This document shows, piece by piece, positions 1 through 34,428 of a stretch of 34,428 nt of DNA. This DNA comes from a virus. The position numbers were made by a program, and so were the translations under genes. The stretch spans positions 1 to 34,428 of the IMG/VR virus record IMGVR_UViG_3300047550_002980, one strand, 5' to 3'. The notes beneath the pieces were generated by a model that saw only the letters and a program-made list of their open reading frames with translations, ran no database searches and was not told where the DNA came from. Every line of letters starts with the position of its first letter. Within the stretch, counting starts at the first letter, position 1.

Positions 1-1
1 G

Positions 2-64
2 TACACAGCGTCAGATGCGATTGACAAGATGAACGAAACGGGTATCTATGGACCGTGGAATTAG
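2..64 (+). CDS. 3' end of upstream gene, probably portal (partial)
   Basis: An open frame runs from the window edge to TAG at 62-64 and reads to a C-terminus ending IDKMNETGIYGPWN. The other two forward frames are closed by stops at 22-24 and 30-32. It overlaps the next start (ATG 48) by 17 bases, which fits a translationally coupled upstream gene. The portal is the gene normally found just before a head-maturation cluster, so portal is a positional inference only; about 20 residues are too few to recognise a family. Confidence 0.5.
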   Translation, partial: YTASDAIDKMNETGIYGPWN

Positions 65-3000
65 ACAGACGCTGTTCGCGTTTTCCCCTGAGGAGATTGG
101 GGCGCAGCGACCGGTAACCGATGATGCGTTTGAGAAGGCTCGGTCGTTCGGTGGTGACCGGTCTGCTGCTGGGAAATATGCGGCAAGCATTCGTTGGGCG
201 AATCATGTCAAGGGTGGCGGCGACGGTGGGGTGCGAACGACCGAGCAAAAACTTGCTGAAGGTCCGAAGGTCCTGACGTTTGGGCGTGACGAGATGGGTA
301 TGCCGCGCATGGCGTCGGCAGAGGAACTGCTTGACCGTTTTGGTGATTCGCCTGCCCAGTGGGAGCAGTATTTCCTTGTCAAGCACAATATTCGGCTGTC
401 TATTGGCGGTTTTGAGGGTCCGGTAGGGAGGAATCTGAAGGGACCGGAGTACCGCGACATTCCGGTGACGGAAAAGGTCCAGCAGCCGTGGATGTTTCTA
501 CGGGATGTGAGCGTGCGACCTCTTTTGGCGGCTAAGCCAGCGGAAGCGCAGCGTGAATTCGTGGAAACAAATCAGAAGGGGTTGGAGGCGACGCTCGGCA
601 TTCTTCAGGCGTTGGATGATGTTGCGAACAATGTGACGTTGGCACCGAACGCCTCGCAGCCGATGTATGTGGAGGTTCCGGTTATTACCGACCCCAGAGA
701 CTCGGGCTTGGGTGGCTTTCATGCTCAAGGACAGGGTGTCGGGTTCTGGATGACGGTTGGCGCTGGGACGGTTGTTGCCTTGCAGGAGAGGATGAATTTC
801 GGAAAGTTTTTCAGTGAAGCCGTGAGTGCCAAAACGACGGCGGGTGAGCAGGTGCTGCGAGGGGATACTGCTTTCAGCATGCCGCAACTGTTCGCTCGGC
901 AGGAATATCGGACAATTCTTCCTAAACTGACGATTGAACGGGCACAGGAAATCCTTGATAGTCGGCTGCAGGGGAAGGGGTTTCAGGCGCTGGTGCCAGA
1001 AAATGACTTTCAAGAGAATCCAGTCAAATGGGCGTTGACCGAAGACGAACGGACCGAACTAGGTCGTGCTCTGATTCGGCGTTCGGGTTATGGGTTCATG
1101 GTGCATGAACTCGGGCATGCGATTGATTCACGGGACCGTACAGGGACCGAGAGATACGGGTACTTCTCAAGTGGGATAGACCGTGCCAAAGAGTTGCAAG
1201 GCACCACGAAAGATGGCGTGCCGCTTCAGGAGAACTACAGGCAATGGAGTCGGGGCAAACTCGGGCATCTGTCCGGTTCGGTATCCCAGTATGGCGCTAC
1301 GGTAATGGCGGAGCACACTGCCGAACTGTTCGCGGCATGGTTTCTGCTGTCACGGGCAGAGGGGGTGACGGTTCGGCAAACCAGAAACCCGAACCGCATG
1401 ACCGAACAGGGTGGCGTGCGTCCCGTGTCCACAGCACTGGATGAAATGTTCAAGCCATTCCTGCGGCACTACGAGGACATAATCAAGCAGGCATCGGTCA
1501 TCGGGGACCGGCTTGCCGATTTCCCAATGACGCACCCCGTCATCGTCTTTGCAATGCTCCCTCTGTTGATGCGAATTGTCAATAGTGATGGTTTCGTCAG
1601 GATGATGAAGGACGAGGCGGAAGGGCGGCTGGAAAAAGCGAAGTCCTTCGGTGGGGATAGGTCCGCGGCAGGTCGGTATGCGGCAAGTATCCGTTGGGCA
1701 GGGCATATTCCCGAGGACGAAGCCGGTCAAAGGGAATTGCTGGGCAGGATGCTGAATAGGGCTAATCAGCAACGTCGGAAGATGATTGCTGCCGCCAAAG
1801 GCATGAATTTGGCGCTGTCTGACCTGACACAACCCAAGACGTCGCCGTCCGCGTATGGGTTGGACTCAGTATTCAACGGGCGCCACAAGATTGGCGAGGA
1901 CAAGGTAGAGGAGATTGTGGCGGCTGCCGACGCCATCGCAGAGTGCGGCGAGGTGGTGCTGCGATTGGCTGACGAAAAGTTGATTCGTGACGGCGTCTAT
2001 ACCCGTGAAGAAGTGGCTGCGGCACGTGCGACCATTGACATGCAGGAACAGGCACGGAATAAGTGGTCCGACCTACAAACATTTCTGTTGAGCGATGCTG
2101 CTGACACGGAGGCGCCGGTAATGACGTTTGCCGACGGGACAACCCTGAATCTCGGTGATGCGAAATTCAAGCCCATTCTTGCCGCTGCCGCCGACGTCAG
2201 ACAGTTCCTGAAGGACCTTGACGTTTATGTCGCAAATGGTTACCGGATTTCCGGTACCGCCGGAACAGTCAGCGAAATGTCACAGAAAGGCATATACCGG
2301 CTGGGTGGGGCTGGGGGAGAAAAACCGTTCAAGTTCACGGACGAGTACGACGGTGGGTTTGTGGCACCGCAGTTGCGGCAAGAAGCGACAAACCGAATGA
2401 GGGAGTTCTACACGTATTTGACGATGGCAACGGGACTGGAAGAGGTCTATGAGGTTCTAATTCCTGAGAGCGGAAGAGGTATGCTATTTGACGCGCTCAA
2501 GAGAACGGACCCGACCGCGTTGACGTATGTCCAGCGGAGAGCCGAGGCATTGAGGGCGCTCCTCGGAGGTGACGATGCGTTTGGCTTCGGTCAACCGACA
2601 ACGTCTACGGTCGGACCGAACGGCGAGAAGCGTCGGTCAAGTCAACGCTGGTATGAGTGGGATGCGAAGAAGAAAACGACCGGTGTACCACCGATAAAAG
2701 TTGTGGCTGTAGACGACTTTGGGGCGCATCTAATGTTGGCGGCTAGTGGTGTGCGTTCACCTGTGGCGGACGACGCGCAACGCCAGCGGGTGCACGACGG
2801 ATTATATTTCTTGCCCAACGCGGGTTTGAGCAAACTGGTTGGTTTGACGGTCGCGGTCCAAGAACGCGCAATGGGGACTGCATATTATAGTCCGGGGTCT
2901 CACGCTGTCGTCGTGCAACGGCAGACCGGAGACTCGGCTCAACTAGGTGTCCCGCCATCGGCAGGGGCAAGGTTGGACAGGTTTGGAGAGGTCGTCCAAC

Positions 3001-3374
3001 ACGAGACAACCCATGCGATTGGGGATTACGACCCAGCGACAAAACTTCTTGAGAACGCCGCGTTGTACTCCCGTGCACGCGATGCGACCGGAAAGGCGCA
3101 AGTCACTTATGGCGGCGGCAAAGCCTTCCGTGAAGGTATCTGGGATGGCGCATACGCAATCAACAGGTTCACCACCCCCTATGCCGGTCGTGTTTATAAC
3201 TACACGGATGGCAGAGAACCCCGCTATCAAGATGCTGGCGCAACCGAAATGTTGACAGTTGGAATGGAGCATCTGACAGGAACCGGTCGCGCTGGAGAGG
3301 TCATTGACACCGGTCTCGCCAATCTTGCTGCTGGCTGGCTGACTATGCTTGTCGGCTCCAAGCCGCTAAAGTAG
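48..3374 (+). CDS. Tandem-module protein: two tag motifs and two zinc-metallopeptidase-like domains
   Basis: This 1108-residue protein has two similar halves. Each begins with the shared tag: residues 33-50 (SFGGDRSAAGKYAASIRW) and 533-550. The first half then shows HELGH (H353-H357) with a candidate third ligand in EHTAELFAAWF (E426). The second half shows HETTH (H985-H989) followed by TEMLTVGMEHL (E1067). HExxH plus a distal Glu is the gluzincin signature, and HETTH with a downstream EML..G.E pattern is seen in phage-associated metallopeptidases. A Gly-rich linker follows the first tag. The role is inferred: a virion-associated or head-packaged peptidase, or a maturation factor. ATG 48 is used because the frame is closed at 30-32; its ribosome site is weak. 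There is no signal peptide. The residues between the motifs are not recognised. Confidence 0.8.
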   Translation: MDRGIRQTLFAFSPEEIGAQRPVTDDAFEKARSFGGDRSAAGKYAASIRWANHVKGGGDGGVRTTEQKLAEGPKVLTFGRDEMGMPRMASAEELLDRFGDSPAQWEQYFLVKHNIRLSIGGFEGPVGRNLKGPEYRDIPVTEKVQQPWMFLRDVSVRPLLAAKPAEAQREFVETNQKGLEATLGILQALDDVANNVTLAPNASQPMYVEVPVITDPRDSGLGGFHAQGQGVGFWMTVGAGTVVALQERMNFGKFFSEAVSAKTTAGEQVLRGDTAFSMPQLFARQEYRTILPKLTIERAQEILDSRLQGKGFQALVPENDFQENPVKWALTEDERTELGRALIRRSGYGFMVHELGHAIDSRDRTGTERYGYFSSGIDRAKELQGTTKDGVPLQENYRQWSRGKLGHLSGSVSQYGATVMAEHTAELFAAWFLLSRAEGVTVRQTRNPNRMTEQGGVRPVSTALDEMFKPFLRHYEDIIKQASVIGDRLADFPMTHPVIVFAMLPLLMRIVNSDGFVRMMKDEAEGRLEKAKSFGGDRSAAGRYAASIRWAGHIPEDEAGQRELLGRMLNRANQQRRKMIAAAKGMNLALSDLTQPKTSPSAYGLDSVFNGRHKIGEDKVEEIVAAADAIAECGEVVLRLADEKLIRDGVYTREEVAAARATIDMQEQARNKWSDLQTFLLSDAADTEAPVMTFADGTTLNLGDAKFKPILAAAADVRQFLKDLDVYVANGYRISGTAGTVSEMSQKGIYRLGGAGGEKPFKFTDEYDGGFVAPQLRQEATNRMREFYTYLTMATGLEEVYEVLIPESGRGMLFDALKRTDPTALTYVQRRAEALRALLGGDDAFGFGQPTTSTVGPNGEKRRSSQRWYEWDAKKKTTGVPPIKVVAVDDFGAHLMLAASGVRSPVADDAQRQRVHDGLYFLPNAGLSKLVGLTVAVQERAMGTAYYSPGSHAVVVQRQTGDSAQLGVPPSAGARLDRFGEVVQHETTHAIGDYDPATKLLENAALYSRARDATGKAQVTYGGGKAFREGIWDGAYAINRFTTPYAGRVYNYTDGREPRYQDAGATEMLTVGMEHLTGTGRAGEVIDTGLANLAAGWLTMLVGSKPLK

Positions 3375-3404
3375 GCATAAGCACACGGGGAAAGGAGCGT
3401 AACG

Positions 3405-3725
3405 GTGAGCGTTATGGGCTTGAACGACAAGGACGCCATGTGGACGGTTCTGGACCGGAACGGCGATATCCAGACCGTCGTTTGGTCGTCAGGCACGCTG
3501 CTCATGTCGCCCAAAATGGGCAATGTCCGTTATGCGATTGAGCAAATGATTGCGGACGAGAAGTGGGTGGAGGGTTCTGTGCTTGGACCGTTTTTCCCTG
3601 CAGGTTTGGGGGACCGGCTGCAGGCGATTGCAACGGTTGAAACAGCGTTCCGCGACCACGGCATTGTTGTTCTGGTTGCTCCGGTGGTACCTGAGTTCGT
3701 GGAGCCGAATCCGCCGGTCCAATAA
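3405..3725 (+). CDS. Hypothetical protein, 106 aa
   Basis: GTG start preceded by AAGGAG at about 3392-3397. The protein is compact with alternating hydrophobic residues (MWTVLDRNGDIQTVVW near the N-terminus) and a Pro/Val-rich end. It has no transmembrane segment or Cys motif and lacks the tag found in its neighbours. It sits between the metallopeptidase-like gene and the prohead-protease gene, so a structural or head-maturation role is possible, but I do not recognise the family. Confidence 0.75.
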   Translation: MSVMGLNDKDAMWTVLDRNGDIQTVVWSSGTLLMSPKMGNVRYAIEQMIADEKWVEGSVLGPFFPAGLGDRLQAIATVETAFRDHGIVVLVAPVVPEFVEPNPPVQ

Positions 3726-3775
3726 ACCGTGCTGCAGCCACGCATGGTGGGGGTATAGGACTAAGTTTTGGGTCG

Positions 3776-6313
3776 GTGGCACCCGTGGACTTTGAGGACG
3801 ACCTTCGCCTGATTGACGACTGTCTCGCTGGGCGCTGCACCCCAGAAGACCTGCCTGAGGCGGTCCGTGAAGCGCTGCTTGATGCCGTGGCGTTGCTGGC
3901 GTCGGACCGCGGGATGATTGCCGAACAGCCGATGGAGAAGGCGGCGGAGACGGATGCGATTCAACCGGACCTCGTCCAGAAGGCTGACACGGAGCACCGC
4001 TTCACCCTCGGTCCGTGGTATATCCCCGACCGGTACGACGCCCACGGCGAGTGGACCGATGCAGACGAACTGCAGAAGGCGCTCTGGTCCTATGTGAAGA
4101 CGGGAGACCGCGGTATTCGTCTGCAGCACAACAAGGACATTGTGGCTGGCGAATGGCTGGAGGCAATGAGTTTCCCCGCGCCGGTGACCATGTCGGTCAA
4201 GAAGGATGCGACTTCGCAGCAGGTGACGTATCCGGCTGGGACCGTGTTTCTTGGTGTTCAGTGGAAGCCGTGGGCGTGGGAACTTGTGAAGAAGGGCAAG
4301 ATTCGGGGCTTTTCTATTGGTGGTGCGGCTGGACGCATTGAGATGGGGATGCCTCAGGAGATGGGTAAGGCGAAGTCGTTTGGTGGGGACCGGTCTGCGG
4401 CGGCGCGGTATGCGGCGGAGCAGCGGTGGGCTAGGCAGCCGAAGGCTGACCGGAGTTACGACACGCTTACAAACTTCATGCGTGGGGTTCTGAAGTTCAC
4501 GACTATTGGTTTGCTGGCGCGTGCTGGCAGGGCGAAGGATGAGCGTGCCCGCCGAATCAAGGCTGGGAAGCCGAACCTGATTGACAAGATTCACATGCGA
4601 CTCAACAAGATGTTCCCTTCCTCCGATTCCAGTCAGAAGTGGAGCGGGACAGACTGGTATGACTCGGAAGAAGGGTCAACGAAGACGTTCCGTCCTAACT
4701 ATGGACGTCGGACCGGAACTGACCGTGGTCCTACATGGGAGATGGTGAGGTTGCCGAACGGGAAGACGGTCACGATGGCTGGCGGCTATTCGTCTGGGAA
4801 GTTGACGGTGTCTAAGAGCCGCGCCGAGATTGCTTTGGAGATGCGACAGTTGGCGAAGGCGAAGTCGTTCGGCGGGGACCGCTCCGCTGCAGGGCGTTAT
4901 GCCGCAAACATTCGCTGGATGCGCGAAAAGTCGGGGCAGAAGGCTGGTCCTTTCCCGAAGGTTCCGAAGACGAAGTTGGGCAAGGCTCTCAAGTCGGAGT
5001 GGGAATCGCGAAATGCCTGCTCTCTGACCACCCACGTGGATTATGACGGTCTGGCAGCGGAAATGCAGAAGCGTGGTATGACGACTGCCAGCCCCGATTC
5101 CCCAGAACTTGTTTACCGGTACCTGTCCGCGGAGCGCCGTGCGATGTGGGATGCCGAGTTGCAGAAGTTGATTGCTCCTGTGGCTGATGGTTCCGCTGAT
5201 GGTCTGCAAATCTTCATCAAGGGTGGCGGCGGAGCCTCCGGCAAGTCAACTTCTGGAAAGATTCCAGAACTCACCTACGCAGTGCCGACGACGTATGAGG
5301 ATGCGAAAGACGGTCAGCCAACCGCCGTCCTCATCAACGTTGATGACTTCAAGACGAGCACCGAGGAATTCAAGAACATCAATAGCGCTTCGCGCCGTCG
5401 CGGAGAGGACGAGTGCAAGAAGGCTGGTGTTTCACCAGACTCGCCTGAGGGCAAGGAAATCATGCGAAAGAACTTCGCCCGAGGTGGGGCGGCAACGTTC
5501 GTTCACGAGGAGTCGTCGTTGTTTGGCAAGTTGGCGACCACTCTCGCCCTCAAGGCTGGTAAGGACATAATGATTGACGGCACGATGGACAACGGTGTCA
5601 ACCAGAGGCTTGCCGAACTGGCGTATTGGAAGAGCCTGCCGAATGTTGACAAGGTGAGAATGATTATTTTCTCATGCGATGTGCCCGAGGCGGTCCGGCG
5701 GGCGTCGGCACGGGAAGTGGACAGCAAGAGTGCTTCCTACGGTCGTGTGGTGCCGCCAGACGTTCTTGCCGATGCCCACATGAAGGTGTCCAAGAACTTC
5801 CCGATTTACGCCCAATCGGACCTGTTTGACAGCATCCTCGTCATGGACACCAACTCGCGTCCCGCCACGGCTATCGCTAGAGTGGAGCAGGGCAATCTGG
5901 AGGTTCTTGACCAGACCAAGTTTGACGGGTTCCTGCGGAAGGCAGATGTGGACCCGTCGCAGTACAGGTCGCCGCTGACGAAGGGCAAGCAGCCCCTCAA
6001 AGACCCGAAGGGCGGTTTGACCGCTGCTGGTCGGAGGCATTTCAAGGAAACCGAGGGCGCGAACCTCAAGCCGGGGGTCAAGGGTCCCGCGGATACTCCG
6101 GAGAAGATGCGACGCAAGGGGTCGTTCCTGACGAGGTTCTACACGAACCTGTCGGGTCCGTTGCAGAACGAGAAGGGCGAGCCGACGCGGCTGGCTCTTG
6201 CGGCAGCGGCTTGGGGTGAGCCGGTTCCGAAGAATGAGGCTGACGCTAAGCGGCTGGCGGCGAAGGGGCGGACGCTGCTTCAGCGGTACGAGTCTCAGAA
6301 GAAGGGGAAGTGA
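3776..6313 (+). CDS. XkdF-like prohead protease fused to zeta-type P-loop kinase and DUF6321-like domain
   Basis: This 845-residue protein is composite. Residues 74-190 resemble the phage serine protease XkdF (Peptidase_S78_2): RYDAHGEW near 87, a candidate catalytic His in RLQHNKD (H118) and Ser in GFSIGGAA (S180). Tags follow at 201-218 and 364-381. Residues 475-695 look like a zeta-toxin or polynucleotide-kinase P-loop domain: GGGGASGKST (Walker A, K490), VDDFK (D523/D524), HEES (578-581), DGTMDN (601-606). Residues 744-845 (GGLTAAGRRHFK, LKPGVKGPADTPEKMRRKGS) match my memory of DUF6321. Prohead proteases cleave scaffold and capsid precursors; the kinase substrate is unknown and no epsilon-like antitoxin is visible. 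Start GTG 3776 is the first in frame with a weak ribosome site; GTG 3785 is an alternative. The stop overlaps ATG 6313. Confidence 0.82.
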   Translation: MAPVDFEDDLRLIDDCLAGRCTPEDLPEAVREALLDAVALLASDRGMIAEQPMEKAAETDAIQPDLVQKADTEHRFTLGPWYIPDRYDAHGEWTDADELQKALWSYVKTGDRGIRLQHNKDIVAGEWLEAMSFPAPVTMSVKKDATSQQVTYPAGTVFLGVQWKPWAWELVKKGKIRGFSIGGAAGRIEMGMPQEMGKAKSFGGDRSAAARYAAEQRWARQPKADRSYDTLTNFMRGVLKFTTIGLLARAGRAKDERARRIKAGKPNLIDKIHMRLNKMFPSSDSSQKWSGTDWYDSEEGSTKTFRPNYGRRTGTDRGPTWEMVRLPNGKTVTMAGGYSSGKLTVSKSRAEIALEMRQLAKAKSFGGDRSAAGRYAANIRWMREKSGQKAGPFPKVPKTKLGKALKSEWESRNACSLTTHVDYDGLAAEMQKRGMTTASPDSPELVYRYLSAERRAMWDAELQKLIAPVADGSADGLQIFIKGGGGASGKSTSGKIPELTYAVPTTYEDAKDGQPTAVLINVDDFKTSTEEFKNINSASRRRGEDECKKAGVSPDSPEGKEIMRKNFARGGAATFVHEESSLFGKLATTLALKAGKDIMIDGTMDNGVNQRLAELAYWKSLPNVDKVRMIIFSCDVPEAVRRASAREVDSKSASYGRVVPPDVLADAHMKVSKNFPIYAQSDLFDSILVMDTNSRPATAIARVEQGNLEVLDQTKFDGFLRKADVDPSQYRSPLTKGKQPLKDPKGGLTAAGRRHFKETEGANLKPGVKGPADTPEKMRRKGSFLTRFYTNLSGPLQNEKGEPTRLALAAAAWGEPVPKNEADAKRLAAKGRTLLQRYESQKKGK

Positions 6314-6567
6314 TGTACGGTAACCCGAACTCCGATGCGATTGACTATGACGAGGTTCGTCGGCTGGCAAACCGGATTTTGACCGGCGACACGTTTGATG
6401 TTCTGGTTGATGAGGGTCGCATTCAGAACCAGACACAAGCGGACTGTTTCGCTTTGGCGAGCCAAAATCCTGAGTATTGGAGCCAGTACTACCCCGACGC
6501 AGAGGTTGGGGCGGCGACCATTTCGGACGAGTTGTGGGAGCATTTCCAGAGGGTTCTAGGTCTCTGA
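6313..6567 (+). CDS. Small acidic hypothetical protein, 84 aa
   Basis: ATG 6313 overlaps the previous TGA (TGATG) and has GAAGGGGAAG just upstream; GTG 6310 would add one residue. The protein is acidic and helix-prone (DEVRRLANRILTG, ATISDELWEHFQRVLGL). It has no tag and no recognised domain. The stop overlaps the next start in the same TGATG arrangement, so it is translationally coupled on both sides to tag-bearing genes. It could be a small partner or chaperone, but that is only positional inference. Confidence 0.7.
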   Translation: MYGNPNSDAIDYDEVRRLANRILTGDTFDVLVDEGRIQNQTQADCFALASQNPEYWSQYYPDAEVGAATISDELWEHFQRVLGL

Positions 6568-7622
6568 TGGCATGCGATTGTGGCGGTGACACGCCGATGA
6601 CCCCAGACGAAATGGTGCTTGACGTCCTCCGGAAGGGTCCCCTGTGGGAACTGTCTGACAACGTCTGGGAGACCGTGGTCAAGGAGGTCCAGCGCGCCAA
6701 CGGCATCAATGCGACCACCGGTACGGTCCGTGAGATTCTGGTCTTCGGGATGGAGAAGGCGGCGAAGACGTTTGGCGGGAATAGGTCTGAGGCGGGTCGT
6801 TATGCGGCTCAACAGCGTTGGCTGAACCATACCCCTCAAGGTGGCGCTGGCGGCGGTCGGACGATGGCTGAACGTCAGGGCGGCATGCGCGGTGGTGCCG
6901 CGGGCGGTGCGATGCCTCCGCAGGGACCGGACGTCATTGCGCGTACTCCCGAGGAGGCATTGGAAGCACTGCAGCAAGGGAAGACCGTCCAGTTTACGGA
7001 TATTGCACGGGTCAACACGCTGATTGAGAAGTTGGCGGACTTTGCCGAAAAGGCGAAGAAGGGTGGCAAGGAACTCAAGTTGAACCTGTGTCAGGTCAGC
7101 ATCCCCGGGACTAACTTGTTTTGTGGCGAATCGCTGCGTGGTCCCGATGGCAAGCCGCTTCCCCGCGATGTTATGCCGCAATTGGGTGGTATTCCGAAGA
7201 AGGGCAGTCCGGCGGACGACGAGAAGAAGTTCCCTAAGAACAATGTGGGTGGGGTGGATATCGGTCCTGCCTTTGAGCAGCACCTTGCCGAAAAAGGTGT
7301 TGCGGTCAAGAGAGCAAGCGTTCCCGCTGCTTCCTTGAAGGCGTCTCAGGCGGAGTTGAAGAGTTCCTCGGTGGCGTTCCTCATGTCTCCGGAGGGACGC
7401 AAGAAGATGGAGGATATGGGCGGGACCATCTATGTGAGCAGGGACGGGTATGTGATTGATGGTCACCATCGTTGGGCGGCGCTGGTCGGTATTGACACTG
7501 AGGACGGGAAAATTGGTCAGACCCCGATTCAGGTGACTGTTGTGGATATGCCGATTCGCGAGGTCCTGAAAGAGGCTGGGACCTTTGCGGACGTTATGGG
7601 CATTGAGCGCAAGACGATTTAG
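6567..7622 (+). CDS. Tag-bearing protein with C-terminal ParB/Srx-like domain
   Basis: ATG 6567 overlaps the preceding TGA; longer in-frame starts would run through the upstream gene. The protein has 351 residues. Residues 11-65 form a helical N-terminal domain (PDEMVLDVLRKG ... TVREILVFG) related to those of the next two genes. The tag is at 68-85 (TFGGNRSEAGRYAAQQRW), then a Gly-rich linker (91-120). The C-terminal region 245-345 contains GYVIDGHHRWAAL (DGHHRW at 298-303), the signature of the ParB/sulfiredoxin-like fold used by ParB CTPases, nucleases and some phage kinases. The reaction cannot be assigned. It belongs to the tagged set 48-9366. Confidence 0.8.
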   Translation: MACDCGGDTPMTPDEMVLDVLRKGPLWELSDNVWETVVKEVQRANGINATTGTVREILVFGMEKAAKTFGGNRSEAGRYAAQQRWLNHTPQGGAGGGRTMAERQGGMRGGAAGGAMPPQGPDVIARTPEEALEALQQGKTVQFTDIARVNTLIEKLADFAEKAKKGGKELKLNLCQVSIPGTNLFCGESLRGPDGKPLPRDVMPQLGGIPKKGSPADDEKKFPKNNVGGVDIGPAFEQHLAEKGVAVKRASVPAASLKASQAELKSSSVAFLMSPEGRKKMEDMGGTIYVSRDGYVIDGHHRWAALVGIDTEDGKIGQTPIQVTVVDMPIREVLKEAGTFADVMGIERKTI

Positions 7623-7637
7623 TGGGATGATGCGACC

Positions 7638-8393
7638 ATGACGACGCCTGACGACCGCATTCTTGCCGTACTTAGGCAGACGGTGCTTAGCCACATTGAC
7701 GAGTCGGAGTGGCAGGGGATTGAGAAGGCTGTCGTTGATGCTGGCGGTATTCGGCAGGTTGAGGGGTATGCGCGGACCGTGGTGCACGGTGCGATTGAGA
7801 AAGCGAAGTCGTTCGGAGGGGACAGGTCTCAGGCGGGTCGTTACGCGGCAAATGTTCGTTGGGCGATGCAGCAGGCTGGCGACGATGCGAAACGGCGAGC
7901 GGCTGGTCAAAACGCCGCAGCGGCGCGCTTTAGACGTGACGAGGCTCCACGCGCTGCCGCGGCAGGGGGAGACCCGCCTGTACCGCCATCCACGCTCAAG
8001 AAAGTCAAGAAAACGGCAGAGAAGGTCCTTGCTGCCTATTCAAGCAAGGACGCTATTGCCGCCGACCATTTTTTTACTAGGGCGAAGGAACACGCAGGGA
8101 TGGGTCACGCGGACCGTGCTGCCGAAGCCAAGAGCAAGGCAATGGAGCGTCTGACCGTGTTGGAACGGGCAATGAAGACGGTCGCAGACGGGTTAGCGGA
8201 GTTGGAACGGATGCGACCTCGTCTGGGCGCGCATGAGGTGACCAAAGTGGTTGATAAGGCTATTGCTAAAGCCAAGAAGGATTTAGAACAGCACCGAGCG
8301 GTCGTTCGGGCTGCCGCCAAGAGCGGGGTATTGACGAAGCAGGAACTTGGCAAGTTCCGTGCCGACGCAAGGTGGAAGAGCAAGGAGTCGTAG
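7638..8393 (+). CDS. Tag-bearing paralogue with basic coiled-coil C-terminus
   Basis: ATG 7638 lies 15 bases after the previous stop. The protein has 251 residues. Residues 1-55 (DDRILAVLRQTVLSHI, GGIRQVEGYARTVVHG) are clearly paralogous to the next gene. The tag is at 58-75 (SFGGDRSQAGRYAANVRW). The rest is Ala/Lys/Arg/Glu-rich, with a region from about 115 to 240 predicted to be helical or coiled-coil (KKVKKTAEKVLAAY, DKAIAKAKKDLEQH). It has no enzyme motif. It could be a structural or DNA-binding internal protein. The 15-base spacer holds a GATGCGA heptamer (7629-7635). Confidence 0.78.
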   Translation: MTTPDDRILAVLRQTVLSHIDESEWQGIEKAVVDAGGIRQVEGYARTVVHGAIEKAKSFGGDRSQAGRYAANVRWAMQQAGDDAKRRAAGQNAAAARFRRDEAPRAAAAGGDPPVPPSTLKKVKKTAEKVLAAYSSKDAIAADHFFTRAKEHAGMGHADRAAEAKSKAMERLTVLERAMKTVADGLAELERMRPRLGAHEVTKVVDKAIAKAKKDLEQHRAVVRAAAKSGVLTKQELGKFRADARWKSKES

Positions 8394-8448
8394 ACCGCTG
8401 CCGCGGGATGCGTTTGACAAAACACGAGACGTAAAGGAAAGTACTGGG

Positions 8449-9366
8449 ATGAACGGCGAGCAAATATTTCTTGACACCCTCCGCGCTACGACACTGAGCC
8501 ATATCCAGCAGGACGAGTGGGATGCCGTCTGCAAGCAGGTTGAACTTGCTGGTGGGGTGCGGAACGTGGGCGGTCATGCTCGTACTGTGATTGTGCAGGG
8601 CGTGGAGAAGGCGAAGTCGTTCGGCGGCGACCGGTCTCAGGCTGGTCGTTATGCGGCGATGATTAGGTGGATGCGTCAGGGCAAGGGTGATGGCAAGGGT
8701 GGCGGCGGGAAGTTGTTCCCTACGATGCCGATTCCGACACGTGATGCGATGAACCGCAACCCGAAGCCTGCTGGTCCGAGGGATACCGTTCGCGGACCGT
8801 ATAAGGGTGGTCCGGCGAAGGTTGGCGACTTCAAGACGATGGGCGAGCGGAAGCCTATGGGCACGGGGGACCTTGAGGCGCTGTTGGGGCGCGCACAGTG
8901 GGAGTTGGACAAACTGAACCGTGCAGACAGGGGTCCGCGTTCCAAAGAAGAACAAGAGAGTATTGACGCTTGGCGAAAGGACCTTGAGGAAGAAATTGCC
9001 CGCTATAAGGAGGAGATGCGGTCTCGCCGTGGCGAGGGGAAGACGTTGGGTGAGGCTAAGCCGACGTCTACGAAGAGCACGGCTGACTCGGTTGACGAGG
9101 AGACCAAGACGCGAATCAAGGGCGCCTCTATTTCGGAGTTGTCGCGGATGGCGACGAAGGACATGCGACGCTCGGGGCAGAAGATTCCTCGGGGTGCGGT
9201 GCCGTATCTGGATGCAATGGAGAGCCTTGAGTCCATCAAGGATGACTACTTCATGGATTCGGGTCGCTCGGTTGTTGCCTATGCGTTGAGCAATCTGACC
9301 TCGTATAAGGGTCCGTTGGCTCGTGCCATCAAGGCGGAGTTGAAGAGGCGCCTCAAGGAAGCCTAG
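8449..9366 (+). CDS. Tag-bearing paralogue, 305 aa
   Basis: ATG 8449 is preferred because AAAGGAAAG lies upstream and the protein then aligns from its first residues with the previous gene; earlier in-frame starts overlap that gene. Residues 4-54 (QIFLDTLRATTLSHI, GGVRNVGGHARTVIVQG) are the shared N-terminal domain, the tag is at 57-74, and a Gly/Lys linker follows. Residues 130-210 are charged and helical. The C-terminal 85 residues (SISELSRMATKDMRRSG ... ALSNLTSY) form a separate helical domain I do not recognise. This is the last gene of the tagged cluster; a new promoter follows 15 bases after its stop. Confidence 0.78.
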   Translation: MNGEQIFLDTLRATTLSHIQQDEWDAVCKQVELAGGVRNVGGHARTVIVQGVEKAKSFGGDRSQAGRYAAMIRWMRQGKGDGKGGGGKLFPTMPIPTRDAMNRNPKPAGPRDTVRGPYKGGPAKVGDFKTMGERKPMGTGDLEALLGRAQWELDKLNRADRGPRSKEEQESIDAWRKDLEEEIARYKEEMRSRRGEGKTLGEAKPTSTKSTADSVDEETKTRIKGASISELSRMATKDMRRSGQKIPRGAVPYLDAMESLESIKDDYFMDSGRSVVAYALSNLTSYKGPLARAIKAELKRRLKEA

Positions 9367-9380
9367 ACATTTTAGGTGAT

Positions 9381-9409
9381 TTGACACGACCTTGTAAAAG
9401 TGGTAGGAT
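9381..9409 (+). promoter_or_regulatory. SigA-type promoter driving a leaderless gene
   Basis: TTGACA (9381-9386), a 17-base spacer, then TAGGAT (9404-9409). The GTG start of the next gene is at 9416, six bases after the -10 box, where transcription should begin, so the mRNA is predicted to be leaderless. TAG of the -10 box closes the reading frame upstream, so no longer protein is possible. Confidence 0.8.
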
Positions 9410-9415
9410 TCCCTT

Positions 9416-9850
9416 GTGGCGGTAGAGGACCGTCACGGGGAGGAGGTCACTTTGGAGGGTGCAAGGGAGAGGGTGGCGAGAGCCATCGCAGAGTACGGGC
9501 GACCAGACTGGGTTGCCGCTGTCACGAAGGCTGACCGCGACGCGGTCGGTGCGGCGGGGCTGCGGGAACTGCTCGGTGAGGCGGCTGGACCGCCGATGCG
9601 ACTGGCTGACAAGCGAGCCGCCATCATGCTGTGGGCGAAGGACAACCTGTTCGCAGAGGTGACCGCCGCCCAGATGGGCGAGACGGTCGGGGTTGCTGCC
9701 GCTACTGCCAAGAAGGTCATGGAGGCTCGCCCCGACGTATTCAAGCCGATTGGACGCGGGACCTACGAGGTTCGGGATGCCGAGGCGGACCGCCAGTTCG
9801 CCCGTGCGACTGGTCCTCGGGTCGCCAAGAAAGTCAAGGTGGCGGCTTGA
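9416..9850 (+). CDS. Small protein with HTH-like C-terminal half (possible regulator)
   Basis: A 144-residue Ala/Glu/Arg-rich protein. Residues 75-125 (FAEVTAAQMGETVGV ... ATAKKVMEARPDVFK) resemble a helix-turn-helix with a following wing (IGRGTYEVRD), as in small DNA-binding regulators. This is inference from pattern. Its start coincides with the predicted transcription start. The stop lies on the -35 box of the next promoter, which contains an inverted repeat that could be its own operator. It opens a three-gene cassette (9416-11453) inserted between the tagged head genes and the scaffold. Confidence 0.75.
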   Translation: MAVEDRHGEEVTLEGARERVARAIAEYGRPDWVAAVTKADRDAVGAAGLRELLGEAAGPPMRLADKRAAIMLWAKDNLFAEVTAAQMGETVGVAAATAKKVMEARPDVFKPIGRGTYEVRDAEADRQFARATGPRVAKKVKVAA

Positions 9851-9876
9851 CAATGGGGCAGGTTCTGCCCTATGAT
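9847..9876 (+). promoter_or_regulatory. Promoter with operator-like dyad in the spacer
   Basis: TTGACA (9847-9852), an 18-base spacer, TATGAT (9871-9876). The spacer contains GGGCAG-GTT-CTGCCC (9856-9870), a perfect 6-bp inverted repeat lying between the two RNA polymerase contacts, the usual place for a repressor. GGGGCAG begins exactly 16 bases before the -10 box, as it does in the promoters at 33584 and 34219. Confidence 0.78.
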
Positions 9877-9900
9877 GTGGTTGTGGGAGAGGGGGACCAA

Positions 9901-11070
9901 ATGACCGACGAGCGGGTCTACGAGATTCTCGCGGTGCAGGAGCCGTTCCTGCGGGAGAAGATGGAGAAGTTGGCTAAGGCTGCCAAGAGGCTGGGGGTGC
10001 CCGCCCCCGAGGTCGTCATCCTCAAGCGCGAGACCCGCAAGGTCGGCGTTGACGGGCAGGAAGTGGAGCGGGACTACATCACCTACACGGTGACGGGTCT
10101 CGCTCCTAAGGTCGCTGGCGGCTACCAGTTGCTCGCCGTCATCAACGGCATCACGGACGGTGCGAACATCGTCCAGACCGCCCCGCTTGGGCGGGAGGGC
10201 TTTGACCCGACGCCGTGGCTCACCGCCGCTCTTGGCTGCGACTACTGCGGCAAGAATCGGCGCCGCGGCAAGACGCTGGTGTTCCGCGGTGAGGACGGGG
10301 TCATCAAGCAGGTCGGCTTCAACTGCGCCCGCGGCTTCTTCGGCTACCAGATTCCCGAGGTCTGGGAACTCTGGGGCGCGGACGTCACGGTCCGCGGCGA
10401 CGAGGGTCTTCCCGCCAACTGGACGCCCGCCAAGCAAATCGTCGTCCTCGCTTTCGCGGCGGTTGCGAAGGACGGTCGGTTCATCCCGCGGACCGGCTTC
10501 AACCCCACGGGCGACCAGATTTGGAAGACGCTTGACGCGAAGAAGCGGGACAACGAGCCGACGCTCGCCCCATACGTCACCGACGAGGTTCGCGCCGAGG
10601 CTCAGAAGGCGATTGACTGGCTCCTCGCTCAGGACGATGCGACCAACCAGTTCCTCTGGAACCTCCGCCTCGCCTACCTCACTGACAACGGGCGCAAGTA
10701 CCTCTATTTGCTGGCTGCTCTTCCTAAGGCTTACGGTAAGGCGATGCAGCCCGCCGAGGTCGCCACCGCCGAACCGAGGGTCATCGCGCCCATCCCGTTC
10801 GGCAAGACTGAGGTCGTCGGCACGGTGACGAACGTCACGGTCAAGGAGACCGACTACGGCACGCGGCTGGTGATGACGGTCCTCACGGACGGCGGCTACA
10901 AGGTCTGGGGCACGGTTCCCGCCAACATCACTTGGGTGGACGAGGGATACCGCGTGAAGTTCACCGCGACGCTGGAGCCGACGGCGGACGGCAAGCCCGA
11001 CTTCGCCTTCTTCAAGCGCCCGACTAAGGCTGAGATTCTGGACGAACCGGCTGTGGAGGTGACGGCATGA
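9901..11070 (+). CDS. Cys-motif and OB-like protein, 389 aa
   Basis: ATG 9901 follows GAGAGGGGGA and sits 24 bases after the -10 box; the frame is open far upstream but that part lies inside the previous gene. The protein has CDYCGKNRRRGKT (C113, C116) and QVGFNCARGFFG (C142), a pattern I associate with plasmid and phage proteins of unknown function that carry a small zinc-binding module. Residues 295-370 (VVGTVTNVTVKETDYG, YRVKFTATLEP) look like an OB-type beta barrel, suggesting nucleic-acid binding. Codons are strongly C-ending (GTC, CTC, TTC, AAC), as in the capsid gene, which suggests high expression. The stop overlaps the next ATG (ATGA). Confidence 0.8.
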   Translation: MTDERVYEILAVQEPFLREKMEKLAKAAKRLGVPAPEVVILKRETRKVGVDGQEVERDYITYTVTGLAPKVAGGYQLLAVINGITDGANIVQTAPLGREGFDPTPWLTAALGCDYCGKNRRRGKTLVFRGEDGVIKQVGFNCARGFFGYQIPEVWELWGADVTVRGDEGLPANWTPAKQIVVLAFAAVAKDGRFIPRTGFNPTGDQIWKTLDAKKRDNEPTLAPYVTDEVRAEAQKAIDWLLAQDDATNQFLWNLRLAYLTDNGRKYLYLLAALPKAYGKAMQPAEVATAEPRVIAPIPFGKTEVVGTVTNVTVKETDYGTRLVMTVLTDGGYKVWGTVPANITWVDEGYRVKFTATLEPTADGKPDFAFFKRPTKAEILDEPAVEVTA

Positions 11071-11453
11071 CAGCAGCAAACATCGTGGCGCTCATTGCTA
11101 CCGGAGTGGCAATCCCATTCTTCGTAGCGTGGGCTATGCGACGGGTCGCCACGTCGGCAGTGTCGTCGTTCGCGCAGAAGGAACGAGTCCGCCGCGAGGC
11201 GGCTCTCATGCCGTTCAAGGTGCTAATGGCAGTGGACGAGTTTGACGACGAGGATGCCCCCAACGAGATGGAAGACATTATGTTGTCGGCGTTTCGTGAG
11301 GCTTTGGCAGGCAGCACCATCTATGCGAAGGCTCGCGGCAAGCATGCCAACCCGACTGGCGACGAGGACTTTGAGATTTTGGTTGACTCGCTGATGGACA
11401 TTGCCACTGCCTATGTGGCTGGTGTCAAGAAGAGGGACGACAACACCTACTAA
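11067..11453 (+). CDS. Membrane-anchored hypothetical protein, 128 aa
   Basis: ATG 11067 overlaps the previous TGA. Residues 4-24 (ANIVALIATGVAIPFFVAWAM) form one N-terminal transmembrane segment followed by Arg residues, so the soluble part probably stays in the cytoplasm. The rest is acidic and helical (VDEFDDEDAPNEMEDI, ILVDSLMDIATAYVAG). I do not recognise it. It is cotranscribed with the preceding Cys-motif gene and ends the cassette. Confidence 0.75.
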   Translation: MTAANIVALIATGVAIPFFVAWAMRRVATSAVSSFAQKERVRREAALMPFKVLMAVDEFDDEDAPNEMEDIMLSAFREALAGSTIYAKARGKHANPTGDEDFEILVDSLMDIATAYVAGVKKRDDNTY

Positions 11454-11519
11454 ACCCCTCTTCGCTAGAAGTTGCGGAAAACGTTGCTCTAATCTGCCAT
11501 GCGATTGGAAAAGAGCAAT

Positions 11520-12278
11520 ATGCCCGCATCTAAGAAGCGCAAGATGGTTTCCCTGCAGGTCACCGAGACCTCGGGTGTTGACCACCCCGCTCATCTGGAT
11601 GAGGGCTGGATTGTGATGAAGTCCGCATCTAACGAAAGCGAGGTCGCCGTGTCTGACAGCGACATGGAGCCGATGGACCCGTCCCTTGAGGATGCGTACA
11701 TTGAGCGAGTGATGGAACTTGAGAAGGCTCTCCTGCAGAAGGACGAGGAGATTGCCGTTCTGAAGGCTATGACCGTGGAGGTTGAGGAGGAGGAGGAGGA
11801 GGACGACGAGATGGAGGATGAGTCCGAGATGGACCTCTACAAGTCGGCTCCCGCCCCTGTCCGTGAGGCGCTTCAGAAGGCGCGTGCCGAGGCTGACAGC
11901 GCCCGTGAGGAACTCCGCAAGGAGCGCGAGGCGCGCCGTGACGAGCAGTTCGTTGCGAAGGCTGCCGGTTGGGAGAACCTCACGATTGACCCCCAGCAGG
12001 TCGGTGTTGCCCTCCGCAAGATGGCTGACTTTATGCCGGACGTCGCGGAGACCGTTGAGAAGGCGCTTGAGTCCGCGAACGCGCAGGCTGATGCTGCCGC
12101 CATCTTCAACGAGATTGGACGCGCAGGCTCGCGTGACGACTCCAATGCCTATGCGAAGGTGGAGACGATGGCTAAGTCTGCAGTCAAGAGCGGCGAGTAC
12201 AAGACCTTTGAGCAGGCTGTTGCCGCCATCGTCCAGCAGAACCCCGAACTCTATGCGGCGTACCGCAACGAGCGATAA
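11520..12278 (+). CDS. Capsid scaffold protein
   Basis: ATG 11520 is preferred over ATG 11499 because GGAAAAGAG lies seven bases upstream of it; this gives 252 residues. The N-terminus (VSLQVTETSGVDHPAHLDEGW) resembles the start of phage scaffolding/protease-associated proteins. A Glu/Asp-rich tract (EEEEEEDDEMEDE) and a long charged coiled coil (ALQKARAEADSAREELRKER) follow, typical of scaffolds. It lies directly before the decoration and capsid genes. The protease encoded at 3776-6313 is the likely enzyme that removes it. Scaffolds diverge quickly, so the call rests on composition and place. Confidence 0.78.
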   Translation: MPASKKRKMVSLQVTETSGVDHPAHLDEGWIVMKSASNESEVAVSDSDMEPMDPSLEDAYIERVMELEKALLQKDEEIAVLKAMTVEVEEEEEEDDEMEDESEMDLYKSAPAPVREALQKARAEADSAREELRKEREARRDEQFVAKAAGWENLTIDPQQVGVALRKMADFMPDVAETVEKALESANAQADAAAIFNEIGRAGSRDDSNAYAKVETMAKSAVKSGEYKTFEQAVAAIVQQNPELYAAYRNER

Positions 12279-12290
12279 CAGGAGAAACAC

Positions 12291-12683
12291 ATGGCATACG
12301 AGATTGCAAACTACGCAGTCAAGGTGACGCTTGAGGCTGGTGCTGACCTGAGCAGCGCCCAGTACAAGTTCGTCAAGATTTCGTCGGGCAAGGCTGTCCT
12401 TTGCGCCGCTGACACGGATGTTCCGTTCGGCGTCCTGCAGAACACGCCTGCTTCTGGCGAGGAGGCGTCCATTCTGGTGGTTGGCGGCAGCAAGGTGGTG
12501 GCGTCCACGTCGCTGAATGCTGGCGTCCTCATCGGGACGAACGGTTCGGGTAAGGCGGAGGTCCGCACCCCCGGAACGACGACCACCAAGTACACCGTGG
12601 GTACGGTCCTTCTCGGCGCTGGCGCCGATGGGGAACTTCTCACGGCGGTTATCAACTGCGCTGCGCCGAGCCGCGCCGCCTGA
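12291..12683 (+). CDS. Capsid decoration protein (DUF2190-like)
   Basis: A 130-residue protein with GGAG eight bases before ATG. The pattern KVTLEAGADLSSAQYKFVKI ... PFGVLQNTPASGEEASILVVG is the beta-rich layout of DUF2190-type head decoration proteins, which bind the outside of the capsid. It is placed between scaffold and major capsid, as is usual. There is no signal peptide and it is rich in small residues. Confidence 0.85.
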   Translation: MAYEIANYAVKVTLEAGADLSSAQYKFVKISSGKAVLCAADTDVPFGVLQNTPASGEEASILVVGGSKVVASTSLNAGVLIGTNGSGKAEVRTPGTTTTKYTVGTVLLGAGADGELLTAVINCAAPSRAA

Positions 12684-12699
12684 TTAGGAGCAACACACC

Positions 12700-13650
12700 A
12701 TGCCACAGCCCACCTCTTCGCAGGTTCATGTTGATGCGATTCTGACCAACATCTCGGTCGCATACTTCCAGCAGAACCGCAACTTCATCGCGACGCAGGT
12801 CTTCCCTGTCGTCCCCGTCTCCAAGCAGTCGGACCTGTTCTTCAAGTACACGAAGAACGACTGGTTCCGCGACGAGGCTCAGCGCCGTGCTGATGCCACG
12901 GAGTCGGCGGGCGGCGGCTACAACCTGAGCACCGATTCGTACCAGTGTGACGTGTATGCGTTCCACAAGGACATTGGTGACCAGACCCGCGCCAACGCCG
13001 ATGCCCCCATCAACGTTGACCGCGAGGCGACCGAGTTCGTCACGTCGCGTCTGATGCTCAAGATGGAGACCCAGTTCGTCTCCAACTTCTTCACGACCGG
13101 CGTCTGGGCGACCGATGCGACCCCGAGCAACCTGTGGGACAACTACACGACGAGCGACCCGCTCGGTGACATTGAGACCGGCAAGCGCGCCATTCTCTCG
13201 GTCACGGGTTACGAGCCGAACACGCTTGTCCTCGGCTACGACGTCTTCATCAAGTTGAAGAACCACCCCGACCTCGTTGACCGCATCAAGTACACGTCGT
13301 CCAACGTCCTCACCGAGGACGTCATGGCATCGCTGTTCGGTGTGCCGCGAGTGATGGTGGCGAAGTCGGTCAAGGCGACCAACAACGAGGGTGGCACCGA
13401 GGCGTACTCTTTCAACTACGGGAAGAATGCGCTCCTCTGCTACTCGGCTCCGTCCCCCGGACTTCTGCAGCCGTCGGGTGGCTACATCATGTCGTGGACC
13501 GGCGTTTCGGGCGGTCTCGGACAGAATGTGGGCGTCTCGCGGATGCGTCTGGAGCAGTACAAGGCTGACCGGATTGAGGCTGAGGTCGCGTTTGACATGA
13601 AGGTCATCGCGTCGGACGTCGGCTACTTCTTCAGCGCCTGCGTTTCCTGA
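12700..13650 (+). CDS. Major capsid protein (HK97 fold)
   Basis: A 316-residue protein with AGGAG upstream of ATG. The start (HVDAILTNISVAYFQQNRNFIATQVFP) and later segments (NTLVLGYDVFIKLKNHPDLVDRI, ALLCYSAPSPGLLQPSGGY) match the actinophage-type HK97-fold capsid family. Codon use is strongly biased to C-ending codons, as expected for the most abundant virion protein. It assembles the head around the scaffold and needs the protease and scaffold encoded upstream. Confidence 0.92.
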   Translation: MPQPTSSQVHVDAILTNISVAYFQQNRNFIATQVFPVVPVSKQSDLFFKYTKNDWFRDEAQRRADATESAGGGYNLSTDSYQCDVYAFHKDIGDQTRANADAPINVDREATEFVTSRLMLKMETQFVSNFFTTGVWATDATPSNLWDNYTTSDPLGDIETGKRAILSVTGYEPNTLVLGYDVFIKLKNHPDLVDRIKYTSSNVLTEDVMASLFGVPRVMVAKSVKATNNEGGTEAYSFNYGKNALLCYSAPSPGLLQPSGGYIMSWTGVSGGLGQNVGVSRMRLEQYKADRIEAEVAFDMKVIASDVGYFFSACVS

Positions 13651-13677
13651 TTCCACCGACCGACAAGGAGTTCTGAC

Positions 13678-14007
13678 ATGAACCGGATTACTAAGGGCAG
13701 GGCGCTGGTTGGCGCTCTTACCGTAGGCAGCGGCACGATGGTGCAGAAGGTCAAGTCGGGCACGGCGTCGGTTGACCTGCCAAATATCTCGGCGGCGACG
13801 ACGGGTTCGGCTACGTTCACGGTTACCGGCGCTGCTGTCGGTGATGTGGTCGTGGTCAACCCGCCGTCCCTGACGACTGGTCTGGCATTCGCTGGTGCCG
13901 CGGTGACGGCGACGGACACGGTGACCGTGTATGCGGTCAATGCGACTGGTAGCGCCATCAACGAGGCAGCGAAGAACTTCACGTATCTGTGGTTTGACCT
14001 TACCTAA
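13678..14007 (+). CDS. Small beta-rich head-associated protein
   Basis: A 109-residue protein with AAGGAG before ATG. It is rich in Ala, Thr, Val and Gly, with the pattern SATFTVTGAAVGDVVVVNPP and TATDTVTVYAVNATGSAI. This is a recurring small phage virion protein that I have seen beside capsid genes. A second decoration or head-fibre protein is likely. It has no Cys or charged core. The next gene starts 41 bases downstream. Confidence 0.7.
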   Translation: MNRITKGRALVGALTVGSGTMVQKVKSGTASVDLPNISAATTGSATFTVTGAAVGDVVVVNPPSLTTGLAFAGAAVTATDTVTVYAVNATGSAINEAAKNFTYLWFDLT

Positions 14008-14048
14008 AGGTCCTAGAGTGCCCGAGTGGTCTGACTGAGAGGTAGAGA

Positions 14049-14300
14049 GTGAAGTACAAGGTCCTGAAGCCGATTCCGGCTGATGATGGTTCGGTTATCC
14101 CTTCAGGGACGATTGTTGAGGCTGACGGCTGGCGGAATGTCCGGCAGTTGGAGAACGGTCGTTATCTCATGCCGGTCATTGAGGCTGAGGATGCGAAGCC
14201 TGCGGCGAAGCCGGTTGAGGAGCCAGTCGTTGAGTCGTCTGGTGATGCTGGCGAGGATTCGTCGGTCGCGAAGCCGAGGGCTAAGAAGACAACGAAGTAG
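14049..14300 (+). CDS. Small SH3-like head/connector protein, 83 aa
   Basis: GTG start after GGTAGAGA. Residues 1-45 (KYKVLKPIPADDGSVIPSG ... LENGRYLMPV) form a short beta domain, and the tail is Pro/Glu/Lys-rich and disordered, ending in RAKKTTK. The domain resembles that of the protein at 16946-17158. Both genes are preceded by nearly the same 15 bases (here 14017-14031). The function is unknown; it lies between capsid and connector genes. Confidence 0.7.
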   Translation: MKYKVLKPIPADDGSVIPSGTIVEADGWRNVRQLENGRYLMPVIEAEDAKPAAKPVEEPVVESSGDAGEDSSVAKPRAKKTTK

Positions 14301-14306
14301 CCCGCT

Positions 14307-14723
14307 ATGACGTGGAGTTACAGCGGGAATCCGGCGTCCAGCGCCAATGACAAGGTTCGTTTTCTCTGTGGGGATACGGACACGACGAACCAGCAGATTT
14401 CCAACGAGGAAATCGCGTTCTTGCTGACCGAGTGGAACTCGGATGCGTATGTGGCTGCTGCTTTTGCCTGTGAGGCAATTGCGGGCAAGTATCAGTCAAA
14501 GGCGGACATGAGTCGGAGCGTGGGGGACCTGTCCATTTCCACCCAGTATTCGTCTACGGCGAAGGGGTTCTTGGAGCGGGCGGCGACGCTGCGGGTGTCG
14601 GCTATGCGATTCGCCCCGCCATCGCCAAACTGGGATGCCAATGCCTATCCGGTCACGTCCGAGTTCTCCATTGGCATGGATAGGAACACTGGGGGTGGCT
14701 CAGCGGTCTTCGGGATTGATTGA
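14307..14723 (+). CDS. Head-tail connector (adaptor) protein
   Basis: A 138-residue protein. The N-terminus (YSGNPASSANDKVRFLCGDTD) and the following helices (ISNEEIAFLLTEW, AAAFACEAIAGKYQSKAD, FLERAATLR) are those of gp6/gp15-type adaptors that dock under the portal. The stop overlaps the next ATG (TGATG). Its position right after the capsid genes supports the call. Confidence 0.85.
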   Translation: MTWSYSGNPASSANDKVRFLCGDTDTTNQQISNEEIAFLLTEWNSDAYVAAAFACEAIAGKYQSKADMSRSVGDLSISTQYSSTAKGFLERAATLRVSAMRFAPPSPNWDANAYPVTSEFSIGMDRNTGGGSAVFGID

Positions 14724-15049
14724 TGGCTATTGACGCCGAGTTCCTTGACCTGATGCCGTCTACGGTGACCATCTATGCCAAGACGGGCATGGATGCGTAC
14801 GGCAAGATGACGTTTTCGGCTTCTGGGACGGCTGTTCGTTGCCGAGTTCAAGAGACGGGCAGGGTCATCAAGACGGCGGATAACCGTGACGTCTACGAGA
14901 ACGGGACCATCATCTTCTATGGGACTCCGACCATTTCGGAGGATTCCAAGATTGTGCTGCCCGACGGTTCTAGTCCGCTCATTTTGGCGGTCATCCACCA
15001 CAACGACGAGTTGGGTGCGAATCACACCACGGTTTCGTTCGGGAACTGA
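14723..15049 (+). CDS. Head-tail stopper / head closure protein
   Basis: ATG 14723 overlaps the adaptor stop; a TTG one codon upstream is less likely. The protein has 108 residues and is beta-rich (STVTIYAKTGMDAYGK, AVRCRVQETGRVI, IIFYGTPTISEDSKIVLPDG), matching the neck-stopper family that closes the portal channel. It precedes the gp10-like and tail terminator genes in conventional order. Confidence 0.82.
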   Translation: MAIDAEFLDLMPSTVTIYAKTGMDAYGKMTFSASGTAVRCRVQETGRVIKTADNRDVYENGTIIFYGTPTISEDSKIVLPDGSSPLILAVIHHNDELGANHTTVSFGN

Positions 15050-15050
15050 C

Positions 15051-15512
15051 GTGGCATACGAAATCAAACTGAGTGGTGGCGAGGCGTTTGTCAACTTGTT
15101 TGGGCGCGCCGCCTCGGACCTGCAACCGGCTATGGCGGAGGCGCTCTATACGGAGGCGCAGAGCATCCTTCGGGAGTCCCGCAAGGAGGTTCCGTTCAGG
15201 TACGGTGCCCTGTCCAGTTCGGGGCGAGTGCACGACCCGTTCACCGCGGGCAATGCGACTGCCGTGGAAATCACCTACGGCGGCGTCGCTTCCGGCGACA
15301 GCACCGGAGACTTCGTCAACTATGCCGTCATCCAGCACGACAACCTGAAGTACCGGCATGCCGAGGGGCGCAAGGCGAAGTATCTCCGCGACCCCGCGGA
15401 GCGTGCAGTTGAGGGTTTTGCCTATCGGATGCGATTGAGAATTGAGGCGGTGTTCCGTCGGAAGAACGCCTATGAGGACTGGTGGCAGGAGGCGGACTAT
15501 GGCGATTCTTGA
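15051..15512 (+). CDS. HK97 gp10-like neck/tail-joining protein
   Basis: GTG 15051, one base after the stopper stop, gives 153 residues; longer in-frame starts overlap the stopper gene in another frame. It has the gp10 pattern: helical start (AEALYTEAQSILRESRKEVPFRYGALSSSG), then a beta section, YAVIQHDNLKYRHAEGRKAKYL and a C-terminal helix. This family joins tail to head. The stop overlaps the next gene by 14 bases. Confidence 0.83.
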   Translation: MAYEIKLSGGEAFVNLFGRAASDLQPAMAEALYTEAQSILRESRKEVPFRYGALSSSGRVHDPFTAGNATAVEITYGGVASGDSTGDFVNYAVIQHDNLKYRHAEGRKAKYLRDPAERAVEGFAYRMRLRIEAVFRRKNAYEDWWQEADYGDS

Positions 15513-15894
15513 TGCCCTCGGCACCTACCTTCAGACGCAGGGTCAAGGGACGCTGGGTACGAACATCTTCCTTACCCGTACACCTGACAGTCCCGATGCC
15601 ACGGTGACCCTGTATGAGTCGGCAGGAACCGGTCCGTCCCATGTTTTTGGTGCTTCGGTGTATGCGATTGACCATCAGCGGATTCGGATGGTGTGTCGTG
15701 CTGCTCGGAATGATTATCCGGCTGCGCGCAGCAAGGCTGAGGCGGTGCGGGCGGTTCTCGGAGCAATCAGGGACACGACATTGTCAGGGGTTTCCGTTAT
15801 GTCGGTTTTGGCAACGTCGGAGATTTACCCGCTTGCCAGAGATGGGGATGACAGGGCACTTGTCGGATGCGATTTCACGGTATGGCTGAGGTAG
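15499..15894 (+). CDS. Tail terminator protein
   Basis: ATG 15499 with GGAGGCGG upstream gives 131 residues and overlaps the preceding gene by 14 bases. The pattern LGTYLQTQGQGTLGTNIFLTR, VRAVLGAIRDTTLSGV and the terminal GCDFTVWL strand fit the small alpha/beta tail-terminator (minor capsid, lambda U-like) family, which caps the tail tube and sits between the stopper and tube genes. Confidence 0.8.
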   Translation: MAILDALGTYLQTQGQGTLGTNIFLTRTPDSPDATVTLYESAGTGPSHVFGASVYAIDHQRIRMVCRAARNDYPAARSKAEAVRAVLGAIRDTTLSGVSVMSVLATSEIYPLARDGDDRALVGCDFTVWLR

Positions 15895-16040
15895 GAGAAC
15901 CGAGCCGTGACGCCTATGGTGGAGGGGCACAGGCGGACAAGGAACCGCGCTGCTGGCGTTGCAAGAAGATGCTCGCCATCTCGGTGACTCGTCCGTGGGT
16001 CATCATTTGCCATCGTTGCAAGGCGAAGAACGGGTCATAG
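15882..16040 (+). CDS. Com-like zinc-ribbon protein, 52 aa
   Basis: ATG 15882 overlaps the end of the tail terminator gene by 13 bases. The 52-residue product has two CxxC knuckles, CWRCKK (C24, C27) and CHRCKAKNGS (C43, C46), with a 15-residue loop. This is the layout of phage Mu Com, a small zinc-binding mRNA regulator, where the second knuckle is also followed by a Lys/Asn-rich end. Com activates translation of mom; no mom-like gene is present here, so the target would differ. The call rests on the Cys pattern. Confidence 0.72.
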   Translation: MAEVGEPSRDAYGGGAQADKEPRCWRCKKMLAISVTRPWVIICHRCKAKNGS

Positions 16041-16069
16041 TTGCCTTTTGGCGACCAGTTGGGTAGGAT
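16041..16069 (+). promoter_or_regulatory. Promoter upstream of the lysozyme-like gene
   Basis: TTGCCT (16041-16046), 17-base spacer, TAGGAT (16064-16069), immediately after the Com-like stop. It would give a leader of about 105 bases before ATG 16182. That leader contains GCCAAAAG (16149-16156), complementary to CTTTTGGC at 16045-16052, and a short GCCC/GGGC stem (16144-16161). A 21-codon open frame (ATG 16071 to TAG 16136) lies in the leader and may be fortuitous. Confidence 0.6.
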
Positions 16070-16181
16070 GATGCAGGTGGGGGAGGGGTCTGCCACCGAA
16101 GAGCAGCACGAATATCCGCAAGGGTTCCTCACGTAGGACGTACGCCCAGCCAAAAGCGGGCAGAAACCAGCAAGGAGCAAC

Positions 16182-16793
16182 ATGGATAGGATTGTTATTA
16201 CCTTCATTTGGGCTTTGGCGTCGCTGGGCGTGTTCCTCGGGAATGCGACGTTCGGGACGGAACCGGAACCAGCGGACGAGGTCATTGTGCTTTCGCTCCC
16301 GTCAACGTTGGCGCCAGAACCACGTTTCACGACGACCACCACGGTCGCCATCCAGTTCCGGCACGGGGATTGTTCGTGGCTTCCGGCTATGGCTCGGAAG
16401 GCTGGCTGGGAAGAGGAACAGATTCCCAAGTTGACCGAGATTGTGATGAGGGAGTCTGGGTGTTGTCCGAACCGTCGTGGCGGGGACGCGGTGGATGCGA
16501 ACTGCAACATCACGCATGTAACCGAGTGGAATCATCGGTCTGACACCGGTCTGTTGCAGGTCAACGGGGTGAACTACGACGTTTCTCGCAATGAGTGGGC
16601 GATTCTCTGCCGTGAGGCGGACATTTGCGCTCAGGAGCCGCTGCTGGACCCTTTGACCAACCTTCGGGCAGGGAAAGTCCTGTTTGACTACTACGAGTCT
16701 CGGGGTGGAACTGGGTGGCGTCCGTGGGACCCGTGCCTGTGGGGTGATGATTACAACCATCTCTGCAAGAAGGTGAGCAAGAAACAGCCCTAG
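16182..16793 (+). CDS. Lytic transglycosylase-like protein with N-terminal membrane segment
   Basis: A 203-residue protein with AAGGAG before ATG. Residues 4-24 (IVITFIWALASLGVFLGNATF) form a signal peptide or signal anchor. A Thr/Pro-rich linker leads to a lysozyme-like domain: IVMRESGCCPN with candidate catalytic Glu E91, then HRSDTGLLQVNGVNY (residues 118-132), the SLT-type GLxQ motif. Several Cys (C94, C95, C108, C143, C149) suggest disulfides outside the cytoplasm. It would cleave glycan strands; its place among tail genes and its own promoter leave open a role in entry or in release. Confidence 0.78.
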   Translation: MDRIVITFIWALASLGVFLGNATFGTEPEPADEVIVLSLPSTLAPEPRFTTTTTVAIQFRHGDCSWLPAMARKAGWEEEQIPKLTEIVMRESGCCPNRRGGDAVDANCNITHVTEWNHRSDTGLLQVNGVNYDVSRNEWAILCREADICAQEPLLDPLTNLRAGKVLFDYYESRGGTGWRPWDPCLWGDDYNHLCKKVSKKQP

Positions 16794-16945
16794 TGGGCTA
16801 TACCCCGCTGTGGACGCAGCGGTTTGGATGCGATTGTATTCTCGTTTGACAACATCGTGTCCATGTGACCTCGGCATCGTCCCCAGTGCCCTAGTGGTCG
16901 GGCGGTTCGGGAATCTGGGCACAGGCGCGCTCAGGAGACCACAAG
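16794..16945 (+). other. Non-coding spacer, 152 bases
   Basis: No gene or convincing promoter. TTGACA at 16846-16851 has no TAnnnT at 16-18 bases. A GATGCGA heptamer lies at 16827-16833. AGTGCCCTAGTGGTC (16885-16899) is nearly repeated at 14017-14031, and GTGCCC ... GGGCAC can form a 6-bp stem here. AGCCC-TAGT-GGGCT near 16786 is a weak hairpin without a T tract. Confidence 0.5.
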
Positions 16946-17158
16946 ATGCCGAAGTACAGGGTGATGACAGGGCTGGATTTTCCGCCCGACCGCCGCGTAG
17001 AGGCTGGCGAGGTTGTTGACGACATTCCGTCCAAGTCGGTGAAGTGGCTGCTGGAGCAGGGTCTCATTGAGGTCGTTGATGCGACCGGCAAGGCGAAGGA
17101 CGAGAAGCCGGAGTTCCCCTACTACGAGAAGACCCAGAGCGGCAAGGCGGGCAAGTAA
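16946..17158 (+). CDS. Small SH3-like tail-region protein, 70 aa
   Basis: ATG 16946 follows CAGGAGACCACAAG. The pattern KYRVMTGLDFPPDRRVEAGEV and SVKWLLEQGLIEVV is a small beta domain frequently seen in phages next to tail-tube genes; a charged tail follows. It resembles the domain at 14049-14300. The stop shares its last A with the next ATG (TAATG), so the two genes are coupled. Confidence 0.72.
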   Translation: MPKYRVMTGLDFPPDRRVEAGEVVDDIPSKSVKWLLEQGLIEVVDATGKAKDEKPEFPYYEKTQSGKAGK

Positions 17159-17718
17159 TGGCGTTCATCCACGGCAAGAATGCGTCTGTGATTCATGGCG
17201 CTACGTCGCTGTCCGCATATCTGAATGATGGCTCGGTTGCCTCGGACGCGGAGACTGCGGAGACGACGGCGTTCGGAAGTTCCGCCAAGACGTACATTGT
17301 TGGTCTCCGCGACGGCACCCTGTCGGCGTCCGGCATGTTTGACGGCTCTGCCAACGCCGTTGATGCGACTCTTTCCGCGACCATCGGTTCGGACACTGGC
17401 GCTCCGGTTCTGTTCGCCCCTGCTGGTCTGACCACGGGGGAGCGTTGTTGGATTCTGAAGGCGAAGAGCACGTCGTATGAGGTTTCTTCGCCGGTCGGGG
17501 ACGTCGTCTCGGTGTCCTACGACGCTCAGGCTGACGGCGGCACTGATGGCGGTGTCATCGTCCTTCAGGCGACCCAGACGACCAGCACGACTGGTGCAGC
17601 CTACGACGCCGGAGCCTCCTCGGCTAACGGCGGAGTTGCCCAGTTGCATGTGACCGCCAACACGATGAATGCGAACACAGCAATCAAGGTGCAGCATTCG
17701 GCGGACAACAGCACGTGA
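17158..17718 (+). CDS. Tail tube protein paralogue 1, frame interrupted at 17716
   Basis: A 186-residue frame. Its N-terminal 60 residues (MAFIHGKNASV ... LSAYLNDGS, AETAETTAFGSSAKTYIVGL) closely match the intact paralogue at 17877. A second domain (about 125-186, VIVLQATQTTSTTGAAYD ... KVQHSADNST) stops at TGA 17716-17718 in what looks like mid-domain: the next frame continues with beta-strand sequence. It is therefore either frameshifted (programmed, mutation or sequencing error) or translated as two coupled pieces. The role is probably a tail tube or tube-associated protein. Confidence 0.78.
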   Translation: MAFIHGKNASVIHGATSLSAYLNDGSVASDAETAETTAFGSSAKTYIVGLRDGTLSASGMFDGSANAVDATLSATIGSDTGAPVLFAPAGLTTGERCWILKAKSTSYEVSSPVGDVVSVSYDAQADGGTDGGVIVLQATQTTSTTGAAYDAGASSANGGVAQLHVTANTMNANTAIKVQHSADNST

Positions 17719-17864
17719 CCTTCACCACGGTTTCCAGCACCACGACAACTTCGGAACGGCTCGTCGTCGCAACTGGCACGACCGTCAACCGATACCTCCG
17801 CGCCGTCTCCACGATGAGCGGCACGGGTTCAATCACCTTCACAGTGGCGTTCGCAAGGCGCTAA
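17715..17864 (+). CDS. C-terminal continuation of tail tube paralogue 1 in the -1 frame
   Basis: GTG 17715 overlaps the TGA of the preceding frame (GTGA). The 49 residues start VTFTTVSSTTTTSERLVV and end GSITFTVAFARR, then TAA 17862-17864. The beta-rich composition and the FTVAFARR ending are those I associate with the C-terminus of phage tail proteins with this domain. It ends just before the ribosome site of the next gene. No X XXY YYZ slippery heptamer is seen at the junction (ACAACAGCACGTGA). Confidence 0.65.
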   Translation: MTFTTVSSTTTTSERLVVATGTTVNRYLRAVSTMSGTGSITFTVAFARR

Positions 17865-17876
17865 GGAGAAACAGCA

Positions 17877-18287
17877 ATGGCATTTGTTCACGGAAAGACC
17901 GCGGCATTCAAGGTTGACGACAACGGTGGCACCCTCAGGGACCTGTCCGCCTACCTCAACGACGTCTCGTTCCCGCGTGACGCGGAGACCGCCGAGACCA
18001 CGGCGTTCGGAAATTCGGCTAAGACCTACATCATCGGTCTGACGGATGCGACCATCAGCATTTCGGGCATGTTTGACGCCACCGCCGACGGCTACCTCGC
18101 CGGTGTCCTCGGGCACGCCACACCGCTGGACTTTGAGTACGGTCCGGCGGGCACGACGGCTGGTCTCGTCAAGTACAGTGGCACCTGCCTGATGACGTCG
18201 TATGAGGTTTCTGCTTCGGTGGGTGACGCCGTGCAGGCTTCCGCCGACTTTCAGGTCACGGGTGCGATTACCCGTGGTACTTGGTAA
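17877..18287 (+). CDS. Major tail tube protein (paralogue 2)
   Basis: A 136-residue protein with AAGGAG before ATG. LSAYLNDVSFPRDAETAETT, FGNSAKTYIIGLTDATISIS and SYEVSASVGDAVQASADFQV match the tube fold of siphovirus major tail proteins and align with paralogue 1 over the first 60 residues and again near STSYEVSSPVGDVVSVSYDAQ. It is complete and shorter, lacking the extra C-terminal domain, so it is the better candidate for the polymeric tube. Confidence 0.82.
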   Translation: MAFVHGKTAAFKVDDNGGTLRDLSAYLNDVSFPRDAETAETTAFGNSAKTYIIGLTDATISISGMFDATADGYLAGVLGHATPLDFEYGPAGTTAGLVKYSGTCLMTSYEVSASVGDAVQASADFQVTGAITRGTW

Positions 18288-18310
18288 CCACGACTACATA
18301 GGAGAATTAC

Positions 18311-18694
18311 GTGTCCCTTCGTGACCGCATCATCGCAATCAACGACCTTCAGACGGAGGTCGTGACGATTGAGCAGTGGAATCTGAACGTTGAGGTTCGT
18401 GGCATGAGTGGAGCGGCACGCGCCGCCATCATTCAGGATGCCGCCGACAACAACGGCGCAGTGAACTTCCAGAAGATGCTTCCTGAACTGGTCATCCAGT
18501 GCGTCTATGACCCTGAGACTGGCGAACAGGTGTTTACCGATTCTGACCGAGACCTCATTATGACCAAGTCTGGTGCGGCTCTTGAGAAGATTTCGGCTGC
18601 CGCCATGCGTCTGTCGGGCTTCGGGGAGAACGCGGTGGACGTCGCGGGAAAAGGCTCCTCGTCAACGGCGAGCGGCGTTTCCTCTTTGAGTTAG
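18311..18694 (+). CDS. Tail assembly chaperone, unshifted product (gpG-like)
   Basis: GTG 18311 with GGAG eight bases upstream gives 127 residues. The core (VEVRGMSGAARAAIIQDA, ELVIQCVYDPETGEQVF, LEKISAAAMRLSGFGE) is that of siphovirus tail assembly chaperones, which coat the tape measure before tube polymerisation. It lies between the tube and tape measure genes as expected. A slippery heptamer near its end gives a longer second product. Confidence 0.86.
   Translation: MSLRDRIIAINDLQTEVVTIEQWNLNVEVRGMSGAARAAIIQDAADNNGAVNFQKMLPELVIQCVYDPETGEQVFTDSDRDLIMTKSGAALEKISAAAMRLSGFGENAVDVAGKGSSSTASGVSSLS
18646..18652 (+). promoter_or_regulatory. -1 ribosomal frameshift site GGGAAAA
   Basis: In the zero frame the bases read G GGA AAA, a canonical X XXY YYZ heptamer. 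Slipping back one base continues AGG CTC CTC into the frame that ends at 18840. A small stem CTCG/CGAG (18658-18661 with 18669-18672) lies a few bases downstream and could assist pausing. Confidence 0.85.
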
Positions 18695-18840
18695 CGGAGC
18701 GGTTGGGTCGGACGGTGGGAGAGTTGCTGTATGGCTCTCCCGCCCACCGCCCCATCAGTTCCTCCGAAATTGTTGAGTGGGCTGCAGTCTGGAAGTTGAG
18801 GGCTTACGAGGCGGAGCAGGCTCAGAAAAAGAGAAGGTAA
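18652..18840 (+). CDS. Frameshift extension of the tail assembly chaperone (gpGT-like)
   Basis: Read by -1 slippage from 18311-18652, this adds 62 residues and gives a fusion of about 176. The extension (NGERRFLFELAERLGRTVGE ... EIVEWAAVWKLRAYEAEQAQ) has the typical T-domain look, with a helix carrying LGRTVxEL and a WxxxxxLRxxE-type end. It has no plausible start of its own and ends at TAA three bases before the tape measure start, as in lambda-type G/GT. Confidence 0.85.
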   Translation, partial: RLLVNGERRFLFELAERLGRTVGELLYGSPAHRPISSSEIVEWAAVWKLRAYEAEQAQKKRR

Positions 18841-18843
18841 GCC

Positions 18844-21800
18844 GTGGCTGAAGAACTGGAAGTTGGGGTACTCCTAACTGCCCGTGACGAAGGCATGACG
18901 GACGCCCTCGTTCAGGCGAGGGATGCAGCAAAAGAACTCACTACACAGGTAGAGCGTTCCAGCAAGGCGCTGATTAGCGCGGGCGCCGTCATCGGCGCCA
19001 GTGCGTTTGCCATTTACAAGTTCGGCAAGCAGTCGTTTTCTGCCGCCGCTCGCGTGTCGGAGTTGAACGTCTCAATCAAGGCGATTGGCAAGGCGACCGG
19101 TGTCGGCGCCGACGCAATCAATAAGGCGGCAAAGGCTGTCGCCTCGCAGGGCATTGAGATGGCGGCGGCTCAGGGTATTGCGATTGAGTACGCTCAGGCG
19201 AACCTGAATCTGGCTGACGCATCAAAGGTCGCCCGTGTCGCTCAGGACTTGGCGGTTATTTCGCAGCGGAACTCTACACAGGTCGCCCAGTTGCTGACCC
19301 GCGCCATCAGGACGGGCAACAGCCAGTTGCTCAAGTCGGCGGGTGTGTCCCGCATGGCTGGAGAGGGTTATGCGTTGTATGCCGCCCAGTTGGGCAAGAG
19401 CGCTACTGCACTGTCAGCAACAGAGCGTCAGCAGGCAATCATCAACCTCGTCTTGGACGAAGGTAGGCGTGTTGCGGGTGTGTATGAGGCGTCCATGACG
19501 GAGGCGGGCAAGGTGCTGCGTTCGTTCCCGCGTCTTATGAACGACATTCAGGTCGCGTTCGGAACGGCTGTCCTGCAGGGTTTCGGTCCGCTCATCAAGG
19601 CGGGTTACGACGCCTTCAATGCGTTCACCAAGTTGTTCAAGGAAGGTGGGGCGCTTGCGCCGGTAATCACCGAGTTGGGGATTGCCATGCAGAAGGTGTT
19701 CCAACCAATCACCGACTCAATCAAGAAGTTGGCGGACTTCTTCAAGGGTCTGCAGAACACGTCAATCAGCGTTGAGGGTTTGGGTGACAGGCTGGCTAAG
19801 GCTGCTCCGGCGGCGCTCGGTTTTGCTACTGCGATTTCCGGTCTTGCGGGTAGGCAACTTCTCGGGTTGAACAAGTTCACTGCCGCGTTTGCAAAGTTTC
19901 TTCCGGGGGTTTCAAGCGGTTTCTTCATCCTCGCCGCCCTGACGCCCCGAGTTCGTGAAGCCATCACTCGGCTGACCGGAGCATTCATCCAGTTTTTGCC
20001 TGCGCTGATGGCGATTTCCGATGCGATTATGGGGGCAGTGCAGGGTGCGGTGGACACGTTTGGGGGGACGTTGGAGGCTCTGGCTGGCGTGGTGGAGGGA
20101 TTGGCGTCGGTCCTGTTGCCGATGTTCAACGGGCTGGCGGCGGTCATCACGACCCTTGAGAAGCCTCTGCAGGGTCTGGTGATTCTGTTTGCCGTCAAGT
20201 GGGTGGCGGGACAGATTGCCAGTGCCGCGGCAACGGCTCGCACCGCTATGGCTGCCGCTCAGGCTGGTGAATCGGTTGGGATGTTCGCCCGCGCAGGAAT
20301 GTTCGCTACCCGTGTCTACAGCAACTTTTCGTTTACGTTGCAGACGACTGGAAGCGTGATGACGGCGTTCAGTGGGACGACGGTGGCGGCTATGGGGGCT
20401 GCTAAGGGCGCGGTCGTCTCGTTCTTGGCGTCGGTTGCCCCGATGCTGGCTTTGACGGCTGCGATTTGGCTGGTCATGGCTGCAATCAACAAGGCTGGAG
20501 AGGCTGACAGGCGTCGCGCCGCAGTTACCAAAGAGGTGACGGTCGTCATCAGGGAACAGGTTGCTGCCCTTGCAAAGACCAATGAAGCCTTGTCGGAGTA
20601 CCTGAGCAATACCAACGCTCTGGATACAGCCATCATGTCCAACGCCGAGAACGGCGACAAACTGACTCGGACGTTCAACCGGCTTGGTTTGGATGCGGAC
20701 AATGCGTTTGAGGTGATTCGTTCCTACAAGACGGATAGCGATGCATTCGTCAAGGGGTTGGCGAAGCAGGCGGGCTACAGCGACGATTTGGCGTATGCAT
20801 TCTCCAACGTCACGGACGCCTCGGAGAATTGGCACCAAACCAATAAAGAATCCACCAAGTACATGTACATGGATGGGTCTAGGGCGTGGAATGCGATGCA
20901 CGCCGATATTAGGGCGGCTGGTGGCGCTGCCGTACAGTTCAAGAACTCGCTCTACATGCTGAATCAGGTTCTTTCTGACACCGACCTTGTGGAATATGTC
21001 AAGCAGACTCGGGTGGCGGCGGAGTTGAAGAGCAAGGATGCTGCCGCTGCATACGTGCACGCAGATGCGTTGATGGCGGACGTTGCAGCCCAGCGAGGGG
21101 TGACCGACGAGTTGGGCAAGGCGCTGATTGTTCAGGAATTGGCGAGCGTCAAACTTGCACAGATGACGAAGGTTCAGGAAGAGCAGCGCAAGGCGATGCT
21201 CGCTATGCCGCCGACCATCAAGAACATTGAGGAGCGTCTGAAGGGTGCCACCGCAGCGGCTGCTGATGGCGTGTTCAAGTGGGAGGAACTCTACGATGCG
21301 ATGTTCGGTGCCGGTTATTCGGAGACCATCAAGCAGACGGACAACCTATACAAGATGCGCGGAGCGCTGACGTCACTGAATGAACAGTTGAAGAAGGGCG
21401 CCAAGTCGTTTGACACGTTGAACTCGTCGGGTGTGGACCTTGCCAAGCAGATTGGTGAGAACGCGGCGGCGATGAAGAAGTTGCAGATGAGTGACGCCGA
21501 GATTGCCGGTATGACGACGGCACTGGTCAATTCGTTCGTGGCGACCGCCGAGTCGGCTGGATACTCGGACGAGGAAATCAAGAAGGTCATTGAGTCCCTC
21601 GGTCTTATCAACGGCTACCGGACCGTCGCAATGGTGGATGCCGATATCACTGCCTTTGAGGAGAAGTTGCGGATTGCCTTGAGCATGATGAGCCTCCTTG
21701 ACGGTGAAAGCCGCCAGCAGGCTGCCGACATTCAGGGAATGTTGTACGCCCTCAAGCAGGAGCGCATTGCGCTGGAGGAGAACGCCAAGAAGTACGCCAC

Positions 21801-23418
21801 GTTGAGCAATAAGGCGGGTGGGGCGTCAAATGCCACGAAGGAGTTCACGGGGCGGCAGAAGGAACTGCGGGATGCGATTCTGAAGACCGTCAACGATGCT
21901 TTGGAAAAGGAAGAGGAGGCTCTTGGGCGTCTGAAGGGCAAGTTGTCTGCTCTGAAGGACGGGCTGATGACCGCGGTTGGTGGAGCGGGCAGTCTGAAGG
22001 ATGCGTTTGCGGAGGCGTCGCAGAAGGCGCAGGAGTTCAACGACCGGCTTGAGCAGTTGAAGCAGGAAAAACAGTCCTACGTTGAGAGTGTTGCGGGGTC
22101 GGTCAAGCAGACGCTGGCGTTGAGTGATGCGTTTGGTCAATTCCAGCAGTCCACGCAGAGGGTGAGGGATGCTGAGGCGGCGTTGTCGGTGGTGCAGCAG
22201 GAGCGGGCGGCGGCACAAGCCGAGATGACGGTTCTCATGGAGCGGGAGAACCTGCTGATGGGGATGGTGTACGACAGCACCAAGAAGTTTGCTCGTAGCG
22301 ATGTTGTGGCTGCTATCGCCCAGAATCGTGAGGATGCGTCTAAGGCGGCGGAGCGCCTGTCTAACGCGGAGCAGGCGTTGGGGATGGCGATGGGGGAGGT
22401 CAACGCGGCAGGTCAGGCGCAGTTGGGGTTCTTGGATGCGTTGCGGAAGCAGGTTGCCGAGGCTCGGGAGTTCGGGAACGTCATCCAGCAGTTGACGCAG
22501 ATGGGCTTGTCTCGCGATGCGTTGCAGCAGATTGTGTCTGCTGGTGCTGTTGCGGGTACGCAGATGGGCAAGGAGTTGATTGCGGGCGGTCAGGCGTCGG
22601 TTGACGAGACGAACCGGCTGTTCACGGAGATTGGAACGATTGCACAGCAGTCTGGTGACTTGCTTGGCGACAAGTTCTACCAGATTGGCGACAAGATGGG
22701 TCTGAGTCTCGGGGATGCGCTTGTGTCGCGTGCTCAGAAGGGTCGGGAGTTCGTTGACAAGATAAACCAGTTGATTCAGATGAAGTTGTCGCCGGAGAAC
22801 ATCATTGACGTCATCAACGCAGGTATTGAGGCAGGAACGGTCATTGCGGACGAGTTGATTCGCGGTGGTGCGGACGCCATCAACCAAGCCAACCAGATTC
22901 AGTCTGAACTGGAGGATTTGGCACGCAAGGTCGGAGAGCAACTGGGGAGCGACTTCTTTGACACTGGTATCACGCTGGGCGAGCAGATTGTGGCTGGTCT
23001 CCAGCAAGAGTTGAAGCGCGTTCAGGATGCGTTGGAGAAGGCGCAGACGATTCCCCAGTTGAAGGCTCTGCTCGGTACGACTCAGGGGAAGGTCACAAAG
23101 ATTACCGGTAAGAAGACGCCGACCGTTACCAAGCCGACTGTTCAGGTCCCGACGTTGCCGATTGTGCAGGCGGCATCTACCGTCGTGCCGCAGTTCGCCA
23201 CGGGCGGAATCGTCACACGTCCGACACTTGGTCTGATTGGCGAGGCTGGTCCGGAGGCGGTCATCCCGCTGAGCCAGTTGGGTGGCGGCGGAACGGTCTA
23301 CAACGTGACGGTCAACGCAGGCATGGGGTCCAACGGCGCACAGATTGGCGATGCGATTGTTGAGGCTCTCCAGAAGTACGAGCGTCGGAACGGCTCGGTC
23401 CCGATTAGGACGTCGTAA
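18844..23418 (+). CDS. Tape measure protein
   Basis: A 1524-residue protein, the longest in the window, starting at GTG 18844 after GAGAAGG. It opens with coiled-coil helix (EVGVLLTARDEGMTDALVQA), has several hydrophobic membrane-type segments (around residues 40, 355, 380, 440 and 530) and long Ala/Lys/Glu helices. The C-terminus carries ATGGIVTRPTLGLIGEAGPE, a standard tape-measure ending. It sets tail length and helps DNA cross the membrane. At roughly 0.15 nm per residue a tail near 230 nm is expected (inference). No peptidase or lysozyme motif was seen. The stop overlaps the next ATG (TAATG). Confidence 0.93.
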   Translation: MAEELEVGVLLTARDEGMTDALVQARDAAKELTTQVERSSKALISAGAVIGASAFAIYKFGKQSFSAAARVSELNVSIKAIGKATGVGADAINKAAKAVASQGIEMAAAQGIAIEYAQANLNLADASKVARVAQDLAVISQRNSTQVAQLLTRAIRTGNSQLLKSAGVSRMAGEGYALYAAQLGKSATALSATERQQAIINLVLDEGRRVAGVYEASMTEAGKVLRSFPRLMNDIQVAFGTAVLQGFGPLIKAGYDAFNAFTKLFKEGGALAPVITELGIAMQKVFQPITDSIKKLADFFKGLQNTSISVEGLGDRLAKAAPAALGFATAISGLAGRQLLGLNKFTAAFAKFLPGVSSGFFILAALTPRVREAITRLTGAFIQFLPALMAISDAIMGAVQGAVDTFGGTLEALAGVVEGLASVLLPMFNGLAAVITTLEKPLQGLVILFAVKWVAGQIASAAATARTAMAAAQAGESVGMFARAGMFATRVYSNFSFTLQTTGSVMTAFSGTTVAAMGAAKGAVVSFLASVAPMLALTAAIWLVMAAINKAGEADRRRAAVTKEVTVVIREQVAALAKTNEALSEYLSNTNALDTAIMSNAENGDKLTRTFNRLGLDADNAFEVIRSYKTDSDAFVKGLAKQAGYSDDLAYAFSNVTDASENWHQTNKESTKYMYMDGSRAWNAMHADIRAAGGAAVQFKNSLYMLNQVLSDTDLVEYVKQTRVAAELKSKDAAAAYVHADALMADVAAQRGVTDELGKALIVQELASVKLAQMTKVQEEQRKAMLAMPPTIKNIEERLKGATAAAADGVFKWEELYDAMFGAGYSETIKQTDNLYKMRGALTSLNEQLKKGAKSFDTLNSSGVDLAKQIGENAAAMKKLQMSDAEIAGMTTALVNSFVATAESAGYSDEEIKKVIESLGLINGYRTVAMVDADITAFEEKLRIALSMMSLLDGESRQQAADIQGMLYALKQERIALEENAKKYATLSNKAGGASNATKEFTGRQKELRDAILKTVNDALEKEEEALGRLKGKLSALKDGLMTAVGGAGSLKDAFAEASQKAQEFNDRLEQLKQEKQSYVESVAGSVKQTLALSDAFGQFQQSTQRVRDAEAALSVVQQERAAAQAEMTVLMERENLLMGMVYDSTKKFARSDVVAAIAQNREDASKAAERLSNAEQALGMAMGEVNAAGQAQLGFLDALRKQVAEAREFGNVIQQLTQMGLSRDALQQIVSAGAVAGTQMGKELIAGGQASVDETNRLFTEIGTIAQQSGDLLGDKFYQIGDKMGLSLGDALVSRAQKGREFVDKINQLIQMKLSPENIIDVINAGIEAGTVIADELIRGGADAINQANQIQSELEDLARKVGEQLGSDFFDTGITLGEQIVAGLQQELKRVQDALEKAQTIPQLKALLGTTQGKVTKITGKKTPTVTKPTVQVPTLPIVQAASTVVPQFATGGIVTRPTLGLIGEAGPEAVIPLSQLGGGGTVYNVTVNAGMGSNGAQIGDAIVEALQKYERRNGSVPIRTS

Positions 23419-24701
23419 TGGCGACGATGCTGTGGGGCGAGGACGTCAAGGTCTATTGCCAGTTGGGGTTCGCGACCGACAAGTTCACATTGGACGATGC
23501 GACTCTCGGTGTGCTGGATGGCGATGGGGCGCTAGACGGTCGGATTGAAGGCAAAAATCTGACCCCCTACGTAAAGTCGGTATCGTTTTCCCGCGGCAGG
23601 ACCGACCAGTTGCAGAACCCCCCGTCCGGCACTGCCCAGATTCTGTTGGATAACAGTGACCGCCGGTTTGACCCAATCAACCAGTCTTCGCCCTATTGGG
23701 ATGCGACTGTTGGTAGGACTGGGGTAGTGCCGCGCCGAGAGGTCACCATTGAGTCAGACAGCGGATACCTCTACGTCGGGACCATTACGGACATAAACTT
23801 GTCTTACAAGCCGTTGCCCGCCACTGCTACGTCGGAGTTGTCCGAGGTGGAGTTTCAGGTTGCTGACAAGTTCAACCTACTCGCCAATCAATTTATTGAG
23901 CAGTCCCTGATTCCGCTAACGGAAAGTTCGGATGCGAGGGTCACTGCCATTCTGGACCTTCCAGAAGTGGATTTCCCTTTGGACAAGCGCGACATTCAAG
24001 CAGGGACTGAAAGTCTCGGCGGTGGCGCCACGTTTGCCATCAATGCCGGTACCAACGTTCTGACCTACCTTCAGAAGGTCGCTCAGTCCGAAGGCGGGCA
24101 GTTCTACATGTCTAGGGACGGCAAACTGACGTTCACGCCACGGTTGGTCCCGTTCCCATCGTCCTACGCGGCAACGTTTGCTGACGATGGTTCAGGAATC
24201 CCCTACTTGTCGCTGGACGTCGTCTACGGCAGTGAAATGTTCTACAACAAGGTGATTTGCGCTATTGAGGGGGGCACTGAGCAGGTTGCTGACAATCTGA
24301 CGTCTCAAGCCGAGTTCGGAGTCAGTACCTTGTCGCTGAGCAATCTTCTGTTGGAGACCGATGCGTCGGCACTGACCAAAGCCGAAACATTCGTCCAGTA
24401 CTACTCCGAGGTTTCCTACAGGTTCAATAACCTTGAGGTGTCCTATAACCAGTTGTCCACGGGGCAACGGGCAACCATCACCGGCTTGGAGTTGGGTGAT
24501 GCTATTTCAATCAAACGGACGTACCACACGGGAAGCCCCCTGACCGTTACGCGGGCGTATCTGATTGAGCAGATTGTCCATGCGATTACGCCGAATATCC
24601 ATACGGCACGGTTCCAGTTGTCTGCCATCCCCATCATTGAGGTTTTCACCCTTGACGACTCTGAGAAGGGTAAGTTGGATGCCCTGAACGCCGTCAGTTA
24701 G
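23418..24701 (+). CDS. Minor tail protein, probable distal-tail/baseplate hub component
   Basis: A 427-residue protein coupled to the tape measure. It is beta-rich, with NLTPYVKSVSFSRGRTDQLQ, GTAQILLDNSDRRFDPIN and a long C-terminal half (LTYLQKVAQSEGGQFYMSRD, LGDAISIKRTYHTGSPLTV). The RG-R-T-D-x-L-x-x-P-x-x-G motif followed by a DNxDGRF/DNSDRRF turn is typical of actinophage minor tail proteins directly after the tape measure. It is likely the tail tip ring that carries the appendages encoded next. Confidence 0.82.
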   Translation: MATMLWGEDVKVYCQLGFATDKFTLDDATLGVLDGDGALDGRIEGKNLTPYVKSVSFSRGRTDQLQNPPSGTAQILLDNSDRRFDPINQSSPYWDATVGRTGVVPRREVTIESDSGYLYVGTITDINLSYKPLPATATSELSEVEFQVADKFNLLANQFIEQSLIPLTESSDARVTAILDLPEVDFPLDKRDIQAGTESLGGGATFAINAGTNVLTYLQKVAQSEGGQFYMSRDGKLTFTPRLVPFPSSYAATFADDGSGIPYLSLDVVYGSEMFYNKVICAIEGGTEQVADNLTSQAEFGVSTLSLSNLLLETDASALTKAETFVQYYSEVSYRFNNLEVSYNQLSTGQRATITGLELGDAISIKRTYHTGSPLTVTRAYLIEQIVHAITPNIHTARFQLSAIPIIEVFTLDDSEKGKLDALNAVS

Positions 24702-24750
24702 GTAAAGCCAAACCAAAGTAGGGTCTAGTAGGTCGGAAATTCAAGCAGAG

Positions 24751-24756
24751 TAGGGT
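24751..24756 (+). promoter_or_regulatory. Possible -10 box for a leaderless start
   Basis: TAGGGT sits six bases before GTG 24763, the same spacing as the well-supported promoter at 9404. A second TAGGGT is at 24719-24724. No TTGACA-like -35 is found at 16-18 bases, so this is weak. Confidence 0.3.
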
Positions 24757-24762
24757 ATTCAC

Positions 24763-25035
24763 GTGGCAATTACGGGCACAAAGAAGTGGTCCTCGGGTGA
24801 CGTAGTCACAGCGAGCGATACCAACCAATACCTCATGCGAGGGGTCAAGGTTTTTGCCAACGCCACTGACCGTGACGCCGCCTACGGGGGAACCGGTGAG
24901 CCGACGCTGGAGGAGGGGGAGGTTTGTTATCTTATGGATGCGAACACAATCCTTGCTTACACAGGGAGCGAGTGGGTGGCAGCGGCTGACGCATCAAGCG
25001 ACCAATTCGTTTTAGCAAGCCAGATTTTCAACTAG
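24763..25035 (+). CDS. Tail appendage-like protein, 90 aa
   Basis: GTG start with no ribosome site, possibly leaderless. The pattern KWSSGDVVTASDTNQYLMRGV, then VCYLMDANTILAYTGSEWV, is common in small virion appendage proteins: a DVVTAxxxNxY helix leads into a short beta section ending in Y.GS.W. It probably attaches to the tail tip and supports the two following proteins. Confidence 0.7.
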   Translation: MAITGTKKWSSGDVVTASDTNQYLMRGVKVFANATDRDAAYGGTGEPTLEEGEVCYLMDANTILAYTGSEWVAAADASSDQFVLASQIFN

Positions 25036-25042
25036 GAGCAAC

Positions 25043-25402
25043 ATGGCTACCTTCACAAAACAAACTCTTTCGGCTTCAACTGATGGGAAAGCAATCCTTG
25101 TTGCAGCGACAGGAACTCCGGGGACGACCATTCATACAGGTTCCAGTACGTCTACGACGATTGATGAGATTTGGCTCTACGCGCAGAATACGGACACGAC
25201 CGCCAGAAAACTCACCGTTGAGTGGGGCGGTACTACTGCGCCCAATGACCTAATTGAAATTACGATTCAACCCGAATCTGGTCTTGTGTTGATTGCGCCG
25301 GGGTTGCTCATCAAGGGAAACGCCTCACCGCTGCTAGTCAGGGCGTTTGCGGCGAGCACTAACGTCATCAGTATTCACGGATATGTAAATAGGATTGCCT
25401 GA
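25043..25402 (+). CDS. Beta-rich tail appendage protein, 119 aa
   Basis: ATG 25043 after AGGAG. It is Thr/Ser/Ala-rich with regular strands (TTIDEIWLYAQNTDTTARKL, LVLIAPGLLIKGNASPLLV), the kind of small jelly-roll-like domain seen in phage appendages. It has no enzymatic motif. It lies in the receptor-recognition interval, so it may vary among relatives. Confidence 0.68.
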   Translation: MATFTKQTLSASTDGKAILVAATGTPGTTIHTGSSTSTTIDEIWLYAQNTDTTARKLTVEWGGTTAPNDLIEITIQPESGLVLIAPGLLIKGNASPLLVRAFAASTNVISIHGYVNRIA

Positions 25403-25404
25403 TA

Positions 25405-25845
25405 ATGCCAGACAGGAGCCTTGTTTCTCTCGGCGTTTCGTCGCTGTTGCGTGGAACAGAAGTGACGGTTTTAGGAATCGGCACATCCAATGTTGCCACG
25501 TCACAGTCAATTACGTCGGCTACCTACGCAGCGCTTGCTACCGCACAAGACATTACGCTGACAACTGGTACGTCGGCTTTGATTTTTATGTCGTTCATGT
25601 ACACCAGACCATCGCCGGAGTCTTACGTGTACATGGCGTGCGCTGTATCTGGAGCGACTACGCGAGCCGCCGCGGATACTGAATCTGCTTACGGCTACAC
25701 CTACTCCACCAGCGATTTGACCATTACCAAAGTTATTCGTTTCACTGATTTGACGGCTGGGTCAAACACGTTTTCGGCTCAGTTCCGTCGTAATGCTACG
25801 AACTGCAATGCGTATAACCGCTCCTTCACGGTAATTGCAATCTGA
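25405..25845 (+). CDS. Possible tail fibre or receptor-binding component, 146 aa
   Basis: ATG 25405 comes two bases after the previous stop (TGATAATG), which suggests coupling; no separate ribosome site is seen. It is rich in Ser/Thr/Ala with aromatic clusters (SESAYGYTYSTSDLTI, ALIFMSFMYTRPSPESYVY). Its composition and place fit a trimeric or beta-sandwich receptor-binding domain. The family is not recognised. Confidence 0.65.
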   Translation: MPDRSLVSLGVSSLLRGTEVTVLGIGTSNVATSQSITSATYAALATAQDITLTTGTSALIFMSFMYTRPSPESYVYMACAVSGATTRAAADTESAYGYTYSTSDLTITKVIRFTDLTAGSNTFSAQFRRNATNCNAYNRSFTVIAI

Positions 25846-25846
25846 C

Positions 25847-26014
25847 ATGGTCAATCAGCAGTTATATTTTGAGGCAATGACCGAACTCGGATACGAGTCA
25901 TTTTCGGTGGAGCCAGATGGTTTGGTTTGGCTGGGCACGGAGCAAGACAAACAATACGTTGACCCCAAAATTGTGTCAGCCAAAATCAAGGAAATTGAGA
26001 ACCGGAAGCCCTAG
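25847..26014 (+). CDS. Small hypothetical protein, 55 aa
   Basis: ATG 25847 to TAG 26012-26014, overlapping nothing and one base after the preceding stop. The product begins MVNQQLYFEAMTELGYESF and continues with a short beta section (SVEPDGLVWLG) and a lysine-rich C-terminal helix (KIVSAKIKEIENRK). Small proteins of this size after fibre genes are often assembly chaperones, but I do not recognise it. The lack of another frame and its fit in the gap support it as real. Confidence 0.6.
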   Translation: MVNQQLYFEAMTELGYESFSVEPDGLVWLGTEQDKQYVDPKIVSAKIKEIENRKP

Positions 26015-26074
26015 CGTGGTTTATTGCGGGCGTGGTAGTCGTACATCTAGTGTGTGATGCGAAGGAGCATCATT

Positions 26075-26281
26075 ATGTTGACGCCTGAGCGCAAGGAAAT
26101 GGTCAAGTCGTGGCTGAAGGTGTTCATCGCCTCGGTTTCGGCTCTGGCTATGACGGGGAACAGGGATTGGTGGTCGCTCCTCGCAGCGGGCATTTCGGGC
26201 ACCCTGCCGGTCATCTACAACTACTTTGACCCCAACGACCCCCGTTATGGGCGGTTCAACCCGACCGATGCCGCTGAGTAA
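26075..26281 (+). CDS. Holin (r1t-like)
   Basis: ATG 26075 is chosen because AAGGAG lies at 26062-26067; the frame is open a little further upstream. The 68-residue product has an N-terminal helix (LTPERKEMVKSWLKVFIASVSALAMTG) and a second hydrophobic segment (WWSLLAAGISGTLPVIYNYF), then DPNDPRYGRF, a typical holin tail. It would permeabilise the membrane to release the endolysin, whose gene overlaps its end by 14 bases. Confidence 0.8.
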   Translation: MLTPERKEMVKSWLKVFIASVSALAMTGNRDWWSLLAAGISGTLPVIYNYFDPNDPRYGRFNPTDAAE

Positions 26282-26870
26282 GGGCGGTCGTCCGGCAAAA
26301 CTCCCAATCGTCAGAGTCAAACTCCCGTCTGACCTGAAGGGGGTTGAGAACGGCAAGTTGCCGCCACAGTTGATGCGACCGATTACGCCGTCTGGTCGGC
26401 TGTACTGGCGAGCCGCCCAGAGTTACACGTACTTGCAGAAGTTGGCGCTGGCAGAGGGTTTGGTGCTCGGTCATGTTGGCGACTACCGCCCGTTGCAGCA
26501 GCAGGTCAGCCTGTTTGAGCAGCGGATGCGACCGTATCCTGACGCCAAGCGCAAGGTTCAGGTGACGAGGAAGTGGAACGGCGACACCTACTACCTCCAC
26601 GTTGGTGCCCCCGTCGCAACCCCCGGAACTTCTAATCATGGTCTCGGCATTGCATGCGATTTCTGTGTGATTGACAAGGCTGGGAACCGGCTAGGTATTG
26701 CAACGAAGCCGAAGGGGGCGCGCCGGTCGGGGCTGGATTTCCTGTTGGAAAACGCGGCAGATGCTGGCTTTTCTTGGGAGTTGCAGGAGGAGCCGTGGCA
26801 TCTGAGGTTCGTGGCTGGGGATGCCCCGTTGCCGAAGGTCTCGGCATCGCGATGGTGCTGGGTGCCCTGA
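26268..26870 (+). CDS. Endolysin, M15 family D-Ala-D-Ala carboxypeptidase-like
   Basis: ATG 26268 inside the holin end gives 200 residues; the frame is open upstream from TTG 26226, but that start has no support. The M15/VanY zinc site is clear: SNHGLGIACDF (H124, D131) and EEPWHLRF (H178), with YRPLQQQ upstream as in M15 endolysins. It would cut the peptide stems of peptidoglycan. There is no signal peptide, consistent with holin-dependent release. Confidence 0.87.
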   Translation: MPLSKGGRPAKLPIVRVKLPSDLKGVENGKLPPQLMRPITPSGRLYWRAAQSYTYLQKLALAEGLVLGHVGDYRPLQQQVSLFEQRMRPYPDAKRKVQVTRKWNGDTYYLHVGAPVATPGTSNHGLGIACDFCVIDKAGNRLGIATKPKGARRSGLDFLLENAADAGFSWELQEEPWHLRFVAGDAPLPKVSASRWCWVP

Positions 26871-27037
26871 TTTCTGGCGTAGCCGCCATTGTAGGAATCA
26901 TTCTCAAGTTGCGGAGTGAGAATCGTACTGACCATGCTCACGTGGTCCGCCATCTGGAGCGGCTTGGAGACACGGTTGAGAGGGTTGAGGCGAAGATAGA
27001 CGAACATATCGTTGACCACAGCAGGGGTCTTATGTAG
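26852..27037 (+). CDS. Small membrane/coiled-coil protein, possible lysis accessory
   Basis: ATG 26852 overlaps the endolysin end by 19 bases; earlier in-frame starts lie deeper inside that gene. The 61-residue product has an N-terminal membrane segment (VLGALISGVAAIVGIIL) and a charged coiled coil (VVRHLERLGDTVERVEAKID) ending in H..DHSRG. This layout recurs downstream of actinophage lysins (DUF2746-like) and may be a second holin-like or spanin-like protein. Confidence 0.68.
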   Translation: MVLGALISGVAAIVGIILKLRSENRTDHAHVVRHLERLGDTVERVEAKIDEHIVDHSRGLM

Positions 27038-27040
27038 CGT
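27012..27040 (+). promoter_or_regulatory. Promoter for the DNA-metabolism genes
   Basis: TTGACC (27012-27017), 17-base spacer, TAGCGT (27035-27040). The -10 box overlaps the stop of the lysis gene. It is followed by a GATGCGA heptamer (27042-27048) and the start at 27071. This would separate expression of the DNA-metabolism genes from the late genes. Confidence 0.68.
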
Positions 27041-27070
27041 TGATGCGACTAGGAAGGCGGGTAAAGCCAA

Positions 27071-27283
27071 ATGAGCCGTTTCAGCGAACTAAGCGAGTCC
27101 AAGCGCCGTCCAGACATTCTGACGGAAATCATCGCAAAATTGGACAAAGAGTCCTACGAGGACTTCCGGAAGGCTTTGGCTGACAAGTCCATCAGCACCT
27201 ATCACATCTCCAACGTTCTTTCTGAACTGGGCGTTCAGGTCCACCGGTCCACGCTTGAGCAGTGGAGGCGCCGAGGTGTCTGA
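27071..27283 (+). CDS. Small helix-turn-helix protein, 70 aa
   Basis: The product is basic and helical: DILTEIIAKLDKESYEDFRKAL, then SISTYHISNVLSELGVQVHRS and TLEQWRRRG, which looks like an HTH with a recognition helix at the C-terminus. Small proteins of this type occur in actinophages before a phosphoesterase gene. It may be a transcription regulator or a terminase-associated protein. Its last bases overlap the next start. Confidence 0.7.
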   Translation: MSRFSELSESKRRPDILTEIIAKLDKESYEDFRKALADKSISTYHISNVLSELGVQVHRSTLEQWRRRGV

Positions 27284-28286
27284 GTTCTCGGAGAAGATGC
27301 GAAACGAAGAGGAACTGAGCGAACTGCGCGCAGCGCTGAAACGTGCTCAGGCTGGCGAGGCGGCAGCCAAGCGCAAGACTGAGCAGTTGGTCGCTGCGGT
27401 GTATCAGGCGGCGAAAGATGCGTCTCTTGCTGCGGGAAACCCGAAGGTTGTCGCGCCGACAAAGGACAAACGGAAGGCGAAAGCGGAGGTCGCCCTCATC
27501 CACACGACGGACTGGCAGTTGGGGAAGCGGACGGTCTCATACGGCACGGCTACTTGCGCCAAACGGATTGAGGAGTTCACCCAGAAGGTTCTTGACATTA
27601 CGTCAATCCAGCGAGCGCATCATCCGGTTCGGGATGCGACGCTTCTGGTCGGTGGGGACATTTGTGAGGGAGTCGGCATATTTCCGGGGCAACAATGGGA
27701 AGTTGAGGCGCACCTCTACGAACAGTTGTTTGAGGCGTCCCGAATCCTCAACGGGATGATTCGGTCGCTCGCTGGGTTCTTTGAGAAGGTCCATGTCGTA
27801 TGCGAGTTCGGCAACCACGGGCGACTTGGTCGCCGCGGAGACATGCCGTATGGGGACAACATTGACCGGATGATTTACCGCGTCACGCAAGAGCGAACCG
27901 AGGACGTCAAGAACGTTACGTGGCAAATGTCGGATGCGTGGTATCAGATTTTTGCCATCGGCAACTACAAGGGGCTGCTTGTCCACGGTGACGAGGTCAA
28001 GTCGTTCGGTGGCAACACCCCCGCATTCGGAATCCTTCGGAAGGTCAACAGTTGGGCAACCGGCGTGGTTGAGGACTTTGCCGACTGCTATATGGGGCAT
28101 TGGCATCAGCCGCTGTCGCTGACCATGTCTAATGGTGGACGTACCTATGTCACTGGAAGCCCTGAAAGCGCTAATGAGTACGCTCGCGAGTTCGTTGCGG
28201 CGACTTCTATCCCGTCGCAGAGACTCCATTTCATTGACCCCGACAAGGGGCGAGTCACGGCAGAATACAATGTCTGGCTTTCTTGA
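27276..28286 (+). CDS. Calcineurin-like metallophosphoesterase (Mre11/SbcD-type)
   Basis: GTG 27276 is chosen because GGAGG lies seven bases upstream (27264-27268); TTG 27255 is less likely. It has 336 residues. After an N-terminal charged coil (1-70) come the metallophosphoesterase motifs: HTTDWQLG (D79), VGGDICEG (D128), FGNHGR (N180, H181), LVHGDE (H237) and GHWHQ (H275, H277). The usual DxH at the first motif reads DWQ. Such enzymes cut DNA or RNA phosphodiesters using two metal ions. Beside the exonuclease and annealing genes, a DNA-processing role is likely. Confidence 0.83.
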   Translation: MSEFSEKMRNEEELSELRAALKRAQAGEAAAKRKTEQLVAAVYQAAKDASLAAGNPKVVAPTKDKRKAKAEVALIHTTDWQLGKRTVSYGTATCAKRIEEFTQKVLDITSIQRAHHPVRDATLLVGGDICEGVGIFPGQQWEVEAHLYEQLFEASRILNGMIRSLAGFFEKVHVVCEFGNHGRLGRRGDMPYGDNIDRMIYRVTQERTEDVKNVTWQMSDAWYQIFAIGNYKGLLVHGDEVKSFGGNTPAFGILRKVNSWATGVVEDFADCYMGHWHQPLSLTMSNGGRTYVTGSPESANEYAREFVAATSIPSQRLHFIDPDKGRVTAEYNVWLS

Positions 28287-28524
28287 GACTCTGCCGCCGT
28301 TCGTCAAGTTGGTGTGGCATGATGCCCACGGAATCAACGAAAGTTGGGTCCACAAAGACGAGGTTGACGCTGGTCCATGCGTCGTCGTCTCGGTCGGCAT
28401 GTTGCTCGTGGGTCTCAAGGAGGGGCATGTCAGCCTCGCTCAATCTTTCAATGACGGAGACAGTTACGACCACATCCTGTGCGTTCCAGAAAAGATGGTC
28501 GTGGAGATGAAACACATCGCCTGA
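28270..28524 (+). CDS. Small hypothetical protein, 84 aa
   Basis: ATG 28270 overlaps the phosphoesterase end by 17 bases; the frame is open further up but only within that gene. The product (FVKLVWHDAHGINESWVHKD, CVVVSVGMLLVGLKEGHVSL, KMVVEMKHI) has a recurrent phage layout of a small beta-rich protein with a W.DA start and a VPxxMVxxMxxI end. Function unknown. Confidence 0.7.
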   Translation: MSGFLETLPPFVKLVWHDAHGINESWVHKDEVDAGPCVVVSVGMLLVGLKEGHVSLAQSFNDGDSYDHILCVPEKMVVEMKHIA

Positions 28525-28527
28525 TGC

Positions 28528-28556
28528 TTGCAAGCGGGGCTAACTCCCGCTACAGT
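28528..28556 (+). promoter_or_regulatory. Promoter with dyad in the spacer
   Basis: TTGCAA (28528-28533), 17-base spacer, TACAGT (28551-28556). The spacer is GCGGG-GCTAACT-CCCGC (28534-28550), a 5-bp inverted repeat that fills the interval between the two boxes, as expected of an operator. It drives the zinc-knuckle and exonuclease genes. Confidence 0.68.
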
Positions 28557-28574
28557 GCCCCGAGGAGGTTGGGC

Positions 28575-28721
28575 ATGGAGTGCAGGACCTGCACAGGGAC
28601 GGGGATGGTTGTGCGACCGGTATCACCGGTAGAGACCGACGTTGTCCCCTGCGCGGACTGCTTCTCTGCCTATCTCCGTGACACCCCTATGGGAGGATGG
28701 ACGTATGCAGACAAAGCCTAA
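28575..28721 (+). CDS. Zinc-knuckle miniprotein, 48 aa
   Basis: ATG 28575 after GAGGAGG. The product has CRTCTGTG (C3, C6) and CADC (C26, C29), a DnaJ-like or ribbon-like four-Cys site with about 20 residues between. The frame is open upstream, but the promoter and ribosome site fix this start. It overlaps the start of the exonuclease gene by 17 bases, so it is coupled to it. Confidence 0.65.
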   Translation: MECRTCTGTGMVVRPVSPVETDVVPCADCFSAYLRDTPMGGWTYADKA

Positions 28722-29661
28722 GGCTCGCCACGGCTCAGAACAGTGGCTCAAGGACAGGTGGCGCACCGACGATGGTCGGGCTGCGTTCGGGTTCAGTGAC
28801 GCGGCAGCCCTGATGGGTCTGTCGCCGTACAAGACGATTGAACAGTTGCTGGTTGAGAAGAAGACCGGTCCGGTGGTTGTGGAGGAGACGTGGGCTATGC
28901 GACGGGGGAACCTGTTGGAGCCGGTGCTTGTCGCTGAGGCGGCACGCCACCTCGGAATGGAGTTGGTCACGCCTGACGTCGTGTACATGGGTGGTCGCTG
29001 GGTCGGCAGTCTGGACGCGGTTCCAGTGAGGTCGGTCAGCGAGCCTGAACTCGTATGCGAAATCAAGACGACCGGTAAGTACACCGTGGGTGGTCCCGAG
29101 GACCTGCCGATGGAGTGGCTGGCGCAGGGGCACATGCAGGCATTCGTATGCGACGCCCCCGTCGTCTTTGTCGTCTTTGACAAGCGTCAGAACCTGTCGG
29201 TCGTGGAAATGCCGTACGACGCCGCGTTCGCCAATCAAATCAATGAGGCGGCAGAGGCATTTGGCGCCAAGATTGATGCCAACGAACCGGTCCCAGCGGA
29301 GATGGTCCGCAACCTGACGGCGGATGAGATTGCTCGTCTCTATCAGCCGAAGCCTGAGGGTGGGGCTGTGGAGTTCGGTCCTGAGGTCATGGCAGCCGTC
29401 ACGATGTTGTCCGCCGCCCGCGCCGCCAAGAAGAAGGCGGAGGACGAGGAGCGCGTGGCGAAGGATGCGATTGCTGCGGCGCTGATGGACAATACGGTCG
29501 GCATGGTGGACGGCAAGGCAGTCGTCACGTGGAAGCAGACCGCTGGCAGGGAGTCCTTTGATTCCAAGCGTTTCAAGGACGAGCAGCCGGACGTCTACGC
29601 GGCGTACATGAAGCGGGGCGCTCCTTTCAGGACGATGCGTCTCATCGGTGAGTCGGAATAA
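28705..29661 (+). CDS. YqaJ-type viral exonuclease (recombinase)
   Basis: ATG 28705 with GGGAGGA upstream gives 318 residues. The PD-(D/E)xK fold of lambda exonuclease/YqaJ is evident: GSEQWLKDRW at the N-terminus, FSDAAALMGLSPYKT, AMRRGNLLEP (E72), GSLDA (D104), EIKTT (E119, K121) and PMEWLAQGHMQAFV. It degrades one strand of a duplex end to give the substrate for the annealing protein encoded next; together they form a Red-like recombination pair. A C-terminal helical extension (about 215-318) is also present. Confidence 0.88.
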   Translation: MQTKPKARHGSEQWLKDRWRTDDGRAAFGFSDAAALMGLSPYKTIEQLLVEKKTGPVVVEETWAMRRGNLLEPVLVAEAARHLGMELVTPDVVYMGGRWVGSLDAVPVRSVSEPELVCEIKTTGKYTVGGPEDLPMEWLAQGHMQAFVCDAPVVFVVFDKRQNLSVVEMPYDAAFANQINEAAEAFGAKIDANEPVPAEMVRNLTADEIARLYQPKPEGGAVEFGPEVMAAVTMLSAARAAKKKAEDEERVAKDAIAAALMDNTVGMVDGKAVVTWKQTAGRESFDSKRFKDEQPDVYAAYMKRGAPFRTMRLIGESE

Positions 29662-29682
29662 CAACAGCAAAAGGAGAGCAAC

Positions 29683-30462
29683 ATGGAAGCAGATGGAGTC
29701 GTCCTCAAGGCGGTTCTGGAGGGTTACGCCCAGCCGGACCCGAAACTGGTGGGGACCATTGAACGGAAGAACGGCGTCGTTCTGTCCTACGTCAGCCACG
29801 CAGATATCACCCGCATCCTCATTGAGATTGACCCGCTCTGGTCGTGGGAGCCGCTGGCAATCAAGGATGGGCGTCCGGAAATCCACTGCGCCAACGGCAT
29901 GGCGACCATGTGGGGCAAACTGACCCTGCTCGGCAAGACCATGATTGGCGTCGGTTCATGCGACGAGTCCAAGCCGGACCGCGATAAGGAACTGATTGGT
30001 GACTTCCTCCGAAACGCCTCCATGCGATTCGGAATCGCCCTCAACCTGTGGTCCAAGCAGGACGCCGACGGCGGCAAGCGCGACGTGACGAACGTGGTCA
30101 ACATGGTGAACCGTGCCTTCGGAACTTCGGCAGCGCCGTCTGCTCCTCGTACCAGCGGTGGTGGAGGCGGCGGCACGTCTTCCGTGAAGCAGCAGAACCT
30201 CATCGTGAAGTTGAGCCGTGAGCGCAACATTTTGGACCTTCCTCAGTACCTGACGGAGGAGTTTGGGCGCGCCATCAGCGCGGTGGGTGACCTCAGTTCG
30301 TCAGAGGCGTCCAGCGTGATTTCGGGCTGGATTGGGGGCGGGGATGCGAAGCCCGCTCCTGCTAAGACGGCGAAGAAGGCTCCGGCACCCGAGGCGCCAC
30401 ATCCGGCAGAGGATTCCATGCTGCCGGACGGGTTCTTCGCGCCGGACGAAGAGCCGTTCTAA
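29683..30462 (+). CDS. Single-strand annealing protein (Rad52/Erf-like) with SSB-like C-terminal tip
   Basis: A 259-residue protein with GGAG before ATG. SYVSHADITRILIEIDPLWS, GVGSCDESKPDRDKELIGDF and RNASMRFGIALNLW match the Erf/Rad52-superfamily annealing core. A Gly-rich linker (158-164) separates a small helical domain (168-215). After a Pro/Ala/Lys-rich stretch the chain ends in APDEEPF, which resembles the DDDIPF tip by which SSB recruits partners. It would anneal single strands made by the exonuclease. Confidence 0.83.
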   Translation: MEADGVVLKAVLEGYAQPDPKLVGTIERKNGVVLSYVSHADITRILIEIDPLWSWEPLAIKDGRPEIHCANGMATMWGKLTLLGKTMIGVGSCDESKPDRDKELIGDFLRNASMRFGIALNLWSKQDADGGKRDVTNVVNMVNRAFGTSAAPSAPRTSGGGGGGTSSVKQQNLIVKLSRERNILDLPQYLTEEFGRAISAVGDLSSSEASSVISGWIGGGDAKPAPAKTAKKAPAPEAPHPAEDSMLPDGFFAPDEEPF

Positions 30463-30466
30463 CTAG

Positions 30467-30494
30467 TTGACACGGTTCAAGGGATGGCTATAGT
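30467..30494 (+). promoter_or_regulatory. Promoter before the replication initiator
   Basis: TTGACA (30467-30472), 16-base spacer, TATAGT (30489-30494), five bases after the annealing-protein stop. Transcription would start near 30501, about 83 bases before GTG 30584, and the leader contains a strong hairpin. Confidence 0.8.
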
Positions 30495-30526
30495 GCTGTT
30501 CGTACGCCAGCGGCGGAACAAATCTG

Positions 30527-30573
30527 GTCGTTGGGGCGGGGTCTCCTCCCCCCTCCCTCCTCGCCCCAACGAC
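30527..30573 (+). terminator. Strong hairpin in the leader: terminator, attenuator or small-RNA end
   Basis: GTCGTTGGGGCG (30527-30538) pairs perfectly over 12 bp with CGCCCCAACGAC (30562-30573), and can be extended inward by GG/CC pairs and a G-T pair. The loop is a pyrimidine run (CTCCCCCCTCCC). GATTTTAG follows, a short T tract. It lies between a good promoter and a GTG start with no ribosome site, so it may terminate, attenuate, or end a short RNA of about 80 bases. Confidence 0.75.
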
Positions 30574-30583
30574 TGATTTTAGC

Positions 30584-31357
30584 GTGAGCATTGAAGCGAT
30601 TGCTTGGGCGCTGAATCACGCTCCATGTAACTCACCTACGCAGAAACTGGTGCTGCTGGCACTGGCTAATCATGCGCGCCCAGACGGGACTTCGGCGTTC
30701 CCAAGCGTCAGGACCATTGAGCGGTACACGTTGCTTTCTGAACGGTCAATTAGAACGCACCTTGACGGTTTGGAGCAGGCTGGAATCATCAGCCGTTGTG
30801 ACGATGCGATTGTCGCCGCGTACATCGGGCGTGCCGACCGGCGTCCACAGGGTTGGAATCTGAACCTTCGGAGCGGGGTGCAGCAGTTGCAGGGCGACGA
30901 GGACGGGGTGCAGGAGGTTCCGGAACGGGGTGCATCTGATGCAGAACGGGGTGCAGGAGATTCCGAACGGGGTGCAGGAGGTGCACCCAAACCGTACATA
31001 ACCGTACAGGAACCACAAGAGGAACCAACAAGTCGCGAGTCCGCTGCGGCAGAGCGTTTGTGTCGCCTACTTGCCGAGTTGATGGTCAGCAACGGGGTTC
31101 GGGAACCGCGCATCACAACCCAGTGGGTTGCCGAGATGGACCGGCTCATGCGACTTGACGGTCGCCCAGAAGCCGAGGTGGAGGCGGCTATCCGCTGGTG
31201 TCAGAGGCACCCGTTCTGGAGGGCGAACATACTTTCGCCCCGCAAGTTGCGGGAGAAGTACGACACTATGCGACTACAGGCAGAGCGAGACGGACGTAAC
31301 AGGGAGCCACGTGGAATGGCTGGAATCAGGGAGTTTCTTGACGATGAACAGGTCTGA
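30584..31357 (+). CDS. Replication initiator (HTH_36-like) containing the probable origin
   Basis: GTG 30584 gives the normal start of this family (MSIEAIAWALNH); no ribosome site is visible and a hairpin lies just upstream. Residues 17-70 (TQKLVLLALANHARPDG, FPSVRTIERYTLLSERSIRT, LEQAGIIS) are an HTH_36-type winged helix. Residues 98-135 are encoded by iterons. The C-terminus (about 185-245, AAIRWCQRHPFWRANILSP, KLREKYDTM) resembles DnaD-like or phage O-type C-terminal segments. It has 257 residues. It should bind the iterons and recruit the helicase through the next gene product, like lambda O. Confidence 0.82.
   Translation: MSIEAIAWALNHAPCNSPTQKLVLLALANHARPDGTSAFPSVRTIERYTLLSERSIRTHLDGLEQAGIISRCDDAIVAAYIGRADRRPQGWNLNLRSGVQQLQGDEDGVQEVPERGASDAERGAGDSERGAGGAPKPYITVQEPQEEPTSRESAAAERLCRLLAELMVSNGVREPRITTQWVAEMDRLMRLDGRPEAEVEAAIRWCQRHPFWRANILSPRKLREKYDTMRLQAERDGRNREPRGMAGIREFLDDEQV
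30874..30976 (+). repeat. Five iterons (core CGGGGTGCA) inside the initiator gene
   Basis: The core starts at 30874, 30904, 30926, 30947 and 30968, usually within GAACGGGGTGCAGGAG. Spacings are 30, 22, 21 and 21 bases, about two helical turns for the last four. Copies 1-2 are read as GVQ, while copies 3-5 are read one frame over as RGA, so the DNA and not the protein is conserved. A lower-GC stretch with two ACCGTACA copies (30991-31009) follows, a possible unwinding site. Confidence 0.85.
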
Positions 31358-31934
31358 GACGGCAGCAGTGCTCGGCTACCTCGCGGTGGTCTACCCCAAT
31401 GCGAAGATTACCCGTGAGACCGCGGAGATTTACCATTCGGTGTTTGCCGAGGTGGATGTGCGGCTGGTGAAGCAGGCGTGCAAGGAGTTGGTGCGGGAAT
31501 CGGCGTTCCTGCCCACACCAGCAGAAATCCTCAGAACCATCGCTCGCCTTCATGGTTTGCTTGCGCCGGACGTGAACGTGGCATGGGAGCAGGTCATGGG
31601 CGAGGTGCGGCGTGTCGGATTCCGCGGCGAACCGGTGTTTGCCAGCAGCGCCGTGGAGCAGGTGGTGAGGAGCCTCGGTTGGCGTGAACTGTGCCTGTCG
31701 GACAATGCGAACGTCATCCGGTCTAACTTCATCAAGTTGTACGAGGAGGCGCGGAAGCAGGCTGACCGGACAGCCATTGAGGGGTTGGTCTACCTGTCAG
31801 AGTTGGGGTCTTCTAGGATGCGACAGATTGGTGCTGGTGATGGAACGTCGGAAGCCGTTGAAGAGGTCCCCAATGAAAAGGGGCGCTACGTCACTCCGCA
31901 GGACCCCGCTCAGGAAAGGGAAACCGAGGTCTGA
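31344..31934 (+). CDS. Helicase-loader-like replication protein
   Basis: ATG 31344 overlaps the initiator end by 14 bases; longer starts lie inside that gene. The 196-residue product starts with a helical domain (AAVLGYLAVVYPNAKITRET, RLVKQACKELVRESAFLPTP, AEILRTIARLH) like the N-terminal region of phage helicase loaders, where the PTPAEI motif is common. Its place straight after the initiator matches the O-P order of lambda-type phages. There is no AAA+ Walker motif. Confidence 0.72.
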   Translation: MNRSETAAVLGYLAVVYPNAKITRETAEIYHSVFAEVDVRLVKQACKELVRESAFLPTPAEILRTIARLHGLLAPDVNVAWEQVMGEVRRVGFRGEPVFASSAVEQVVRSLGWRELCLSDNANVIRSNFIKLYEEARKQADRTAIEGLVYLSELGSSRMRQIGAGDGTSEAVEEVPNEKGRYVTPQDPAQERETEV

Positions 31935-32187
31935 GAAGGGTCTTGCTGAGGCGCGGAAACTTGTCAAGGCGCGTGCTGCCGACCAATGCGAAGCACGAAC
32001 TGAACGTTGCACAGGATTCGGTGACTCTGCCCACCACGTTCTCCGGCGGTCGCAGGGCGGTGACAACAGCCCTGAAAACCTGCTTTGGGTATGCGATTCC
32101 TGCCATCGTTTTATCCATGCTCATCCTGAGAAGTCGTTTGAGAGGGGCTGGCTCAAGAGGTCGTGGGATGCCAGCAATCCAGCATGA
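31840..32187 (+). CDS. HNH endonuclease
   Basis: ATG 31840 gives 115 residues and overlaps the loader gene by 95 bases in another frame; a later start is possible, but the basic N-terminus (RRKPLKRSPMKRG) is common in this family. The HNH site is clear: C50 and C57, HHVLRRSQGGDNSPENLL (HH 65-66, N78), CDSCHRFIH (C85, C88, H89, H93). It would nick or cut DNA. It is not next to a visible terminase, so it is either a free-standing homing-type nuclease or a replication or packaging helper. Confidence 0.85.
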   Translation: MERRKPLKRSPMKRGATSLRRTPLRKGKPRSEKGLAEARKLVKARAADQCEARTERCTGFGDSAHHVLRRSQGGDNSPENLLWVCDSCHRFIHAHPEKSFERGWLKRSWDASNPA

Positions 32188-32599
32188 CTGTTCGGTGACC
32201 GAGCAGGATGGCGTTGTGACGGTGGTGGTGACCGTATGCGACCGTCCGTGGACGATGAACGCGGAACGTAAAGGGAACCGGTGGCAGCGGGCGGACCTGA
32301 CGAAGAGGTGGAGGACGATGTTCGCGCTCGTCACGAAAGCACCATGCGTTCTTACCGAAGCGGCAATCACGGTTGAGGTGGAGTTGAAGGGTCCGAGGCA
32401 GGACGTGGGCGCCTGTCTTCCAGCGGCGAAGGCGGCGATTGACGGGATGGTAGATGCCGGTCTGTTCGTTGACGACAACCCCGAGCATGTCCGGTCCCTC
32501 ACGTTTGCCGCGCCAACACGTGCCAGAGATGGTAATGTGTTCCGAGTAACCGTCAAGGGGAGGAAACATGCAGGAAGCGAGCCTATTCACAGTCAGTAA
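32168..32599 (+). CDS. RusA-like Holliday junction resolvase
   Basis: ATG 32168 overlaps the HNH gene by 20 bases; the much longer open frame upstream runs through other genes. The 143-residue product has the RusA layout: substrate strand (VVVTVCDRPWTMNAERKG), ITVEVELKGPRQDV (D79), AAIDGMVDAG (D92) and VDDNPEHV (D102/D103). These acidic residues bind metal for junction cleavage. It would resolve branched DNA made by recombination-dependent replication. Confidence 0.82.
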   Translation: MPAIQHDCSVTEQDGVVTVVVTVCDRPWTMNAERKGNRWQRADLTKRWRTMFALVTKAPCVLTEAAITVEVELKGPRQDVGACLPAAKAAIDGMVDAGLFVDDNPEHVRSLTFAAPTRARDGNVFRVTVKGRKHAGSEPIHSQ

Positions 32600-32975
32600 T
32601 ACGCAGAGCGGCATAAAGATTGAAGTCAACGCTGACGCACTGCCAGATGCGTTCAGGAAGTCTGACCCAGAGACCAGCAAGATGGCGGGGAAACGCAGGA
32701 GCCGACTGGGCGGCGGGCAAAGGGCGCTGCTGTTGAGGCAGTTTGCCAACGGCGAGGAACTGACCGACGAGCAGGCTGGAATCAAGTCGGGGCTGGCTGA
32801 CAAGCCGAACTGCTGCTACTGGAAGCGCCTGTCCGAACTTCGCGCCCTCGGGCTGATTGAGCCGACAGGGAGGACGGCGGGGTCTCGTGCTGGTGAGCAG
32901 CAGCGGATTTGCAGGCTGACGGAGGCTGGTATTGATGCGATGAGGGAACTGGGAGCGGCGGGGACCGAGGACTAG
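32568..32975 (+). CDS. Winged-helix DNA-binding protein, 135 aa
   Basis: ATG 32568 with GGGGAGGAAAC upstream, overlapping the resolvase end by 32 bases. The product (SDPETSKMAGKRRSRL, LLLRQFANGEELTDEQAG, CCYWKRLSELRALGLIEPTG, RICRLTEAGIDAM) is a MarR/PadR-like winged helix of a kind that recurs in actinophage early regions, including the DPETS.A. start. Probably a transcription regulator. Confidence 0.78.
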   Translation: MQEASLFTVSNTQSGIKIEVNADALPDAFRKSDPETSKMAGKRRSRLGGGQRALLLRQFANGEELTDEQAGIKSGLADKPNCCYWKRLSELRALGLIEPTGRTAGSRAGEQQRICRLTEAGIDAMRELGAAGTED

Positions 32976-32978
32976 ACT
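32973..32978 (+). promoter_or_regulatory. Possible -10 box for a leaderless start
   Basis: TAGACT lies six bases before ATG 32985, matching the 9404 arrangement, and no ribosome site precedes this ATG. No -35 box is recognisable, and TAG doubles as the stop of the previous gene. Confidence 0.3.
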
Positions 32979-32984
32979 CCCCTC

Positions 32985-33248
32985 ATGGACCAAGACTTTG
33001 GAGCAGTGGAGTTTGACCTTCCCACAAGGGAAGAGACCGATGGCGACAATCTAGAGAAGTGCAGACTGCTGACGCAGATGATGCGGGAACATCAGGCGTC
33101 GGTCATGCGACTGGGCAAGCAGAGGCGTCAACTGGTTCGTAAGTTGCGCGAGAATCGCGTTCCCTATCGGACGATTGCTGATGCTTGTGGCGTCACCGAC
33201 CAAGCCTTGTTTGCCGACCTGCGAAAGCACGCAGAGGAAGAGGCGTGA
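32985..33248 (+). CDS. Small coiled-coil and HTH protein, 87 aa
   Basis: The N-terminal third is acidic, followed by a helix (CRLLTQMMREHQASVMRLGK, QRRQLVRKLRENR) and an HTH-like end, VPYRTIADACGVTDQALFAD, in the manner of sigma-region-4 or MerR-type helices. It may be a small transcription or replication regulator. The stop overlaps the next GTG (GTGA). Confidence 0.7.
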   Translation: MDQDFGAVEFDLPTREETDGDNLEKCRLLTQMMREHQASVMRLGKQRRQLVRKLRENRVPYRTIADACGVTDQALFADLRKHAEEEA

Positions 33249-33580
33249 GGTCAACGCCGCTCACACAAGCCGAGATTGAAGCGGAAATTATCAGGCTGCT
33301 CGGCATGCTGGAGTCCGAGACCGAGAACTTTGAGGGGCTTGTCCAGCGGTACGCCGAATGCGAAGCAACGTTCAAGGGCGGCTGGGCACGGCATTATCTG
33401 CAGGCATCGGGCGCCATTAGGCAGCGGGAGGCTGAGGCTGACGATGCGATGACCGACGAGTTGTATCAGTACCGGCTGACGGAAGGTCTGGTCAAGGCAA
33501 AACGGGAGCGCCTGTTGTCGCTGAGGATGAGCATTGACGCCCTTCGGACCTTGAATGCGAACGTGAGGGTTCAGGTATAA
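33245..33580 (+). CDS. Coiled-coil hypothetical protein, 111 aa
   Basis: GTG 33245 overlaps the previous TGA. The product is almost wholly helical and charged (EIIRLLGMLESETENFEGLV, QASGAIRQREAEADDAMTDE, LVKAKRERLLSLRMSIDALR). Similar proteins are found among replication and recombination genes of actinophages, without known function that I can name. It has no Cys and no membrane segment. Confidence 0.7.
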   Translation: MRSTPLTQAEIEAEIIRLLGMLESETENFEGLVQRYAECEATFKGGWARHYLQASGAIRQREAEADDAMTDELYQYRLTEGLVKAKRERLLSLRMSIDALRTLNANVRVQV

Positions 33581-33583
33581 GAC

Positions 33584-33612
33584 TTGACAAGGGGCAGGGA
33601 ATGGGATAGGGT
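33584..33612 (+). promoter_or_regulatory. Promoter with GGGGCAG spacer element
   Basis: TTGACA (33584-33589), 17-base spacer, TAGGGT (33607-33612). GGGGCAG starts at 33591, 16 bases before the -10 box. From GGGGCAG to the -10 box it reads like the promoter at 34219, including ATGGGATA. The first start downstream is ATG 33634. Confidence 0.8.
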
Positions 33613-33633
33613 TCTGGTGGAGAGGGGGACAAG

Positions 33634-33786
33634 ATGACCAAGCGGGTGCTGCTCACCGGTCTTGCCATCGGTGTCATCGTCATTGTCCCCCTCAAGTTTG
33701 GCGTGAAAACGAGGGGTCCGATTCGGAGACGCGGAACGAAGGCTCCAGCCGCGGTCGTAATGCGAGCCATTGAACAGGGGGGATGA
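33634..33786 (+). CDS. Small membrane protein, 50 aa
   Basis: ATG 33634 after GAGAGGGGGA. The product has one hydrophobic segment (RVLLTGLAIGVIVIVPLKFGV, about residues 4-23) and a strongly basic tail (KTRGPIRRRGTKAP), so a single-span protein with a cytoplasmic basic end is likely. It is the first gene after a strong promoter, and its stop overlaps the next start. It may act on the host membrane early in infection (inference). Confidence 0.68.
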   Translation: MTKRVLLTGLAIGVIVIVPLKFGVKTRGPIRRRGTKAPAAVVMRAIEQGG

Positions 33787-34010
33787 TGACCAAGACGGTG
33801 ATTAGGGAAGTGGAGAAGGTCGTCGGTCGGGACGGCTTGGAATATCAAATCTGGGCGTACGACGACTACAAGTTCAGGGAGACGGCAACTGGTGAGCGCC
33901 GAATGCAGATGGTGACCACCTACGTTGTGCAGTGCGTAGAGACCGGTGTCATCCGAACTGAGGGCAGGTACCTGCGAGCCATCAAGAAGCGCCTCGGGGT
34001 GACGCGATGA
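33783..34010 (+). CDS. Small hypothetical protein, 75 aa
   Basis: Starts at ATG 33783 or 33786 (GGGGGGATGATG); GGGGGG serves as the ribosome site. The product is beta-rich (TKTVIREVEKVVGRDGLEYQ, MQMVTTYVVQCVETGVIRTE) with a basic end (LRAIKKRLGVTR). Not recognised. It overlaps the next gene by ATGA. Confidence 0.65.
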   Translation: MMTKTVIREVEKVVGRDGLEYQIWAYDDYKFRETATGERRMQMVTTYVVQCVETGVIRTEGRYLRAIKKRLGVTR

Positions 34011-34222
34011 CCGACAACCTGTTGGACTTCAAGGTCGTTATGTGCGGCTTTCAGATTTACGTGCTCGCTGAGAGCAAGGAGCAGGCTCTGGAGTTCGCAG
34101 TCGGCGTCATGCTGGACAACTTCCTCACCATGCCACAGGGCTGGCTCGCTGACGTCATCATCTTGCTGGACCACCAGAAGCGCGCTCGGTTGCGCGGCAA
34201 GCCGGTCATCATCGCTCCTTGA
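34007..34222 (+). CDS. Small hypothetical protein, 71 aa
   Basis: ATG 34007 overlaps the previous TGA. The alternation DFKVVMCGFQIYVLAESKEQ, ALEFAVGVMLDNFLT and DVIILLDHQKRARLRG suggests a small alpha/beta fold in which a beta strand is followed by an AxxxEQAL helix. The stop abuts the -35 box of the next promoter. Not recognised. Confidence 0.65.
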   Translation: MTDNLLDFKVVMCGFQIYVLAESKEQALEFAVGVMLDNFLTMPQGWLADVIILLDHQKRARLRGKPVIIAP

Positions 34223-34247
34223 CTCGGGGCAGAAAATGGGATAAGGT
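34219..34247 (+). promoter_or_regulatory. Promoter with GGGGCAG spacer element
   Basis: TTGACT (34219-34224), 17-base spacer, TAAGGT (34242-34247). GGGGCAG starts at 34226, again 16 bases before the -10 box, and ATGGGATA is shared with the 33584 promoter. It precedes the last, partial gene. Confidence 0.78.
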
Positions 34248-34286
34248 AAGAGTGCCGGAGGGACCGGCAAACGAAAGGGGGTAGCA

Positions 34287-34428
34287 ATGGTGGAAAAGGG
34301 AGGCTGGAAGGCTCTCTACGAGAGGGCTGACAAGGCGGGACAGGAGGCTGCTGACCGCAAGGTCCCGCAGCCAATGCTCGTCGGCACGCCGACCACTCCG
34401 TTCGGGAACGACATTGACCCGACGAAGC
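34287..34428 (+). CDS. Partial small gene cut by the window end
   Basis: ATG 34287 after GAAAGGGGG, 39 bases downstream of a good promoter, remains open to the window edge (47 codons). It begins MVEKGGWKALYERADKAGQE and continues with PTTPFGNDIDPTK. The family cannot be told from this part. Confidence 0.6.
   Translation, partial: MVEKGGWKALYERADKAGQEAADRKVPQPMLVGTPTTPFGNDIDPTK

Follow-up and report, generated by a model that had tools for sequence, protein, structure and literature searches.

In phage T4, internal proteins and Alt bear the capsid-targeting sequence (CTS), an N-terminal propeptide 10-20 residues long, which targets these proteins and is then removed (PMC5694885). The repertoire of the polyvalent proteins has been predicted to be packaged and injected, and the effectors that are known or predicted to be carried in the head include T4 Alt and MuF-linked zeta kinases, according to the accessible text of PMC5512222; the kinds of cargo found behind the tag described below match this repertoire.

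The window, i.e. the whole stretch of 34,428 nucleotides analysed here, corresponds to positions 1-34,428 of the IMG/VR virus record IMGVR_UViG_3300047550_002980. It harbours seven copies of a tag peptide of about 20 residues, all on the plus strand and spread over five consecutive tagged ORFs. The features are listed below; tag copies were located with a degenerate DNA pattern.

48..3374, plus strand: tagged ORF with two tags and two zincin-like HExxH segments (translation and motif)
147..197, plus strand: tag copy 1, FGGDRSAAGKYAASIRW
1104..1118, plus strand: HExxH motif HELGH in ORF 48-3374 (motif)
1647..1697, plus strand: tag copy 2, FGGDRSAAGRYAASIRW
3000..3014, plus strand: HExxH motif HETTH in ORF 48-3374 (motif)
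3776..6313, plus strand: tagged ORF with S78_2 prohead protease, two tags, zeta-type kinase and DUF6321 (Pfam)
3971..4342, plus strand: Peptidase_S78_2 (XkdF) domain, residues 66-189 (Pfam, E 1.8e-11)
4379..4429, plus strand: tag copy 3, FGGDRSAAARYAAEQRW, directly behind the protease domain
4868..4918, plus strand: tag copy 4, FGGDRSAAGRYAANIRW, ahead of the kinase region
5447..5854, plus strand: Zeta_toxin domain, residues 558-693 (Pfam, E 1.2e-7)
5999..6214, plus strand: DUF6321, residues 742-813 (Pfam, E 3.7e-29)
6477..7622, plus strand: tagged ORF with ParB/Srx-like cargo, true start likely at 6567 (phrog_2859, structure model, Foldseek)
6771..6821, plus strand: tag copy 5, FGGNRSEAGRYAAQQRW
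7638..8393, plus strand: tagged ORF, cargo without a family in Pfam or PHROGs (tag match)
7812..7862, plus strand: tag copy 6, FGGDRSQAGRYAANVRW
8449..9366, plus strand: tagged ORF (opens at 8347, start likely at 8449) with phrog_13953 at its C-terminus (PHROGs)
8620..8670, plus strand: tag copy 7, FGGDRSQAGRYAAMIRW
11499..12278, plus strand: untagged scaffold-like protein (phrog_13547, E 5.9e-52; the scaffold role is suggested by position)
12700..13650, plus strand: untagged major capsid protein (phrog_1005, E 1.1e-93)

The degenerate pattern matched the window exactly seven times and none of 100 dinucleotide shuffles, so that no copy would be expected by chance; this confirms the seven copies in five neighbouring genes reported in the initial annotation. 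Its XkdF-like protease and zeta-type kinase were both recovered by Pfam in ORF 3776-6313, Peptidase_S78_2 scoring 44.6 bits against a cut-off of 24. The ParB/Srx-like cargo is borne out by the phrog_2859 match of ORF 6477-7622, the model of which has sulfiredoxin and the ParB N-domain as its top, weak Foldseek matches (E 0.09). The proposal of two metallopeptidases stands in part: the HExxH motifs are present at 1104 and 3000, but ORF 48-3374 has no Pfam match, and thus none backing these motifs; the structure model of window 48-1727 is poor (mean pLDDT 48). Similarly, the placement of the tagged genes between portal and scaffold agrees with the downstream scaffold-like gene, whereas the portal lies outside the window and was placed, via relatives in which it is followed by MuF, just upstream of the tagged genes. 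The third, fourth and fifth tagged ORFs have in common a leader region ahead of the tag (6567-6764, 7638-7805 and 8449-8613) of the form ...EVxxAGGxxxVxGYAxxVLxxAIxKA, which is helical in the model and is carried by many other contigs. A conserved untagged gene (9631-11070) separates the last tagged gene from the scaffold, and also occurs at L077:2586-3755, L089:12523-13704 and L092:5754-6944.

Search of IMG/VR with the degenerate DNA pattern detected the tag in 62 stretches of 49 contigs, with up to 13 copies per contig. Alignment of 158 distinct tag contexts revealed information content that is high at about −3 to +21 and drops to near random in the flanks, and seven columns are invariant throughout, though up to three mismatches were permitted. 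A class B form, FASRSEAGRYAAxxRW, brings in further contigs, and the genes alongside classes C (KADRSAAGRKAALARWGNR) and D (KAMSRSEAGKVAADARWKNHV) include homologous portal, MuF, protease, scaffold and capsid genes. The tag is not in Pfam, and phrog_31590 weakly overlaps one class B tag, with no single stretch passing. Megablast of the window against cultured phages gave no match, nor did tblastn of the class A, B and C/D peptides against INPHARED at E 10, a search in which such short queries are insensitive to diverged tags. The sole GTDB match was rejected as chance, since it lies outside any open frame of at least 40 residues, and nothing useful came out of a comparison with the KGG motif. 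The full tag has thus not turned out to be a known domain with another role or to be widespread outside phage head clusters, either of which would have contradicted the initial annotation; a shorter core, RSxAGRxAAxARW, does occur outside. This core is found singly in unrelated phage proteins (loci L189, L199, L207, L209, L216, L191, L211 and L213), for example in basic linkers that follow N-terminal regions with HDWxxH/HEWxxH segments, or as C-terminal tails.

The gene order in the fetched contigs is TerL, sometimes tagged genes, portal, MuF, tagged genes, S78_2 protease, tagged genes, scaffold, major capsid protein (MCP), tail and tape measure. The S78_2 (XkdF-type) prohead protease is usually tagged, while the portal, scaffold and major capsid protein are without tag. 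Sixteen contigs include an MCP; of the 107 tags on these, 99 fall in the interval from TerL or portal to the MCP, as against 47 expected by length, a clustering reached in none of 100,000 simulations. Among ORFs of at least 150 residues, 157/186 between MuF and scaffold are tagged versus 23/271 elsewhere, in counts drawn from overlapping pieces that include some ORFs twice. A few tagged genes lie beyond the head module (G028:1938-2717, G031:4362-6462 and G033:34869-37555), and untagged Dps/ferritin-like genes with an HWNVKG motif, recognized by eye, lie within it (L077:6458-7111 and L224:10505-11020).

Of the 178 complete tagged ORFs, 49 contain more than one tag (two to five). A segment of no fewer than 103 residues, usually a separate domain, follows each tag in these 178 ORFs; among 246 tags, a segment shorter than 60 residues never follows. 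The first tag begins 15-399 residues in (median 62). Tags are also found between the domains of polyproteins and, in relatives, directly behind MuF; MuF is a separate, untagged gene in class A/B genomes, and G041 has a MuF-headed tagged polyprotein. The Pfam families of 126 representatives include Zeta_toxin (11), S78_2 (11), DUF3626 (9), ADPrib_exo_Tox (9), DUF5872 (7), DUF6321 (6), several GNAT, HNH (2) and single others, and PHROGs adds Alt-like RNA-polymerase ADP-ribosyltransferases and the ParB-like phrog_2859. The viral search thus agrees with what the initial annotation had anticipated, i.e. matches clustering in a syntenic head module with unrelated effector-type domains behind the tag. 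As leaders are homologous in only 16/348 within-contig pairs and cargo in 27/894, the tag is the sole common element of the tagged proteins within a contig. In 21 loci (L017, L018, L020 and 18 others), the tag is preceded by a leader of the type MPWHFKSEGDQVLVVRDRDQKVVGRHANRKKA, which recalls DUF2188 by eye; a class C tagged protein (L173:1339-2472) resembles, by eye only, a type IB topoisomerase.

A second, unrelated tag, K[FA]NP[YN]HDExGRF[TAS] (KFNPYHDExGRFT), occupies the same slots in phage head modules. In contig G004, the form K-F-N-P-Y/N-H-D-E-L-G-R-F-T/S is also present at the N-terminus of two module genes. The second tag is widespread in IMG/VR, more so than the first, with up to 10 per contig among the matches listed, and is often located directly behind a MuF domain, at least 23 MuF ORFs being tagged. 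In L286 and L302, a MuF-headed polyprotein of 2594 residues has it between its domains, and further module genes bear it as well; portal, phrog_2859 and S78_2 are present there, and the scaffold belongs to the same family as in the first-tag phages. The two tags go with the same families of protease and cargo, which speaks for the head-cargo reading of the first. MW202897.1 (L232) bears it on a portal extension and on the protease. Further loci with this tag are L095 (8469-9917 and 12302-13264), L296, L306 and L307. Two unrelated tags in the same slots suggest a general principle, and it is plausible, though still rather doubtful, that tailed phages use several unrelated, interchangeable, genome-specific peptide labels, with any cargo behind them, as a general language for head-carried effectors.

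Judged from the sequences, we lean slightly towards the first tag being a transplantable head-cargo tag that is docked by one procapsid partner, leading to enclosure and delivery with the DNA. In such a mechanism, separately encoded effector domains would each be preceded, N-terminally, by the tag, a short exposed helix within a flexible linker, and one genome-encoded procapsid partner (scaffold, portal/MuF complex or prohead protease) would dock this helix at head assembly; docking would enclose many unrelated proteins together in the head, from which they would exit with the DNA at infection. The address to scaffold, portal or capsid interior proposed in the initial annotation gains from the restriction to the head module, the unrelated effector domains, the absence of the tag from Pfam and its in-step variation within genomes. 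Several points weigh against an address: a single tag ought to be enough to enclose a polypeptide, but as many as five tags of the first type are found in one ORF; MuF-headed polyproteins bear tags too; a pure address could be C-terminal, which the tag never is; and the few tagged genes of G028, G031 and G033 lie beyond the head module.

The tag could instead be a maturation cleavage site, at which the S78_2 prohead protease would cut in the procapsid and free the cargo from leader, MuF, portal or the protease itself. This alternative, also raised in the initial annotation and in our view possible but unlikely, gains weight because tags lie between polyprotein domains, directly behind the protease domain in the window and, in relatives, behind MuF, which is the strongest argument for cleavage; in every case the tag precedes a domain, relatives have MuF-headed polyproteins with tags between their domains, and the second tag is placed likewise on the MuF ORFs and on the portal extension and protease of MW202897.1. 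A strict motif of about 20 residues is, however, long for a prohead-protease site, those of T4 being LxE/IxE. Moreover, the S78_2 protease is also present in untagged phages, and inspection of the window scaffold by eye revealed nothing resembling the site. In the model of ORF 6477-7622, a helical leader domain and the cargo are joined by a linker of low confidence, within which the tag forms a short helix (104-116). The conserved positions of the tag recur with the period of a helix and not with that of an extended strand (439/20,000 shuffles were equally strong), a result that is partly circular, as the regex fixed several columns. The modelled linker helix and the helix-periodic conservation favour a docking helix over a cleavage site. 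By analogy with the T4 CTS, docking and cleavage at the tag may both be true together.

The peptide, and not the DNA, is conserved among the window copies, as their codons at conserved residues vary, with some residual likeness: the same codon is used in 123/271 same-residue pairs, against 88 expected from codon usage, and DNA identity is 61-78%. The statement that synonymous sites vary while selection acts on the peptide is hence upheld. Cassette-like architecture and the many fusions could also be explained if the tag were a recombination joint for shuffling cargo cassettes, alike through copying and not function; with the peptide fixed amid such divergent DNA and mixed synonymous codons, this explanation is highly improbable.

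Where two tags sit on non-homologous cargo, their identity is 70% if both come from one genome and 57% if they come from different genomes, a difference reached in none of 500 label permutations, and one in which clade structure could contribute to the lower value, as the between-genome pairs include different clades. Such likeness on unrelated cargo fits what would be expected, on the sequence comparison, if one genome-encoded partner reads the tags; recent copying or conversion could partly explain it. Tag similarity tracks that of the portal (rho 0.79), scaffold (0.76) and protease (0.76) alike, and no single partner stands out. A basic nucleic-acid-binding or generic linker motif, suited to proteins that share the head with DNA and without any address, would account for the positive net charge of the tag and for the single occurrences of its core in unrelated phage proteins, including basic linkers and C-terminal tails. 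This is improbable, as the full tag is confined to the head module, and charge alone needs neither the invariant F, A, A and W nor concerted change within genomes.

Among cultured phages, the Arthrobacter phages Ottawa, Kharcho, Kovu and Laroye are closest in their MCP (up to 54.6%) and in their portal (up to 53.8%) and share the gene order, which suggests actinobacterial hosts for the tagged phages. In the Laroyevirus-type phages (Laroye, Kovu and Ottawa), the portal, MuF, S78_2 protease and MCP follow one another as in the tagged phages, yet HMM and regex searches found no tag in these three, and neither did tblastn in Laroye. Unlike in the tagged phages, their S78_2 is C-terminal and their cargo genes are small and untagged. 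As these untagged relatives retain the head genes, the tag accompanies the cargo arrays and is not needed for head building.

If the head-cargo reading is right, the peptide would be a new cargo-loading tag for protein delivery, a sequence search with it would list the head-carried effectors of uncultivated phages, including many without a known domain, and protein selection by the siphophage head would become testable.

Like the T4 CTS, the tag is a short peptide common to several different head-region proteins with a prohead protease encoded alongside; the CTS is, however, an N-terminal propeptide, whereas the tag is internal, can occur several times in one polypeptide and has an unrelated sequence, and thus falls outside the CTS as defined. 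The polyvalent proteins (Iyer et al. 2017, PMC5512222, accessible text) have the same cargo (ARTs, zeta kinases, ParB-like domains, metallopeptidases and GNAT) near virion genes, but they are multi-domain chains or MuF/portal fusions, while in the tagged phages many separate genes share a tag; no shared tag on polyvalent proteins came up in that text. The tagged genes do lie among virion genes, and the chain of S78_2, zeta-type kinase and DUF6321 combines disparate effector domains as polyvalent proteins do, whereas the single-cargo ORFs do not; judged by the features examined, many of the cargo proteins count as polyvalent. In the case of MuF toxins (Jamet et al. 2017, PMC5576092, the main text of which does not contain the word 'motif'), a MuF gene in the portal module has variable attached effectors, as here; those effectors are fused C-terminally to MuF, whereas here they are mostly unfused, except in G041 and with the second tag. 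Literature searches, of partial coverage and with motif text that is hard to search, returned no description of a tag of this sequence, and by analogy its closest known kind would be the T4 capsid-targeting sequence together with the MuF and polyvalent effectors.
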